From: Marnyiella aurantia | GTDB lineage: Bacteria; Bacteroidota; Bacteroidia; Flavobacteriales; Weeksellaceae | Reading direction: 5' to 3' | NCBI RefSeq assembly: GCF_014041915.1 | Contig: NZ_CP059472.1 | Span: forward strand, 2,046,001 to 2,110,000 | Length of the DNA: 64,000 bases | In this document: positions 1 to 64,000 of the stretch, one piece after another | How the letters are laid out: each line of letters starts with the position of its first letter | Numbering within the stretch: the stretch's first letter is position 1 | Notes under the pieces: model-generated | Told to the model about the DNA's origin: nothing | What the model saw: the letters and a program-made list of their open reading frames with translations, nothing else | Databases searched by the model: none | Made by a program: the position numbers and the translations under genes

Positions 1-162
1 GATGAAATAAAGTCAGTGTACTTTAAAAAGGACATTTTCCGTTATGAGTGGGCTTATCTTTCGCTAAAGGATGGGAGTAAAAGGAAGACGTATTCATTTC
101 CGGATGAAAAGGAAAAGTTGATCAACTTTTTAGATTCCAATAAAATTATTATTCAAAACTGA
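1..162 (+). CDS. C-terminal end of an unidentified protein (partial)
   Basis: The frame is open from base 1 and ends at a TGA at 160-162, leaving 53 C-terminal residues; the start lies outside the window. The fragment is charged and hydrophilic (DEIKSVYFKKD at its left edge, ending NKIIIQN) with no membrane segment or recognisable motif. It reads in the same direction as paaZ, which begins 64 bp later. I cannot name the family from this piece. Confidence 0.6.
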   Translation, partial: DEIKSVYFKKDIFRYEWAYLSLKDGSKRKTYSFPDEKEKLINFLDSNKIIIQN

Positions 163-225
163 AAATATATCAAACTGTAAGTGGCAGTTATAAGTCCACC
201 AATCAGCTACAATAAAATATCAATC

Positions 226-2715
226 ATGAAACTAAAAAATTATATATACGGCCAGTGGAGCGAAGGTTCCGGCGAAGAAATTCCATTATACAACGCAGTA
301 AACGGTGAATTGGTTGCTATTTCCGATACCGGCGGTATTGATTACCAGCAGGCGCTGGACTACGGACGCACCGTTGGTTATAAAAACCTTTCGTCCATGA
401 CCTTTTACGACCGTGGCGAAATGCTGAAGAAGGTCGCTCTTTATCTTCTGGAGAGAAAGAAGAAGTATTATGAGCTTTCTTATAAGACGGGTGCAACACA
501 TGCTGATTCGTGGGTGGACATCGAAGGTGGTTTCGGTACGTTCTTCACCTATTCCGGTCTGGCAAAACGGATGTTGCCTAACACGCCGTTCTGGTTGGAT
601 GGCGATACGCAGAAGATTTCAGCAAACGGAACGTTCATCGGAACTCATATCCTGACGCCAAGTGAAGGTGTTTCGGTTCAGATCAATGCCTATAATTTTC
701 CGGTATGGGGAATGATGGAAAAACTTTCGACTTCACTTCTGGCTGGTGTTCCAAGTATTGTAAAGCCCGCCACACCGGGATCTTACCTTACCAACGCGGT
801 TTTCACCGATATGATTGAAAGCAGAATTCTGCCTGAAGGTGCCATACAGCTGGTTTGCGGTGAGCCTGGAAATATGCTTGATTATGTTCAGGACGGCGAC
901 TCTGTACTTTTTACAGGTTCGGCCAGAACGGGTAAAAAATTGAAATCCCTGCCTTCTGTATCAACCAATGCTGTGCGCTTCAATATGGAAGCCGATTCAC
1001 TGAACTGCTCCATTTTAGGTTTGGATGCGAAACCCGGCACACCGGAATTTGATCTCTTCATAAAGGAAGTCCGCAATGAGATTACAACCAAGGCGGGTCA
1101 GAAATGTACAGCAATCCGCCGTATTATGGTGCCGGAGAATTTGGTTGATGAAGTTCAGAATGCCCTAGGTAAAGCTTTGGACCAGACCAAAATAGGTAAT
1201 CCGCTGAACCGTGAGACCCGTATGGGTTCTTTAGTTGGCAAACAGCAGTACGAAGAAGTTCTTAAAAATGTTAATCTTCTTAAGGCCGAAACAGAACTTA
1301 TCTATGACGGGCAGCATGAACTTCTGGATGCCAGTTACGAGTCAGGATCTTTCATGAGTCCGAAAATCTTTTATAACGATAAGCCTTTCGAAAAGAATAT
1401 CTCTCACGATGTGGAAGCGTTCGGACCTGTTTCTACGCTTATGCCGTACCGCGATGCCGAAGAAGCCGCTGCATTAGCAAAACGCGGAAAAGGAAGTTTG
1501 GTGGGTTCCATCGTTTCCAATGACGAAAAATTTGTTGCAGAAACTTCCTGGAAAATGGCTTCGCAGCACGGACGTATTTTCGTCCTGAATCGCGACAGTG
1601 CCAAGGAAAGTACCGGTCACGGCTCACCGTTGCCTACACTTATGCACGGCGGACCGGGAAGAGCGGGTGGTGGCGAAGAAATGGGCGGGCTTAACGGTCT
1701 GCACTTTTTCCTTCAAAAAACGGCGGTTCAGGGTTCACCGGATATGCTTTCTGCCATTACAAAGGTGTACCAGCAGGGTGCCACGCAGAATTTCTCTGAC
1801 AGACATCCTTTCAGAAAGTTCTTTGAAGAAGTAGAAATCGGTGATTCGCTGGAAACTGCCGGCAGAACGGTTACTGAAGCCGATATTGTTAATTTTTCCA
1901 ATGTTTCGTGGGACCACTTCTACGCGCACACTGATTCCACCAGTTTGAACGGAACCATCTTCGACAAAACCGTTGCACATGGATATTTTATCCTTTCAGC
2001 GGCAGCAGGTCTGTTTGTTTCCGGCAAAAAAGGGCCGGTAATCGCCAATTACGGACTGGAAAATGCAAGTTTCTTCAAACCTGTATACGCAGGAGATACC
2101 ATTACTGTTTATCTTACCGCAAAAGAGAAAATAAACAAAGGTGTAAAAGGGCGCAATATCCCGAGCGGCGTAGTAAAGTGGCTTGTTGAAGTTGTGAATC
2201 AGCGTGATGAGATAGTATGTGTTGCCACCATCCTTACACTGGTAGCGAAACAGTCGCCGTTTTTGGAGTTGAATGCGAAGGAAATTCAGAAGCGTTTGAA
2301 CGGATTAGCTGATTGCACCGAAAGAAAGTTCGGAGAAATGACTCCGCAAATGATGGTGGAGCATCTGGAAGAAGTGATGCGCAACGGTTTCAGTAAACTG
2401 GATCCCTCAGACTTCCCGGAAATTCCGGCGGAAAAAATGGAATTGCTGCAGGACTGGATTTATACTGACCAAAAGATCAGACCCGGTGCAAAGTATCCAA
2501 TGCTTGCGGAAGGTGAAATGCCGACCCTCAGATTCAAAAATCTTGCTCAGGCCAAAGAAAACCTTATGCAAACCCTTAAGGAATATCTTATTTACTACCG
2601 TGAGAATCCGGACGCGGAACATTTCCATCCGCGTTTCGGAACACTGAACAAAGAAATGATGGAGTTATTCCACAGGAAGCACTTCACGCATCATTTCGAA
2701 CAGTTCGGATTGTAA
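226..2715 (+). CDS. paaZ: PaaZ bifunctional oxepin-CoA hydrolase / semialdehyde dehydrogenase with extra C-terminal domain
   Basis: In phenylacetate degradation PaaZ opens the oxepin-CoA ring with its MaoC-like hydratase domain and oxidises the resulting aldehyde with its ALDH domain. Visible here: an ALDH domain over about residues 1-510 with the catalytic pair E255 (NMEADSLN) and C294 (GQKCTA); a MaoC domain over about 525-680 with D580 and H585 (FDKTVAHG). Known PaaZ proteins are about 680 residues; this one is 829. The last 150 residues carry a DUF1569/DinB-like segment (FGEMTPQMMVEHL to HFTHHFEQFGL). The ATG at 226 is preferred over a GTG at 181 because the extra 15 residues look non-family. 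The enoyl-CoA hydratase at 4998 supports an aromatic or fatty acyl-CoA context. Confidence 0.93.
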   Translation: MKLKNYIYGQWSEGSGEEIPLYNAVNGELVAISDTGGIDYQQALDYGRTVGYKNLSSMTFYDRGEMLKKVALYLLERKKKYYELSYKTGATHADSWVDIEGGFGTFFTYSGLAKRMLPNTPFWLDGDTQKISANGTFIGTHILTPSEGVSVQINAYNFPVWGMMEKLSTSLLAGVPSIVKPATPGSYLTNAVFTDMIESRILPEGAIQLVCGEPGNMLDYVQDGDSVLFTGSARTGKKLKSLPSVSTNAVRFNMEADSLNCSILGLDAKPGTPEFDLFIKEVRNEITTKAGQKCTAIRRIMVPENLVDEVQNALGKALDQTKIGNPLNRETRMGSLVGKQQYEEVLKNVNLLKAETELIYDGQHELLDASYESGSFMSPKIFYNDKPFEKNISHDVEAFGPVSTLMPYRDAEEAAALAKRGKGSLVGSIVSNDEKFVAETSWKMASQHGRIFVLNRDSAKESTGHGSPLPTLMHGGPGRAGGGEEMGGLNGLHFFLQKTAVQGSPDMLSAITKVYQQGATQNFSDRHPFRKFFEEVEIGDSLETAGRTVTEADIVNFSNVSWDHFYAHTDSTSLNGTIFDKTVAHGYFILSAAAGLFVSGKKGPVIANYGLENASFFKPVYAGDTITVYLTAKEKINKGVKGRNIPSGVVKWLVEVVNQRDEIVCVATILTLVAKQSPFLELNAKEIQKRLNGLADCTERKFGEMTPQMMVEHLEEVMRNGFSKLDPSDFPEIPAEKMELLQDWIYTDQKIRPGAKYPMLAEGEMPTLRFKNLAQAKENLMQTLKEYLIYYRENPDAEHFHPRFGTLNKEMMELFHRKHFTHHFEQFGL

Positions 2716-2718
2716 AGG

Positions 2719-2754
2719 GGCGCACAGATTTCACAGATTTGCACAGATATAATT
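2719..2754 (+). repeat. Left terminal inverted repeat of the GxxExxY element
   Basis: It begins GGCGCACAGATTTCAC and continues with CACAGAT words. It is the imperfect inverse of 3165-3200, with one substitution and a 1-nt gap before the next CACAGAT word. Confidence 0.75.
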
Positions 2755-2785
2755 TTTTGCATAGTATTAATTCAAATCGAAATGT

Positions 2786-3166
2786 ATGACAGAAAATGAG
2801 ATGACATATCTGATTAGAAAGTCAATTTTTGAGGTCTATAATGTGCTCGGTCCTGGATTATTGGAAAGTGTTTATGAAAAGGCGTTAGAGATTGAGCTTG
2901 AAAATAACGGTTTAGCACAGGTGCCGCAGTTTCCCATTTCGGTAGATTATAAAGGAATTTCGTTAGGCCTCGGATTTCGGGCAGACATTTTGGTAGAGGA
3001 GAAAATCATAATCGAGGTTAAATCAGTGGTAGAATTAGCGCCGGTTCATCATAAACAATTATTAAATTATCTTAAACTAACTAATCTGCATCTAGGTATT
3101 TTGGTTAATTTCAACACTGATAATCTGAATGCGGATATTGTCAGAATCATAAACGGTTATGTGTAA
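2786..3166 (+). CDS. GxxExxY family protein (PD-(D/E)XK nuclease-like)
   Basis: A 126-residue protein with the defining GxxExxY motif at residues 24-30 (GLLESVY). D67 followed by E77-V-K79 (IIEVKSV) matches the D...ExK core of the PDDEXK_3 fold, and HHKQLLNYLK follows at 88-97. Family knowledge places it in the PD-(D/E)XK nuclease superfamily; the substrate is unknown, so nuclease activity is inferred. No operon partner. The ATG at 2786 is the first in frame, and the stop at 3164-3166 overlaps the right inverted repeat. It separates paaZ from the glycosylase gene without breaking either. Confidence 0.85.
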   Translation: MTENEMTYLIRKSIFEVYNVLGPGLLESVYEKALEIELENNGLAQVPQFPISVDYKGISLGLGFRADILVEEKIIIEVKSVVELAPVHHKQLLNYLKLTNLHLGILVNFNTDNLNADIVRIINGYV

Positions 3167-3200
3167 TAATTATCTGTGTGATCGGTGAAATCTGTGCGCC
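3165..3200 (+). repeat. Right terminal inverted repeat of the GxxExxY element
   Basis: It starts AATAATTATCTGTGTG right at the ORF stop and ends GAAATCTGTGCGCC. Its inverse matches the left repeat at 2719-2754. The same sequence, with GATCTG instead of GATCGG, closes each of the five downstream cassettes. Confidence 0.75.
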
Positions 3201-3254
3201 TTTTATGCACACAGATTTCACAGATTTTCACAGAATCTAAATCATTAAAACTCC

Positions 3255-3377
3255 ATGCAAACGTTCGGCGAAAACAGTGTGATCATTAACAAAATCCGCA
3301 ACTACCGTGGTTTGCTGGCTCTAGGTTTGCATGTGACTGGAGTCTTTATCAATACGTATGAGACTATGGTATGTTAA
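3255..3377 (+). pseudogene. Cassette ORF 1: 40-codon SMUG2 N-terminus-like fragment
   Basis: An intact ATG-to-TAA ORF. Residues 1-37 align without gaps to the first 37 residues of the protein at 4309, with 17 identities by hand count: MQTFGE, V9, N12, K13, Y17, G19, L21, G24, V27, F31, E36, T37. Codons differ mainly at third positions in the shared MQTFGE. The ORF closes in the repeat-supplied TAATAA. It is either a decayed gene start or a small peptide gene. Confidence 0.6.
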
Positions 3378-3465
3378 TAATTATCTGTGTGATCTGTGAA
3401 ATCTGTGCGCTTTTTATGCACACAGATTTCACAGATTTTCACAGAATCAAAATCATTAAAACTCC

Positions 3466-3588
3466 ATGCAAACGTTCGGCGAAAACAGTGTGATCATTAA
3501 CAAAATCCGCAACTACCGTGGTTTGCTGGCTATAGGTTTGCATGTGACTGGAGTCTTTATCAATACGTATGAGACTATGGTATGTTAA
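3466..3588 (+). pseudogene. Cassette ORF 2: SMUG2 N-terminus-like fragment
   Basis: The same 40-codon ORF as at 3255 with one residue change (L23 to I). The frame is intact and the flanking palindromes are complete on both sides. Confidence 0.6.
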
Positions 3589-3676
3589 TAATTATCTGTG
3601 TGATCTGTGAAATCTGTGCGCTTTTTATGCACACAGATTTCACAGATTTTCACAGAATCAAAATCATTAAAACTCC

Positions 3677-3799
3677 ATGCAAACGTTCGGCGAAAACAGT
3701 GTCATCATTAACAAAATCCGCAACTACCGTGGTTTGCTGGCTACAGGTATACATGTGACTGGAGTCTTTATCAAAACGTATGAGACTATGGTATGTTAA
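3677..3799 (+). pseudogene. Cassette ORF 3: SMUG2 N-terminus-like fragment
   Basis: An intact 40-codon ORF with position 23 as T (L in ORF 1, I in ORF 2), L25 to I and N33 to K, plus a silent GTG to GTC change. Most differences from its sister copies are amino-acid-changing, which argues against strong purifying selection on the peptide. Confidence 0.6.
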
Positions 3800-3886
3800 T
3801 AATTATCTGTGTGATCTGTGAAATCTGTGCGGCTTTATGCACACAGATTTCACAGATTTTCACAGAATCTAAATCATTAAAACTCC

Positions 3887-4009
3887 ATGCAAACGTTCGG
3901 CGAAAACAGTGTGATCATTAACAAAATCCGCAACTACCGTGGTTTGCTGGCTATAGGTTTGCATGTGACTGGAGTCTTTATCAATACGTATGAGACTATG
4001 GTATGTTAA
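3887..4009 (+). pseudogene. Cassette ORF 4: SMUG2 N-terminus-like fragment
   Basis: The encoded peptide is identical to that of ORF 2. The junction hairpin on its left is one base shorter (GCGGCTTTATGC), giving the single 210-bp period in the array. Confidence 0.6.
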
Positions 4010-4097
4010 TAATTATCTGTGTGATCTGTGAAATCTGTGCGCTTTTTATGCACACAGGTTTCATAAATTTTCACAGAATCAAAATCATTAAAACTCC

Positions 4098-4220
4098 ATG
4101 CAAACGTTCGGCGAAAACAGTGTCATCATTAACAAAATCTGCAACTACCGTGGTTTGGTGGCTATAGGTTTGCATTTGACTGGAGTCTTTATCAATACGT
4201 ATGAGACTATGGTATGTTAA
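4098..4220 (+). pseudogene. Cassette ORF 5: SMUG2 N-terminus-like fragment
   Basis: An intact 40-codon ORF with R15 to C, L21 to V and V27 to L, plus the silent GTC shared with ORF 3. The hairpin to its left has a decayed right arm (CAGGTTTCATAAATTTTC). It is the copy next to the full-length gene. Confidence 0.6.
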
Positions 4221-4308
4221 TAATTATCTGTGTGATCTGTGAAATCTGTGCGCTTTTTATGCACACAGATTTCACAGATTTTCACAGAATCTAAATCATT
4301 AAAACTCC

Positions 4309-4998
4309 ATGCAAACCTTCGGTGAGAAAGTCGTAGAATTCAACAAAAAATTAAAATATACCGGCACACTTCCGGAAGGTTTTGATGTGCTGAACCCTTT
4401 TTTCGATAATCCTGAAACGCTGGAGGTTATGACTTCCTTTTACCATAAGTTTTACAGCGATCATTGTTCGAGGAAATTTATCATTGGTATCAATCCCAGC
4501 CGGCATGGCGCCGGCGTTACCGGAGTTCCGTTTACGGATACGAAAAGGTTGCAGTCGGTATGTGGGATAGAAATGAAGTCCGCGCATACGCATGAGATTT
4601 CATCGGTTTATCTCTATGATGTTATTGAACAGTATGGTGGTGCGGAGCGGTTTTATGCGGATTTTTATATAAATTCGCCGTTTCCTCTGGCTATCATCAG
4701 GAAGCAAAAAAATGGAAGTTGGCTGAATGCGAATTATTACGACGACAAGTCACTGTTTGAGGCTGTAAAGAAATTCATGGTTGAAAGCATCAGGAATCAT
4801 ATCAGTTTAGGCCTGGATACTTCGGAAGTGTTTGTTTTGGGAAAGAAAAATGCTGCGTTCATTGAGAAACTCAACAGTGAAAACCATTTTTTCGATAAGT
4901 TGACAGTGTTGGAACATCCAAGATACATTCAACAGTACAAAAGCAGGGAGAAACAGTTATACATTGATAAATATTTAATTGCGCTAAATAAAGAATAA
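4309..4998 (+). CDS. SMUG2-like uracil-DNA glycosylase (DUF4918 family)
   Basis: A base-excision repair enzyme expected to remove uracil and related lesions from DNA. The 229-residue protein has the active-site loop GINPSRHGAG at residues 60-69, followed by VTGVPFTD, and a C-terminal HPRYIQQYKSRE segment near 208-220, the pattern of the SMUG2 branch known in Bacteroidota. The start is fixed by the family-like MQTFGEKVVEFNKKL. Its N-terminus is the full-length relative of the five cassette ORFs upstream, and its ATG lies 18 bp after the last junction hairpin. The stop overlaps the next start by one base (TAATG), so it is co-transcribed with the hydratase. No promoter is evident upstream, so transcription probably enters through the array. 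Confidence 0.85.
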   Translation: MQTFGEKVVEFNKKLKYTGTLPEGFDVLNPFFDNPETLEVMTSFYHKFYSDHCSRKFIIGINPSRHGAGVTGVPFTDTKRLQSVCGIEMKSAHTHEISSVYLYDVIEQYGGAERFYADFYINSPFPLAIIRKQKNGSWLNANYYDDKSLFEAVKKFMVESIRNHISLGLDTSEVFVLGKKNAAFIEKLNSENHFFDKLTVLEHPRYIQQYKSREKQLYIDKYLIALNKE

Positions 4999-5765
4999 TG
5001 AACAACGGATTTGTAAACCACGAAATCAAGAACAATATTGCCGAAATCACTTTCGGACATCCAAAAAGTAACTCTCTTCCGGGTGAAATCCTGGAAAAAC
5101 TGGCCCAAACTATTCTGCAAACCGGAAAAGATGCAGCTGTAAAGGCCATCCTACTTAAATCTGACGGAGAGAAAGCCTTCTGCGCCGGTGCCAGCTTCGA
5201 CGAACTTCTGTCCATTGAAGAGCTTGAAGCTTCTACGAAATTCTTTGGCGGTTTTGCGAAAGTGCTGAACGCAATGCGCAATTGTGGCAAACTGGTAATC
5301 GTTCGGGTTCAGGGAAAAACAACCGGTGGTGGAGTAGGAATTGCCTCCGCGGCAGATTACTGTTTTGCTGTTGAGAATGCGGCGATGGCTCTTACAGAAC
5401 TGAATCTGGGAATCGGACCTTTTGTTATCGGGCCATATGTGGAGAGAAAAATCGGAAAATCTGCATACGCAGCAATGTCAATTGATGCTGATTTCCGCAG
5501 CGCAAACTGGTGCGAAAAGCATGATGTTTACCATTCAGTTTCTCCAACGATTGCTGAAATGGATGCAAAACTTGATGAATTTTTGGCTGCGCTTTCGGCT
5601 AGAAGTACAGATGCTTTGGCGTTAATCAAGAAAGTATCATGGGAAGGCACCGAACATTTCGAAAGCCTGATGCCGGAAAGAATACACATGAGTGCAAGTC
5701 TGATTCTGGAAGATTCAGCCAAACAGAATATTGAAAAAATTAAAGAAAGGTTGCGGGCAAAATAA
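4998..5765 (+). CDS. Enoyl-CoA hydratase/isomerase family protein
   Basis: A crotonase-fold enzyme of 255 residues that would hydrate or isomerise enoyl-CoA thioesters. The oxyanion-hole segment EKAFCAGASFDELL (about residues 56-69) and the glycine-rich KTTGGGVGIASAADYC (about 107-122) are present. Crotonase acid residues fall near ALTELNLGIGP. Its start overlaps the glycosylase stop, and paaZ lies upstream on the same strand, so a role in phenylacetate or fatty acyl-CoA catabolism (PaaF/PaaG-like) is plausible, but the exact substrate cannot be read from sequence. A strong terminator follows at 5793. Confidence 0.85.
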   Translation: MNNGFVNHEIKNNIAEITFGHPKSNSLPGEILEKLAQTILQTGKDAAVKAILLKSDGEKAFCAGASFDELLSIEELEASTKFFGGFAKVLNAMRNCGKLVIVRVQGKTTGGGVGIASAADYCFAVENAAMALTELNLGIGPFVIGPYVERKIGKSAYAAMSIDADFRSANWCEKHDVYHSVSPTIAEMDAKLDEFLAALSARSTDALALIKKVSWEGTEHFESLMPERIHMSASLILEDSAKQNIEKIKERLRAK

Positions 5766-5792
5766 GACAACGCATTACCATATAATACAAAG

Positions 5793-5820
5793 AAAGCAAA
5801 GATTTCGGTCTTTGCTTTTT
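5793..5820. terminator. Rho-independent terminator, bidirectional
   Basis: A perfect 10-bp stem AAAGCAAAGA/TCTTTGCTTT around TTTCGG with T runs on both strands. It sits between the convergent hydratase and methyltransferase genes. Confidence 0.85.
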
Positions 5821-5824
5821 CCGT

Positions 5825-7426
5825 TTATGCCTTCAGCAGATTTATTGAAACAGTCGCCAAATCAGAATCCGGATATTTTTTGAACAGATCTTTATCCACG
5901 GTCAGTCCGACTTCATTGCAGATTTTGTGGAAAACATCTACTTCCACAATATACTGATCGGAGAATCCATGGGTAGCATCGTAGGCTGTAGAAGCTGTTT
6001 CACCAAGATGTTGACTTGTCAGTTCGGGATTTAGCGTATGAAGTTCAATCACCAGTAAACCGTTCTTTTTAATGTAGGGCAGCCAAAGGTTCAGGTGCTC
6101 TTTCAGATTTTCTTCTACAAGCTTATTCGGAATCCTTTTCCCGCGGAAAGCAAAAGCTCCGCTTGAAGTAGAAACTCGATCCGGATTCAAATCCGTGGGA
6201 TTTTTCCAAATTCTGTTGTGATCCAGAAAGGTGCGGATGTTCACAAGGTCCGACAGGTCTATCTCGTAATTGTCTTTCAGGTCCCGGGCCAACCGGTCAG
6301 GATCACCGATATCGCCCCAGATTACCTTTGCCCAGATATCATTGTTGATGAGATTTGCCCGGGTTACATTAAGTGCCGCCTGGTTATAATCGGCGCCAAC
6401 AAGGAAAAGTGGGTAATCCTCCAGCATTCTGCCACGTAAAGTATGCCTCTCAATAGTTTCGAAAATGTGCTGGATAAAGGCACCGTTGCCACAACCCATA
6501 TCCAGGATGCCTTTCGGCTGAAGATGGATAGGCTGATTAAAGATCGAAACAATAAAATCTGTCACTACTTTAAAATAAGTGGAATGTGCGCCGCCGCTTC
6601 CCCAAACATTCATTTTTCTGTCTACGTGGATTTCGTCCTCGCCTTCAGCAGTTTCGCGCAACTTTTTTGGATCCCCGAAAAGCAGATCTTCCAGTCGGTT
6701 AAATAATGGGAGATAAGACACAGTAACACCGTATGAGGCAGCACGGCGAGCGAAATAAAGTCCGCTTTCAGTAAATTTATAGTTCTTGTTATTTTTGGTA
6801 AACCATCCCAAGTCAGTCAGGAAATCAAGAATTTTTTCGAAGTTCTCCGGGTTTTTATGAAATTCGACGGCCTGGAATGAGGTTTCCATGAAATATTTAT
6901 GGAACATACCGTTCATTCCGAGCTGAACAATGATTGGACCTACCAGACAACCTTCGATATGCTTCAAAACCTGTTGCTGAAGTTGCTTTGCTTTTTCGTT
7001 TTCGGAAAGTTGAAGTCCAGAATTCTCCCGGAATTCATCAAACAGCTGCACAAGATTGTTGAAGGACTGCGGTTCCAGCTGCTGAAAGTTGAAGCTTGTG
7101 GATTCACGCTGAAATGGAATTACTTTTTCATATAGATGAACGAGAGGAAGCAGCTGGTTAGTATGGGCATTTGCAGAAATGGTTACCGTTTCATCTTCAC
7201 TGTTCAGTCGGTAATCCAGAAATCCCTGTGATGCCAAAACCCGTAATGCCACGTTCAGATAGCCTTCATGTCCGCCTGTTTTGGCCGTAAGTTGCTGCAG
7301 TGTTATTGTATTTGTCTCATAGATCAGGTTCAGGATCCGTCTTTTCTGAAGCGCGGCCACCACCGGAGCAGTAACAATTCCGTCAAGGTGTCTGAAAATG
7401 GAACTTCGGAGTTCTCTTTTATCCAT
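5825..7426 (-). CDS. Class I SAM-dependent methyltransferase-like protein
   Basis: A 533-residue protein with a winged-helix-like N-terminus and a Rossmann methyltransferase core carrying the SAM motif ILDMGCGNGAF in its second half. Two internal helical segments (VVAALQKRRILNLIYE near the start and IIVQLGMNGMFHKYF later) resemble duplicated dimerisation/winged-helix units of O-methyltransferases. The start at 7426 (MDKRELRSS) is chosen over 7510 because the upstream 28 residues look like translated leader; no TAnnTTTG box decides it. It is divergent from the membrane protein at 7592. The substrate is unknown. Confidence 0.75.
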   Translation of the reverse strand: MDKRELRSSIFRHLDGIVTAPVVAALQKRRILNLIYETNTITLQQLTAKTGGHEGYLNVALRVLASQGFLDYRLNSEDETVTISANAHTNQLLPLVHLYEKVIPFQRESTSFNFQQLEPQSFNNLVQLFDEFRENSGLQLSENEKAKQLQQQVLKHIEGCLVGPIIVQLGMNGMFHKYFMETSFQAVEFHKNPENFEKILDFLTDLGWFTKNNKNYKFTESGLYFARRAASYGVTVSYLPLFNRLEDLLFGDPKKLRETAEGEDEIHVDRKMNVWGSGGAHSTYFKVVTDFIVSIFNQPIHLQPKGILDMGCGNGAFIQHIFETIERHTLRGRMLEDYPLFLVGADYNQAALNVTRANLINNDIWAKVIWGDIGDPDRLARDLKDNYEIDLSDLVNIRTFLDHNRIWKNPTDLNPDRVSTSSGAFAFRGKRIPNKLVEENLKEHLNLWLPYIKKNGLLVIELHTLNPELTSQHLGETASTAYDATHGFSDQYIVEVDVFHKICNEVGLTVDKDLFKKYPDSDLATVSINLLKA

Positions 7427-7565
7427 ATTATTTTGTTGAATGATGCTGTTAAATATATGCATATTTTGAATGTCGGCAGATAGTCCCACCATGATTACTT
7501 TTAAATTCATCTTATGTTTAAGGTAAAATTTAAAAATAAATAGATTACTGACTCAAATTAATTTT

Positions 7566-7573
7566 TAACTTTG
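7566..7573 (+). promoter_or_regulatory. Bacteroidota -7 box TAACTTTG
   Basis: TAnnTTTG match 19 nt before the ATG at 7592. It favours that start over a GTG at 7583. Confidence 0.55.
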
Positions 7574-7591
7574 TAATTCAAAGTGCTTTTT

Positions 7592-8209
7592 ATGGAATCA
7601 AAGAATTATCACGAAGACCTGGCTCACATCCGCAGCATGATGGAGCGCAGCTCCCGGTTTATTTCGTTAAGCGGGCTGTCCGGAGTTTTTGCCGGATTGG
7701 TGGCATTATTGGGAGCTGTTTATGTCTATTTTGTATTCCAGCGGGAGGGAATCGATTACTTCGATGGGAAAAGAAACGTTTTCAGTGAAGATCTGGTCCG
7801 CGAATTAGCAATGATTGGCGCAGCGATACTTGTTCTTGCTGTTTTATCAGGATATATTTTTACGGCCCGGAAGAGTAGGGAGAAAAACCTTCAGATATGG
7901 GACCAGACGACAAAAAGACTACTTTTTAATTTTGCCGTTCCTTTGATTACTGGCGGGCTATTCTGTCTTGGGTTGCTCTACCATGAAATCTTTGTCTTTG
8001 TGGCACCCACGACCCTGATCTTTTACGGACTTGCTTTGGTTAATGCTTCAAAATACACATTTACAGATATTCAGTATTTAGGTTTGTGCCAAATCGTCCT
8101 GGGACTTTTATCTTTCTTTTTCCTGGGCTGGGGTCTTGTGTTCTGGGCATTTGGATTCGGAGTTCTGCATATTGTTTACGGTTTGGTGATGCATAAGAAG
8201 TATATGTGA
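7592..8209 (+). CDS. Multi-spanning inner-membrane protein, unknown function
   Basis: A 205-residue protein with a short soluble N-terminus (HEDLAHIRSMMERSS) followed by about six hydrophobic helices, for example ISLSGLSGVFAGLVALLGAV and GLVFWAFGFGVLHIVYGLV, ending in KKYM. The layout is typical of small Bacteroidota membrane proteins encoded beside a winged-helix regulator, which here follows at 8525. I do not recognise a named family. The ATG at 7592 is preferred given the -7 box at 7566. Confidence 0.75.
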   Translation: MESKNYHEDLAHIRSMMERSSRFISLSGLSGVFAGLVALLGAVYVYFVFQREGIDYFDGKRNVFSEDLVRELAMIGAAILVLAVLSGYIFTARKSREKNLQIWDQTTKRLLFNFAVPLITGGLFCLGLLYHEIFVFVAPTTLIFYGLALVNASKYTFTDIQYLGLCQIVLGLLSFFFLGWGLVFWAFGFGVLHIVYGLVMHKKYM

Positions 8210-8524
8210 GAAAAGAACCAGGATTAAGACAAAAGTAAAAAGGCAAAAGTAAAAGGTAAGAATGTTGTAATGTACGGTTGGATTAGTTAAAAAGGAAGCA
8301 CTTTAACATTCACATTTTACATCGGAATAGTATAAATTCTGTTTCGTTAGTAAAGCCTCCGTGATCTCTGTGGTTTAGAAGGTGCAGGAATCAGGAGCCA
8401 GAGCCAAGAGCCAGGATCAGGAAACTGGAAGAACAGCAAATAATCAAAAATCAAAAATCCAAAAATTCAAGCAAAGTCCCCAACCCTGTACCTAATTTTA
8501 ACCTCTAACTTCTAACCTCTAATA
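8210..8524. repeat. Non-coding interval with low-complexity word repeats
   Basis: No gene is visible. The interval contains short iterated words: GGCAAAAGTAAAAGG near 8240, CAGGAGCCAGAGCCAAGAGCC near 8392-8412, AATCAAAAATCAAAAATCC near 8441-8460, and CCTCTAACTTCTAACCTCTAA at 8502-8522 directly before the regulator ATG. The last is the complement of the TTAGAAGTTAGA words in the rRNA region. Confidence 0.6.
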
Positions 8525-8809
8525 ATGATAAGTAAACTCAACAAAGAATTTGAAAGCCGCGTCAGACTGGGTATTATGTCCGTTTTGATGGTAAACGACT
8601 GGGTTGATTTTACGGAAATGAAAAATTTGCTTGAAATTACCGACGGTAACCTGGCGAGTCACAGCACGGCTTTGGAAAAATCAGAATATATTGAAGTGAA
8701 AAAGGAATTTGTAGGCAAGAAACCGAAGACTTCCTATCGCGCAACTGAAACGGGAAAGAAGGCTTTTGGTGAACATCTATCTGCACTGGAAAAGCTACTG
8801 GGAAGGTAA
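8525..8809 (+). CDS. Winged-helix transcriptional regulator (MarR/PF13601-like)
   Basis: A 94-residue DNA-binding protein. Residues 1-25 form the first helix (FESRVRLGIMSVLMVNDW). The helix-turn-helix follows (FTEMKNLLEITDGNLASHSTALEK), then the beta wing (YIEVKKEFVGKKPKTSYRATETGKKAF). Length and motif match the stand-alone HTH_34 winged-helix family. It lies between two membrane-protein genes and probably regulates them. Its ATG follows the word-repeat run at 8502-8522, so its promoter is not obvious. Confidence 0.82.
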   Translation: MISKLNKEFESRVRLGIMSVLMVNDWVDFTEMKNLLEITDGNLASHSTALEKSEYIEVKKEFVGKKPKTSYRATETGKKAFGEHLSALEKLLGR

Positions 8810-8850
8810 CCTATATTTTTTTGCTTTTTAGCTTTGAATAACAAAGTACT

Positions 8851-9162
8851 TTGAATAAAGACAAACTGAGAATAAATGAAATAAATATCAATTCTAATGT
8901 AAAAATCTACTTTACAATGAGCTGGAGTATTGGCCTCATGCTATTGCTAGCCAATAAGATGGGCTGGACTGAGGGACTGGAACTGTTAATTTTTACAACA
9001 GTAATGAATTTTTTTATAAGTGTTATTGTTTAAATCTTCCTGGTTGCAATGCTGATTACATTCTCCGAAAACAGGATTCAGTTTTTGCATTCGTTGATCC
9101 TTCTGCTTTTCAACTTTCCTTTTGTACTGACTTTTTGGTGCATTTTAATCTTAACATACTAA
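8851..9162 (+). pseudogene. Small membrane protein gene split by an in-frame stop
   Basis: A reading frame from TTG 8851 (or ATG 8917) runs 60 codons to a TAA at 9031-9033. The same frame then continues open for 42 codons to a TAA at 9160, with an internal ATG at 9049. Both halves are hydrophobic (SIGLMLLLANKMGW, LLIFTTVMNFFISVIV, IFLVAMLITF, FVLTFWCILILTY), so read-through gives about 103 residues with three to four membrane segments. Either this is a pseudogene from one nonsense change or two tiny membrane proteins of 60 (or 38) and 37 residues. Function unknown. Confidence 0.5.
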
Positions 9163-9181
9163 TCACAAAATCTGTAATATT

Positions 9182-10549
9182 ATGAAAACACATCAATTGA
9201 TCCTTCTCACCACTGTACTGTTCGTCACGCTGTTTTATGGCGAAGATATGGGACTAAACTTTGGAATTTTAGGAATTTCCTATGCCTTACTTACGCTTTT
9301 CCGAACACCGGAAAGCATCCGTTCACGCCCGTTTCTCATCCTTTTTGTACTGAGCATCCTGTCCAGTGTGGCATTTGCATGGTACGGGGATTTTGCTTCT
9401 TTTCTGGCCGTATTTACCTCACTGGCTCTGCTTACATTCAGTTCACGGGACCACAGGTTAAAATCCCTGTTTGTTATTCCCGTTTTCGCTGTAAATTTTA
9501 TCACCTTTATATACCGCGTCTTTCAGTTTGGCGAATGGCTACCGACCGTAAATACCTCTTCAGCATTTAAAAGACTGATTGCAGTTATTCTGATCCCGGT
9601 ATTTTTCGTCCTGGCTTTCTTCGGCATCTACTCTTTAGGCAGTACGCACTTTGCGGGAATTTTTGATAATTGGCAATGGGATTTTGATGTCTGGCAGTTT
9701 ATAGCTCTCAGCGTGTTGGGATTTTTTGTAGCCTTTAACTTCTGGAATTATAAGATTGATAATTTCTTTCCTGCATGGAATAACTATCTGAAGAACGATT
9801 TTGATGCCGACCAACAAGCCCAAAAGCCCACCTCGTCATTTCTTGGTATTGATTCCGAAAGGACCAGTGGGGTAATCTCTTTTGCCGCCCTCAATCTACT
9901 GCTACTGATTTTCATCGTAACCTTTAATTTTGAACAGTTTTTTGAAACATCCACTTCCGCCAGTGAACTGTCCAGCGAAACACACGACCGGGTGAACGCT
10001 GTAATCCTGTCAATAGTAATGGCAGTCGTGGTAATCATGTTCTATTTCAAGGGAAGTTTTAATTTTGACCAGAAAGCCAGACCATTAAAACTTCTTGCGC
10101 AAATCTGGCTCACACTTAATATGATTTTAGTGATTTCCGCTATAATCAAGAATTCAGAGTACATTCTTAATCTCGGACTCACATATAAGCGACTGGGTGT
10201 ATATGCCTTTTTAGTTTTGTGCATCATAGGCCTTTCACTTACTTTTATAAAAATCCGGAAACAGAAAACCAATGCATTCCTGTTTAATCATATGGCCTGG
10301 TATTTCTATGGAACAGTATTAATTGCGGCATTCATCAACTGGGGATATTTGGCAACGTCTTACAACATCAATAACAATAAGGGTAATTTCAATTTTCATC
10401 AAAGTATGAATTATAATGAAGATCTTCTTTTTGAAAAGTATCCCGAAGAAGTCCGGAAATCAATTATTCCGCATGAAATTAGATGGGAACAGGACAAAAC
10501 ATTTCTGTCGAGTATCCTGTATTACAAGACATTAAATTTTGACAAATGA
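9182..10549 (+). CDS. DUF4173/DUF4153-like polytopic membrane protein
   Basis: A 455-residue protein with about ten to twelve hydrophobic helices, starting MKTHQLILLTTVLFVTLFYG. Charged loops carry the family-like segments RTPESIRSRPF and YNEDLLFEKYPEEVRKS. The length and the Ser/Thr-rich middle fit the DUF4173 family of Bacteroidota; its role is unknown. It is preceded by the small split membrane gene and followed by a lipoprotein whose ATG overlaps its stop by 4 bp (ATGA), so these are one transcription unit, probably under the regulator at 8525. Confidence 0.75.
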   Translation: MKTHQLILLTTVLFVTLFYGEDMGLNFGILGISYALLTLFRTPESIRSRPFLILFVLSILSSVAFAWYGDFASFLAVFTSLALLTFSSRDHRLKSLFVIPVFAVNFITFIYRVFQFGEWLPTVNTSSAFKRLIAVILIPVFFVLAFFGIYSLGSTHFAGIFDNWQWDFDVWQFIALSVLGFFVAFNFWNYKIDNFFPAWNNYLKNDFDADQQAQKPTSSFLGIDSERTSGVISFAALNLLLLIFIVTFNFEQFFETSTSASELSSETHDRVNAVILSIVMAVVVIMFYFKGSFNFDQKARPLKLLAQIWLTLNMILVISAIIKNSEYILNLGLTYKRLGVYAFLVLCIIGLSLTFIKIRKQKTNAFLFNHMAWYFYGTVLIAAFINWGYLATSYNINNNKGNFNFHQSMNYNEDLLFEKYPEEVRKSIIPHEIRWEQDKTFLSSILYYKTLNFDK

Positions 10550-11070
10550 GAATAACTGTAATTGCACTTGCCTTGTTAATGACCTCCTGCAGTAAGAAAG
10601 AAGCTGTGGGCGACACTCCAGCGAACGATTCTTCATTCACTAAAGAAAACAAGTTTGATATTGGAAGAAGCTCTAAGGAAAACGGGGTTGTTACTGCAGA
10701 TGAAAATAAAAACGCAGAGGCTGTATCGCCAAATTTCAGAATAGTGGAAGGCAATAAAATCATAAAGACAATCAAGGGAGATATGATTCCGCTCGTTGTT
10801 CAGGATGAATTTAAAAATGCAGATCAGCAGTTTATTCTGAAGATTAAGAACCTGAAACCTTCCAAAATTGTGGTTAAAATTATTCCTTCAGATCCGCAGA
10901 TGAATATCCGTATCAATCAGATACGTCTCGCGAATGGCGAGTACGACGGTCCTTTCAGCCGCGAGTCGACTTTTGAGATAAAGGAGGAGGGTGACTTCTG
11001 GCTCATGGTGGGTAAGAGTAATATGGCTTCAGGCCCAGCTACGGGTAAATTCTCAGTTGAAATAAGATAG
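10546..11070 (+). CDS. Putative lipoprotein, unknown function
   Basis: A 174-residue protein. A short signal MRITVIALALLMTSC with a lipobox ending at C15 predicts lipidation. The mature part is polar and lysine-rich with a C-terminal beta-rich domain (LMVGKSNMASGPATGKFSVEIR). No family is recognised. The start overlaps the upstream stop by 4 bp, so it is translationally coupled to the membrane protein and probably works with it at the envelope. Confidence 0.7.
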   Translation: MRITVIALALLMTSCSKKEAVGDTPANDSSFTKENKFDIGRSSKENGVVTADENKNAEAVSPNFRIVEGNKIIKTIKGDMIPLVVQDEFKNADQQFILKIKNLKPSKIVVKIIPSDPQMNIRINQIRLANGEYDGPFSRESTFEIKEEGDFWLMVGKSNMASGPATGKFSVEIR

Positions 11071-11142
11071 CAGTGTTAATTACTGTTAACGAAAATTACT
11101 ATGGTACAATATCTGAAGTAGGGTTCGCAGAAAATCAATCCT

Positions 11143-11655
11143 ATGAAAAATTTATTTCTTTCCGCAATTGTTGCTACAGCTGCTGTAGCCAGTTGTTCTA
11201 CCGTTTCGTCAATTATGCAGAATACATTTCCCTATACCACTAATATGGTTGTTACACAGGGATCTCCGGCCAATACAACACTCACAGCCGTGGGAGCGGG
11301 TACCAGTATTAATCAGTTAGTAGGGGCAACGGCAAATGTGAAAGAAATTCGGGTGGCAAGCGCCAATATGACTGTCACTGCTGGCGCACAGAGTATGGGT
11401 GTGTTCCAAAGCGTAAAAGTATATCTGTCTGCAGGAGGTAGCGAAGTTCTGATAGCTTCCCGTGACAATATCGCTGATAACATTGGTAACACCCTATCAC
11501 TGGATGTCAATTCCAATCAGGTTTTGGATAATGTAATGAAATCCGGTAACGCTGTTCAGCAAAGAATTGTATATGTACTGAAGAGTACGCCGGCTACCGA
11601 TTTAGGAATCAGGACTTCAATGAATTTCAGCAGCCTGCCGGTTACATCCAACTAA
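11143..11655 (+). CDS. Putative secreted lipoprotein, unknown function
   Basis: A 170-residue protein starting MKNLFLSAIVATAAVASCS, a lipoprotein-type signal with C18. The mature chain is rich in Thr, Ser, Val and Asn and beta in character (VKEIRVASANMTVTAGAQ), similar to small surface lipoproteins of Flavobacteriia. It is separated by 72 bp from the preceding lipoprotein and followed by a terminator at 11687. No specific function can be assigned. Confidence 0.65.
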   Translation: MKNLFLSAIVATAAVASCSTVSSIMQNTFPYTTNMVVTQGSPANTTLTAVGAGTSINQLVGATANVKEIRVASANMTVTAGAQSMGVFQSVKVYLSAGGSEVLIASRDNIADNIGNTLSLDVNSNQVLDNVMKSGNAVQQRIVYVLKSTPATDLGIRTSMNFSSLPVTSN

Positions 11656-11686
11656 GCACCAATTTCTCATTTATATATTTCAGTTG

Positions 11687-11718
11687 AAGCCTTCATTTTT
11701 TAAATGGAGGCTTTTTTG
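11687..11718. terminator. Rho-independent terminator, bidirectional
   Basis: Stem AAGCCTTCATTT/AAATGGAGGCTT with one mismatch, then a T run. It separates the converging lipoprotein and dtd genes. Confidence 0.8.
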
Positions 11719-12162
11719 TTATGCTTTGCTGTCCATCACTATGGTTACAGGTCCGTCGTTCAGCAGTGAAACCTTCATATCTGCTCCAAAAATTCCGCTT
11801 TCGACCTTTACTGAGGATTTTGAAAGTTCAGATTTGAAAAATTCAAATAAAGGAACAGCTTTGTCCGGCCTTGCAGCTCTGATAAATGAAGGACGGTTGC
11901 CTTTTCGGTAATCGGCGAGGAGTGTAAACTGGCTGATACAAAGTATTTCCCCGTTTACATCGAGCACGGATCGGTTCATTTTACCATCTTCATCACTGAA
12001 TATCCGCAAATTCAGGATCTTTGAAGCCAGCCATTCCGCATCCTTTTCCTCATCGCTATCTTCAATGCCAACAAGCACTAGAAGTCCACCACCAATTTCA
12101 CCTGCACTTTTTCCCTCTACCTTTACGCTGGCCTCCGAAACCCTCTGTACTACTATCCTCAT
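11719..12162 (-). CDS. dtd: D-aminoacyl-tRNA deacylase
   Basis: It hydrolyses D-amino acids from mischarged tRNA, protecting translation. The 147-residue length is standard. Both catalytic signatures are present: SQFTL ([18 protein letters not shown]) in the middle and NDGPVT ([13 protein letters not shown]) near the C-terminus; the start [13 protein letters not shown] is canonical. It follows the small gene at 12171 by 8 bp on the same strand, so they probably share a transcript ending at the 11687 terminator. Confidence 0.95.
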
Positions 12163-12170
12163 TCTAAAAG

Positions 12171-12620
12171 CTAATTATATATAGTAAGTACGTTACTGCC
12201 CGCATTATAATTAGACTGATAGGTCTTAGGTGGCACCTGTGCGATTTGTGTGGGTTCGCCTGTGTACAGAATCCACTCGGCACCGTCCTTTGCACACGTA
12301 ATTTTAATATTGTCCGTCACAGTGAGCGTGGTGTTGGAATCCGGACAAAGATGGGGTGCATTTCGGTCGTAAACTTTGAAACCTGTAGTAGTACGGACAA
12401 CAATCAGTCCGCGCGTGCCCGGGCTCTGTTCATTTACATATATCCATCCGCCCACATTCTGCAGGCTTTGGTAGGCAGGTAAATTCAGGTTTAAAAGCAC
12501 ATTAATCTGAGTATCGGGAAAGCAACTCACTGTTTCGGCACTCCGTCCGCAGGAGTTTAGGTTTAATGCGCTGAATACCAGAATAAACACGGTTGCTATC
12601 AGGCTTCCTGCTTGTTTCAT
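12171..12620 (-). CDS. Lipoprotein with a degenerate Rieske-like domain
   Basis: A 149-residue protein from ATG 12620, with a signal ([19 protein letters not shown]) and lipobox LNSC. The C-terminal 60 residues follow the pattern of a Rieske fold: APHLCPD, then [10 protein letters not shown], then LYTGEPTQ and a closing LTIYN. The canonical CxH and CxxH ligand pairs are incomplete: the first Cys is absent and the second His is Asp. A [2Fe-2S] cluster is therefore unlikely. The fold assignment is inference. A TATATTTG box lies 37 nt upstream. Confidence 0.6.
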
Positions 12621-12656
12621 ATTAAATTTAATTTTATATATTTGTACAACGAAATA

Positions 12657-12664
12657 CAAATATA
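12657..12664 (-). promoter_or_regulatory. -7 box TATATTTG (minus strand)
   Basis: TAnnTTTG match read on the minus strand, 37 nt before the start at 12620. A second match on the plus strand (12637-12644) could serve greA with a leader of about 80 nt. Confidence 0.5.
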
Positions 12665-12724
12665 ATCATTGTCCGGGCTGTAATGGTCGGATAATTTTTT
12701 TTTACTTAATTCAAAAAAGAGATC

Positions 12725-13195
12725 ATGGCAACATACGTAACCCAGGAGGGTTTGGATAAGATGAAATCCGAACTGGACAAACTTGAAAGTATCGAAAGAC
12801 CGAAGATTACCCAGCAGATTGCCGAGGCACGCGATAAGGGTGATTTGTCCGAAAATGCCGAGTATGATGCTGCAAAGGAAGCGCAGGGAATGCTGGAAAT
12901 GAAAATTTCCAAACTCAAAGACCTGGTTTCTAATGCCAAAGTGATTAATGAAAATTTACTGGATACTTCTAAAGTCTCCATACTAACCACTGTAAGACTG
13001 AAAAATAACGGAACCAAGCAAGAGCAGAAGTTTACTCTGGTTCCCGATAATGAAAGTGATCTGAAAAGCGGTAAGATTTCTGTTAATACGCCTATTGCAA
13101 AAGGATTGTTGGGTAAAGCTGTGGGCGACCAGGCTGAAATCGAGCTTCCAAACGGAAACAAGCTTTCTTTTGAGGTTCTGGAAATCTCTCTGTAA
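12725..13195 (+). CDS. greA: Transcription elongation factor GreA
   Basis: It rescues backtracked RNA polymerase by stimulating transcript cleavage. The 156-residue length is normal. The N-terminal coiled coil has the acidic tip (ARDKGDLSENAEYDAAKEAQ, residues about 37-56), including the DLSENAEY signature. The C-terminal FKBP-like domain closes with NGNKLSFEVLEISL. The HIT gene follows after 39 bp on the same strand and the pair ends in the terminator at 13634. Confidence 0.96.
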   Translation: MATYVTQEGLDKMKSELDKLESIERPKITQQIAEARDKGDLSENAEYDAAKEAQGMLEMKISKLKDLVSNAKVINENLLDTSKVSILTTVRLKNNGTKQEQKFTLVPDNESDLKSGKISVNTPIAKGLLGKAVGDQAEIELPNGNKLSFEVLEISL

Positions 13196-13234
13196 TATTG
13201 GTAACTAACGAAGTTCTACCCTTAGAATTGAAAC

Positions 13235-13624
13235 ATGAGCACAGTATTCACTAAAATTATTAATGGCGAAATCCCTGCATATAAGATTGCGGAAGACGAC
13301 CGTTTTCTGGCATTCCTGGATGTAATGCCACTGGCAAAAGGACACACGCTGGTTATCCCGAAAAAAGAAACAGATCTTATCTTCAACATAGAAACAGAAG
13401 AGTATAAAGATCTTTGGGCATTTGCACAAAAGGTGGCTGCCAAGGTTGGCAAAGCCATTCCCTGCGTCCGGGTTGGAGTAGCTGTAGTGGGGCTTGAGGT
13501 TCCCCATGCGCACATTCATCTAGTCCCGTTAAATTCCATAGGTGATCTCAATTTTGCTAATGAGAGGCTTAAACTAAGCGAAACAGAATTCAGGGATATT
13601 CAGGAAGCTATTATCCAGGCCTGA
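13235..13624 (+). CDS. HIT family nucleotide-binding protein
   Basis: A histidine-triad hydrolase of 129 residues, in the Hint/HinT range, which acts on phosphoramidates or nucleotidyl conjugates. The triad is HAHIHLVPL near residue 90, with the upstream FTKIINGEIPAYKI and GHTLVIPK segments that form the nucleotide pocket. Its natural substrate is not evident. It is downstream of greA and probably co-transcribed. Confidence 0.92.
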   Translation: MSTVFTKIINGEIPAYKIAEDDRFLAFLDVMPLAKGHTLVIPKKETDLIFNIETEEYKDLWAFAQKVAAKVGKAIPCVRVGVAVVGLEVPHAHIHLVPLNSIGDLNFANERLKLSETEFRDIQEAIIQA

Positions 13625-13633
13625 CTGTAAATT

Positions 13634-13666
13634 AAAGTCGTAAAATTTGTTTTTTTACGACTTTTT
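13634..13666 (+). terminator. Rho-independent terminator
   Basis: A 12-bp stem AAAGTCGTAAAA/TTTTACGACTTT followed by TTTTT, ending the greA-HIT unit. Confidence 0.85.
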
Positions 13667-13713
13667 CATCCGGTGAACAGCACCAACCTTACAAATTATA
13701 TTTAAGAAAAAAC

Positions 13714-14901
13714 ATGAATAAAAATCAGTGTTCATTTTGTGGCAGGAAAAGAAACGAAGTAGAGATGCTTGTCGCGGGCCAGGAAGGTTTTATTTGCGAA
13801 ACCTGTATCGAGCAGGCGCACGGTATCGTGAAGGAAGGTGCGAAGAAGGATGGTTCTTCACCTGCGCAAAAGCTGGAGGATCTGAAGAAGCCAAAAGTGA
13901 TCAAAACCTATCTGGATGAATATGTAATCGGACAGGATCAGGCTAAAAAACAGCTCTCTATTGCTGTATATAATCATTACAAAAGGTTGCTTCATTCCAA
14001 AGTTGAAAACAGGGAAGTAGAGATCGAGAAATCCAATATCATAATGATTGGCGAAACCGGTACGGGTAAGACCCTTTTGGCAAAAACAATTGCCCGGGAA
14101 CTTAATGTCCCTTTCTGTATTGTTGATGCTACTATTCTTACGGAGGCAGGTTATGTAGGCGAAGATGTGGAAAGTATTCTGTCCAGACTTCTTATGGTGG
14201 CGGATTATGATGTGGAAAAAGCCGAGCGCGGAATCGTATTCATCGATGAAATTGATAAGATTGCCAGAAAATCGGATAATCCCAGCATCACCCGCGACGT
14301 TTCCGGTGAAGGTGTGCAGCAGGGCTTATTGAAACTTCTGGAAGGAAGTATTGTAAATGTTCCGCCGCAGGGTGGCCGCAAGCACCCGGATCAGAAATAT
14401 ATTCAGGTTAATACTCAGAACATTTTGTTTATAGCCGGTGGGGCTTTCGACGGTATTAAGGAAATCATTGAAAGAAGACTGAACAAACAGGCTATCGGTT
14501 TCAGTGCAGAAAAACTGAACAATACTGCTGAAGAAAGTTATATCCTGAGCCAGATAAATGCGATTGACTTAAGGAAATTCGGACTTATTCCTGAACTTTT
14601 GGGGCGTTTTCCAATCGTAACACATCTGGATGCGCTTACTAAAGAAACAATGATCCGTATTATGACGGAGCCTAAGAACTCTATAGTTAATCAGTTTGTG
14701 GAACTCTTCAAAATGGACGGAATCAAGCTTGAATTTACAGAAGGTGCAATTGAAAGAATTGTGGAGGAAACCATTGAGAAAGGTCTCGGAGCTCGTGGTC
14801 TTAGAGGTACTACCGAAAAAGTGCTGGAGGATCATATGTTTTCAATTGGCGAGCATGAGGAAATCATCCTTAATGCAGATGATATCAAAATAGGCAGTTA
14901 A
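13714..14901 (+). CDS. clpX: ATP-dependent Clp protease ATP-binding subunit ClpX
   Basis: The unfoldase of the ClpXP protease. It has an N-terminal C4 zinc-binding domain ([12 protein letters not shown] and CETC), a Walker A at GETGTGKT, a Walker B with [12 protein letters not shown], and the sensor/arginine region [16 protein letters not shown]. At 395 residues it is slightly shorter than the common 410-425, with a short C-terminal tail. It stands alone here, after the HIT terminator; clpP is not in the window. Confidence 0.97.
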
Positions 14902-15001
14902 TTAGTTACCATCCATCAGCATCGGGCTTTTTAACCATTCCAGGAAATTACAATCAATAAATGCAACAAAACCAACCTTTATAAGGTGGAATTATACGTA
15001 C

Positions 15002-16285
15002 ATGAGTAAACACGCACTTCTTATAGCCATTCTCGCGGGATCATTTATGCAGGCCCAGTTCTCAGTTACCGTTGAGGCGCCCGCTTCATTCAATGCAAAA
15101 GAGGCAGTTCTTTATACGCTTAACGGCTCAAAAGACATCATTGTTTCCAGAGAACTTAAAAAGAATATGGCTTGGTCTTTCAAAGTGCCGCAGCGATATG
15201 TGGGGATGATGAAAATTTATTTCCCGGAAAACAATGCGTCATTCAGTATGATTTCCGAAAATAAAGATATCAGTCTTAAACTCGAATCCGACGGCAATAA
15301 AGTTAATGTGATATACAAAGATCCCGTGAACATGCTGATGGAAAAAGTACAGGACCAGCAGAAGAAAAAAGATTTGATTTATCCTGCTCTTGTACAGATT
15401 AAAGACTATTACAGGCCCAGCTCAGATTTTGGAAAGGCTTTGGACAAAGAAATCCAGGAAATTGGCCGCTCCTATACGGTAGATGCCTCCAGTAATCCAT
15501 TTGTGAGCTTTTACAATACCAATTACAATAAATTTCTGGTCGAAAAGTCACCCGAAAATACTCCTGCACAGGCCGAAATTGCAGATTTTATCTCTAATTC
15601 CGGCGAGATGCTGGAGTCGTCGTCACTATTACGTCCTCTGTTGGTTAATTTCCTGAACTCCGCGGGAAGTGCAAATGTTGATGCCTCCGTTGATGCTTTG
15701 CTGAAAAGACTGAATGTAGAGACCCCCCGCGGGCAGACGGTTATGTCTGAACTCATTGATATTTTCGATGTGTATGGAATGACTGCCTTAAAGGACAAAT
15801 ACCTTACTCAGGCAAAAAATCTTAAATGTACGATCAACGACAGGTTGGCTTCTACAATTAAGGCGAATAACAATGTGGAAATGGGAGCCATTTTCCCCGA
15901 TTATAAATTTGCACGTGTTTCCAACACAGCATCCAAAAATCTTCACAGCGTGAAGGCTGACAAAAAAGTAATCGTATTCTGGTCCAGTACATGCTCACAT
16001 TGTGAAGCTGAGCTTCCTAAACTGCTGGAAAAGTATAATGCAATGAAGGCTCAGAATATTGAGGTTGTTGGATTTTCTCTGGATACAGACCGCAGTGTTT
16101 ACGAAAGCAAGGTTACGGCACTGCCTTGGATTAATGACAGTGAACTGCGTGGGTGGAACAGCACCTATACTGAAACCTATAATATCCATGCTACGCCTAC
16201 ATACTTCATCGTCGATGCTCAAAACCGCATTATTGCGAAGCCCGATCATGTAAGTGATGTTTTACAGTTTTTAAAGCTAAAATAA
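15002..16285 (+). CDS. Secreted TlpA-like thiol-disulfide oxidoreductase
   Basis: A 427-residue periplasmic protein: a signal peptide (HALLIAILAGSFMQA), then about 280 residues of beta-rich and helical region of unknown fold, and a thioredoxin-like domain from about residue 300. The active motif is FWSSTCSHCEAELP (CxxC) and the cis-Pro segment HATPTYFIVD. Such proteins reduce or isomerise disulfides on exported proteins. It is transcribed toward the tRNA-Met with no gene in between; no dedicated partner is adjacent. Confidence 0.88.
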   Translation: MSKHALLIAILAGSFMQAQFSVTVEAPASFNAKEAVLYTLNGSKDIIVSRELKKNMAWSFKVPQRYVGMMKIYFPENNASFSMISENKDISLKLESDGNKVNVIYKDPVNMLMEKVQDQQKKKDLIYPALVQIKDYYRPSSDFGKALDKEIQEIGRSYTVDASSNPFVSFYNTNYNKFLVEKSPENTPAQAEIADFISNSGEMLESSSLLRPLLVNFLNSAGSANVDASVDALLKRLNVETPRGQTVMSELIDIFDVYGMTALKDKYLTQAKNLKCTINDRLASTIKANNNVEMGAIFPDYKFARVSNTASKNLHSVKADKKVIVFWSSTCSHCEAELPKLLEKYNAMKAQNIEVVGFSLDTDRSVYESKVTALPWINDSELRGWNSTYTETYNIHATPTYFIVDAQNRIIAKPDHVSDVLQFLKLK

Positions 16286-16288
16286 TTT

Positions 16289-16318
16289 TGCCAGATTTTA
16301 AAAACTTTATATATTTGC
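16289..16318 (+). promoter_or_regulatory. Promoter of tRNA-Met
   Basis: TTG at 16289-16291 and TATATTTG at 16311-16318 with a 19-nt spacer, 11 nt before the mature tRNA. Confidence 0.75.
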
Positions 16319-16329
16319 ACCACTTTAAC

Positions 16330-16403
16330 GGCGAGGTAGCTCAGTTGGTTAGAGCGCAGGATTCATAACCCTGAGGTCACGGGTTCAATTCCCGTCTTCG
16401 CTA
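16330..16403 (+). tRNA. tRNA-Met (anticodon CAT)
   Basis: A 74-nt cloverleaf with acceptor GGCGAGG/CTTCGCT (first pair G-U), D arm TAGCTCAGTTGGTTAGAGC, anticodon loop ATTCATAA, T loop GGGTTCAATTCCC and discriminator A. The CCA is not fully encoded. Because of the G1-U72 pair and ordinary anticodon stem I read it as elongator rather than initiator, with moderate certainty. It has its own promoter and terminator. Confidence 0.92.
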
Positions 16404-16407
16404 CACA

Positions 16408-16437
16408 ATCCCATCTATATCAGGTGGGATTTTTTTG
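16408..16437 (+). terminator. Terminator after tRNA-Met
   Basis: Stem ATCCCA/TGGGAT followed by seven T. Confidence 0.8.
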
Positions 16438-17011
16438 TTGATCAAATGAATTTGTAACTGATCTACCTGATTAGTCGTATCGGCGAACTTGAAAAGACCT
16501 CTAAGTATTCATATCCGTCGGCTCCGACCGTTTTCCAGTTTCTTACTAACGTGAGTGGAATTTCATTGATGAGCGAATTTGTAGTGTACATATTATATTG
16601 CACAAGACATAACTTGGTTTATATTGATTTGCTACAATCTTCTAACATATTTTATTTGCAATCATGAACTATAGGCTGCCGGTGCCGGTGGCGGTAATTT
16701 AGATATTTTTAAAGTTTTGTGTATCTCGTACGAAGCTTATAAAACTCGCAACACTGAATGCCGGCTTAAGTGGGGTCAGTTACTACTCTATATATGTGCA
16801 TATATCCTCTGCGCCGCTGCTGGGATTTTAATGTTTTGTAAATATTAAAATCTTCATCGCTAATTAATATGCAATCTGTGGATGGTTTAGCCATGCGTGT
16901 TACTCTATGCCGTAAATAGATGCTGGCAGAGACTGTAATAATTGCATTTAATATTTTCCCCCTTCACCCTCAGTAGTTTATATAATTTTAGTAAATATTT
17001 ACATCAATATA
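16438..17011. other. Non-coding interval upstream of the rrn promoters
   Basis: About 570 bp with frequent stops on both strands and no supported ORF or tRNA. It contains a perfect 9-bp inverted repeat GATTTTAAT/ATTAAAATC at 16824-16852 and otherwise non-repetitive AT-rich sequence with isolated GC-rich patches (CCGGTGCCGGTGGCGG near 16680). It may hold an RNA gene or upstream promoter elements; I recognise neither. Confidence 0.6.
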
Positions 17012-17012
17012 T

Positions 17013-17042
17013 TTGGAGGGAGTAGATAAATGGGTATCTTTG
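17013..17042 (+). promoter_or_regulatory. rrs: rrn promoter P1
   Basis: TTG 17013-17015, a 19-nt spacer, then TATCTTTG 17035-17042, followed by GCAATCCCAAATCGAG. Confidence 0.8.
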
Positions 17043-17149
17043 CAATCCCAAATCGAGAGACCAGGGAGCGAAGTAGAAGGCAAGTCAGGGTTTAGGAAGT
17101 AAGAGAATAGAGCGGTATTTAACCGGTTTAAAATTTTATCAAAAAACAT

Positions 17150-17179
17150 TTGGCAGTTTAAAAATAAGTTGTACTTTTG
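17150..17179 (+). promoter_or_regulatory. rrs: rrn promoter P2
   Basis: ATTTGG with TTG 17150-17152, a 19-nt spacer, then TACTTTTG 17172-17179, followed by GCAGTCCCAATTCGAG, almost the same initiation region as P1. Confidence 0.8.
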
Positions 17180-17319
17180 CAGTCCCAATTCGAGGTAACG
17201 AGAGATGGGGAAGCGCAGGAGAGACTTAGGGGTCAGATTTGAAAGGAGAGGTAAGTTAAGGAAGGGGTTTGCTGAATAACACAGTGAATATCTGGACGTA
17301 AAATTTTCTTCAAAAATAT

Positions 17320-17350
17320 TTGGTCATTTAAAAAATAGTTTATACTTTTG
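17320..17350 (+). promoter_or_regulatory. rrs: rrn promoter P3
   Basis: ATTTGG with TTG 17320-17322, a 20-nt spacer, then TACTTTTG 17343-17350, followed by GCACTCGCAATTC. It is about 150 bp before mature 16S. Confidence 0.8.
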
Positions 17351-17497
17351 CACTCGCAATTCAGACGCCCAACGACAGAAGAGGTGACTGGAAATAAAGC
17401 GAAAAGAAGAGAGATCATTGACATACAAATAACAACCAAAAAAAAAGTAAGGAAAAACCAAAGCGTCAATAACTTTGAGTGAGCGAGTGAACAAACA

Positions 17498-19015
<1,518 letters not shown>

Positions 19016-19247
19016 TTGAGTCTCGTCCCGTTAGGGAAGAGAATAAACAAACAACACGGTACGCTTTGTCGTACCACACGCACTCACTTTAAGTGATGCT
19101 TTGGTTTTTTACTTTTTGGTTGCTTATTTAAAATATACCCACTAGGAATTAGTAATAGGGAAGAGATTAAGAAAGAAGTTGGAAGTTAGAAGAAAGAAGT
19201 TAGAATAAAATCTGATATCTGAAGTCTAACATCTAATGTCTAAACAG
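19016..19247. repeat. 16S-tRNA-Ile spacer with word repeats
   Basis: It contains GAAGTTGGAAGTTAGAAGAAAG near 19178 and TCTGATATCTGAAGTCTAAC near 19211, the same word families seen at 8502 and 22845. No gene. Confidence 0.6.
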
Positions 19248-19321
19248 AGTCTCGTAGCTCAGCTGGTTAGAGCGCTACACTGATAATGTAGAGGTCGGCA
19301 GTTCGAGCCTGCCCGAGACTA
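19248..19321 (+). tRNA. tRNA-Ile (anticodon GAT)
   Basis: A 74-nt cloverleaf with acceptor AGTCTCG/CGAGACT, anticodon loop CTGATAA and T loop AGTTCGAGCCT, located in the 16S-23S spacer as usual. The first acceptor pair is A-U rather than the usual G-C. Confidence 0.95.
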
Positions 19322-19410
19322 CTAATTACAAGACGGGAGATTAAAAGACACAAGATAGGAGACAAAAAAGTCTCAGGTCTGAAAACTAGAAATCTCAAGT
19401 CTGAACTAGA

Positions 19411-19484
19411 GGGGAATTAGCTCAGTTGGCTAGAGCGCCTGCCTTGCACGCAGGAGGTCAAGGGTTCGACTCCCTTATTCTCCA
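19411..19484 (+). tRNA. tRNA-Ala (anticodon TGC)
   Basis: A 74-nt cloverleaf with acceptor GGGGAAT/ATTCTCC, anticodon loop CTTGCAC and T loop GGTTCGACTCC. The gap from tRNA-Ile holds AGTCTC/GAGAC type words including a GAGAC-AAAAAA-GTCTC hairpin near 19361. Confidence 0.96.
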
Positions 19485-19694
19485 CAGTATTACCACTTTA
19501 ATTTAAAAGTGACGGAAAGAGCCAAAAACAATTTCTGTTCATTAAAGAAGTAATAAGAAAATTGATCATTGACATTAACGGTAAGAACATCACAAAGAGA
19601 AAACCGAGCACCTGCGGGTGTGAAAGTTTACAAAATAAAAGGCAGCACGGTTGTGCTGTTATTAAAAATACTGAACTAATAAAAATATTAGGAA

Positions 19695-22460
<2,766 letters not shown>

Positions 22461-22646
22461 CTAATTAGGCGCAACCGTAGGTGCAGCACGGTTATCTCTT
22501 TGTGAACGTTTTTATCGATTTTTTAAATCAGACAGAAGGTTTAAAGACAAGAGATAAGAGACTAATGTCTCGTGTCTCAAATCTATCCATCTCCAATCTT
22601 ATTTAAAATACATATACTGTACAACCTTTTGTACAAAACAACCTTT

Positions 22647-22752
<106 letters not shown>

Positions 22753-22760
22753 TTTTTTTT

Positions 22761-22796
22761 AAATCCTTCATTCGTAAGAGTGAAGGATTTTTTTTG
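22761..22796 (+). terminator. rrn operon terminator
   Basis: A 10-bp perfect stem AAATCCTTCA/TGAAGGATTT followed by T8, just after 5S. Confidence 0.9.
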
Positions 22797-23169
22797 TTTT
22801 GGAGAGAAGAAAGAGCCAGAACCATGAACCTAGACTTCAGATATGAGAGGTTAGATGTTAGAAGTTAGAAGTTAGAAGTTAGAAATTAGAAACTGCAGCT
22901 ATAGGTCAAACTAACCAGTCACCAATCACCCATCACCAGTCACCAATCACCATTCACCAGCAACAAAGGCTGCAGACATCAGCTATTTGATGCGAGAACT
23001 TAGAAACTGCAGCTATTGCTCACAAGTTTGCCAACAGCCTGTCAGGTGTGCATACAGCTTGAAGCTTATAGCTTGAAGCCAAAAGCTATCCACGGATCGC
23101 TAACCGCTGAATGCTCAACCAATCACCAGTCGCCAATCACCAAAAACTAATCAAGTCTGCACAAAAAAA
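22797..23169. repeat. Post-rrn interval of mixed word repeats
   Basis: About 370 bp without a gene. In order: TTAGATGTTAGAAGTTAGA words (22850-22890), CACCAGTCACCAATCACC words (22918-22963), a 17-bp exact direct repeat TTAGAAACTGCAGCTAT at 22886-22902 and 23000-23016, AGCTTGAAGCTTATAGCTTG near 23058, and a second block of CAATCACC words near 23118-23142. Confidence 0.7.
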
Positions 23170-23188
23170 CCACTCTGGTAGAGAGTGG
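23170..23188 (-). terminator. Terminator of the acyl-CoA carboxylase gene
   Basis: Stem CCACTCT/AGAGTGG around GGTAG. Read on the minus strand it is followed by TTTTTTT. Confidence 0.8.
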
Positions 23189-23211
23189 CTTTAATTTAAA
23201 CGGGCTTACCA

Positions 23212-24840
23212 TTATACCTGAATAACGCCCAGATTGAATTTCTCCGTTATTGGTGCATGATCTGCGGCCTCAATTCCCATTGAAATCCATTTACGGGTAT
23301 CTGTTGGATCTATTATCGCATCAGTCCACAGTCTTGCCGCTGCATAAGTGGGTTCAGTTTGCTTTTTGTAGCGTTTTGATATTGTATCAAGTATTTCCTG
23401 ATGTTCTTCTTCAGTGATTTCTTTACCCTGTTTTTTTAAAGTAGATTCCTGTATCTGTGCCAGAACTTTTGCAGCCTGTGAACCGCCCATTACTGCCAAA
23501 TCTGCCCAAGGCCATGCAACAATAAGTCGTGGGTCATAAGCTTTTCCGCACATCGCATAGTTTCCTGCGCCGTAAGAGTTTCCGGTGATTATTGTGAATT
23601 TGGGAACCACTGAGTTGGCAACAGCATTAACCATTTTAGCTCCGTCTTTTATGATTCCACCATGTTCAGATTTGGAGCCTACCATAAATCCTGTGACATC
23701 CTGCAGGAAAATCAGCGGAATTTTACGCTGGTTGCAGTTAGCAATAAAACGGGTAGCCTTATCTGCAGAATCAGAATATATTACCCCACCGAACTGCATT
23801 TCACCCTTGCCGCTTTTTACCAGTTTACGCTGATTGGCCACAATACCAACACTCCAGCCGTTTACCCTGGCAGTAGCGCAGATAATGGTCTTCCCATAAT
23901 CGGGTTTATATTCCTCGAATTCGGAATTATCTACCAGGCATTTTATGATATCGGCTGTATCATACTGCTCTGTCCTTGACGAAGGCATGATTCCGAAAAT
24001 ATTCTCAATCTTCTCTTTAGGATAAGCACTTTCGATTCGGTTGAACCCCGCTTTTTCGTATGAACCAACCGATTTCATGATATTCTTAATACGGTTCAGA
24101 GCATCGGCATCATCCTTAGCCTTGTAATCCGTCACTCCAGATATTTCACAGTGCGTTGTAGCGCCGCCAAGTGTTTCATTGTCTATGTTTTCGCCTATAG
24201 CGGCTTTAACAAGATAACTTCCCGCCAAAAATATAGAACCGCTTTTATCCACGATCATGGCTTCATCACTCATAATTGGCAAATAGGCGCCACCCGCTAC
24301 ACAACTTCCCATAACAGCCGAAATCTGGATGATTCCCATGGCACTCATCTTCGCATTATTGCGGAAAATCCGACCGAAATGTTCTTTATCCGGGAAAATT
24401 TCATCCTGCATCGGGAGATACACTCCTGCAGAATCGACCAGATAGATGATAGGCAATCGGTTTTCAATGGATATTTCCTGTGCACGCAGATTTTTCTTCG
24501 CTGTAATGGGAAACCATGCACCAGCCTTTACAGTGGCATCATTTGCTACAACAAGACACTGTTTTCCTGATACATAACCCATTACCACAATAACTCCTCC
24601 GCTCGGGCATCCTCCGTGCTCTTCATACATCTCATAACCGGCAAATCCTCCGATCTCTATGGAGTCCTTATCTTTATCAAGCAGATAATCAATTCGCTCA
24701 CGTGCGGTCATTTTACCCTCCTGCCGCATTTTATCAAGACGCTTATCCCCGCCACCTTTTTTAATTTCGGAAAACAGACGGTTTATTTCAGAAAGTTTTA
24801 GTTTGTTTTGATCTTCGCGTTTATTAAATTCTAAATCCAT
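23212..24840 (-). CDS. Acyl-CoA carboxylase beta subunit (carboxyltransferase)
   Basis: It transfers carboxyl from biotin to propionyl-, methylcrotonyl- or another acyl-CoA. The 542-residue protein has paired crotonase-like halves: GGVIVVMGYVSGKQCLVVANDATVK and DSAGVYLPMQDE in the N-half, GFMVGSKSEHGG and GNSYGAGNYAMCGKAYDP in the C-half. MTARERIDYLLD near the start is typical. The start MDLEFNKRED at 24840 is preferred over 24876. No biotin carboxylase or BCCP lies beside it, so the acyl specificity is open. A palindromic candidate operator lies about 90 bp upstream. Confidence 0.9.
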   Translation of the reverse strand: MDLEFNKREDQNKLKLSEINRLFSEIKKGGGDKRLDKMRQEGKMTARERIDYLLDKDKDSIEIGGFAGYEMYEEHGGCPSGGVIVVMGYVSGKQCLVVANDATVKAGAWFPITAKKNLRAQEISIENRLPIIYLVDSAGVYLPMQDEIFPDKEHFGRIFRNNAKMSAMGIIQISAVMGSCVAGGAYLPIMSDEAMIVDKSGSIFLAGSYLVKAAIGENIDNETLGGATTHCEISGVTDYKAKDDADALNRIKNIMKSVGSYEKAGFNRIESAYPKEKIENIFGIMPSSRTEQYDTADIIKCLVDNSEFEEYKPDYGKTIICATARVNGWSVGIVANQRKLVKSGKGEMQFGGVIYSDSADKATRFIANCNQRKIPLIFLQDVTGFMVGSKSEHGGIIKDGAKMVNAVANSVVPKFTIITGNSYGAGNYAMCGKAYDPRLIVAWPWADLAVMGGSQAAKVLAQIQESTLKKQGKEITEEEHQEILDTISKRYKKQTEPTYAAARLWTDAIIDPTDTRKWISMGIEAADHAPITEKFNLGVIQV

Positions 24841-24929
24841 ATAAATTTTTCGGTCTTTAAAGGTAGCCATTTTCACGCAAAAATGCTTTACGGGGGCTTA
24901 ACGTAATAAATGTCTGATGTTGAGGGTAA

Positions 24930-24951
24930 TATGTTAAAAATATTTAACATA
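24930..24951. promoter_or_regulatory. Palindrome, candidate operator
   Basis: Perfect 9-bp arms TATGTTAAA/TTTAACATA separated by AATA, 90 bp upstream of the acyl-CoA carboxylase start in an otherwise empty 270-bp interval. There is no T tract, so a protein-binding site is more likely than a terminator. Confidence 0.4.
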
Positions 24952-25070
24952 ATCCTTTTGAAATAGTGACAATAATAGCACAGTTTTTGCGTTTAAGTTT
25001 TTAACTGGAGGCCTGCGAAGGTTACAGTTACAATCCCTAGTTTATTTTTTTAATAGTTTATTAATTGAGG

Positions 25071-25098
25071 ATCCCGGAAGTTTAATTATTTCCGGGAT
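25071..25098 (-). terminator. Probable terminator of the ddl-coaD-TRIC unit
   Basis: A 9-bp stem ATCCCGGAA/TTCCGGGAT with a 10-nt loop, 14 bp after the TRIC gene stop. The T tract is weak on the minus strand. Confidence 0.5.
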
Positions 25099-25111
25099 TT
25101 TCAATTATTAC

Positions 25112-25750
25112 TTACATTTCGCCATCGTTGCTGTTCGTGTAGAATTTAGGCATTTGCCAATGGTATTTCACAGCCAAAGTTCTGATGCATACAATAAGTA
25201 GTATTGTAAAAATCTGGATATAGGTGAATGAAAGAGATGTGAACGTTAGCATCAGCAGAAACATTCCTCCACCCAAAATACATGCCGTAGCATATATTTC
25301 TTTTCTGAAGATAAGGGGGATTCTGTTAAGCAGGGTATCCCGGATTATACCACCGAAACAGCCGGTTATTGTGCCCAGTGTTACACAGATTACAGGATGC
25401 AGCTGCGCATCCAGGCCTTTCTGGATTCCGATAGTGGTAAAAAGTCCCAGTCCCAGGCTATCAAATAGGAATAGTGTTACTTTAAATTTCTTGTCAAAAT
25501 ATTTAACAATGAATGCCAGTACCGCTGCCAGGAAAATTACTCCACATATAAAAATGTCATGCATCCAGAAAACCGGAATGCCTAAAAGAAGGTCGCGCAC
25601 TGTTCCGCCTCCAACTGAAGTTACGAAGGCGATGATGAGTACGCCAAAAGGATCGAACCTCTTTTGCATAGCGGCAAAGGCACCAGACATCGCGAAAGCC
25701 ATTGTTCCAATGATCTCGATAGCAAAATTGAAGTTATGAGTGATATCCAA
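25112..25750 (-). CDS. TRIC/YicG-type trimeric intracellular cation channel family protein
   Basis: A 212-residue inner-membrane protein with seven hydrophobic helices arranged as two repeats, each marked by a glycine-rich turn: GGGTVRDLLLG near residue 47 and GGIIRDTLLNRIPLIF near 133. This matches the UPF0126/TRIC family of potassium-permeable channels. It is last in the ddl-coaD-TRIC operon, 17 bp after coaD. Ion selectivity is inferred from family. Confidence 0.88.
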   Translation of the reverse strand: MDITHNFNFAIEIIGTMAFAMSGAFAAMQKRFDPFGVLIIAFVTSVGGGTVRDLLLGIPVFWMHDIFICGVIFLAAVLAFIVKYFDKKFKVTLFLFDSLGLGLFTTIGIQKGLDAQLHPVICVTLGTITGCFGGIIRDTLLNRIPLIFRKEIYATACILGGGMFLLMLTFTSLSFTYIQIFTILLIVCIRTLAVKYHWQMPKFYTNSNDGEM

Positions 25751-25767
25751 GAGGCTGTATATGATGC

Positions 25768-26229
25768 TTATATTCGGACTGCGGGAGGAACCAGAAGTTT
25801 GTAGTCTCCCCTGAAGGTAATAATCTCCCTCACGATACTGCTGCTGATAAAAGATTTTCCGGAGGATGTAAGAAGGAAAATTGTTTCAATCTTACGGTCT
25901 TTTGTAAGTTCACGGTTGGTCTGTGCTATGGCTTTTTCAAATTCAAAATCGGCTGGATTCCTAAGTCCACGCAGAATAAAGCTTACATTTTTACTTTTGC
26001 AGTAATCAACAGTAAGCCCTTCAAAATGGTCAACCTCCACATTTGGAAAGTCGCTGAATGTTCTTTTAATAAAATCCATCCTCTGTTCCAGAGAAAACAT
26101 ATATTTTTTTTGGGAATTTTGTCCTATGGCAATGATTATTTTGTCGAATAGTGGCGCTGCACGTTCTACAATATCAAAATGACCTAAAGTTATAGGATCA
26201 AATGAACCCGGGAATACTGCTGTTCTCAT
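25768..26229 (-). CDS. coaD: Phosphopantetheine adenylyltransferase
   Basis: The fourth step of CoA synthesis, making dephospho-CoA from 4'-phosphopantetheine and ATP. At 153 residues it is standard. The nucleotidyltransferase motif is GSFDPITLGHFDIVERA (TxGH) at residues 8-24, LRGLRNPADFEFE lies in the middle, and ISSSIVRE near 127. The ATG is 2 bp after the ddl stop, so the two genes are translationally close. Confidence 0.96.
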   Translation of the reverse strand: MRTAVFPGSFDPITLGHFDIVERAAPLFDKIIIAIGQNSQKKYMFSLEQRMDFIKRTFSDFPNVEVDHFEGLTVDYCKSKNVSFILRGLRNPADFEFEKAIAQTNRELTKDRKIETIFLLTSSGKSFISSSIVREIITFRGDYKLLVPPAVRI

Positions 26230-26231
26230 AT

Positions 26232-27224
26232 TTAACTGCTTTTTTTATTAAGGGCTTTTTCCACTTCATTGCCGCAGAGCTGCTGAATGGAGATTCCGTA
26301 TATTTTTGCCTGTTGTGGGAGGATGGATGCCGGAGAGAAACCAGGGTTGGTATTCATTTCCAACATATAAGGTACACCATCCATAATAATGAATTCACTG
26401 CGGGAAAAACCGCTCATACCTAAAGACTCATATGCTTTCACAGCGATTTCCTCAACTTTGACCCGTGTAGTGTCATCCAGCCTGGCAGGAGTTATTTCTT
26501 CAGAGGCTCCTTCGTATTTTGCCTCATAATCAAAGAATTCCTTCTGCGGAACTATTTCTGTAATTCCCAAAACGATGGTGTGACCTTCAAAATCTACGAC
26601 GCCTACAGATACTTCCATGCCGTCCAGCGCTGTTTCGATCAGGATTTCTTCGTCCTGTTCGAAAGCGAGTTCAAAAGCCTTATCAAATTCTGAAATATCT
26701 TTCACTTTGGAAATTCCCAGAGAGGAACCACTTTGGTTAGGTTTCACAAAGCAGGGCAAACCAAGTTGCTCCACAATTGAGGTGTTGTCGGTTTTTTCTC
26801 CTTTCCTCAGGTAAATGCTTTTTGCTGAAGGTATTCCGTACTTACCCAGAACGGCCAGCGTATCTTTCTTGTTGAATGTAAGCGCACTCTGATAGAAACT
26901 GCAACCTGTATAACGCTGTCCAATGATATCCCAGTATGCCTGCAGCTCACCGTTTTCGCCCGGCCTGCCATGGATAATATTGAAACAGACATCAAATTTT
27001 ACTTTGTAACCACTGTCCAAATCTACGCTGAAATCCGACTTATTGATTTCTACCTTTGCATCGTGGTCATCTAAAAAGTACCACTGATCCTTTAAGATTA
27101 TCACTTTGTACACATTATACAGTTCACGGTCCAGAGATTCATAAATCAGCTGTCCGCTTTTCAGGGAAACTATGTATTCATCGGAATAACCGCCCATTAC
27201 AACGGCCACATTTTTCTTATTCAT
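26232..27224 (-). CDS. ddl: D-alanine--D-alanine ligase
   Basis: An ATP-grasp ligase that makes the D-Ala-D-Ala dipeptide of peptidoglycan. The 330-residue protein from ATG 27224 begins NKKNVAVVMGGYSDEYIVS. It contains NIIHGRPGENGELQ, the lysine-bearing FVKPNQSGSSLGISKV and the metal-binding end YMLEMNTNPGFSPASI. The ATG at 27251 would add nine non-family residues. A TAAATTTG box at 27249-27256 fits the 27224 start. It is divergent from the PASTA gene, a pairing that fits cell-wall function. Confidence 0.95.
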   Translation of the reverse strand: MNKKNVAVVMGGYSDEYIVSLKSGQLIYESLDRELYNVYKVIILKDQWYFLDDHDAKVEINKSDFSVDLDSGYKVKFDVCFNIIHGRPGENGELQAYWDIIGQRYTGCSFYQSALTFNKKDTLAVLGKYGIPSAKSIYLRKGEKTDNTSIVEQLGLPCFVKPNQSGSSLGISKVKDISEFDKAFELAFEQDEEILIETALDGMEVSVGVVDFEGHTIVLGITEIVPQKEFFDYEAKYEGASEEITPARLDDTTRVKVEEIAVKAYESLGMSGFSRSEFIIMDGVPYMLEMNTNPGFSPASILPQQAKIYGISIQQLCGNEVEKALNKKSS

Positions 27225-27248
27225 AACTAAATTCACAAAGTAAAGACG

Positions 27249-27256
27249 CAAATTTA
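27249..27256 (-). promoter_or_regulatory. -7 box TAAATTTG for ddl
   Basis: TAnnTTTG on the minus strand, 25 nt upstream of the ddl ATG. Confidence 0.5.
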
Positions 27257-27363
27257 CTGAAATAGTTTATTTGTAGGCAGAGAGCCGCAAAATAAGTAAT
27301 ATAAACTGCGTGAACCAAAGGAATATACAGGCCGATACCCGGAAGCATTCTAAAATTATTATT

Positions 27364-27371
27364 TATATTTG
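27364..27371 (+). promoter_or_regulatory. -7 box TATATTTG for the PASTA gene
   Basis: TAnnTTTG match 27 nt before the ATG at 27398; no clear TTG at the -33 position. Confidence 0.5.
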
Positions 27372-27397
27372 CCGCTACATTTAAAGTTAAATAAACC

Positions 27398-28462
27398 ATG
27401 CTGAAATCACTTTTCCATTGGAAGGTACTGGTAAATCTTGTGCTGGCCGCAGTAATTTTTATCGGCCTGGTATGGCTAACCTTTCGCTGGTTGGAACTGC
27501 ATACTAATCACGGTAAAGAAATTCCTGTGCCTAATGTAATGAATAAATCCGTGCATGAGGCTATAAAAACGCTGGACGACCAAGGTCTTGAGTATAAAGT
27601 TGACAGTGGAACATTTGATCCGAAATACAAACCTTTTCAGGTGCTTAATATGTTTCCTAAGCCTGGATCCCGCGTCAAGAATGGCCGTATCATTGAAGTG
27701 CGCGTGAATCCACGTACCTGGGGTAAGGTGACTATCCCAGACATTCTGGACCGTTACAAAGGTCTGGCGTTCCGGCGTCTGGAGCAGGTTGGTCTTAAAG
27801 TCGGCGATACCATATTTGAACCAAGTATCCAAAGGGATGCGGTAATCCGGATGCTTCATAACGGTATTGCAATCAAACCTGGCAGCCAGTTACCGCGTTT
27901 TTCTACAATTGATCTTGTGATAGGTGCAGGACCAAAAAGAAATATAGCTATACCAAATCTTGTAGGTCTTACAGTAGCTCAGGCCAAGGCCATTGTAGCA
28001 AATAATCTTTTTGAGATTGGTCTCGTTGAGTATGACGATGGTAAAGGTGATGATACTGATATCGTATATTATCAGGATCCGGCAGGGGGCGACCTGCGTG
28101 ATCAGGGAATGCAGGTAGACCTATGGGCAAGCAAGAAAACCCCGGCAGAAATGACCGCAAAGATTTCTCAACTCAATTCCATGTACAGGGTGAAGATAGA
28201 TACTACCTTGCCACCTGTACGTTATGAAGAAGTCCCCGTTTATCAGGAACCTAAATTTGAAACACCAGACAAAGATCCGGTGGACCAGAAGCCAGTAGCA
28301 CCAGCTGCAACTGCTAATACTACTTCAGGAAATCCCGTAAAGAAATCTGTAAACAGTTCAGGAACTGCAACACCAAAAACCAATCCTACCGGTGAGAAAC
28401 CTGCCGCAAGTGTGCCTGCGAAATCCGCAGAGAAACCGAAAGCAAAAAAAGTGGTGGAATAG
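27398..28462 (+). CDS. PASTA domain membrane protein
   Basis: A 354-residue single-pass protein with an N-terminal helix (LVNLVLAAVIFIGLVWLTF). Three PASTA repeats follow at about residues 40-105, 108-180 and 182-250 (IPVPNVMNKSVHEAI; VTIPDILDRYKGLAF; IAIPNLVGLTVAQAK). The tail after 285 is proline-, alanine- and lysine-rich and disordered. PASTA domains bind peptidoglycan or muropeptides; here there is no kinase domain. Its place between ddl and a RluA-type gene is common in Bacteroidota. Confidence 0.92.
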   Translation: MLKSLFHWKVLVNLVLAAVIFIGLVWLTFRWLELHTNHGKEIPVPNVMNKSVHEAIKTLDDQGLEYKVDSGTFDPKYKPFQVLNMFPKPGSRVKNGRIIEVRVNPRTWGKVTIPDILDRYKGLAFRRLEQVGLKVGDTIFEPSIQRDAVIRMLHNGIAIKPGSQLPRFSTIDLVIGAGPKRNIAIPNLVGLTVAQAKAIVANNLFEIGLVEYDDGKGDDTDIVYYQDPAGGDLRDQGMQVDLWASKKTPAEMTAKISQLNSMYRVKIDTTLPPVRYEEVPVYQEPKFETPDKDPVDQKPVAPAATANTTSGNPVKKSVNSSGTATPKTNPTGEKPAASVPAKSAEKPKAKKVVE

Positions 28463-28513
28463 TGCTGAATTACTTAGGTCTCATCTTTCTTATGAAGCCT
28501 GTAATAAACATGT

Positions 28514-29572
28514 ATGTTAGAGGATAACGAAGAATTATTTGTAGATGACTTACCGGAATCCGAGGTTGATAACGGCGAAAACACGGGACTTTTTGAGCAT
28601 CTCAGCTTAAAAGTAGACCGCGGACAAGAGCCATTGCGTATTGACAAGTACCTCCTCAATTTCCGTCAGAATTCCTCCAGAAATAAAATTTCCCAAACCT
28701 GCCGCGCAGGAAATGTAGTTGTAAACGGGACTGTAGTTAAACAAAACTACAAGGTAAGACCCGGAGATGAAATATCGGTTCTTTTGGCGCGTCCGCCGCG
28801 CCAGAACATCCTAACTCCGCAGGACATTCCTCTCAATATCATCTATGAGGATGATGATTTAGTGGTTATAGACAAAGCACCAGGAATGGTTGTGCATCCC
28901 GGTCACGGTAACTGGGACGGTACATTGATTAATGCATTAGCCTTTCATTTTGAAAAGAACGGCATTAAGTCGGATTTGGATCGGGTGGGTCTTGTTCACA
29001 GAATTGATAAAGATACCTCCGGCTTGCTGGTTGTCGCAAAAAACGAATATGCACTGAGTTTTCTGGCCAAACAGTTTTTCGACCGCAAGACCAAAAGGCT
29101 GTATTGGGCTTTTGTCTGGGGTAATGTAGAAGAAGATCAGGGTACTATTACCGGGCATATAGGCAGGCATCCAAAAAACAGGATGCAGATGACTGTTTAT
29201 GAGGATGGCAGCCAGGGTAAACATGCAGTATCACATTATAAGGTGCTGGAAAGGTTTCGCTATATGACCTGGATTGAGTGCAAGCTGGAAACGGGACGCA
29301 CGCACCAGATCCGCGCCCACTTTAAGCACATTGGCCATACGCTCTTTAATGATGAGCGCTACGAAGGACATATTCCTTTACGTGGTCAGAATCTTCCTAA
29401 ATATAAGCAGTTCATTAATAATATGTTCGAAATTCTTCCCAGACATGCCCTGCATGCGCATACTCTTGGCTTTGTTCATCCTGTAACAAAAAAGGAAATG
29501 TACTTTGAAAGTCCTATGCCTGCCGATATGGACGCCGCTGTAAAAAAATGGAGAAATTATTTAGAAAAATAA
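28514..29572 (+). CDS. RluA family 23S rRNA pseudouridine synthase (RluD-like)
   Basis: A 352-residue enzyme converting uridine to pseudouridine in 23S rRNA. It has an S4 RNA-binding domain (about residues 38-95, LRIDKYLLNF to VRPGDEISVLL) and then the catalytic domain with HRIDKDTSGLLVVAK, whose Asp is the nucleophile. The closing motif KLETGRTHQIRAHFKHIGH is also present. A 28-residue acidic N-terminus precedes S4. It is 51 bp downstream of the PASTA gene and probably in the same transcript. RluD rather than RluA/RluC is favoured by the S4 domain and context. Confidence 0.92.
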   Translation: MLEDNEELFVDDLPESEVDNGENTGLFEHLSLKVDRGQEPLRIDKYLLNFRQNSSRNKISQTCRAGNVVVNGTVVKQNYKVRPGDEISVLLARPPRQNILTPQDIPLNIIYEDDDLVVIDKAPGMVVHPGHGNWDGTLINALAFHFEKNGIKSDLDRVGLVHRIDKDTSGLLVVAKNEYALSFLAKQFFDRKTKRLYWAFVWGNVEEDQGTITGHIGRHPKNRMQMTVYEDGSQGKHAVSHYKVLERFRYMTWIECKLETGRTHQIRAHFKHIGHTLFNDERYEGHIPLRGQNLPKYKQFINNMFEILPRHALHAHTLGFVHPVTKKEMYFESPMPADMDAAVKKWRNYLEK

Positions 29573-29592
29573 AAATATCCCAATAAATTTTC

Positions 29593-29600
29593 TATATTTG
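29593..29600 (+). promoter_or_regulatory. -7 box TATATTTG for porP/sprF
   Basis: TAnnTTTG match 24 nt before the ATG at 29624. Confidence 0.5.
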
Positions 29601-29623
29601 TTCAACTGAAATCTTGATTTGTT

Positions 29624-30571
29624 ATGAGAAAACTATATGCTGTTGTTTGTTTCGCCTTATTTTCCGGCGCGTACCAGGCACAGGAAACATTACCTTATTA
29701 TCAGCAATATCTGTTAGACGGTGATTTTCTTTTTAATCCGGCCCAATACGGTAAAACGGACGATGTGCACGTAAACGCGAACTATCAAAAACAGTATTCC
29801 TCTTTCAGCGAGTCACCTAATGTGCAGTCTGTAGGTCTGCATGCCAATATTTTCGACAGGGTGGGTGCCGGTCTTTCTGTTTTCAGAGATCAGAATGGTC
29901 CTATCAGCGCAGGCGGTATTACTTTGGGTGCGTCCTATTTTATTCCAATCAGTGACGAAGGTACCAGGAAAGACCAATTTTCCTTCGGTACAAGTGTTAC
30001 AGCGTATAATATGAATTTCGATTATACGAAGCTTAATACAGACAGCCCTAACGATCCATTGCTTTCCGGAGAAAACAGCATCTTTATGATGTATGCCAAT
30101 TTCGGTCTTGCCGCAACGTATAAAAATATTTTTGCAGGTGCATCCGTTAATGATATTGCACTAAGCAATGATGAAGCTATCGTAAACAATTACGAGCCTT
30201 CTCCAATTAAGATATTTTTGAATTTGGGTTACGATTGGGAAATTACGGACGGAATTATCATTACTCCTTCCGCGCTTATGAAGCTGGATACCAATTCCTC
30301 TCTTATGCTGGACGGTAACCTAATGGGTACCGTAGCTACAGATTTCAACAGATTCTCTGCCGGAGCAAGTTTCAGATATGTACAGAACAGATTTGATAAC
30401 CAGACTTTAAGTATTGCGCCGGTTGTAAAAGTGAACCTGAATAAAATTATGATTGGGGCTACCTATAACATCGGACTTTCGGATATCGCAGAGTACGGTG
30501 GAAACAGTTTCATGATCGGCTTGGGCTATAACTTCGATAACTTCATTAACGTAAGAGGTTACAGATATTAA
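29624..30571 (+). CDS. PorP/SprF family type IX secretion membrane protein
   Basis: A 315-residue outer-membrane beta-barrel with a signal (AVVCFALFSGAYQAQ), then the family opening LPYYQQYLLDGDFLFNPAQYG and repeating amphipathic strands ending in NVRGYRY, an aromatic C-terminus usual for barrels. The family anchors T9SS substrates or gliding adhesins (SprF for SprB). No large adhesin gene is beside it here, so its specific partner is unknown. It is followed by a terminator. Confidence 0.9.
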   Translation: MRKLYAVVCFALFSGAYQAQETLPYYQQYLLDGDFLFNPAQYGKTDDVHVNANYQKQYSSFSESPNVQSVGLHANIFDRVGAGLSVFRDQNGPISAGGITLGASYFIPISDEGTRKDQFSFGTSVTAYNMNFDYTKLNTDSPNDPLLSGENSIFMMYANFGLAATYKNIFAGASVNDIALSNDEAIVNNYEPSPIKIFLNLGYDWEITDGIIITPSALMKLDTNSSLMLDGNLMGTVATDFNRFSAGASFRYVQNRFDNQTLSIAPVVKVNLNKIMIGATYNIGLSDIAEYGGNSFMIGLGYNFDNFINVRGYRY

Positions 30572-30594
30572 TAAACTACGATTACAATATTTTG

Positions 30595-30621
30595 GAGCTC
30601 CGGTAAACGGAGCTTTTTTTT
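30595..30621 (+). terminator. Terminator abutting the hemW start codon
   Basis: Stem GAGCTCCG/CGGAGCT with loop GTAAA and a seven-T tract (30615-30621) running directly into the ATG at 30622. Confidence 0.85.
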
Positions 30622-31746
30622 ATGATATACCTCCATATACCATTCTGCAAACAAAAGTGCAGTTACTGTAATTTTCACTTTTCCACCTCTTTTCGTGGCA
30701 AAGATGATATGCTGCAAGCCCTCAAAAAAGAACTGCGCCTCCGGAAAGATGAACTGGAGAACAAAACGCTTAAATCACTCTATTTTGGTGGCGGCACACC
30801 CTCCGTCCTTACCGGGGATGAGATTAAAGGATTATTTGATGAAATCCTGAAATATTATTCCTTTGCGGATGATATTGAGATTACCCTTGAAACTAATCCG
30901 GATGACCTTGACGCTGCTTTTGTTAAAGAACTGGCCTCAACACCGGTTAACAGACTGTCTGTCGGTACCCAAAGTTTCTTTGATGAGGACCTGAAGCTCA
31001 TGAACAGAGCGCATAATGCATCTGAAGCAGATGCTTCCATAAAACGCGCCCAGGATTTTGGTTTTGAAAATATTAGTATTGATCTGATTTACGGATCGCC
31101 CACTTCCAGCCTTGTGATGTGGAAGGAAAATCTGAATCGTGCGGTGGCGCTTGAAGTTCCGCATATCTCGTCTTATGCGTTAACTGTGGAGCCTAAGACC
31201 GCGCTGGAAAATTGGGTCAGAACTCAAAAAATCACTGCACCTGCAGAAGAGGAGCAGAACGAGGAGTTCTACTATATGTGTGATTTCCTGAAAAATAATG
31301 GATTTGAACATTATGAGATTTCCAATTTTGCCAAACCCGGATTTCATTCACGACATAATGCCGCTTACTGGCAATACGAACCTTATTTAGGTATAGGTCC
31401 TTCTGCGCATTCCTATGATGGCGGCAGTCGGAGGAGCTGGAACATTGCAAACAATGCGCTTTATGTAAAGAATCTTGAGGCAGCTCGTTTGCCGGCGGAA
31501 TCTGAGATACTAAAGGAAAAGGACCGCTTCAATGAGTTGCTCATGATCGGACTCCGCACTGTGTGGGGAGTAGACATGAAGAAACTTAATGATAGTTTCA
31601 ATCCGGAAATAGTACACCGATTTAGTCTCGACGTTGAAAGTAAAATCAACGAAGGAATTTTGCGGGTTAAAGATAACCGTCTCGTTATTCCGGAAGAACA
31701 CTGGTTTATGGCCGACGGCATCGCCTCTGATCTTTTTATTATATAA
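30622..31746 (+). CDS. hemW: HemW-like radical SAM protein (heme chaperone)
   Basis: A 374-residue radical SAM protein, formerly called coproporphyrinogen III oxidase-like. The [4Fe-4S] motif CKQKCSYC falls at residues 9-16 (IPFCKQKCSYCNFHF), followed by YFGGGTPSVL. Because the cluster motif is so near the N-terminus no later start is possible, so translation begins at the base right after the upstream terminator T tract. HemW family members bind and deliver heme. Confidence 0.93.
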   Translation: MIYLHIPFCKQKCSYCNFHFSTSFRGKDDMLQALKKELRLRKDELENKTLKSLYFGGGTPSVLTGDEIKGLFDEILKYYSFADDIEITLETNPDDLDAAFVKELASTPVNRLSVGTQSFFDEDLKLMNRAHNASEADASIKRAQDFGFENISIDLIYGSPTSSLVMWKENLNRAVALEVPHISSYALTVEPKTALENWVRTQKITAPAEEEQNEEFYYMCDFLKNNGFEHYEISNFAKPGFHSRHNAAYWQYEPYLGIGPSAHSYDGGSRRSWNIANNALYVKNLEAARLPAESEILKEKDRFNELLMIGLRTVWGVDMKKLNDSFNPEIVHRFSLDVESKINEGILRVKDNRLVIPEEHWFMADGIASDLFII

Positions 31747-31793
31747 TGTTAAACTGTTGGTCTGGCAGTCTCTTTATACGTTCAAAAAATCGC

Positions 31794-31801
31794 TATTTTT
31801 G
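31794..31801 (+). promoter_or_regulatory. -7 box TATTTTTG for murI
   Basis: TAnnTTTG match 21 nt before the TTG start at 31822. Confidence 0.5.
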
Positions 31802-31821
31802 CATCAAAATACCCATCAACC

Positions 31822-32652
31822 TTGAAAAAGCAGAAAGAGGACTACTCCCATCTTGAGGCCGGTCAGCCAATTGGAATTTTTGATTCAGGCGTTGGAGGGC
31901 TTACGGTTGCACGTGAAATAAAGCGCATGCTTCCGCATGAAAACCTCATTTATTTTGGTGATACCAAGCATCTGCCGTATGGCGATAAATCCCGCGAGGC
32001 CATCATTGGATATTCAACAAAAATCACAGACTTCCTGCTTCAGAATAACTGCAAAGCCATTGTGGTGGCCTGCAATACGGCCACAGCCAATGCTCTGAAC
32101 CAGGTTTTGGAACGGGTGGACGGAAAGATTCCGGTGATCGATGTCATCCATCCTGTTGCCGAGAAAGTTGCTTATGAAATACATAATAACGTGGGCGTTA
32201 TAGCCACCAAAGCTACTGTAAGTTCCGGTCTTTACCGTAAAAGTATCCGCAAGCATAATAAATATATTAAAGTGGATGAACTGGCAACTCCGCTGCTGGT
32301 TCCTGCTATTGAAGAGGGATTCAGGAACCATCCTATTACCAATGCCATTATTTATAACTATCTAAGCAACAGTAAACTTAAAAACATAGAGACCCTAATC
32401 CTGGGCTGCACGCATTATCCGCTCCTAATGGCCGAAATAAAGCAGTTTTATGGCAACCGCGTTCGGGTCATTGATTCACCAAGTATTGTAGCCACACAAC
32501 TGAAGCATATTCTGGATAAACACGAGTTGCTGAACAGTAATAACGGTACTCCCGTCTACGAGTTTTTCGTATCTGATCTGACTAAGAATTTTGAGAAGAT
32601 CTCCAAAAAAATCTTTGGTAATTCAATTAAGCTTGAACTAAAAGTGCTTTAA
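31822..32652 (+). CDS. murI: Glutamate racemase
   Basis: It provides D-glutamate for peptidoglycan. The 276-residue protein has both catalytic cysteine motifs, VACNTATANA and LGCTHYPLL, plus the N-terminal FDSGVGGLTVAREI. The start codon is TTG (LKKQKEDYS as read): no ATG or GTG exists between the predicted transcription start and the DSGVGG motif. A strong terminator follows. The gene stands alone, with hemW upstream. Confidence 0.94.
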   Translation: MKKQKEDYSHLEAGQPIGIFDSGVGGLTVAREIKRMLPHENLIYFGDTKHLPYGDKSREAIIGYSTKITDFLLQNNCKAIVVACNTATANALNQVLERVDGKIPVIDVIHPVAEKVAYEIHNNVGVIATKATVSSGLYRKSIRKHNKYIKVDELATPLLVPAIEEGFRNHPITNAIIYNYLSNSKLKNIETLILGCTHYPLLMAEIKQFYGNRVRVIDSPSIVATQLKHILDKHELLNSNNGTPVYEFFVSDLTKNFEKISKKIFGNSIKLELKVL

Positions 32653-32655
32653 ATG

Positions 32656-32698
32656 ATAAGCGGGGAAATGTTTACACATCTCCCCGCTTATTTTTTTC
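32656..32698. terminator. Bidirectional terminator after murI
   Basis: Stem ATAAGCGGGG/CCCCGCTTAT extended by near-complementary inner bases, with T7 on the plus strand. Confidence 0.88.
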
Positions 32699-32712
32699 CG
32701 GTTTAAAAGTTA

Positions 32713-34260
32713 TTATTTCTTTTTCAAGTCCAGGTCTTCAAAGTCGAAACTGAAGTCTGTAATGTCGGAAATTGGTTTCAGTGTTGCACTCTGTGCTTTG
32801 CCGTTTTCGTCCAGGTTGAAGTTCATAAAGGCGTCGGCGTCATAACTTCGGTCGTCCCACTTCACGATCATCACATTCGGAGTATAAGGGATCAGTTCAC
32901 CTTTAAGGCGTGGCGAGTTCTGACAAACAATTCTGAATGTCTTTCCGTCGTGACTGAGGTTTACATCACCAAACCATTTGTCATTATAGGTGCCTGTAAT
33001 CTGTTCGGGTTTGATTTGCTGGTTTTTCTGCTTTGCAAAGGCTTCTGATTTTGCAAATACCTCTTTCTTACCTTTTTCTATGTCCGCATTGTATTTCGCC
33101 ATACGGTCTCCATGCATTTTCAGCCAGTTCTGGTCGGGCATTCCCAGGTAAGAATCCTTCACGGTATTCGTAATGGTACTGAAGGCGGCGCCGCTCTGTT
33201 GGTTGGTTAGTACCACAATACCCAGTTTCAAATCGGGAATCAGCGTAAACTGAGTTACTGTACCTATCAGTCCACCGGTATGATACACCTGCTTATGACC
33301 CTTTACATCTGTAAGGAACCATCCCAAGCCATATCCTGCAAAATTGGAATTATAGGTGTTCTTAAGCGCTACAGGTGTTGAGATCTGAAGATTCCACAGT
33401 TGCTGTATCTGCTTATCCGAAACCAGTTTTTTACCGTCTTTGGTGGTGAAGCCGTTCATTAGGAAATCGGCCCACGTCATCATATCTGTTATGTTGCTGA
33501 TGATACCGCCGGCAGCATTAGCGGTCTCGTTCCAGTCATGCGGAACCATAACTGCTTTACCGTCCACCGGTGCGTGGGCATCAATAATATTTGATACACC
33601 TGCCTTTTTAGCGCGGCTATAGGATCCGTAGCTGGCATTCATCCCCACTGGCTTCAGGATTCTCTGTTCAATGAATTCTGCCCACGTCAGGCCCGAAATA
33701 CGGGTGATTACCTCTCCGGCAACAATGAACATTATATTATTATAGTCCAGCGTGGATCGGAAACGGTTTTCTGGTTTCAGATACCTTACGTTATGCACTA
33801 TATCCTTTACTGTAAGGTTTCCACCTTCCGGGAAGAACATAAGGTCGCCCTGGCCAAGCCCCAGTCCGGTGCGGTGGGTAACAAGGTCTTTTATTGTAAC
33901 CTCCTGGGTAAGATAGGGATCGTACATCTGGAATTCCGGGATGTATTTGGTTACTTTATCATCCCAGTTCAGTTTGCCCTCATCTGCCAGGATGGCGAGT
34001 GCCGTGCCGGTAAATCCCTTGGAATTGGAGGCAATGCCCACCAGCGTATTCTGGTCCATTGACTTGCCGGTAGCAAGTGAGCTAACACCGAAACCTTTGG
34101 CGTAAACTATTTTACCATCTTTTATGATTCCGACAGACATTCCGGGTACATCGAAAGTCTTTAGAGTATTTTGAATGAGTTCATCCAGTTTTTTTTCTTC
34201 CACCTGCCCAAAGGAGAGTAGGGAAAGTAGGATAAGCAGAAAGGAAAAGTTCTTCTTCAT
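32713..34260 (-). CDS. Secreted serine hydrolase, class C beta-lactamase fold
   Basis: A 515-residue exported protein with signal MKKNFSFLLILLSLLSFGQ. The penicillin-binding-like domain has the SxxK nucleophile in GIASNSKGFTG, YxN as LDYNNIMF and a late HTGG (VYHTGGLIGT). The last 100 residues form a DUF3471-like beta domain. Family members include D-aminopeptidases, esterases and class C beta-lactamase relatives, so resistance should not be assumed. The start at 34260 is favoured by a TATCTTTG box at 34276-34283, which lies across the alternative start. Confidence 0.88.
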   Translation of the reverse strand: MKKNFSFLLILLSLLSFGQVEEKKLDELIQNTLKTFDVPGMSVGIIKDGKIVYAKGFGVSSLATGKSMDQNTLVGIASNSKGFTGTALAILADEGKLNWDDKVTKYIPEFQMYDPYLTQEVTIKDLVTHRTGLGLGQGDLMFFPEGGNLTVKDIVHNVRYLKPENRFRSTLDYNNIMFIVAGEVITRISGLTWAEFIEQRILKPVGMNASYGSYSRAKKAGVSNIIDAHAPVDGKAVMVPHDWNETANAAGGIISNITDMMTWADFLMNGFTTKDGKKLVSDKQIQQLWNLQISTPVALKNTYNSNFAGYGLGWFLTDVKGHKQVYHTGGLIGTVTQFTLIPDLKLGIVVLTNQQSGAAFSTITNTVKDSYLGMPDQNWLKMHGDRMAKYNADIEKGKKEVFAKSEAFAKQKNQQIKPEQITGTYNDKWFGDVNLSHDGKTFRIVCQNSPRLKGELIPYTPNVMIVKWDDRSYDADAFMNFNLDENGKAQSATLKPISDITDFSFDFEDLDLKKK

Positions 34261-34275
34261 TGATAATAATTTTCT

Positions 34276-34283
34276 CAAAGATA
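34276..34283 (-). promoter_or_regulatory. -7 box TATCTTTG for the serine hydrolase
   Basis: TAnnTTTG on the minus strand, 16 nt before the start at 34260. Confidence 0.55.
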
Positions 34284-34428
34284 AAGGAATTCTTGAACAT
34301 TCAAATCAACCAAAATTAATGTTACAGCCAATAGGTATGTCCAGGGTTATGTTATTATTTCAACAGCAACCTGGCACTATTAGCATTTTTTAACCTTTCT
34401 GCATTCGGCAGGTTTTGACCGAAAACCT

Positions 34429-34436
34429 TAACTTTG
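34429..34436 (+). promoter_or_regulatory. -7 box TAACTTTG for UMP synthase
   Basis: TAnnTTTG match 19 nt before the ATG at 34455. Confidence 0.5.
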
Positions 34437-34454
34437 TAAGAAAGTAAATTATCA

Positions 34455-35813
34455 ATGGAAAGTAAGAAAGAATTTTTTCTGGAATGTTATAAGCTCGGCA
34501 TCATTAAATTTGGAAGGTTCACCCTTAAAAGTGGCATCGAAAGTCCTTTTTACGTGGATTTAAGACCATTGGCTTCCGACCCGAAGATCTTAAAACACCT
34601 GGCGAACTATCTTCTGGATATGCTTCCGCTTGATAATTTCGACCTTATTTGCGGCGTTCCTTATGCCGCGCTTCCAATGGCTACGGCTATGTCCCTGGAA
34701 AGTTATATTCCACTGATCATCAAACGTAAGGAAGCCAAGGATTACGGCACCAAGAAGATGATTGAGGGCATCTTTACCCAAGGTCAGAACTGCCTTTTGG
34801 TTGAAGATGTAATTACCAGCGGAAAATCTTTGCTTGAGACCATCCCCGAAATTGAGAACGAGGGTATTTCGGTGTCAGACATTGTTGTGGTTCTGGACAG
34901 GCAGCAGGGCGGTAAGGAACTTCTGGAATCTAAAGGATACCGCGTTCACACACTGTTTACCATTTCCGAAGTCTGTGGGATGCTGAAGGAAGAAGGCCAC
35001 CTGAGCAACGACGAAGTCCTGAGAATAAGTGACTTCCTGCAAGGTAATGAAGTGAAATTTGAAGACAAAAAAAGACTGTCATACGCTCAGAAACTGGATG
35101 TTGCCGAGCATTCCGTGGCCAGAAGACTCCTCGAAACCGCCATTGCAAAGCAGACTAACCTTATCGCGTCCGCTGATGTAATGACCACCGCAGAGCTTTT
35201 AGATCTGGCTGATAAAGTAGGGCCGCATATTGTAGCACTTAAAACCCATATCGATATCATCACCGATTTCGACCCTGATTCCACCATACTTCCGCTGAAG
35301 GATCTTGCTGCCAAACACAATTTCATGCTGATGGAAGACCGTAAGTTTGCGGATATCGGAAATACTCAGGAACTGCAGTTCTCTTATGGGATTTACAAGA
35401 TTTCCAACTGGGCCGATTTTGTGACTTCACAGGTGATCGGTGGTTACGACTCACTGAACTGCTTCCGAAACGTTGGAGTAGTGGCCATCCTTGGAATGTC
35501 ATCAAAAGGTACACTTACCGACGCGGCTTATCAGGCAGAGGCCCTGAAAGTAGCACAGTCGCATCCAAACGTGATTGGTGGTGTTTCCCAAAAACAGATA
35601 CCGGAAGAACTTCTTCTCTTTACACCCGGCGTAAGTATTGCTGAGACAGGTGATGGAAAAGGTCAGCAGTATAACACACCGGAGAAGGTGTTTGCCGACC
35701 TGCAAACGGATTTTATTATCGTTGGACGCGGTATTTACAAAGCCGATCATCCCGAAGCTGCGGCACTGAACTATAAAATTGCCGGCTGGAATGCTTATAC
35801 CGCAAGTTTGTAA
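34455..35813 (+). CDS. pyrF: Bifunctional UMP synthase (OPRT-OMPDC fusion)
   Basis: It catalyses the last two steps of UMP synthesis in one chain. Residues 1-200 are orotate phosphoribosyltransferase (GRFTLKSGIESPFYVDLR; PRPP loop LLVEDVITSGKS). Residues about 210-452 are orotidine-5'-phosphate decarboxylase of the eukaryotic type: ALKTHIDIITDFD and the catalytic DRKFADIGNT (DxKxxD), ending with FIIVGRGIY. Most bacteria have separate pyrE and pyrF, and their PyrF is of a different subgroup. The domain order is the animal/plant one. It is flanked by its own -7 box and a terminator. Confidence 0.94.
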   Translation: MESKKEFFLECYKLGIIKFGRFTLKSGIESPFYVDLRPLASDPKILKHLANYLLDMLPLDNFDLICGVPYAALPMATAMSLESYIPLIIKRKEAKDYGTKKMIEGIFTQGQNCLLVEDVITSGKSLLETIPEIENEGISVSDIVVVLDRQQGGKELLESKGYRVHTLFTISEVCGMLKEEGHLSNDEVLRISDFLQGNEVKFEDKKRLSYAQKLDVAEHSVARRLLETAIAKQTNLIASADVMTTAELLDLADKVGPHIVALKTHIDIITDFDPDSTILPLKDLAAKHNFMLMEDRKFADIGNTQELQFSYGIYKISNWADFVTSQVIGGYDSLNCFRNVGVVAILGMSSKGTLTDAAYQAEALKVAQSHPNVIGGVSQKQIPEELLLFTPGVSIAETGDGKGQQYNTPEKVFADLQTDFIIVGRGIYKADHPEAAALNYKIAGWNAYTASL

Positions 35814-35839
35814 AAAGGTTTTTTAACAAAAAGTATAAG

Positions 35840-35869
35840 GCTGCGAAATTGGATTCCGCAGCTTTTTTT
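35840..35869. terminator. Terminator after UMP synthase
   Basis: Stem GCTGCG/CGCAGC extended by AAT/ATT, then T7. It reaches the stop of the convergent ABC gene. Confidence 0.82.
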
Positions 35870-36821
35870 ATAACCGCTCTGACTGCTCAATAAAGTGAAG
35901 ATTAACTGTGCCACTCAGCGCATGATCAGTGTAAATAACAAGAGGTATGCTGTCAATCATGACGCGGTTCCAGTAAGAGCTGCCCGCAAACCGGCTTTCA
36001 AGCACCTTTGCGGGTTCGCCCTGTGCAGCGACCTTGATCTGATGAGGATACCAAAGATGACGGCCTAACTTCAGCGAATCTTTCTCCGCATCTGTCAGCA
36101 CATTCACTTCGCCAAAGAGCTTTGCTACATAAGAATTGTACGGATTCAAGTAAGTTTCCTTCGGACTGTCATTCTGTATCAGCCTTCCGTCCTGCAACAC
36201 GGTAATGCGGTCCAGCCACGGCATTACTTCCTGTATCTCATGGGTAGAGATGATGAGCGACAGATTATTTTGTTTTACGAAGTTGAAAAGTCGCTCCCGT
36301 AATTCAATCTTCCGGGAAAAATCCAGGTTGCTGAAGGGTTCATCCAGTAAAAGGAGTTTTGGAAGTACCGACAGTGCCCGGGCAATAGCAACGCGCTGCT
36401 GCTGTCCGCCGCTCAGGAACTGTGGTTTTATATCAGCAAAATCTTCCATGCCTACCACTTTCAGCAACTCATGTACTCTCATTTTTTTTTCGTGAAGGTT
36501 TATGTTCGAAATAAACTTCCCCACATTTTCTGATACCGTGGAGTAGGGCATCAGGTCGTAGGTTTGTGCCACGAACTTCATGTCTTTTTCGCCGGGCACC
36601 AGGTTTCCCTTTGGGCCCATCAGGCGGGTTCCGTTCAAAAGGATTTGCCCATCTTCCCAATCCAGCAGACCATAAATAAGGTTTAGGAGTGTGGATTTGC
36701 CACAGCCACTTTCGCCAGCCAGCGCAATGATTTGGCCTTCATCAATGCTGATGCTGAGATTGTTGAATAATTTCTTATTTGGAGTATATGAAAAGTGGAG
36801 GTTCTTTACTTGCAGGAGCAT
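35868..36821 (-). CDS. ABC transporter ATP-binding protein
   Basis: A 317-residue nucleotide-binding subunit: Walker A GESGCGKST at residues 36-44, Q-loop FVAQTYDLMPY, signature LSGGQQQRVAIARAL, Walker B LLLLDEPFSNLD and H-loop STHEIQEV. A 100-residue C-terminal extension after the ATPase may be a TOBE-like regulatory fold. No permease or binding protein is adjacent, so the substrate is unknown; it resembles the Fe/polyamine/sulfate importer group. The promoter box lies 6 nt before the ATG. Confidence 0.88.
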   Translation of the reverse strand: MLLQVKNLHFSYTPNKKLFNNLSISIDEGQIIALAGESGCGKSTLLNLIYGLLDWEDGQILLNGTRLMGPKGNLVPGEKDMKFVAQTYDLMPYSTVSENVGKFISNINLHEKKMRVHELLKVVGMEDFADIKPQFLSGGQQQRVAIARALSVLPKLLLLDEPFSNLDFSRKIELRERLFNFVKQNNLSLIISTHEIQEVMPWLDRITVLQDGRLIQNDSPKETYLNPYNSYVAKLFGEVNVLTDAEKDSLKLGRHLWYPHQIKVAAQGEPAKVLESRFAGSSYWNRVMIDSIPLVIYTDHALSGTVNLHFIEQSERL

Positions 36822-36826
36822 GGCAG

Positions 36827-36834
36827 CAAAATTA
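36827..36834 (-). promoter_or_regulatory. -7 box TAATTTTG at leaderless distance (ABC gene)
   Basis: TAnnTTTG on the minus strand. Its G is 6 nt before the A of the ATG at 36821, where transcription would be expected to start. Confidence 0.5.
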
Positions 36835-36900
36835 GGTTTTTTCGCGGTTAAATTATATTTTCTTAGTTTAGCGTAAATGTAATTAATTAAAGACTAGCCT

Positions 36901-37560
36901 ATGACATCTAAATTTCTATCGCCTTTCTTTGCAGCCCTGATATTGGGTACAGCAGCTGTTTCCTGCGGAAAGGATAAACCTGTGACCAGTGAAACCTCTG
37001 AAGTGGCTACCACACGTGACGGACAGGTTTATGTTATTGACACCATGAACAGCCGTATTGAATGGAAAGGCTTCAAGGTGTTAAAATCTGAAAATACCAG
37101 TCATTTTGGAACTATAAAATTTGAGACTGGCGATGTAACTGTGAAAGACGGACAGCTTGAAAGCGGAAAATTTGTTGCAGATATGACCTCTCTGGATAAT
37201 GTTGATCTCCAAAGTGATGCCGAACAGAAAGCTAAGCTTGAAGGTCATTTGAAATCCGGTGACTTCTTCGAGGTTGAAAAATTCCCCACTGCTTCCTACG
37301 AAATTACTAAAGTATCACCATTGGCTGAAGGTGATTACAATACGCTGCTTGAAGGGAATCTCACCATCAAAGGTATAACTAAACCGGTGAAATTCAATGC
37401 AAATGTTGCAGTGAGCCAGGGTGAAGTTTCAATAGCTACCGAACCTACGGACATTATGCGCGAAGATTATGGTGTGAAGTTTCAAATGCCGGTACAAAAT
37501 GGTCTTATTAAAAATGAAGTAAACGTCCAGATCCGCATCAAGGCAATGGAGCAGAAATAG
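36901..37560 (+). CDS. YceI family lipoprotein
   Basis: A 219-residue protein with signal FFAALILGTAAVSC (lipobox Cys near 22), then a YceI lipocalin-like barrel from about residue 45: IDTMNSRIEWKGFK, FVADMTSLDN and LKSGDFFEVEKFPTASYEI. YceI proteins bind isoprenoid or other lipids; its cargo is unknown. A second YceI gene lies at 52633, of the soluble secreted type, so the two are separate paralogues. A terminator follows at 37582. Confidence 0.9.
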   Translation: MTSKFLSPFFAALILGTAAVSCGKDKPVTSETSEVATTRDGQVYVIDTMNSRIEWKGFKVLKSENTSHFGTIKFETGDVTVKDGQLESGKFVADMTSLDNVDLQSDAEQKAKLEGHLKSGDFFEVEKFPTASYEITKVSPLAEGDYNTLLEGNLTIKGITKPVKFNANVAVSQGEVSIATEPTDIMREDYGVKFQMPVQNGLIKNEVNVQIRIKAMEQK

Positions 37561-37581
37561 TATCCACATGATTGTTTACAG

Positions 37582-37612
37582 GCAGGGCGCGATATTCGTG
37601 CCCTGCTTTTTT
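37582..37612 (+). terminator. Terminator after the YceI lipoprotein
   Basis: Stem GCAGGGC/GCCCTGC with an 11-nt loop and a T6 tract. Confidence 0.82.
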
Positions 37613-37630
37613 ACTTTGTCCTGAATGTTG

Positions 37631-37638
37631 TAAATTTG
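37631..37638 (+). promoter_or_regulatory. -7 box TAAATTTG for pheS
   Basis: TAnnTTTG match 24 nt before the ATG at 37662; it rules out the longer frame start at 37572. Confidence 0.55.
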
Positions 37639-37661
37639 CACCATTAAGAAAAACGACGATA

Positions 37662-38672
37662 ATGTTTGATGACATTGACCAGCTGCTGCAAGAGGTAAGC
37701 TCATTCACCTCATCCGGAAAGGAGGAAACTGAACAGTTTCGCCTTCGCTTTAACGGGAAGAAGGGAATCCTGAACGATCTGTTCGAGAAGTTTAAGGAGG
37801 TACCCAGTGACCGGAAGAAGGAATACGGCCAGCGGATTAATTCGCTGAAGCAGGCGGTAGCCGCCAAGCTGGATGAACTGAAAAATGAAGGAGAAACTGT
37901 AACTGCAGCGGATAAAGAAGATCTTACGCGTCCCGGTTTTCCGCTGGAAATGGGTACTAGACACCCTATCAGCATTGTAAAACACAGGATCAATGACATC
38001 TTCCGTTCCATAGGTTTCGCCATTGCCGAGGGACCTGAGATTGAAGACGACTGGCATAATTTCTCAGCACTTAATATGCCTGAATACCACCCGGCCAGGG
38101 ATATGCAGGATACGTTTTTCATTGAACAGAATCCCGATGTACTTTTGCGTACACATACCTCTTCCGTACAGATCCGCTATATGGAAAACAACGAGCCTCC
38201 AATCAGAATACTGGCACCGGGCCGTGTGTTCCGGAACGAAGCTGTGTCTGCAAGGTCACACTGTATTTTTCACCAGGTTGAAGGTTTGTATATTGACGAA
38301 AACGTAAGTTTTGCCGATATGAAACAGACCATTCAGTATTTTACCACAGAACTTTTCGGAAAATCCAAAATCCGCATGAGACCGTCTTATTTTCCCTTCA
38401 CTGAACCAAGTGCCGAGGTTGACGTATACTGGGGACTGAACAGTGAGACCGATTACCGGATTACTAAAGGTACCGGCTGGCTGGAAATTATGGGTTGCGG
38501 TATGGTGGATCCTGCCGTGCTTTCCAATGTAAACATTGACCCGGAGAAATATTCCGGTTATGCTTTCGGTATGGGTATAGAAAGAATCGTGATGCTTCTT
38601 TATCAGATTGGCGACATCCGCCTCTTCTTTGAGAATGACAAACGTATGCTGGATCAGTTCAAATCGATATAA
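37662..38672 (+). CDS. pheS: Phenylalanine--tRNA ligase alpha subunit
   Basis: The catalytic alpha subunit of the (alpha-beta)2 synthetase. At 336 residues it is full length. It has an N-terminal coiled coil (about 1-85), then motif 1 GTRHPISIV, motif 2 RVFRNEAVSARSHCIFHQVEG and motif 3 GYAFGMGIERIVMLLY. The ATG at 37662 gives the family start MFDDIDQLLQEV; the longer frame begins inside the upstream terminator. pheT is not in this window. Confidence 0.97.
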   Translation: MFDDIDQLLQEVSSFTSSGKEETEQFRLRFNGKKGILNDLFEKFKEVPSDRKKEYGQRINSLKQAVAAKLDELKNEGETVTAADKEDLTRPGFPLEMGTRHPISIVKHRINDIFRSIGFAIAEGPEIEDDWHNFSALNMPEYHPARDMQDTFFIEQNPDVLLRTHTSSVQIRYMENNEPPIRILAPGRVFRNEAVSARSHCIFHQVEGLYIDENVSFADMKQTIQYFTTELFGKSKIRMRPSYFPFTEPSAEVDVYWGLNSETDYRITKGTGWLEIMGCGMVDPAVLSNVNIDPEKYSGYAFGMGIERIVMLLYQIGDIRLFFENDKRMLDQFKSI

Positions 38673-38677
38673 ACAGA

Positions 38678-38706
38678 AAAGTGGCCGTATGTAGCCACTT
38701 TTTTTA
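38678..38706. terminator. Bidirectional terminator between pheS and the DUF3108 gene
   Basis: Stem AAAGTGGC/GCCACTTT with loop CGTATGTA, T7 on the plus strand. Confidence 0.85.
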
Positions 38707-39477
38707 TTTGATGAATTTCATCGGATATTTTACGTTACGGTAACCGTCCAGATCAGCCTTCAGCGATCCAACGGCCAATTCTGCCTTAATAGAGATGGGA
38801 ATATGGTTAGCATCATTACTCACCCAAAGTGTTACGCCTTCCTTTGCTTTGAAAACCCGCCCGCTTTTTACCAGCGGAATGATTTTAAGGCAGTTAATCC
38901 GACCATATTTTGTGTTCACATACTCTGTGCCGGTTACACGGATCTGAAACGGAAACATCTCATCATCAATCCAGATATTCATATTCTTTACGGTGCCCAC
39001 CCGCAATTCAGAGGCGTCCAGTGTGCGCAGATGATAGAAAGCCGACAGCATATCCTGTACACCACTCACTGATTTAATGGTTTTTGAACCGTTCGCAGGA
39101 GTTTTTTTGTCCGTAAGCACTAATGTCTGGTTAGCGTGATTGAAAACAGTTTGTAAATGCTGGCTGTAACCGCCCTCTTTCACATTCCTTACATAAAAAC
39201 TTGGCAAACCTGTATTATAGTTGATATAGCTTTCATAAAGGTCTTCCACTTTGAAAACTGCTCTTACCGCACCAGTGGTACGGCCTACACCTTTCACGTA
39301 CATATGCGGCTGACCCCGGAAAGTTGTTTTCTGGGTGGAGAGGGTAGCGGTACCTGCAGTAAGCAAACCGTAATGAATACGGTAGCTCAGCATTTCGCCG
39401 GAGTTAATATTGTCAAGTTTTTGTGGGAAAATATACAGATACATCAAGGCAGCAAATACGCTGAATAATTTTTTCAT
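38704..39477 (-). CDS. DUF3108 family exported protein
   Basis: A 257-residue protein from ATG 39477 with signal MKKLFSVFAALMYLYIFPQ. Features of DUF3108 are visible: LSYRIHYGLLTAGTATL near the start, VKGVGRTTGAVRAVFKVEDLYESY in the middle and GVTLWVSNDANHIPISIKAEL late. These are beta-rich periplasmic or outer-membrane-associated proteins of unknown function. A TATCTTTG box at 39505-39512 supports this start over 39507. Confidence 0.85.
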   Translation of the reverse strand: MKKLFSVFAALMYLYIFPQKLDNINSGEMLSYRIHYGLLTAGTATLSTQKTTFRGQPHMYVKGVGRTTGAVRAVFKVEDLYESYINYNTGLPSFYVRNVKEGGYSQHLQTVFNHANQTLVLTDKKTPANGSKTIKSVSGVQDMLSAFYHLRTLDASELRVGTVKNMNIWIDDEMFPFQIRVTGTEYVNTKYGRINCLKIIPLVKSGRVFKAKEGVTLWVSNDANHIPISIKAELAVGSLKADLDGYRNVKYPMKFIK

Positions 39478-39504
39478 ATGTAGGTTTTTACAAAATCTTT
39501 GCCA

Positions 39505-39512
39505 CAAAGATA
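39505..39512 (-). promoter_or_regulatory. -7 box TATCTTTG for the DUF3108 gene
   Basis: TAnnTTTG on the minus strand, 28 nt before the start at 39477. Confidence 0.55.
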
Positions 39513-39593
39513 AGGGCTTTGTAATTGACTTTTGTCAGTCTTTATGTGCCTCAATAAGCTCTGCTGCACCAGAGCCCTTCATAATTTTTTTAG

Positions 39594-39601
39594 TATTTTT
39601 G
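39594..39601 (+). promoter_or_regulatory. -7 box TATTTTTG for the FNR gene
   Basis: TAnnTTTG match 39 nt before the ATG at 39640. Confidence 0.5.
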
Positions 39602-39639
39602 CAAAGTTTTAGTTCAAAAAATTTAAAAAGATATAATCA

Positions 39640-40695
39640 ATGGTTACAACAGATTTGCTGATTATCGGAGCCGGACCCACAGGACTGTTCACTGTGTTCG
39701 AAGCTGGATTGCTAAAGATAAAGTGCCACATAATTGATGCTTTACCCCAGGCTGGAGGTCAGCTTCAGGAGTTGTATCCAAAAAAACCTATATTCGATAT
39801 CCCTGGTTATCCCACCATCAATGCTGGTGAGCTCGTAGATAACCTTATGGAACAGATCAAGCAGTTCCAGCCCGGTTTTACGCTTGCTGAAACAGCAGAA
39901 ACACTAACGAAAATAGATGACGACTGGTTTGAAGTGGTGACCAACAAAGGCACAGTACACAGAGCAAGAGCCGTGGCTATAGCCGGTGGGTTGGGAACTT
40001 TTTCGCCGCGTAAGCCGGAACATCTTGAAAATCTTGCCAAATTTGAAGAAAACGGTGTGGAGTATTTTGTTAAAGAGCCTGAGCATTTCCGGAATAAGAA
40101 GGTGGTCATTGCCGGTGGTGGTGACTCTGCGCTGGACTGGAGTATCTTCCTGAGCAATGTGGCCAGTGAAGTGACGCTCATTCACAGACGTAACGAATTC
40201 CGCGGCGCTTTGGACTCTGTAGAGAAGGTACAGGCACTGAAAGATGCCGGCAAACTGAAACTGATCACTCCTGCGGAAGTTACCTCATTACATGGCGATA
40301 CACATCTGGAATCCATTACAGTTGATGCCGGCGGAGAAATCCGTGAGATTGAGACCGATTTCTTTATTCCACTTTTCGGACTTACACCAAAGCTGGGCGA
40401 CCTGGCCAACTGGGGACTGGAGATTGAGAAAAACGCCATTAAAGTAAATAACGCACTGGACTATCAGACCAATATTGAAGGGGTGTACGCCATAGGGGAC
40501 ATCAATACCTATCCGGGTAAACTTAAACTTATCCTTTGCGGTTTCCACGAAGCCACACTGATGTGCCAGAGTGTGTACAACCGTATGAATCCGGGTAAGA
40601 AATTCGTCCTGAAATACACAACGGTGAGTGGGGTAGACGGTTTTGACGGCAGCCGCAAGGAAGCGGAAAAGGCCGTAGTGAAAAAGATCGATTAA
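39640..40695 (+). CDS. Ferredoxin--NADP+ reductase, thioredoxin-reductase-like type
   Basis: A 351-residue FAD/NAD(P) enzyme. The FAD-binding motif is IIGAGPTGLF at the N-terminus, the NADP-binding VVIAGGGDSALDWSIFL near 152, and the second FAD motif GVYAIGDINTYPGKL near 283. It lacks the CxxC of true thioredoxin reductase, which places it in the FNR2/YumC group. The [2Fe-2S] ferredoxin gene 28 bp downstream is its likely redox partner and supports this reading. Confidence 0.92.
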   Translation: MVTTDLLIIGAGPTGLFTVFEAGLLKIKCHIIDALPQAGGQLQELYPKKPIFDIPGYPTINAGELVDNLMEQIKQFQPGFTLAETAETLTKIDDDWFEVVTNKGTVHRARAVAIAGGLGTFSPRKPEHLENLAKFEENGVEYFVKEPEHFRNKKVVIAGGGDSALDWSIFLSNVASEVTLIHRRNEFRGALDSVEKVQALKDAGKLKLITPAEVTSLHGDTHLESITVDAGGEIREIETDFFIPLFGLTPKLGDLANWGLEIEKNAIKVNNALDYQTNIEGVYAIGDINTYPGKLKLILCGFHEATLMCQSVYNRMNPGKKFVLKYTTVSGVDGFDGSRKEAEKAVVKKID

Positions 40696-40722
40696 AGTCT
40701 TTAAAATTAACAGGAATCCAGC

Positions 40723-41055
40723 ATGTCTGATATCAACATAAAAATTACCGACCGCGAAGGCATTACGCACGATATTGCTGCGCCCACGGATATGTCCATG
40801 AATCTGATGGAGGTTATCCGCGCATACGAACTTGCCGAAGAAGGCACTATCGGTGTTTGCGGTGGGATGGCCATGTGTGCCTCCTGTCAGGTATATGTAC
40901 TGAATAACGCGGATAAGCTGCCGGAAATGGGTGATGAAGAAGATGCCATGCTGGGCGAAGCTTTCCATGTGCAGGACAACTCGCGATTGGGTTGCCAGAT
41001 CCATATCAGCGAGGAAATAGAAGGTTTGGAAGTAGAAATAGCACCTTATCCTTAA
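40723..41055 (+). CDS. [2Fe-2S] ferredoxin, adrenodoxin type
   Basis: A 110-residue electron carrier. Cluster ligands follow the Cx5Cx2C pattern in CGGMAMCASC, with the fourth Cys in LGCQIHI, about 37 residues on. The sequence MSDINIKITDREG and acidic surface MGDEEDAMLGEAF are typical of ISC/adrenodoxin-like ferredoxins. It is co-transcribed with the reductase at 39640; the terminal acceptor is unknown. Confidence 0.94.
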   Translation: MSDINIKITDREGITHDIAAPTDMSMNLMEVIRAYELAEEGTIGVCGGMAMCASCQVYVLNNADKLPEMGDEEDAMLGEAFHVQDNSRLGCQIHISEEIEGLEVEIAPYP

Positions 41056-41076
41056 TATGACTTAAATAGACACAAC

Positions 41077-41104
41077 AGCGCCCGGATGTATCCGGGCGCT
41101 TCTT
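41077..41104 (+). terminator. Terminator after the ferredoxin gene
   Basis: An 11-bp stem AGCGCCCGGAT/ATCCGGGCGCT, GC-rich, with a short interrupted T tract. Confidence 0.75.
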
Positions 41105-41257
41105 TATTCCCTAGTATAAGCATGAGCAGTTCGTGTATTGAGGCTTCCTATATTAAAAAAAAACACATAAATATCCCATGTTTTCCGGATTTGTGCGGCT
41201 GTTAGGCATAAGGATATTCGGAATAGTAAAATAATATCTTTACATTTACATTTATAT

Positions 41258-42220
41258 ATGAGTAACGGATACTTTGGCAGTACTATTCACGAACTGGCCG
41301 TTTTTTACAATACTGAGAATTTCTACAGTGCAGAGGCCAGGACTTCACAGCTTCCAAATATTGAGTTTTCCGGTTTGCGTAACTGGGACCAGTTCCGTTT
41401 TCAGAATAAACTGCAGAAAATTGCACAGGTATTTCAGCTGATCAATGAAAAGCATGGAGTTATGCCAATGCTTATAGGTCTGGCGGAGGTTCAGGGGGAA
41501 GGTGTACTTCAGCATTTGGTTTCGCAGCCTGTTTTTGAAGGTCGGTTTAACGTCATTCACTATGAATCCATGGATGAACGTGGTGTAGATGTAGCACTGA
41601 TTTATGATAAATCTAAAGTAGAGGTCATTTCAAGTGAACCGATCAGCTATTTCTTTGAAATTGAAGGCACCGATCCGGAAAAATATGATACTACCAGAGA
41701 TGTCCTTCACGTAAAACTAAAGTATGGGAGTGCCACGGTGAATGTATTTGTGTTCCATTTGCCTTCCAAAAGGGAAAAGGACATAAACAGACCCCGGCGT
41801 GATGTCATCCTCACTGATATCAGGGAAAGGATTATGCAAATGAATGACCTGGGTGAATCTGTTTTACTCATGGGTGACTTCAATGAAAATCCGGATGAGG
41901 AGAATATTAAGAATATTACCTTTGGCAGCAATAATGAAAAGATACTTTCCAATCCGTTTGAAGATCTTTTTCTGAAGGGTAAATTTTCCACATTTCACCG
42001 TCAATTTGGCTTGCTTTTTGACCAAATGCTTATTTCTGATGATTTTTTTAAACAAAGTGCATCATTGCTGTACGAAAACGCAGAGGTATTTGATCATCCG
42101 AAATTAAAAAGCTGGGACAGGAAATTTGAAGGAAGGCCCTTCCGCACTTTTGTAGGTTCAAGGTACCTCGGCGGTTACAGTGATCATTTTCCGGTGCTGC
42201 TTAAATTCCGCAAAAATTAA
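41258..42220 (+). CDS. Endonuclease/exonuclease/phosphatase family protein
   Basis: A 320-residue EEP-fold hydrolase. Diagnostic pieces are LAVFYNTENFY (N near start), LIGLAEVQGEGVL (metal-binding Glu), VFVFHLPSKR (His), LLMGDFNENPDEENI (D and N) and the closing YSDHFPVLLKF (DH pair). All catalytic positions are present, so it should be active on phosphodiesters or phosphate monoesters; the substrate is unknown. No signal peptide. Lrp and deoC follow in the same direction. Confidence 0.88.
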   Translation: MSNGYFGSTIHELAVFYNTENFYSAEARTSQLPNIEFSGLRNWDQFRFQNKLQKIAQVFQLINEKHGVMPMLIGLAEVQGEGVLQHLVSQPVFEGRFNVIHYESMDERGVDVALIYDKSKVEVISSEPISYFFEIEGTDPEKYDTTRDVLHVKLKYGSATVNVFVFHLPSKREKDINRPRRDVILTDIRERIMQMNDLGESVLLMGDFNENPDEENIKNITFGSNNEKILSNPFEDLFLKGKFSTFHRQFGLLFDQMLISDDFFKQSASLLYENAEVFDHPKLKSWDRKFEGRPFRTFVGSRYLGGYSDHFPVLLKFRKN

Positions 42221-42241
42221 ACAAAAATTGAAAAAAATAGT

Positions 42242-42712
42242 ATGAAAAACGCAACCAATATCGGCTACCTGCTGGATGCTATCGACAAGAAAATAATTCA
42301 TATGCTTATGGATAATGCCAAAACATCACTTGCACACATCGCAAAAAATGTAGGCATTTCAACTACGGCTGTTCATCAGCGTATAAAAAAGCTGGAGCAG
42401 GCGGGCGTAATTGAAAATTCAATTTCATTCCTCAATGCCCGTAAAATCGGATATAAAGTAGTCGCCTATATTGGTGTTTTCCTGGAGCAACCCAACCAAT
42501 ATCCGGATGTGGTAAAAGCGCTGAAAGAAGTTAATGAGGTGGTGGAAGCTCATTATACCACCGGAAACTATACCGTTTTCCTGAAAGTTTTGTGTAAAGA
42601 CAATGATCACCTGATGGAAATCCTGAACAAACTTCAAAAACTGAAAGGCGTTACAAGAACGGAGACTTTCATTTCGCTGGAACAGAGCATTGGCCGACAG
42701 CTCAAAGTGTGA
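42242..42712 (+). CDS. Lrp/AsnC family transcriptional regulator
   Basis: A 156-residue regulator with an N-terminal HTH (DKKIIHMLMDNAKTSLAHIA, then VGISTTAVHQRIKKLEQAGVI) and a C-terminal RAM domain (VVEAHYTTGNYTVFLKVLCKD). It probably senses an amino acid or related metabolite as an octamer. It is 21 bp after the EEP gene and 27 bp before deoC, so the three may share a transcript, though the target is unknown. Confidence 0.93.
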   Translation: MKNATNIGYLLDAIDKKIIHMLMDNAKTSLAHIAKNVGISTTAVHQRIKKLEQAGVIENSISFLNARKIGYKVVAYIGVFLEQPNQYPDVVKALKEVNEVVEAHYTTGNYTVFLKVLCKDNDHLMEILNKLQKLKGVTRTETFISLEQSIGRQLKV

Positions 42713-42739
42713 TATTTAATGAATTTTAGCTGAAGATAA

Positions 42740-43480
42740 ATGGAAATCAATAAGTATCTGGACTCAACTTATCTGAAGACTCCGGAGCAGTCGGGGCTTT
42801 CTGAAAAGGAAACACTTGAAACCGTCCTTTCTCTGGTGGATGAGACAATTGCAAATACTATTTTCGCAGTCATGATCCGCCCGGATTATGTGAAACAAGT
42901 CAAAGAGTATATTTCTGATAAAACGACGGACGTAAAGGTGGGTACGGTGATCGGATTTCACGAAGGTACCAACTCCACAGAAGCAAAACTGGCTGAAGCC
43001 CGTAAAGCGATTGAAGACGGTGCCGATGAACTGGATTTCGTTATCAACTATGAAGCTTACAAAAAAGGTCAACTTGATCTTGTGGAAGATGAGGTAGTTC
43101 TATGCACACGACTCTGCCTCGATCATAATAAGGTAGCTAAATGGATTATTGAAATTGCCGCGCTTACAGATCAACAGATTGCAGAGATCACAGGCCTTAT
43201 TTCGGGATGGGTCGCAAACCGTTTTCCTGGGAAAGAAGTCCAGGTCTTTGTGAAATCCTCCACAGGATTCTATGTTACAGAAGGTGGTAAGCCAAACGGT
43301 GCTACTTTTGAAGGCATAAAAATCATGCTGGACAATGCGGGTAAACTTCCTGTAAAAGCCGCCGGCGGTGTACGCTCTCCCGAAGATGCCGAAAAGATGA
43401 TTAATCTGGGCGTTAAACGTATTGGAACTTCTTCAGCTTTGGCTTTGCTTAAAAACTCCGAAAGCTCTGCAGATTATTAA
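42740..43480 (+). CDS. deoC: Deoxyribose-phosphate aldolase
   Basis: It cleaves 2-deoxyribose-5-phosphate to glyceraldehyde-3-phosphate and acetaldehyde in nucleoside salvage. The 246-residue TIM barrel has VGTVIGFHEGTNSTEAKLAE, DELDFVINY (catalytic Asp) and the Schiff-base lysine in QVFVKSSTGFY, then KAAGGVRSPEDAEKM. Full length. It ends before the bidirectional terminator at 43508. Confidence 0.95.
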   Translation: MEINKYLDSTYLKTPEQSGLSEKETLETVLSLVDETIANTIFAVMIRPDYVKQVKEYISDKTTDVKVGTVIGFHEGTNSTEAKLAEARKAIEDGADELDFVINYEAYKKGQLDLVEDEVVLCTRLCLDHNKVAKWIIEIAALTDQQIAEITGLISGWVANRFPGKEVQVFVKSSTGFYVTEGGKPNGATFEGIKIMLDNAGKLPVKAAGGVRSPEDAEKMINLGVKRIGTSSALALLKNSESSADY

Positions 43481-43507
43481 ATAATATCAGTGAGAATAAA
43501 AAAAATG

Positions 43508-43535
43508 AACCCACAGAAAAATCTGCGGGTTTAAT
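43508..43535. terminator. Bidirectional terminator between deoC and dusB
   Basis: Stem AACCCACAGA/TCTGCGGGTT with one mismatch around AAAA. Confidence 0.78.
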
Positions 43536-43538
43536 ATT

Positions 43539-44531
43539 TTATGAAAACTGATGCTCTCTGTAAAAATTGCTGGCTTCCTCAATTACACCATCCATTTCTT
43601 CCAAAGTGAAAACCTCTAAAAATTTCCTTCTGAAATCCTTAAAATGGGGGATGCCGCGGAAGTAATTGCTATAGTGCTGCCTCATTTCTATAAGTCCCAG
43701 ACGTTCGCCTTTCCACTCAGCGCTCCATTCCGCATGCTGACGAACGGCCAGCAGCCGGTCTTCAATGGTGGGTTCCGGTAAATGTTCGCCGGTGGCAAAG
43801 AAATGTTTTATTTCGTTGAAAATCCAGGGATAACCAATGGCACCACGGCCAATCATAATACCGTCGCAGTCGTATTTTGTTCTGTATTCCAGTGCTTTTT
43901 CCGCCGAATCGACATCACCGTTGCCAAAGATCGGGATTTCAATATTGGGGTTGTTCTTTACTTTGGAAATATAATCCCAGTCGGCCTGGCCCTTATACAT
44001 CTGTGCGCGTGTTCTGGCATGGATAGTCAGTGCCTTGATTCCTGTGTCCTGCAGTCTTTCCGCCACCTCCATAATATTGATGGTCTCAGTGTCCCAGCCC
44101 AAACGGGTTTTCACGGTTACCGGTAAATGTGTGGAATTCACCACCGCTTTGGTCAGGCGGATCATCAGGTCAATGTCTTTCAGTACGCCTGCGCCGGCAC
44201 CTTTGCAAACCACTTTCTTCACAGGGCAGCCGAAGTTGATATCTACCAAATCCGGATTTACGGTTTCCACAATCTTAGCCGAAAGTGCCATCGCTTCTTC
44301 ATCACCTCCAAAAATCTGGATGCCTACCGGCCTTTCATAATCAAATATATCCAGCTTTTTACGGCTTTTCATGGCATCACGGATCAGGCCTTCGGAAGAG
44401 ATAAATTCAGAATACATCATATCCGCGCCATGCATTTTGCAGAGCCTGCGGAACGGTGGATCCGAAACATCTTCCATAGGAGCCAAAAGAAGTGGGAAAT
44501 CCGGGAGTTCTATATTGCCAATTTTAACCAT
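43539..44531 (-). CDS. dusB: tRNA-dihydrouridine synthase (DusB type)
   Basis: A 330-residue flavoprotein reducing uridine to dihydrouridine in tRNA. It shows LLAPMEDVSDPPFRRLC at the N-terminus, the catalytic Cys in NFGCPVKKVVCKGAGAG, the FMN-phosphate region IFGNGDVDSAEKAL and GIMIGRGAIGYPWIF. A TATCTTTG box ends 5 nt before the ATG, and the first 30 residues are family-conserved, so the start is firm and the mRNA probably leaderless. Confidence 0.95.
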   Translation of the reverse strand: MVKIGNIELPDFPLLLAPMEDVSDPPFRRLCKMHGADMMYSEFISSEGLIRDAMKSRKKLDIFDYERPVGIQIFGGDEEAMALSAKIVETVNPDLVDINFGCPVKKVVCKGAGAGVLKDIDLMIRLTKAVVNSTHLPVTVKTRLGWDTETINIMEVAERLQDTGIKALTIHARTRAQMYKGQADWDYISKVKNNPNIEIPIFGNGDVDSAEKALEYRTKYDCDGIMIGRGAIGYPWIFNEIKHFFATGEHLPEPTIEDRLLAVRQHAEWSAEWKGERLGLIEMRQHYSNYFRGIPHFKDFRRKFLEVFTLEEMDGVIEEASNFYREHQFS

Positions 44532-44535
44532 TCTG

Positions 44536-44543
44536 CAAAGATA
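44536..44543 (-). promoter_or_regulatory. -7 box TATCTTTG at leaderless distance (dusB)
   Basis: The G of the box is 5 nt before the A of the dusB ATG at 44531. Confidence 0.55.
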
Positions 44544-44597
44544 AGGAATTGGATTGTTAGAGGTAAAGGTGTAATGGCGTTGTGGGTGAAATCGTAA

Positions 44598-44800
44598 AGT
44601 TGTAAAGTTGCAAAATCAGAACGTTAAAAAGATGTTCAGTTGTAAAGTTGTGAAATCGTGAAGCATTGGGCGTAAAAGTTGTTGTTAAGTTGATTAGCGC
44701 TAGGGGCAAACTGCTGGTCGTGAACTGGTCTTGGAGAGCGATTAAACATCATTGCCACTTTACGCTTTCCAGTACGCGACTTTACGCCCAACTTTACAAC
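44598..44800. repeat. Word-repeat flank downstream of the four-helix-bundle gene
   Basis: Words GTAAAGTTGTAAAGTTG, GTTGTAAAGTTGTGAAATCG and GGGCGTAAAAGTTG, then inverted CGACTTTACGCCCA (44777-44790) and CAACTTTACAAC (44789-44800). The interval from dusB (44532-44801) holds no gene. Confidence 0.7.
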
Positions 44801-44801
44801 C

Positions 44802-45158
44802 TTATTTCAGTGAGTTATTGAACGCATTAAGTTGATTGGTGATTTTTTCAGTTTGATGCCGAAGTTCAATGTATTCTTCTTCAGAAATTAATTCCAGATC
44901 ACGCGCCAGGACTAGAAAACTGATAACCTCTAAACCTGTACTGTAAGCAATATTTATGAATCTGGATTTATCCTTATTCGTGCTTTTTCCCGTGCCCTCG
45001 GCAATGTTTGCCATAATGCCCGTCGCTGCCCTCCTGAGTTGGTTAGTAATGCCAAACCTTTCCTCATCTGGAAATTTACGGGATACCAGATATATATCCT
45101 TTACCAGATTGCGTGCATTCTGCCAAACTTCAAGTTTTTCAAAGTAGAAAGTGTACAT
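44802..45158 (-). CDS. Four-helix-bundle protein (TIGR02436, S23/bAvd-like)
   Basis: A 118-residue all-helical protein with the family signature: FEKLEVWQNARNLVKDIY at the start, FGITNQLRRAATGIMANIAEG in the middle (residues about 36-56) and a C-terminal coiled helix. The family was first named for ORFs inside 23S rRNA intervening sequences and is related to the Avd accessory protein of diversity-generating retroelements. Here it is a solitary gene between dusB and a large envelope protein, framed by its own word repeats. The function is unknown. Confidence 0.88.
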   Translation of the reverse strand: MYTFYFEKLEVWQNARNLVKDIYLVSRKFPDEERFGITNQLRRAATGIMANIAEGTGKSTNKDKSRFINIAYSTGLEVISFLVLARDLELISEEEYIELRHQTEKITNQLNAFNNSLK

Positions 45159-45352
45159 GATCCAAGGTATTGGATTTAGTGTGAAACAATGTAGCCGTAA
45201 AATCGTAGAATTGCAAAGTTGTAAAGCTGCCAGGTTGACATTTACTTAATTGAACCCCACTAAAGTACGCAATTCTTCTTTTACAAAATTATCGGATAAA
45301 CAACTTAACTAATAAACGACTTTACGCCCAGCGACTTCGCGATTAAGCTTCC
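45159..45352. repeat. Word-repeat flank upstream of the four-helix-bundle gene
   Basis: GCCGTAAAATCGTAGAATTG and GCAAAGTTGTAAAGC near 45193-45226, and an exact 14-bp copy CGACTTTACGCCCA at 45317-45330, matching 44777-44790 in direct orientation. Confidence 0.7.
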
Positions 45353-48300
45353 TTAAAAACTCGCCTTCAGCTGCATACTCCCAATGTGGATGGTGCGCTC
45401 GCCGGAGTTACGGCCTTCATAATTCACATTCAGCGTGATAAAGGAATTGATGGCCTGCTGCAGAAAGAGGCTCCACAGCTGGTTTTTACCCGGCTTTAGC
45501 CCGTCCAGCATCTGGTTTCCGACAATGGAAAAGTTGTTTCCCATAAAATTATTGTTGATAAAGGAAAAATTTGCCCGGATGGAAGTCTTCTTCCTTTCCC
45601 ACTGCAAGGCACCCGTAAGATCGAAAGTTTTCAGGAACTCCTCGCCATCCATCCTTTTTTTCTGCCTCAGGGCGGTGGAAAGTTCCGCCTGCATGCTTTC
45701 AGAAAACTTATAGGTGGCTTTTGGTTTGGTTTCAAAATTATTCAGCAGGAAATCGCGGGTGTCAAATATCTGCGACGCATTTTCGATCCTGTGAAGTGAG
45801 TTTTCCCAGTCAAATCGAAGGCTTTTCGTGATCCAGTAACCCGCATTCAGGAAATGAGACTTCTGGTTTCGCTCTTCATTACTGAAATTGGCATTCACAA
45901 GATTATCATTCGCAATAAAACGGTAGTTTCCGTTCCAGCCCGATTGATCAGTTGGGTTAAACTGTGCCGAGGCCAGGATATTCTGGTTTTTCAGTATCTG
46001 GCTTTCATTTTTCTCGAAAGGGTTCAGCACCAGGACACGGTCCTGTTTGTAAAATGAATTCTGCGAGTTCAGTGAGATGTTGAAATTCCATCTTTTCAGG
46101 AATGCATTTTCAGAGTTAAGGATCACCGCCGGATTCACAAAAAGCGCCAGCTGAAGTTTATTTTTATTTGAAGGGATATAATTTACCGAATTGGTGTAGA
46201 TCCTGATATACTGGGCCAGATCCGCATATTCTGCAATATCAAATTCATCAAGTTGCTGCACACCGTCGCCGTTGTAATCGGTCCATTTATAAACACCTTG
46301 GCCGTCGGTAACTTTTATATACTGGAATTCACGCTGGGCTTCCTGACCGTTCCCCAGTTCGTAAAAAGCCTGCAGACGCATCCCGTTATTGAACAGCTGC
46401 TGATTGTACAGAATGTTTCCTACCACAAAGTCATTATTCAGCTTAGTCAAAAGATCATCATTCTGATAATAAAACTTCCGGTAATGAACCAAAGCGTTAA
46501 GGGTAGTCCTTTCCGTTTTAATAATCTGGCTCTCGACCATAAGGCCAAGAATATGATTTTGGTCTTCTAACTGATTGTTGCGGATGGAATCGTTGTCGCG
46601 GAAATAGACCTTCGCCAAAAGTTTTGTACGCGCCGAATCTCCGATGCGTTTCTGAGCAAAAACCTCCTTCCAGCTGAAGCTGGTCACATCAAACAGACCG
46701 GTGTCATTAAATTTCTTTACGTTATGTTCCAGACTTCCGCCCAGTCCCCAACTTCCTTTTTCACCCTGACGTTCCGAAATGACAGCACTGCGGATGAACT
46801 TCGTGTCCTGAAAGGTCGCTTTCGTATCCAGATAGGAAAAATTACCTTTTGTGTTGAACTTTCCGCTGATCCAGCCAAAATCCAGGTCATTTTTAAAGCC
46901 TTTGTAGAAATCCTGCTCGTCCAGAAAGTTCATCCGGTAATTCAGGTACGACAGGTTTTTCCACTGGTTCAGAAAACTGAAGATAAACCGGTTTTGGGTA
47001 CGGTTGTTAAATTCATTCGCAAGGTTAAAGTCACGGGAAAATTCAACATCGTTAATGCGGTCCAAAATGTGGAACTGTGAATTGATATGCTGATATTCGA
47101 AAGTAGGGGTTCCCTTCCAGTTCTGATGCGTAAATGTTTTGTGGCCGAAGATCCGCGCGGCATAGCCAAGATTTTGCTTCGCGTCTTTGGATGAGAAAAG
47201 GTTTATGTCATAATTGCTGAAGGAGACGTCAGTACCAATTTTCCCGTCATTCAGCAGATATTCGGCGTTGTAGGAAAATACCTGTGCTTTTTGAGGCGAA
47301 GCCAGTTTACGGACTGCCCTGTATTCGCCTTGGTTAGGACCCACATATTGGAAAACCCGTCCGTTATTGGTAGTTTGTGCAAGCGTATAATCACCAAGTT
47401 GATTTCCGAAATAAGTAAAAGCCACCTGATAAAGTGTCAGCGATTGGTCCGCCGAGAATTCATAATAATCACCGTTCGGGTCATTTACCAGCCTGTAAAG
47501 GATTTTGTTCACATCATATTCTGCCACCGTGCCGGACGGTGCAAACATCAGGTTGGGGTTGTTTCCGGCGTTCACAAGCACCTGCTGATCTGCCTCGCTG
47601 AGGTTTAGTGCCAGGGGCGCATTTTTGTTATCCTGTTCCAGAAACCAGCTGAAGCCCGTGCGGAAACGTTCACGTTCGTGCCTAATCTCACCTGTGAAAA
47701 GGTATCGCGAATAGTTCCTGTTCGTATAGTTATAGGAAATGGTGATAAAATTCTGTCTGAAAATGGGCCGGAAGCTTGTAAAGGTAATCTCGCCGGTATT
47801 GTAGTTTACTACATAATCAAGATTCTCACCTCTTTTCATCAGAATGCCGTCAATGTAAACCTGCTCGGAACCGGAGATTACGGTGATAAAATTTTCGCCG
47901 TTTTTCCCGGTGAGCCGGTATGGGCCCTGGTTACCTTCAATTCCCTGGAAACGTATCCTGTGAAATTCACTTCGCGCCACGCCGCCGGCTACGTCCAGGA
48001 AAGTTTTGTTTGCTTTGCCGAAGTTGGTCTGGTACTGCAGTCCCATGCTCCGGCGCTGGTAGCGCCCAAAGTAGGTCCGGTTATCCTCCAGGTCCAGATG
48101 TCCTGCCCGCAGTATGGAGCGGTCTTTTATATTGAGCTGCATATAAATCTTGTCGAACTCTTCCAGAGTCTGCGTATAACCGTCGGCCTGTATGGGCAGG
48201 TTATGATCTGAAATTGATGCCAGGATGGAGACATCCTGAGAAAGTTTTCCCGTAATCTGCAGGTCCATCGAGCTTTGTACGGAAGAGCCCTGGTTGTTGC

Positions 48301-48586
48301 CAAATGTGACGCCGCGAATTATTGATCCTTTTGAATTAAGGTCGCCCAAAAACTTCTGCCTGTCATTTTTTACAAGAACCGCTTCATCAACAATGATGCG
48401 GTTTTGGGTACGGATAAAGTCCAGTGTATCGCGGGCAAAAACATCCTGTTGCAGTTTTGCTGCAAGAATGGAATCTTTTTTGATGCTGTCTTTTGGAAGG
48501 TTAGGGTTTTTCCAACTGAAAATCTGTGCTTTAAGCGTAATAAAGCAGGAGAGGAACAAGATGAACAGCAGGAGATTTTTAGCCAA
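45353..48586 (-). CDS. Large outer-membrane beta-barrel protein, unknown function
   Basis: A 1077-residue exported protein with signal NLLLFILFLSCFITLKAQ. A conserved N-terminal block follows (LNSKGSIIRGVTFGNNQGSS, then LASISDHNLPIQADG and EEFDKIYMQL, residues about 85-155). A long series of alternating hydrophobic/aromatic strands then runs to the C-terminal MQLKASF, typical of a 20-plus-strand barrel. The opening block is shared by a family of Bacteroidota surface proteins. I considered SprA but size and sequence do not fit. It stands alone; partners are unknown. Confidence 0.72.
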   Translation of the reverse strand: MAKNLLLFILFLSCFITLKAQIFSWKNPNLPKDSIKKDSILAAKLQQDVFARDTLDFIRTQNRIIVDEAVLVKNDRQKFLGDLNSKGSIIRGVTFGNNQGSSVQSSMDLQITGKLSQDVSILASISDHNLPIQADGYTQTLEEFDKIYMQLNIKDRSILRAGHLDLEDNRTYFGRYQRRSMGLQYQTNFGKANKTFLDVAGGVARSEFHRIRFQGIEGNQGPYRLTGKNGENFITVISGSEQVYIDGILMKRGENLDYVVNYNTGEITFTSFRPIFRQNFITISYNYTNRNYSRYLFTGEIRHERERFRTGFSWFLEQDNKNAPLALNLSEADQQVLVNAGNNPNLMFAPSGTVAEYDVNKILYRLVNDPNGDYYEFSADQSLTLYQVAFTYFGNQLGDYTLAQTTNNGRVFQYVGPNQGEYRAVRKLASPQKAQVFSYNAEYLLNDGKIGTDVSFSNYDINLFSSKDAKQNLGYAARIFGHKTFTHQNWKGTPTFEYQHINSQFHILDRINDVEFSRDFNLANEFNNRTQNRFIFSFLNQWKNLSYLNYRMNFLDEQDFYKGFKNDLDFGWISGKFNTKGNFSYLDTKATFQDTKFIRSAVISERQGEKGSWGLGGSLEHNVKKFNDTGLFDVTSFSWKEVFAQKRIGDSARTKLLAKVYFRDNDSIRNNQLEDQNHILGLMVESQIIKTERTTLNALVHYRKFYYQNDDLLTKLNNDFVVGNILYNQQLFNNGMRLQAFYELGNGQEAQREFQYIKVTDGQGVYKWTDYNGDGVQQLDEFDIAEYADLAQYIRIYTNSVNYIPSNKNKLQLALFVNPAVILNSENAFLKRWNFNISLNSQNSFYKQDRVLVLNPFEKNESQILKNQNILASAQFNPTDQSGWNGNYRFIANDNLVNANFSNEERNQKSHFLNAGYWITKSLRFDWENSLHRIENASQIFDTRDFLLNNFETKPKATYKFSESMQAELSTALRQKKRMDGEEFLKTFDLTGALQWERKKTSIRANFSFINNNFMGNNFSIVGNQMLDGLKPGKNQLWSLFLQQAINSFITLNVNYEGRNSGERTIHIGSMQLKASF

Positions 48587-48707
48587 AACGATTAATCAAA
48601 AGCGGTGTAAAAGTAACGAAAAATATGCTGCTGAATTGTGGTGGATTACTTAACATAAAATTAAAGCGTAGGATTTTCTCTTTTCATTATTAAAGAGTAA
48701 TTTTGCA

Positions 48708-48715
48708 GTATCAAT
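48708..48715 (+). promoter_or_regulatory. -7 box TAATTTTG for the T9SS cargo gene
   Basis: TAnnTTTG match 26 nt before the ATG at 48741. Confidence 0.55.
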
Positions 48716-48740
48716 AATTTAAACTTAAAATTTTATTAAA

Positions 48741-49517
48741 ATGAAAAAATTCTTTACTATTTTAGGAATTGCTACAATGGCAATTTATGCAAGTGCACAG
48801 GGAACTGAAACTTTCACTACACAAACCGCTTTAACATCATCATATGCGGATGGGACATTCACCAGCGAAACTCCAGGTGTTGTTGTAAATTTTCAGCATA
48901 GTCGTGACGAGGGCCTCGGCACAGTCGATGATTACGCAATTAATGGCAAAGGAATTATGCTTAGGAGATCAGATGAGCCTAGTTATGTAGAATTTATTAT
49001 CCCTACTGGAGTAGGACAATTCTCCTTTAATTATAGAAAAGCATTTACTGGGGGAACAAATAACAGAGTTCTTGCGGTTTTTGTAAATGGTGTACAACAG
49101 GCAACTACCCCTACTTTTGGTGCTGCCGGAGCAGATGCTACCATTAATTATTTTGTAACCACCATAAATCAGGCAGGCCCTGTGACTGTTAGAATTTCAT
49201 ATCCCACAGGTACTGCTGCAGGAAACAAGCAAGTAACAGTAGATAACGTCGCTTGGTCAGCAAATGGGTCCACTTTAGCTGTAACCGATGTAATTAACGC
49301 GAAAAATGCATTCGTACAGAACACTCAGGTTACTGATGCTATTCACTTCGGGGCAAAAGCTGACGTACAAATCTACAACATGAACGGTCAGGTTGTTAAA
49401 ACTGCATCTGTTTCAAATACACGTGCACTTGATGCTTCAGACCTTCAGCCAGGTATGTATATCGTTACAGGTTCTGTAGAAGGACAGCCGGTATCACAGA
49501 AAATCCTTAAGAAGTAA
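48741..49517 (+). CDS. Secreted protein with T9SS type A sorting domain
   Basis: A 258-residue protein with signal FFTILGIATMAIYASAQG. A beta-sandwich-like middle of about 140 residues (YVEFIIPTGVGQFSFNYRK, VTVRISYPTG, VTVDNVAWS) resembles carbohydrate-binding jelly rolls. The last 70 residues are a type A C-terminal domain: VQIYNMNGQVVKTASVS, LDASDLQPGMYIVTG and QKILKK. It should cross the outer membrane by the type IX system and be anchored or released. No catalytic domain is seen. Confidence 0.9.
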   Translation: MKKFFTILGIATMAIYASAQGTETFTTQTALTSSYADGTFTSETPGVVVNFQHSRDEGLGTVDDYAINGKGIMLRRSDEPSYVEFIIPTGVGQFSFNYRKAFTGGTNNRVLAVFVNGVQQATTPTFGAAGADATINYFVTTINQAGPVTVRISYPTGTAAGNKQVTVDNVAWSANGSTLAVTDVINAKNAFVQNTQVTDAIHFGAKADVQIYNMNGQVVKTASVSNTRALDASDLQPGMYIVTGSVEGQPVSQKILKK

Positions 49518-49537
49518 TTTTCTTTTAAGATATTATG

Positions 49538-49569
49538 AAGGCTGCTCAGAAATGGGCAGCCTTTTTTGG
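49538..49569 (+). terminator. Terminator after the T9SS cargo gene
   Basis: Stem AAGGCTGCTC/GGGCAGCCTT followed by T6. Confidence 0.85.
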
Positions 49570-49698
49570 TTTATCCAATAAAAATTAGGCGTAAGTATTC
49601 AAAATGACATGGTCAAAAATCCACTTCAGGACTTCATCTACGCCGGAGGATGCCCTCAACTCCAGAAACATGTGCTTAACTACAGTGGAAACGATTTC

Positions 49699-52518
49699 TC
49701 AATACCAACCTCTTCTGGCTGTATTCACCACAGCGCTCAGGTTTAGTACAAGGGTAAACCTTATTCGCTGCGCATAGTCCTTAAACGAAGGTTCAAAACC
49801 CAGGGTGGAGTAGACCGGAAGGTAAACCTCCAGGAAATCCGGAATGATACGCACCTTCACCCCGGAATCCCAGATGAATTTCGGATCTGACGATCTGTTT
49901 TTATACATACCCGCATCAGCATAAATATTGAACATCTTCCAGATGTGAGAATCGACATTAAAGGAAGTAATCCACTGATTGGCTGTAGAATCTATCAAAG
50001 ATTTGAATCCGCCGTCGGCCAGTACAAATTGCTGGGACAGCAAACCTGATGTCGCACTCTGACCCAACAGGCCATAGGAGAATGAGTAATTGGAAACACG
50101 CGAGATTCCAAAATCGAAAATGTCATTACGTGTTTTGTTGTTCAGAAAATAACCTGCAAACAACCGGAACGCGATTTTTTTGTTTGCTGCGTATTCATAT
50201 CTGTAGGTGGCTTCAGCTGCCACTTTGTTGAAATCCTGCATTCCCTGTACATAGGCCCCAAAAAACTTTTCATGGATCAGTCGGTTATCTGCAAACCCAT
50301 AGTTCACATTCCAAAGGTTATACTGCTCATATTCATTTTCGAATACCATTTCCGGAGTAAGGTCCTTTTCATAATGATTGAATGAAACACCTAAACTCCG
50401 CGAGATTGCGCTGCGCGGATTCTTTGCAAAATTAATTGAAGCACTTGCCGTAAACTTGCGGTAGCTCAGGTCATAATCATAGTGGAAATATGAGCCAGAA
50501 ACTCCCATATTCAGACTTTGGAAAAAGCTTTCGGGCGGCATTATGCTGTAGGTCACACTTCCCGAACCCGTCATCTGCCCGGTTCCCGTACTGTAATAAG
50601 GGGTCAGTGAGTAAGCAAATTTATGGTTGAAGAGAGACTCATTCCGGAAATTCAGGCCGAGCAAAACTTTGTCATACGCATTGAAGGTAAGTCGCGGATT
50701 CAGATAAATCTCATTGTATTCAGGGTTTGGAATGTCCTTGATAAGCTTCAGCTTAATCTTTTTCATGTTGCTGAATAAACCTTTCGTATACAGGTAATTG
50801 TCACGGAAATTCTTCTCCGGAAAAAAATGTCCGCTGTTTATTACGATTTTATCTGTATCCATCTCGGGAACGATATACACGTCCTGCGATGGATGTTCCG
50901 GTGTACCGAACCAATGTGTTTTAGTACCTCCCTCTTCTGAAATTGTCTCCAGTTTAAAAGGTACCGGATCGTAGGTATTCTTGCGAACTGTAACCTCCAG
51001 ATTGCCTTCGGCCCTTTTAAATTTTTTCAGGTTAAAGTTAACCCTGTGCTTGCGCGACATGAGGTTCTCCAAAAATACAGAGGAGTAATGGGAGCGCATA
51101 GCCAGTCTGTCCAGGAAATGACCGGTGTCAATCTGCTGTGCAGCATTGGACTGAAGATATTCACTTAGAAAGTCTTCAAAATCAGATGTGCCCATTTTCT
51201 CGGCCACAAAGTTCAGCAGACTGCCGGTTTCAAAGTTGCTCACCGTCATTTCATTGAAATTGCTGAGGCCTTTGAAGTCTTCATCAATTTTCTGATCAAG
51301 ATTTTGCGTCATCATGTACTGGTAGGCTATGCCGTAGCGCTCAATCAGTTTAAGACGGGAAGCATGAAAGAGTTTCAGCGGTTTGATTCTTAAAATGGAG
51401 GCCTCTGTAAGCTGCCCCAGCAATTTATGGTCTCCGTAATACTTTTTGAGGTACTGAAGTTCAAGGTAGGTTTTGATACCGTTTTTAAACCAGTGGTCGT
51501 CATCTTTATTTGTGATCAGTTCCTGTTCCAGGATATTTTTGGATATGATGCTGAAATAATCGAGGTCTGCATTCTCTTCCTTGGTAAACAGCGGAAAGCG
51601 GAACTTCCAGAACGCTATATCATCATTACCGAAAAAATCTTCCTTCTTCCTGAATTTTTCTGAAATGAAAATTTTTGGGGGTACAAGTCCCGTTTTGCTT
51701 TGCAGGTATTGCAGCTGCTGCGGAATTTTATTTTTAAGATGCTGCTGCTCTTCGGCATCCAGGCGGTAGCCAAAATCAATTTTTGTCTGTGTCTCTCCTG
51801 TTTGAAAAGTCAGGGTTGGATAAATGTTAAATGAGATAAGAAATTCAGGATCACCTTTCAGCAAGCCTGAATAATAATTGGGATGTATTTCCGCAAGGTT
51901 GCTTTTCGAATGGTAATCGGTAGGTAAATCCAGATTAACAGTCCAGTGGGTGCTGTGGTTGGCTGTTTCTTCGATATCCAGAAACTTTCGTTCTTTTCCG
52001 TTGGCTTCAGCGAAACTGTCCGGAACCAGGAAAAAATATTTCAGTGCGATATTCTGTTCGGAGGTTCCATAACCGGTAAATTTTGCCAATGGAAGCTGAA
52101 GCTGATAGTTGAGCTGCAATTTTAAACTCTCACCCGGCTCAAGTTTTTGCGGTAGAGGAATGTAGAGGTTTTCGGAATTAAGATCTGATAAAGTTAAAGC
52201 ACTGGATAAATCAGTTTGGATATTCAATGATTTCAGTCTGCCTAATTCCTGGGGTTGTGCGAAGTGAAGTTCCTTATTCCGGTCTTCTATTTTCCTGTCG
52301 TAAAGTGCAGTTCCACGGTTTTTATAGGCCGCAATCCAGTTTAGCAGCTGTACTTCTGTTTGGGCCGAATCGGATTTGTTGTAATATCGCATTTCCTGGG
52401 ATACATTCAGCGTCCTTAGGTCCCCAGCAAGTGTGGCCTGTATATAGATGCTGTCTCTTTGTGCAGATGCCAGCACAAAAAATCCCCCAAACAATAAACC
52501 TGCAAATATCCTTTTCAA
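49699..52518 (-). CDS. Degenerate M1-peptidase-like domain fused to an outer-membrane barrel
   Basis: A 939-residue exported protein (signal FAGLLFGGFFVLASAQ). The first half resembles the beta and gluzincin domains of M1 aminopeptidases: LKLQLNYQLQLP and the equivalent of the zinc helix at IISKNILEQELITNKDDDHW and FKNGIKTYLEL. HExxH is missing and the third ligand Glu is Asn, so zinc catalysis is unlikely. The second half (about 590-939) is a beta-barrel ending in an aromatic residue (RRGWY). A TATATTTG box lies 14 nt upstream. Function unknown; the M1 relation is inference. Confidence 0.65.
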   Translation of the reverse strand: MKRIFAGLLFGGFFVLASAQRDSIYIQATLAGDLRTLNVSQEMRYYNKSDSAQTEVQLLNWIAAYKNRGTALYDRKIEDRNKELHFAQPQELGRLKSLNIQTDLSSALTLSDLNSENLYIPLPQKLEPGESLKLQLNYQLQLPLAKFTGYGTSEQNIALKYFFLVPDSFAEANGKERKFLDIEETANHSTHWTVNLDLPTDYHSKSNLAEIHPNYYSGLLKGDPEFLISFNIYPTLTFQTGETQTKIDFGYRLDAEEQQHLKNKIPQQLQYLQSKTGLVPPKIFISEKFRKKEDFFGNDDIAFWKFRFPLFTKEENADLDYFSIISKNILEQELITNKDDDHWFKNGIKTYLELQYLKKYYGDHKLLGQLTEASILRIKPLKLFHASRLKLIERYGIAYQYMMTQNLDQKIDEDFKGLSNFNEMTVSNFETGSLLNFVAEKMGTSDFEDFLSEYLQSNAAQQIDTGHFLDRLAMRSHYSSVFLENLMSRKHRVNFNLKKFKRAEGNLEVTVRKNTYDPVPFKLETISEEGGTKTHWFGTPEHPSQDVYIVPEMDTDKIVINSGHFFPEKNFRDNYLYTKGLFSNMKKIKLKLIKDIPNPEYNEIYLNPRLTFNAYDKVLLGLNFRNESLFNHKFAYSLTPYYSTGTGQMTGSGSVTYSIMPPESFFQSLNMGVSGSYFHYDYDLSYRKFTASASINFAKNPRSAISRSLGVSFNHYEKDLTPEMVFENEYEQYNLWNVNYGFADNRLIHEKFFGAYVQGMQDFNKVAAEATYRYEYAANKKIAFRLFAGYFLNNKTRNDIFDFGISRVSNYSFSYGLLGQSATSGLLSQQFVLADGGFKSLIDSTANQWITSFNVDSHIWKMFNIYADAGMYKNRSSDPKFIWDSGVKVRIIPDFLEVYLPVYSTLGFEPSFKDYAQRIRFTLVLNLSAVVNTARRGWY

Positions 52519-52531
52519 AATTCCTAAAGGC

Positions 52532-52539
52532 CAAATATA
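52532..52539 (-). promoter_or_regulatory. -7 box TATATTTG for the M1-like/barrel gene
   Basis: TAnnTTTG on the minus strand, 14 nt before the ATG at 52518, predicting a very short leader. Confidence 0.5.
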
Positions 52540-52577
52540 AAGTAATGCTTTTTAATCAGCAGGATTATCGCTATCAA

Positions 52578-52609
52578 AAAGCAGACCCGAATCGCTCCGG
52601 GTCTGCTTT
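52578..52609 (-). terminator. Terminator after the secreted YceI gene
   Basis: A 12-bp perfect stem AAAGCAGACCCG/CGGGTCTGCTTT with an 8-nt loop, 24 bp after the stop. Confidence 0.82.
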
Positions 52610-52632
52610 CAATTAAATTAAATATACTATGA

Positions 52633-53208
52633 TTACTTCTGCGTTAATTCAAAGTCACCTTTTATCCTAACCTGATCGCTTATTACGGCTTCCGGGAAAC
52701 CTGGACCTACATTAAAATCAGATCTTTTAATTGTAGCCATTACCTGATAACCGTGGGTATCCTTTTTGTTCATCTGGTTTACAACAGAACCACGGTATAC
52801 AAGTACAACTGAAACAGGTTTTGTAACTCCGTGCATAGTAAGGTTACCGTTCACATTATAATAGTTTTTCTGTTTTCCTTTGGTAATGGAAGTCGAAGTG
52901 AACGTCATTGTCGGATGGTTGGCTACATCAAAGAAATCAGCGCTTCTGAGGTGATTATCACGGGCTTCAATATGAGTATTGATTGAATTTACATCTACAT
53001 CAAAGCTCATTTTTGAATTCAGGAAATTTTTCTCATCCGCGTTGATTGTAAGATTTGCGGTCTCAAAATTACCGACGATATCATTTATCGTAAGGTGAAT
53101 TACCGAAAACTGGATTCTGGAGTGTGCGGGGTCGCTCACCAGTACTTTCTGTGCATACACACTAACAGTAAGCATGGTCAGCAAAAATAAAGACATAAAT
53201 TTTTTCAT
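52633..53208 (-). CDS. YceI family periplasmic protein
   Basis: A 191-residue protein from ATG 53208 with signal MKKFMSLFLLTMLTVSVYAQ and a full YceI domain: LVSDPAHSRIQFSVIHLT, FDVDVNSINTHIEARDNHL, SADFFDVANHPTMTFTST and VTKPVSVVLVYRG. These are lipocalin-like isoprenoid binders. Unlike the lipoprotein paralogue at 36901 this one has no lipobox. The frame extends 36 codons upstream but that region holds the promoter box at 53241, so the long form is rejected. Confidence 0.93.
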   Translation of the reverse strand: MKKFMSLFLLTMLTVSVYAQKVLVSDPAHSRIQFSVIHLTINDIVGNFETANLTINADEKNFLNSKMSFDVDVNSINTHIEARDNHLRSADFFDVANHPTMTFTSTSITKGKQKNYYNVNGNLTMHGVTKPVSVVLVYRGSVVNQMNKKDTHGYQVMATIKRSDFNVGPGFPEAVISDQVRIKGDFELTQK

Positions 53209-53240
53209 AACTGATATTTTTAATTGGTTAATTACTAATG

Positions 53241-53248
53241 CAAAGATA
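53241..53248 (-). promoter_or_regulatory. -7 box TATCTTTG for the secreted YceI gene
   Basis: TAnnTTTG on the minus strand, 33 nt before the start at 53208. Confidence 0.55.
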
Positions 53249-53288
53249 GACAAGCGCCATTGGGCGGGGGTTGATGTATGATAAGAAA

Positions 53289-53990
53289 TCAGTTGCAGTT
53301 TCCCCCAGTATCGCAACTATCGCCGTTTATGATCTGTAGGCCCTTGTCGCCTTCGGAAAATTCCTTCCAGGATTTTTGCAGAATTTCCAAAAAAAGTTCG
53401 GGTTGCTGTGCACCCGACACTCCGTACTTATCGTTGAAAACAAAGAAAGGAACCGAACTGATGCCCAATTTGGAGGCCATCTGCATATCCTGAGCAACAG
53501 CGTACGCCAGCTCATCAGACGAGAGCGCATTTTTTACTTCCTCTTCTGACAGACCTATCTCTTTTCCAATGGCAACAAGTGCCGCCTCTTCATCAATATT
53601 CTTTGCCTCCAGAAACTGTGCACGGAAAAGAGCCTCTTCCACCTCATTTCCCAAATCTTTGGTCTTCGCCAACTGAATCAGCAGATGCGCGTTGTAGGAA
53701 TTGGCGACTTTCTGATCTTTAAAGTTAAAGTCAATTCCGGCCTCTTTGCCGACTGCGGAAGCGTGGTTGTGCATGGCTTCGGCCTGTTGTCTGGAAATGC
53801 CTTTCTTTTCCGCAAAGAAATCAAATGGATCACGGTCGGCCTGGGTTTCCAAATTTGGATCCAGCTGGAAGCTATGCCATTCCACCTGCACACCGGCAGC
53901 TTCCGGAAACTGGGACAGTGCCTTTTCGAATTTCTTTTTACCTACATAACAGAACGGACAGCGTACGTCACTCCAGATATTTATTTTCAT
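53289..53990 (-). CDS. DsbA family oxidoreductase (FrnE-like)
   Basis: A 233-residue thioredoxin-fold protein with a helical insertion. The active site is SDVRCPFCYVGKKKFE at residues about 8-23 and the cis-Pro region SSVPFFVFNDKYGVSG is near 180. There is no signal peptide, so it is cytoplasmic, matching the FrnE branch of 2-hydroxychromene isomerase/DsbA-like proteins. The start MKINIWSDV is fixed by the family and by a TAAATTTG box at 54014-54021. The C-terminus ends in a Cys-rich tail (GDSCDTGGNCN). Confidence 0.92.
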   Translation of the reverse strand: MKINIWSDVRCPFCYVGKKKFEKALSQFPEAAGVQVEWHSFQLDPNLETQADRDPFDFFAEKKGISRQQAEAMHNHASAVGKEAGIDFNFKDQKVANSYNAHLLIQLAKTKDLGNEVEEALFRAQFLEAKNIDEEAALVAIGKEIGLSEEEVKNALSSDELAYAVAQDMQMASKLGISSVPFFVFNDKYGVSGAQQPELFLEILQKSWKEFSEGDKGLQIINGDSCDTGGNCN

Positions 53991-54013
53991 GATATTGTTG
54001 TTATAAATAATTA

Positions 54014-54021
54014 CAAATTTA
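54014..54021 (-). promoter_or_regulatory. -7 box TAAATTTG for the DsbA-like gene
   Basis: TAnnTTTG on the minus strand, 24 nt before the start at 53990. Confidence 0.5.
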
Positions 54022-54120
54022 CGGTTATCCAGCGTCATTCCCGTTGATGTAGGTTAACTGTGCTGATAGCCGCAACTGTATTTATTATTTAAAGCGCTGA
54101 TTTTTAAGTATAAATTTAAC

Positions 54121-54128
54121 TAAATTTG
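54121..54128 (+). promoter_or_regulatory. -7 box TAAATTTG at leaderless distance (AraC gene)
   Basis: The G of the box is 5 nt before the A of the ATG at 54133. Confidence 0.5.
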
Positions 54129-54132
54129 TTAG

Positions 54133-54945
54133 ATGTCCGTCCGGTTTTACAAACCACATCCAGCAATGCGGCCCTATGTCCAGAACCTGGGGTATATCAA
54201 TCTGGCGCCCGGTCTGGATGGTGATGCCAATTTTGATTTCTTTCCGCATGGCTTTTCGGGACTTATCCTAAACCTTGCACCCGACAGGATGATTTACGAT
54301 GCTGTACAGGACTGTGAACTGAAAACCTTTTTCCGCTTCAGCGGGCAGTTTGATTCACACAGGACTTACCGTTGTCGTACGGCTCATTTTGTTTTTATCA
54401 ACTTTACACCTTACGGGGCTTATTTTCTACTGGGTTTGCCTCAGGATGAGTTCAGGAATTCGAAAATAGAGATGGAAGACATCTTTCCCAAACTTAAAGC
54501 GTTTTGTACGCTGCTGGAAGACCTGGGGAGCAATGCAGATGTCATTTTAAGAGTTTTACAATCATGGTTGCTACAGAAAGCACGTTCTGTGACCAGCACT
54601 TCCTGTGGGACAATGGAATATGCAATTTCAAGAATCAGGCAGGGCAGTGGTACGGCGAGTGTCCGGAATCTCTGTTCGGATGTGGCTATGTCTATTACCA
54701 GCCTCGAAGACCATTTTAAGGAGAAAATAGGTCTTACCCCAAAGATGTACAGCCGCATTGAAAGGTTTAATCAATGTCTGCGGTTTATTCAAACCCGTCC
54801 GGAAATGTCATGGTGCGATATTGCGCAGGAGTTTGGCTATTTTGACCAAAACCATTTCATTCGTGAGTTTAAGAGATTTTATGGTTATACACCGTCTCTT
54901 ATGCAGTCCAGTGAATGGAACATGTCCAAGCTGATCACTTTATAA
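54133..54945 (+). CDS. AraC family transcriptional regulator
   Basis: A 270-residue regulator: an N-terminal cupin-like sensor of the DUF6597 kind (FFPHGFSGLILNLAPDRM) and a C-terminal pair of helix-turn-helix motifs (VAMSITSLEDHFKEKIGLTP and WCDIAQEFGYFDQNHFIREFKRF). The inducer is unknown. It precedes two genes for secreted proteins in the same direction, which are plausible targets. Its promoter predicts a leaderless transcript. Confidence 0.9.
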   Translation: MSVRFYKPHPAMRPYVQNLGYINLAPGLDGDANFDFFPHGFSGLILNLAPDRMIYDAVQDCELKTFFRFSGQFDSHRTYRCRTAHFVFINFTPYGAYFLLGLPQDEFRNSKIEMEDIFPKLKAFCTLLEDLGSNADVILRVLQSWLLQKARSVTSTSCGTMEYAISRIRQGSGTASVRNLCSDVAMSITSLEDHFKEKIGLTPKMYSRIERFNQCLRFIQTRPEMSWCDIAQEFGYFDQNHFIREFKRFYGYTPSLMQSSEWNMSKLITL

Positions 54946-55048
54946 CCTTTTTCGGGATTTTTTACTATCATAAAAAACTTTAATCTGCCAACTTTGTGTG
55001 GTAGTGTCAATTCTATCGGCAATTATCACTCAACTAAAAGATAGTATT

Positions 55049-55930
55049 ATGAAAACAAAATCAACACTTGCATTAATAGTTCTGCTGGCGGGAACCATGC
55101 TTGCTCCTGCCCAATTCCTCAAAAAGCTGGAGCGGAAAGTGGAACAGAAGGTGAACCAGCGTATTGACCGTCATACAGACCGTGCCATTGACAGAGGGTT
55201 GAATGAAGTGGAGGGTACCGTGAAAGATACGTCTAAGAAGGTGTCAACTGCAGCCGGGAATCAAAAATCTACTGTACAAACAAATACCGGGATTAAGACC
55301 GAGGCGAGTTCCGCATTTGATTTTGAAGCCGGAAGCCGGACAATATTTACGGACGATTTCCTTAGATATCCGGCAGGCGATTTTCCCTCCGGCTGGAATA
55401 CGAATGGCAGTGGTGAGATTGTTACGCTGAGGGGTCAGGGTGGCAAATGGCTTAAAGTACCTGATAATACAGCAGTTTTTCCGGAAATCAAAGGTGCGTT
55501 GCCTCAGAATTTCACTGTTGAGTTTGACCTTGTATACCCGGATTCCGGTCTGCGGCCGCCAGTTACTTTTGGGTTTTCCGAAGTGCAGAATCCGGCCAAG
55601 AACTCACTTCAGCATAAAAGTATTTTTTATTTCCTGATTCCACCTTCCGTAAAACAGTTTATAGGTTATTCCACAAGTCTGTATTCCGGTCGGGAAAACA
55701 CCACCGAATGGCCGGTAGACCGCATGGCAAACAAGAACATACGCGCCAGCATAAGCGTGAACGGTACCCGGATCCGGCTGTATATGGGAAATCAGAAAAT
55801 AATTGATTTGCCCAAAGGTTTCGATAAAAGTGCGTACCGAAATAATTTTCATTTCCGGGCAGCACCTCTAATGCCGAAACCCACCGATGGTTTCTACATT
55901 AGCAATCTTCGGATTGCAGAGGTTAAATAG
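55049..55930 (+). CDS. Exported protein resembling the N-terminal part of OmpA-family proteins
   Basis: A 293-residue protein from ATG 55049 with signal LALIVLLAGTMLAPAQ. A lysine/arginine/aspartate-rich helical stretch follows (LKKLERKVEQKVNQRIDRH to VKDTSKKVSTAAG), then a jelly-roll-like domain (IFTDDFLRYPAGDFPSGW, NFTVEFDLVYPDSG, IRLYMGNQKIIDLP). The same arrangement precedes an OmpA peptidoglycan-binding domain in larger Flavobacteriia proteins; here that domain is absent. The longer frame from GTG 54998 is unlikely. It is 21 bp before the next gene, so they are an operon. Confidence 0.65.
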   Translation: MKTKSTLALIVLLAGTMLAPAQFLKKLERKVEQKVNQRIDRHTDRAIDRGLNEVEGTVKDTSKKVSTAAGNQKSTVQTNTGIKTEASSAFDFEAGSRTIFTDDFLRYPAGDFPSGWNTNGSGEIVTLRGQGGKWLKVPDNTAVFPEIKGALPQNFTVEFDLVYPDSGLRPPVTFGFSEVQNPAKNSLQHKSIFYFLIPPSVKQFIGYSTSLYSGRENTTEWPVDRMANKNIRASISVNGTRIRLYMGNQKIIDLPKGFDKSAYRNNFHFRAAPLMPKPTDGFYISNLRIAEVK

Positions 55931-55951
55931 GGATCCAAATAAACTGAAATC

Positions 55952-57190
55952 ATGAAATCGATCTATACCTTGCTTTTTTCGCTCCTAATATCCTGTCTAC
56001 AAGGGCAGGAAGAAAAAAAGGCGAAGGTGTTCGAAAATCCATCAAATGCACGGCCCTTTCGGTACAATGATAAGTTGTGTTTTGATTATAAGGTAAACTA
56101 CAAAGGTGTCTTTGGCGGGCGGGAGGTCGCGGGATGTTTCTACATTAATGGAGAAACCGGAGCGGTGCTCAGTTTTGGTTTCGACAGTACAAAGCAGGCC
56201 GGCTGCAGTTACGATATGAACCATCTTGATTTCTATGCATACATTCAAACCCTGAAAGGGAATACCTATACCTATTATAATTCGGCACAGCGGGAGCAGG
56301 GAACACGTAATACTATACTGAAACATTATGTAAGGACCGGGAACACCGATGATTCGGCTCCAGAAAATATGTTTACCATGAAGAAATTCACCTACAAAAA
56401 TGAGTTTCGCGAATTTGCCGGTAACGAATTTAAGGGCCGAAAATATGTAAGCCTGGATGGTGAGATAAGTGTGTTTATACTTACAGACAGCAACTTCCCC
56501 GAAGCTTTTGAAGGTCTTAAGTTTCTGGGTGCCTACGGTATTGGTTTCCTGGAAACTTCAAAAGGAAACTTCCTTGTCTTGGGTTACGAACAGGGCGAAA
56601 GCCGGTCTGAGACCTTGAGCTTCAAAAAAGTGGACGGTAGCGATTGCTTCCATCCGTCTGCGTTTCGGCGTGAAGAAGACACACGCGTAGTGGAGGCACT
56701 AGCCCATGCAGAGGAAGATGGCGCGAAGGTAGAGGAAAAACTAGTAAAAATGTCCGACTCAAAAGATCCATGTGCTGCGCTTAAAATGAAGGTGCTGGCA
56801 GAGCAGAAAAAACAGAACGAAGGCAAAAAGGAACAGTTGAATTATCTGAAGGACACCCGTATAGATTACAGTAAACATTCGGACATGGAAAAAGCCTTTT
56901 CCAAATATGACCACTTCGAAAGCTTTAAGTTGATGCGTTTGCAGGACGAATATAAGATATGCCAGATAGAAGAGGGACTGGCCAGAAACAAATACAAAGG
57001 TGAAGAACTGAGCCGGGCATCCAAACGCCGCAGCTGCCTTCAGAACAAAGTGGAAGAGTTTAAAGCCATCGAACTGGAAGTTGATGCGACCAAAGCAAGG
57101 AACCGCAATAACACCACCAGGCTAAATGAGGAACTTAGACCGATATTTATGAAGATTCCCGAGGCTATGAAGAAAAACCCTTGCAGCTAA
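55952..57190 (+). CDS. Exported protein of unknown function with coiled-coil C-terminus
   Basis: A 412-residue protein with a weak signal (SIYTLLFSLLISCLQGQ). The first 220 residues are mixed alpha-beta with several Cys and a repeated YKNEFREFAGNEFKG-type polar pattern. From about 250 on, the sequence is charged and helical (KMKVLAEQKKQNEGKKEQL, then SKRRSCLQNKVEEFKAIELE), suggesting coiled coils. No family is recognised. It follows the OmpA-N-like gene closely, so they probably act together in the envelope. Confidence 0.62.
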   Translation: MKSIYTLLFSLLISCLQGQEEKKAKVFENPSNARPFRYNDKLCFDYKVNYKGVFGGREVAGCFYINGETGAVLSFGFDSTKQAGCSYDMNHLDFYAYIQTLKGNTYTYYNSAQREQGTRNTILKHYVRTGNTDDSAPENMFTMKKFTYKNEFREFAGNEFKGRKYVSLDGEISVFILTDSNFPEAFEGLKFLGAYGIGFLETSKGNFLVLGYEQGESRSETLSFKKVDGSDCFHPSAFRREEDTRVVEALAHAEEDGAKVEEKLVKMSDSKDPCAALKMKVLAEQKKQNEGKKEQLNYLKDTRIDYSKHSDMEKAFSKYDHFESFKLMRLQDEYKICQIEEGLARNKYKGEELSRASKRRSCLQNKVEEFKAIELEVDATKARNRNNTTRLNEELRPIFMKIPEAMKKNPCS

Positions 57191-57244
57191 TCCACCTGAT
57201 GCGCCTGTATAAAGATGTTCAAATACTTTAATCGAATTAGAGAA

Positions 57245-57781
57245 TTACAACCTGAGTAAACCTCTGAAACCGCGTGCCGCATAATAGGAGTCAGCGCCGT
57301 TGTGATAGATAAATACCGTTCCATAGCGGTAATCTCCAAAAATAGCACCACCTAGCTTACGTATATTTTCTGGTGTTACCAGCCAGCTTGAGGTCTTTGC
57401 GTCAAACGTGCCAAGGGACTGCAGATAGCGATACTGATCTTCATCCAGCATTTCAATGCCTATTTCAGCTGCGGCATCCATTGCGTTGTTTTTGGGTTTG
57501 TTTTCCTTCCTTTTGTCGAGCGCCACTTTATCATAGCAGAAGCTCCGTCTGCCTTTTGGGCTTTCGGTCGCGCAATCCATAAACAGATACTCTCCTGATT
57601 TTTCATCAAAACCAACTACATCAGGCTCACCGCCGGTGTCTTCCATTTTCTGGAGGATTTCAAGCTTCTCCGGCTTGGCTTCCAGTTTTTTCTGAATTTC
57701 GGACCATTCCAAATTTTTATGACGCTCAGGATTTTCCTGGAAGCGGGTTTGGAGGATAGTTAAAAGATTGTCAGGTAACAT
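57245..57781 (-). CDS. DUF4256 domain-containing protein
   Basis: A 178-residue cytoplasmic protein from ATG 57781 covering the whole DUF4256 family: LLTILQTRFQENPERHKNLEW at the start, VVGFDEKSGEYLFMDCATESP and the end FIYHNGADSYYAARGFRGLLRL. The function is unknown. The frame extends 23 codons upstream (MMTFFRKM) but those residues lack conservation features. No operon partner. Confidence 0.85.
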   Translation of the reverse strand: MLPDNLLTILQTRFQENPERHKNLEWSEIQKKLEAKPEKLEILQKMEDTGGEPDVVGFDEKSGEYLFMDCATESPKGRRSFCYDKVALDKRKENKPKNNAMDAAAEIGIEMLDEDQYRYLQSLGTFDAKTSSWLVTPENIRKLGGAIFGDYRYGTVFIYHNGADSYYAARGFRGLLRL

Positions 57782-57938
57782 ATTAGGTGGATTTCTGTGA
57801 ATAGTTTTCAATGTAAAATTATAAATCATTTTTCTGAAAAAGGTCATCAAAGATGCTTTTTTGATATGTCGCTTCGAGAGAACTTCTTCGCATTCACATT
57901 ATTTTGCGTGGCAGAATCTTTAAATACATTCAATAAAT

Positions 57939-57968
57939 ATATCCAAAACACTTGCGCATTTTGGATAT
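57939..57968 (-). terminator. Inverted repeat, probable pepD terminator
   Basis: A 10-bp perfect stem ATATCCAAAA/TTTTGGATAT, 20 bp after the pepD stop. The T tract on the minus strand is weak. Confidence 0.6.
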
Positions 57969-57988
57969 TCATTTTTATTTTGTTGCTT

Positions 57989-59431
57989 TTATTTCTTCGG
58001 GATCTCCTTCAGTATTTCTTTCAGAAAGCTCCAGAATTTCTGAGCCGAAGGAATGTTGGCTCTTTCGTCCGGCGAGTGTGCCCCGCGGATGGTGGGTCCA
58101 AAACTTACCATTTCCATCTTAGGGTAATTAGCGCCGATGATTCCACATTCCAAACCTGCGTGACAGGCTATAACATGTGGCTTGCTGCCGAAATCTCTTT
58201 CATAAATGTTTTCCATCAGTTTTACAATGTCGGAACCCGGTTTTGGTTTCCAGCCCGGGTAAGAGCCACTGAACTCAACTTCCATTCCCGCAAGTTCAAA
58301 GACAGATTTCAACTGCTCGGCCACGGCATATTTTGAGGATTCTACAGAAGAGCGGGACAGGTTTAAAATTTTAAGTTCGCCATTTTTCAGTTCCACCCGT
58401 GCCACGTTGTTGGAAGTTTCTACTAAATCCGCAACGTCCGGACTCATGCGGTATACACCATTGTGAGCCGATTTAAGTGCCAGAATAATCTTCCGTGAAT
58501 CAGCTTCAGAAATTGCTTTTTCGGTGCTGGAAAATGTTTCGATATTGATATGAAGGTCTTTTTCTACGCTGGTAAACTCTTCCAGAATGGCTTCTTTAAG
58601 TTCTGTAGCCTGCTCTATGAACTCTACAGAGTTACGTACGGATAGTATGGCCATCGCCTCACGCGGGATCGCATTACGGAGCCCGCCGCCGTCTATACTG
58701 ATAAGCTGGATGTTCTCGTTGGCAATACCTGTGTACAAAAGTCTGCCCAGAATCACATTCGCGTTACCGAATCCTTTATGGATGTCCATACCGGAATGAC
58801 CGCCCTGAAGTCCTTTGATTTCAATCTTAACAATCTGACCATTTGCGCTTTCAAGTGCGTAGGTTTGTGATGCAGTTACGTCTATTCCGCCGGCGCAGCC
58901 TATGTCTATTTCATCATCTTCCTCGGTGTCCAGGTTCAGCAGGATTTCACCCTGCAGTGTGCCGGGCTTCAGACCCATGGCTCCGGTCATTCCGGTTTCC
59001 TCATCAATTGTGAAAAGGGCTTCAATTGCCGGGTGTGCGATATCTGTACTTTCCAGTACGGACATTATGGCGGCAACCCCCAGGCCGTTGTCTGCACCAA
59101 GGGTAGTTCCTTTGGCCTTCAGCCAGTCACCGTCTACCTCCATTTCAATACCCTGACTGTTAAAATCAAAGTTAACATCGGAGTTCTTCTGATGTACCAT
59201 ATCCAGGTGGGACTGTAAAACGACTGTCTTGCGGTCTTCCATTCCGGCAGTCGCGGGCTTTTTAATGATCACATTGCCTACTTCGTCCACCATAGTTTCA
59301 AGCCCCAGCTTTTCGCCGAAGTTCTTCATGAATTCGATAACACGCTCCTCCTTTTTGGAAGGTCTGGGCACAGCGTTGAGTGCGGCAAAGTTTTTCCAGA
59401 CGGATTGCGGTTCTATTTGAGTAATGTCCAT
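57989..59431 (-). CDS. pepD: Aminoacyl-histidine dipeptidase (peptidase D)
   Basis: A cytosolic M20 metallopeptidase cleaving Xaa-His and related dipeptides. At 480 residues it is full length. The first metal motif is VLQSHLDMVHQKN, the bridging Asp is in LGADNGLGVAAI, the catalytic Glu pair in TIDEETGMTGAMGL, and a late ligand in CHAGLECGIIG. The lid domain (about 200-390) is intact. It stands alone on the minus strand. Confidence 0.93.
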   Translation of the reverse strand: MDITQIEPQSVWKNFAALNAVPRPSKKEERVIEFMKNFGEKLGLETMVDEVGNVIIKKPATAGMEDRKTVVLQSHLDMVHQKNSDVNFDFNSQGIEMEVDGDWLKAKGTTLGADNGLGVAAIMSVLESTDIAHPAIEALFTIDEETGMTGAMGLKPGTLQGEILLNLDTEEDDEIDIGCAGGIDVTASQTYALESANGQIVKIEIKGLQGGHSGMDIHKGFGNANVILGRLLYTGIANENIQLISIDGGGLRNAIPREAMAILSVRNSVEFIEQATELKEAILEEFTSVEKDLHINIETFSSTEKAISEADSRKIILALKSAHNGVYRMSPDVADLVETSNNVARVELKNGELKILNLSRSSVESSKYAVAEQLKSVFELAGMEVEFSGSYPGWKPKPGSDIVKLMENIYERDFGSKPHVIACHAGLECGIIGANYPKMEMVSFGPTIRGAHSPDERANIPSAQKFWSFLKEILKEIPKK

Positions 59432-59497
59432 ATTTAATTGTTTTTTTGATAATATTTATTCGGCGCCAAAAGAAGATTAGCTGATACGCTAATTGGT

Positions 59498-59995
59498 TTA
59501 ACAGCCGCATTCGCCGTACACAGGCGTAGTGATGGTGCGGTCTTCTTTCTTGATATATACACTTAGCTCTCCCTGGAACATCATAGTTTCGTCCTGCTCG
59601 CTGGTTTTTCTACCGGTCATACTTATCTTATAATCCAAGTCTTCGATAACTTTGTTGAAGTTAGACGGGTCAAAATCTCCCTCCTCCATTGGGATTTTTA
59701 TCATTTTGCCTTCCAGCTTGATGTACGCGCTGTTACCGTAGTCATCTACATAAACAAACTGCTCATTATCGTAATCCTCCTGACTTTTGGCAAAATAGCA
59801 GGAACAGCCTTCCACCTCAACTGGCATAGCAAAGGTTTGCAGCGCAGATGTGGCAACTTCAGGCTGTCTAGACTGCGTGGAAACTGTTGTCGTAGTATCG
59901 GCTGACTGGGTGGACGAAAGGTCTTGGAATTCTTTCTTACAGGATTGTATAATTGCAAGGGTAAGTAAACCTAATAGAAAATGTTTGCTGTTCAT
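59498..59995 (-). CDS. Putative lipoprotein, unknown function
   Basis: A 165-residue protein with signal MNSKHFLLGLLTLAIIQSC, a lipobox ending at C19. The linker is Ser/Thr-rich, then a beta-rich C-terminus follows with a Cys pair CSCYF near 82 and a terminal CGC. No family is recognised. It is 66 bp upstream of pepD on the same strand. A TATCTTTG box at 60028-60035 is its likely promoter. Confidence 0.7.
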   Translation of the reverse strand: MNSKHFLLGLLTLAIIQSCKKEFQDLSSTQSADTTTTVSTQSRQPEVATSALQTFAMPVEVEGCSCYFAKSQEDYDNEQFVYVDDYGNSAYIKLEGKMIKIPMEEGDFDPSNFNKVIEDLDYKISMTGRKTSEQDETMMFQGELSVYIKKEDRTITTPVYGECGC

Positions 59996-60027
59996 TTATC
60001 TTTTTTATTGAATAGGAGCGGTACGCA

Positions 60028-60035
60028 CAAAGATA
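60028..60035 (-). promoter_or_regulatory. -7 box TATCTTTG for the lipoprotein
   Basis: TAnnTTTG on the minus strand, 33 nt before the start at 59995. Confidence 0.5.
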
Positions 60036-60190
60036 ATAAATATTGAAGGATGGTATCGGGTTATTGTCGCCATTAGCAGACCTAATGTTTTGGAAAGTAA
60101 TTAATTTCAATGAGCCGCAATTTTTTTGTCAGTTTCTCAATATACAGTTGTAACTTTATTTTAGAATTCTGTTTTGCATATTAACCTTTA

Positions 60191-61666
60191 ATGACGGATT
60201 ATATGAAAATAACTGATACCTCAATGACTTATAAGGGCACGGACCGTCTTCTTTACGGAATAATCCTGGGGGTGCTGGCCTTTTGGCTTTTCGCACAAAC
60301 TACCCTTAATATTAATGTGGAGATGGCGGCCGACTTAGGGATACAACAGAGTGCAATGAATATTGCCGTATCTATAACTTCTCTGTTCTCGGGTATTTTC
60401 ATTGTTGTTTTCGGTGGTCTTGCGGATCGCATCGGACGGGTGAAAATGGTTCTGATAGGCTTTGTTTTCAGCATTGTGGGAGCGCTTCTGGTGGCCATCA
60501 CTCCAGCCGGCTCGCTGGCGAATCCAGTTTTACTGACGGGTCGGATTTTTCAGGGGCTTTCAGGTGCCTGTATCATGCCCGCCAGTCTGGCCCTGGTGAA
60601 AGCTTATTGGGACGGTCCGGCCCGTCAAAGGGCAATCAGCCTTTGGTCCATTGGCTCCTGGGGTGGCGCAGGCTTTTGCGCGCTTTTTGGAGGGCTGGTT
60701 GCTTCCAATTTGGGATGGCGGTATATCTTCTGGGCAACGGTAGTGGTTTCAGTTATTGGTTTCTTTATGGTGAAGGGAACGCCGGAAAGCAAAGGTGAGG
60801 TAAAGACAGACTATAAATTTGATCTCGCAGGTGTCTTTACTTTTATGATAGCCATTATTGCTATTCAGCTGCTGCTGCTTAAGGGGAGTGATTTTGGTTG
60901 GACCAGCCTTACATCCCTTGGGATTTTAGCTGTATTTCTGATTTTTGGTTATATTTTTTACAGGATTGAAAATTCAAACGTAAATGCTTTTGTCGATTTC
61001 AAACTGTTCCGTAACCTTACCTATACGGGTGCCACAATTTCTAACTTTCTGCTCAATGCAACATCTGGCATTCTGATTGTTTCCCTTTCTCTGGTACAGT
61101 TAGGTGCGGGACTTACTTCCCAGCAGGCAGGGCTCCTGACCCTGGGTTATGCGCTCACGATAGTTTTATTTATCCGCGTGGGCGAGAAGCTACTGCAGCG
61201 TTTTGGGGCGCGAAAACCCATGGTTTGGGGCTCCGCTATTGTTGGTCTGGCCATTTTACTTCTTATGGCTACCAATCTGGATGTTGGAGCTTATAAAATA
61301 CTTGCCGTTGCAGCCTTTTCACTTTTCGGACTTGGACTTGCCTTTTATGCTACACCGTCCACAGATGCGGCATTATCCAACCTTCCTGATAACCAGTCAG
61401 GTGCCGGCTCAGGAATTTACAAAATGGCATCCTCCCTGGGAGCAGCCATTGGAGTAGCCGTCTCTTCGGGCATTTTTACCGCGATGAGCGGTGACGGTGA
61501 TAATGCAGAATGGCTGAACGGCCTTTTCACCTTTACGGGCCGCCAGGATAACCTTGCCGTAAGACAGGCAGCAATGGTGGCGCTTGCACTAAACCTGCTT
61601 ATGGTTATTGCTGCAATACTGTCTATTGTCCTTACCGTTCCTAAACAAAAAACCGAATCAAAATGA
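60191..61666 (+). CDS. Major facilitator superfamily transporter, DHA2-like
   Basis: A 491-residue inner-membrane transporter with about 14 hydrophobic helices, the DHA2 count. MFS motif A is in the loop GGLADRIGRVKMVLIG (residues about 75-90), and motif C-like GRIFQGLSGACIMPASLALV follows. Such pumps export drugs or metabolites by proton antiport; the substrate cannot be inferred. Its stop overlaps the M20 hydrolase start by 4 bp, so the pair is coupled, hinting at a peptide or acyl-amino-acid substrate. Confidence 0.9.
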   Translation: MTDYMKITDTSMTYKGTDRLLYGIILGVLAFWLFAQTTLNINVEMAADLGIQQSAMNIAVSITSLFSGIFIVVFGGLADRIGRVKMVLIGFVFSIVGALLVAITPAGSLANPVLLTGRIFQGLSGACIMPASLALVKAYWDGPARQRAISLWSIGSWGGAGFCALFGGLVASNLGWRYIFWATVVVSVIGFFMVKGTPESKGEVKTDYKFDLAGVFTFMIAIIAIQLLLLKGSDFGWTSLTSLGILAVFLIFGYIFYRIENSNVNAFVDFKLFRNLTYTGATISNFLLNATSGILIVSLSLVQLGAGLTSQQAGLLTLGYALTIVLFIRVGEKLLQRFGARKPMVWGSAIVGLAILLLMATNLDVGAYKILAVAAFSLFGLGLAFYATPSTDAALSNLPDNQSGAGSGIYKMASSLGAAIGVAVSSGIFTAMSGDGDNAEWLNGLFTFTGRQDNLAVRQAAMVALALNLLMVIAAILSIVLTVPKQKTESK

Positions 61667-62823
61667 ATACTTTAGAACAACAGCTGTCCGCCAATCTGAC
61701 TCAGATGAAAGATTGGATGGACACCATGCATATGCAGCCGGAACTTTCTATGGCCGAGGAAAATACCTCCAGATACATTCTGGATGTCCTGAAAACATTT
61801 GACGGCTTTGAGATTTCCGAAAATGTAGGTAAATATGGTATCGTGGCGTCACTGAAGGTAGGCGACAGCAGTAAATCCATTGGTCTTCGCGCGGATTTTG
61901 ACGCGCTGCCTATTGAAGAGCACAATAGTCTGCCCTATAAAAGCCAGGTGCCTGGGCGGGCACATCTTTGCGGACATGACGGTCATACCACAATGTTGCT
62001 GGCCGCCGGAAAGTACCTCTCAGAGACCAAAAATTTCAACGGGACCGTACGCCTGATCTTTCAGCCGGGCGAAGAAACAATGGAAGGTGGACCGGCAATG
62101 ATCGCCGACGGTCTTTTTGAAAAATATCCGGTTGATGCAGTTTTTGGAATGCACAATATGCCGGGTTTGGAAACAGGTACTTTTCATTTTGCCGAAGGTG
62201 AATTTATGGCTGCAGTAGACAACTGGGAAATCATACTGGAAGGGAAGGGTGGTCATGGCTCCATGCCGGAAAAAGCCATTGATCCCGTCGTAGCAGGTTC
62301 AGCACTGGTAATGGCTCTCCAAACAATTGTTTCCCGGAATGTAAATCCCTGGAATCAGGCTGTAGTGACAATCGGAGCTTTCAATTCCGGAACAGTGGGC
62401 AATGTGATCCCGCAAACAGCTTCACTTAAGATATGCATCCGGACTATGACGGCTGAAGACAGAATCCTTGTTCTGGATAAAGTACGCAGCATCACGAAAA
62501 CGCAGGCTGAGAGTTTTGGCGTTACTGCGCAAATAAAGGAAGGTGTTCCGGGCGCGGTTCTGGTCAACAGCGAGCAGGAAACTGCCTTTGCACGGGATGT
62601 CGCACGCAAATACTTCGGTGAAGACAGAGTGGTGTACCCAGCTAAACCTTATATGGGAAGTGAAGATTTCGCTTTTATGCTGCAAAAGCAAAAAGGTAAT
62701 TATTGCATGGTAGGTAATGGCGACACCCTAATGGTTCACCATCCACAGTACGTTTTTAATCAGGAAATTCTGCCAACAGGAGCTGCTTACTGGGTGCATC
62801 TGGTAGAAGAATATTTGAAATAA
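61663..62823 (+). CDS. M20 family amidohydrolase
   Basis: A 386-residue M20D-type metalloamidohydrolase, like hippurate hydrolase or N-acyl-amino-acid amidohydrolase. The metal site is HLCGHDGHTTMLL, with GLRADFDALPIEE just before it, QPGEETMEGGPAM for the catalytic Glu, and MGSEDFAFMLQ near the end. The dimerisation domain lies in about residues 185-290. It is translationally coupled to the MFS transporter through a 4-bp overlap (ATGA). Confidence 0.93.
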   Translation: MNTLEQQLSANLTQMKDWMDTMHMQPELSMAEENTSRYILDVLKTFDGFEISENVGKYGIVASLKVGDSSKSIGLRADFDALPIEEHNSLPYKSQVPGRAHLCGHDGHTTMLLAAGKYLSETKNFNGTVRLIFQPGEETMEGGPAMIADGLFEKYPVDAVFGMHNMPGLETGTFHFAEGEFMAAVDNWEIILEGKGGHGSMPEKAIDPVVAGSALVMALQTIVSRNVNPWNQAVVTIGAFNSGTVGNVIPQTASLKICIRTMTAEDRILVLDKVRSITKTQAESFGVTAQIKEGVPGAVLVNSEQETAFARDVARKYFGEDRVVYPAKPYMGSEDFAFMLQKQKGNYCMVGNGDTLMVHHPQYVFNQEILPTGAAYWVHLVEEYLK

Positions 62824-62861
62824 TATTTCATTAATAAATGCACTTTTTAAGTGGCTTGTAA

Positions 62862-63464
62862 TTAACCGCGCTCTCTTTCCAGAAGTACCATCATCAGGAA
62901 ACTTAGTATAACCAAAGCTTCGTCCTCATCGGCAATGTCAATCAGGCGGTCCAGCTGGAATTTACGCCCGAAAAGTGAGGGCATTTTCTTGAGGCGGAAG
63001 TACTCTCTGCCGCCATTGTCCTTTACAGTATAAGAAGGGTTCAGAAAATAACCGGAAAGCATTCCGACAAGTGGAATTTCACCCACAATGCCGTCCATTA
63101 CTTTTATCCAGCCATTGTCTTCATTGATCTGGTATTTTGTCTGGCCGTTTCCGTCAGCTATATCGTATTGTGATTTCCATAGGGAACGCATTCCTCTGCG
63201 GGAAAGGTTTCCGAAGCGTTGACCGGTTTTTTGATCAGTAATAGCATATGATGCATTAAAATCGATCCATTGATTTGCTTTAATCCTGAAAAGTTCTCCG
63301 GTCCTGCTTTCATCATTAAAGACAATCACATCTTCCTTCAGTTTGAACATCTTCTGACGGACGTATGCTACATAATTTCCGTTTCTGTCTGTTATATTGA
63401 AATCGCTGGATAGGGTGGTGATCTTAAATTTAAAATCAAGAGGGTAATTCAGGTTTTTGAGCAT
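62862..63464 (-). CDS. LURP-one-related/scramblase-like protein
   Basis: A 200-residue protein from ATG 63464 with a tubby-like/LURP-one beta-barrel pattern: FKFKITTLSSDFNITDRNG, YVAYVRQKMFKLKEDVIVF, and later NPSYTVKDNGGREYFRLKKM. A hydrophobic C-terminal helix (LVILSFLMMVLLE) fits the central helix of the fold. Members are phospholipid-binding or unknown. The frame continues 34 codons upstream but that would overlap the recR promoter and start, so it is rejected. Confidence 0.75.
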   Translation of the reverse strand: MLKNLNYPLDFKFKITTLSSDFNITDRNGNYVAYVRQKMFKLKEDVIVFNDESRTGELFRIKANQWIDFNASYAITDQKTGQRFGNLSRRGMRSLWKSQYDIADGNGQTKYQINEDNGWIKVMDGIVGEIPLVGMLSGYFLNPSYTVKDNGGREYFRLKKMPSLFGRKFQLDRLIDIADEDEALVILSFLMMVLLERERG

Positions 63465-63503
63465 GCGGACTGTTTTGGGTAAAGATATTAAAACAGGCCA
63501 GAT

Positions 63504-63534
63504 TTGCACCTTGTGCTTAGAAATTTTATTTTTG
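63504..63534 (+). promoter_or_regulatory. Promoter of recR at leaderless distance
   Basis: TTG 63504-63506 and TATTTTTG 63527-63534 with a 20-nt spacer. The box ends 5 nt before the A of the ATG at 63539. Confidence 0.65.
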
Positions 63535-63538
63535 TTGA

Positions 63539-64000
63539 ATGGAGTACCCAAGTAAAGTATTGGCAAAGGCCGTAGAGGAGATTTCCGGGCTTCCCGGTAT
63601 CGGTAAGAAGTCAGCCCTCAGGCTTGCACTTCATCTGCTCAGGCAGCCGGAAAGCCAGGCTATGGTACTTGGTGAGTCCCTGCAAAAGTTGGTTACCGAC
63701 ATTAAGTACTGCCGCGACTGCCATAATTTTTCGGATGCGGAAATATGTGAAATCTGCTCCAATCCTAAGAGAAACGACGAGGTGCTCTGCATTGTGGAAG
63801 ATGTACGCGATGTAATGGCGATAGAAAACACAGGGAAGTACCGTGGAAGATATCTCGTTCTCGGCGGTAAGATTTCGCCTATGGAAGGGATCGGTCCTAA
63901 CCAGCTGAACATTCCGGCTATTGAGCGCAAACTGGAGACCGGATCTGTAAAAGAACTTATCTTCGCTTTGAGCGCGACAATGGAGGGAGATACCACCACT
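63539..64000 (+). CDS. recR: Recombination protein RecR (partial, C-terminus beyond window)
   Basis: It loads RecA with RecO/RecF in gap repair. The 154 visible residues include the helix-hairpin-helix [19 protein letters not shown], the four-Cys zinc finger YCRDCHNF with CEIC, and the start of the Toprim domain ([27 protein letters not shown]). The ATG at 63539 gives the canonical [14 protein letters not shown]. The coding frame runs off the right edge. Confidence 0.96.

Follow-up and report, generated by a model that had tools for sequence, protein, structure and literature searches.

The small GxxExxY nuclease gene in the window, by which we mean the whole 64,000-nucleotide stretch of Marnyiella aurantia DNA that was analysed (part of a single 2.61-Mb contig), probably forms one functional unit with the repeat arrays that flank it. 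Such a unit would be a minimal element made of a nuclease and its repeats, similar to RAYT/REP but with an unrelated enzyme. That GxxExxY recognizes the repeats is something we infer from the co-evolution of the two.

The GxxExxY gene and its arms in the window

The gene occupies positions 2786 to 3166 of the forward strand and encodes a protein of 126 amino acids, which profile matches and a structure model identify as a putative PD-(D/E)XK nuclease. Its neighbours, paaZ on the left (181-2715) and a gene of the uracil-DNA-glycosylase superfamily on the right (PF03167; 4309-4998), are both on the forward strand and intact. The preliminary description was right that the block between them breaks neither gene and that an intact GxxExxY frame lies between inverted repeats. 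The left arm, GGCGCACAGATTTCACAGATTTGCACAGA, at 2719-2747 on the forward strand, consists of three 9-10-bp words pointing inward (array GCGCACAGATTTCACAGATTTGCACAGA at 2720-2747); its partner at 3172-3200, on the reverse strand, is inverted and imperfect. Both are built of CACAGATTT-like repeats, 9-10 bp each, in inverted arrays round the gene. The outer 16 bases of the two repeats are identical, as had been described; the accompanying length of about 36 bp is a loose figure, the complementarity being 95% over 20 nt.

The protein matches TIGR04256 with 138.1 bits against a cut-off of 35 (E 1.6e-40) and PF13366 with 137.3 bits against a cut-off of 22 (E 4e-40). This agrees with its earlier placement in the PDDEXK_3 group, a family whose entries give no role. 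PF13366 is the only Pfam match, the HUH/Y1 family PF01797 being absent from this protein. The catalytic residues E27, D67, E77-x-K79, Q91 and Y95 are intact and are invariant, or nearly so, in 70 homologues from several phyla, the window protein included. With these homologues the structure model reaches a pLDDT of 95.6 (42 when modelled from the single sequence). Its nearest fold is that of Cas4 SSO0001 (Z 10.1 over 95 residues), followed by RecB and lambda-exonuclease types, the Holliday-junction resolvase Hjc (Z 7.2) and restriction enzymes. The modelled fold and the residues support a predicted DNA-cleaving activity as distinct from any particular substrate, middling Z values of this kind being common. 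The protein contains no cysteines, the PADLOC model for Cas4 matches it only at E 0.036, a sequence search yielded no solved relative, and a search of a phage collection for signs of phage origin gave no match. In the open-access literature, where GxxExxY is named only in unrelated contexts, we found no description of flanking repeats or mobility for it; most subscription journals lie outside that coverage.

Arms around GxxExxY genes in other genomes

We scored the best match between the left flank of a gene and the reverse complement of its right flank, with long ORFs from the same loci as controls. In other genomes of the family, 30 of 59 GxxExxY genes (51%) score 15 or more, against 0 of 87 control ORFs. 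When the flanks of the 59 genes are crossed at random, 3% reach this score; since such pairs have the same base make-up, they answer the objection that the flanks of control ORFs are biased by being coding. An independent sample, 80 named loci taken from species genomes, gives 36 of 78 against 0 of 88 controls (p 8e-18), with 6% for cross-locus pairs. This set spans Cyanobacteria (Anabaena, Nostoc and Tolypothrix, where the arms almost touch the start and stop codons), Planctomycetota, Ignavibacteria, Balneolaceae and one alphaproteobacterial MAG. Altogether armed genes were found in Bacteroidota, Cyanobacteria, Gemmatimonadota, Planctomycetota, Ignavibacteria and Alphaproteobacteria. Some are on plasmid records, namely of Gemmatirosa, Bernardetia, Bacteroides (in the order radA-GxxExxY-FAD gene) and Sphingomonas. 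In the last the gene lies between fabD and fabG; its left array is clear, and the right one is apparently within the 3' end of the ORF.

The arms have a common grammar. Over 165 loci, the word CRCNNA(G/T) occurs 4.67 times per gene pointing inward versus 1.59 times pointing outward, the corresponding values for controls being 1.07 and 1.21. At least two inward words on each side are present at 82 of 165 GxxExxY loci and at 6 of 191 controls. Spacing between neighbouring words peaks at 9-10 bp, with a second peak at 19-21, and the median distance from arm to start codon is 26 bp and to stop codon 10.5 bp. The link is strong, not universal: about half of the sampled genes are armed and, at the sensitivity used, about half lack two clear arms. 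Genes without visible arms, which the preliminary description had regarded as speaking against a connection, do exist.

Repeat type and protein clade

Different GxxExxY genes have different words, and the words follow the protein. With each of 80 genes labelled by its dominant word, the label changes 16 times on the protein tree, compared to a mean of 49.5 for shuffled labels, none of 200 shuffles being as low. A 134-aa subclade found in six genera has CATTAAG words, a 137-aa subclade has CACATAG words, and the window gene's own clade has CAGATT words. Because some loci are orthologous across genera, comparison of pairs was limited to those without shared distal context. Among pairs from different genera, the same repeat label is shared by 7% at 30-50% protein identity, then by 32%, 52% and, at 70% identity or above, 64%. 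Among GxxExxY pairs that share a genome and are less than 50% identical, 0 of 11 share a label. The left and right arms of a given element are closer matches to each other (median 14.5) than to arms of the same type from elements of other genera (10.0), as would fit a shared binding protein, pairing or conversion.

The link extends to whole genomes. Pairs of CAGATT-type repeats are present in 58 of 90 genomes with a GxxExxY gene and in 6 of 58 without (148 genomes; Fisher 2.5e-11), the mean number per genome being 3.8 and 0.19, respectively; the reversed pattern gives two matches in all 148. At the level of genera the counts are 14 of 20 with the gene versus 0 of 13 without it, and within genera the co-occurrence is weaker (p 0.02). 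Thirty-two of the 90 gene-bearing genomes have no repeats of this type, the only one counted genome-wide. Where a CAGATT-type gene was sampled the repeats number 7.9, against 4.0 otherwise (p 0.007). Genomes of genus g8, whose GxxExxY genes number up to eight and, where sampled, are mostly of other types, have almost no CAGATT repeats. The number of GxxExxY copies per genome ranges from 0 to 10. As to repeats in genomes that never had the gene, which would have told against the original proposal, the six gene-less genomes with repeats all belong to genera with gene-bearing relatives.

The M. aurantia genome itself contains three GxxExxY genes, all within degenerate inverted arrays, which are of three flavours: CACAGATTT for the window gene, CGCAGATTT and CACAAAGRT. 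The copy flanked by CGCAGATTT is a pseudogene with a TAG. Its 3' end and arm (L002, 1141-1900) are partly duplicated in tandem, a smaller version of the array in the window. Allowing up to two mismatches, there are 53 copies of the arm word in the 2.61-Mb genome, which cannot be due to chance as the reversed pattern does not occur at all. Arrays of the same words without a gene occur in gene-bearing genomes, and here they form clusters at 126-131 kb and 502 kb, both beside tRNA-Met genes. Two of the large gene-free CACAGAT arrays abut tRNA-Met(cat) genes directly (L051, 893-966; L052, 1587-1660), and at 126-131 kb and 502 kb tandem arrays of these words have periods of about 108-114 bp. All copies in the window and the rest of this genome lie between protein genes, with no insertion in rRNA.

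The 211-bp tandem array

Behind the gene, a tandem array of 5.5 copies with a period of 211 bp and 96% matches (TRF) extends from 3158 to 4322. Each unit consists of a right arm, a TTTTTAT loop, a left arm and a 5' fragment of the glycosylase gene, and unit starts are 211, 211, 210 and 211 bp apart. The unit junctions had been described as long hairpins with this loop, and so they prove to be. The first junction palindrome (3172-3234) folds with z -8.0 and the second (3383-3445) with z -8.8, better than any shuffled sequence; the others are at 3594-3656, 3805-3866, 4015-4077 and 4226-4288. The loop measures 6-7 nt. A single arm folded alone gives no hairpin; only arm pairs fold. The last left arm (4261-4288, forward strand) is directly upstream of the intact glycosylase gene.

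The five units had been taken for cassettes with a 40-codon ORF of their own. The array and the shared repeat ends are real; independent nuclease-free cassettes they are not. The ORF, MQTFGENSVIINKIRNYRG..., can be aligned with codons 1-38 of the glycosylase (MQTFGEKVVEFNKKLKYTG...) with no gap. Its protein score of 70 exceeds 59, the best of 2000 shuffles retaining the first six residues MQTFGE, and nucleotide identity with the glycosylase 5' end is 52%. We therefore reject a 40-aa gene proper to cassettes: the five forward-strand copies (3255-3377, 3466-3588, 3677-3799, 3887-4009 and 4098-4220) are decayed 5' ends of the glycosylase gene. Their codon-position pattern, 16/12/24 (p 0.12), gives no clear sign of selection. 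Since the ORF is derived from the glycosylase, the arm and leader upstream of it are nearly identical to those preceding the real glycosylase gene, and the units differ from each other at only 0-7 of 123 bases, the array is, judged by its sequence, a tandem duplication of one arm junction with the decayed 5' end of the neighbouring gene, apparently homogenised or recently amplified. The idea that the units are nuclease-free cargo mobilised in trans finds no support in them. In Rfam no family reaches, or comes near, its gathering score with this DNA, the array has no terminator-like site, and promoter-like hexamers recur in its units. Tandem arrays around such words, with no GxxExxY gene inside, were also observed in other genomes; their units have periods of 389, 209 and 159 bp (L312, L313, L315), with CACAGAT words in a single orientation.

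It is possible, though we are inclined to doubt it, that the window array is just an ordinary tandem duplication, produced when slippage occurred at a palindrome, and is uninformative as to the nuclease. Its units do carry a piece of an adjacent gene, and similar arrays, often of one orientation, exist with no GxxExxY inside. Such slippage would account for the 211-bp array only, not for the association of GxxExxY with arms, and that arrays recur where these words occur suggests a promoting effect of the words.

Filled, empty and scarred sites

The element of genome G084 is absent from congeners, in which its flanks are 1 bp apart (G055, a genome without any GxxExxY) or 3 bp apart (G012). The same site is filled in G103 and G110, and in G071 it is a scar ending in TTTTGCGTTAAA. 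Nine congeners have the site of the G022 element (L126) filled and at least six have it empty; in G153 it has contracted to 261 bp without a gene. The lpxH-side element of M. aurantia (L003) is present in G001 as well, and G002 and G003 have the empty site; a GxxExxY ortholog persists at the lpxH locus. Given that some filled sites are common to several genera, much of the inheritance is vertical. No target-site duplication was seen at the G055, G012 and G071 sites, in comparisons between different species of about 90% identity. With arms found across phyla, repeat types that track protein clades and near-precise empty sites, the repeats behave as the gene's own ends, which supports their earlier description as recognition ends.

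Between paaZ and the glycosylase gene, G002 has a bare stretch of about 38 bp, and the congeners G001 and G003 (L037, L038) have instead a RAYT (PF01797) with REP-like palindromes. This junction is a hot spot common to unrelated enzyme-repeat elements. Where M. aurantia has its GxxExxY pseudogene, G001 has a four-helix-bundle gene between heptamer arrays. In G094, at the junction of the G084 element, CAGATT-type arms bracket a small membrane-protein gene (L321, 508-880), the single further gene that we found bracketed by such arms. We considered this gene as foreign cargo and rejected the idea, as it is resident at the junction without such arms in other genera (G010, G146, G158). Elsewhere in G094 (C1:2055472-2055969, L320), CACAGAT arrays seem to fall within a long reading frame that by eye resembles HypF, as though the repeats had become coding.

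Could the repeats instead be independent MITE-like elements, moved by another enzyme and preferring intergenic gaps, with GxxExxY a passenger or merely a gap gene? We think this unlikely. Gene-free arrays are common, in congeners RAYTs with REPs and four-helix-bundle genes with heptamers occupy the same junctions, and the G094 arms surround a resident gene, as such elements would lead one to expect. Yet repeat type follows the GxxExxY clade rather than the genome, neighbouring genes never have such arms in either control set, many arms abut the start and stop codons, and genera without the gene are also without the repeats.

Still less likely is that we are dealing with an ordinary gene of the host, for a nuclease or for repair, with regulatory arms (autoregulatory operators, promoters or terminators), the dispersed copies having decayed or been recruited. 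Phased short repeats by a start codon do resemble operator arrays, the promoter-like hexamers of the units would fit, and so would the persistence of one ortholog next to lpxH. Against regulation stand a mirrored copy of the array behind the stop codon, the wide range of copy number, the near-precise empty sites and the lack of a terminator-like site in the array.

Least probable of all is an element that acts as RNA, in the manner of the 23S rRNA intervening sequences with S23, and whose arms would pair in the transcript round the ORF and be processed (by RNase III, for example), leaving the DNA repeats as by-products: own arms do match best, as pairing requires, the Coxiella intervening sequence has terminal inverted repeats, an ORF and variable direct heptamers (PMC4990558), and four-helix-bundle genes show similar inverted short repeats, but none of the inspected loci is in rRNA, a loop of about 400 nt makes a weak case, the PD-(D/E)XK fold is usually that of a DNase, and no Rfam family matches at its gathering score.

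A possible mechanism

Several suggestions can be made as to how a unit of nuclease and repeats might work. The arm word C-R-C-N-N-A-G/T comes once per 9-10 bp, and with this spacing its copies would face roughly the same side of the helix. Each clade of GxxExxY proteins may bind its own word as an array of sites, and the enzyme may nick or cut there. Repair of the break might then draw on another copy or proceed through the annealing of repeats to each other. Such repair could insert or remove the element and leave gene-free palindromes behind; it could also give rise to tandem duplications such as the 211-bp array. That array probably goes back to a single duplication, which reached from the nuclease gene's end to about codon 38 of the glycosylase gene, and may have grown through unequal exchange. 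As far as the open-access literature goes, the pairing of a GxxExxY enzyme with repeats appears to be new; the nuclease may drive mobility.

Four-helix-bundle genes

Another family of genes shows a similar arrangement. Four-helix-bundle genes (TIGR02436, S23-like) are present in ten copies in the M. aurantia genome, between inverted arrays of 7-bp repeats (L146-L175; L184, 2630-3130) of the types AGTTTTGAG, GGTGACTGGT and TTAGAAG; nine of 30 score 15 or more for inverted flanks. In the window, gene-free heptamer arrays of this type lie behind the 5S rRNA gene (22839-22960). GxxExxY and four-helix-bundle genes are often no more than 3-6 kb apart (e.g. in G127, G131, G128, G096, G084 and G149), seemingly above chance by a rough estimate.

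Implications

The name GxxExxY turns up very often in annotations, with no role attached to it, and intergenic repeats of the CACAGAG/CGCAGATT type recur in many genomes. Position, clade-specific sequence and shared presence or absence link the two and suggest a first testable hypothesis for both, that of a cognate enzyme and its substrate. If the enzyme spreads the repeats, it would be a second, unrelated fold to have arrived at the RAYT/REP life-style. A wider proposal, which we hold tentatively and with slightly more doubt than belief, is that GxxExxY represents a class of minimal selfish DNA found across phyla, in which a Cas4-like PD-(D/E)XK nuclease recognises phased arrays of 9-10-bp repeats and spreads both itself and arrays lacking the gene by cut-and-repair, the RAYT/REP life-style having been reached independently; four-helix-bundle (S23) proteins and their heptamer arrays might represent a third system of this kind. 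Should the enzyme spread the repeats, an enzyme with cognate dispersed repeats would be a general mode of minimal selfish DNA, and a source of small sequence-specific DNA-processing enzymes with readable target codes.

Comparison with known systems

We know several systems with some of these features. MITEs and insertion sequences have terminal inverted repeats, gene-free derivatives and empty sites as well; the GxxExxY element differs in having no known transposase and, at the best empty sites, no target-site duplication that we could find. The 23S rRNA intervening sequences with S23 ORFs, which have been called selfish, also combine a small ORF, inverted repeats and short direct repeats of variable number, as the heptamers in Coxiella illustrate (PMC4990558), but they are located in rRNA, are excised as RNA and encode a protein unrelated to GxxExxY. 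With the Cas4, RecB and lambda-exonuclease nucleases the protein shares its fold and the motif order D...ExK...QxxxY. It differs from Cas4 in its length of 126 aa, in the absence of the cysteines of the Fe-S cluster and in its neighbours, which are paaZ and the glycosylase gene instead of cas genes. The segments between arms in the window are near-identical gene fragments, so the unique spacers of a CRISPR array are missing.

The closest likeness is to the REP-associated tyrosine transposases, RAYTs, and their REPs (REPtron, BIME, REPIN; PMC2817692, PMC3116915, PMC8266576). In both systems a gene for a small DNA-processing enzyme is situated between two inverted repeats, the repeats co-evolve with the enzyme clade, cognate repeats are abundant where the gene is present (here for the CAGATT type only), doublets form hairpins, and there is no obvious cargo. 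The differences concern the enzyme, PD-(D/E)XK in one case and HUH/Y1 in the other (the RAYTs of G001 and G003 match PF01797), and the repeats: a GxxExxY arm is a phased 9-10-bp direct repeat, not itself a palindrome as a single REP is, and it often touches the ORF. The case for RAYT/REP as made in 2010 consisted of inverted flanking REPs, co-evolution and abundance of cognate REPs (PMC2817692), and biochemical support came later (PMC8266576). The GxxExxY element shares these three features and is not a member of RAYT/REP, since its enzyme is not of the HUH type and its single repeats are not palindromic.
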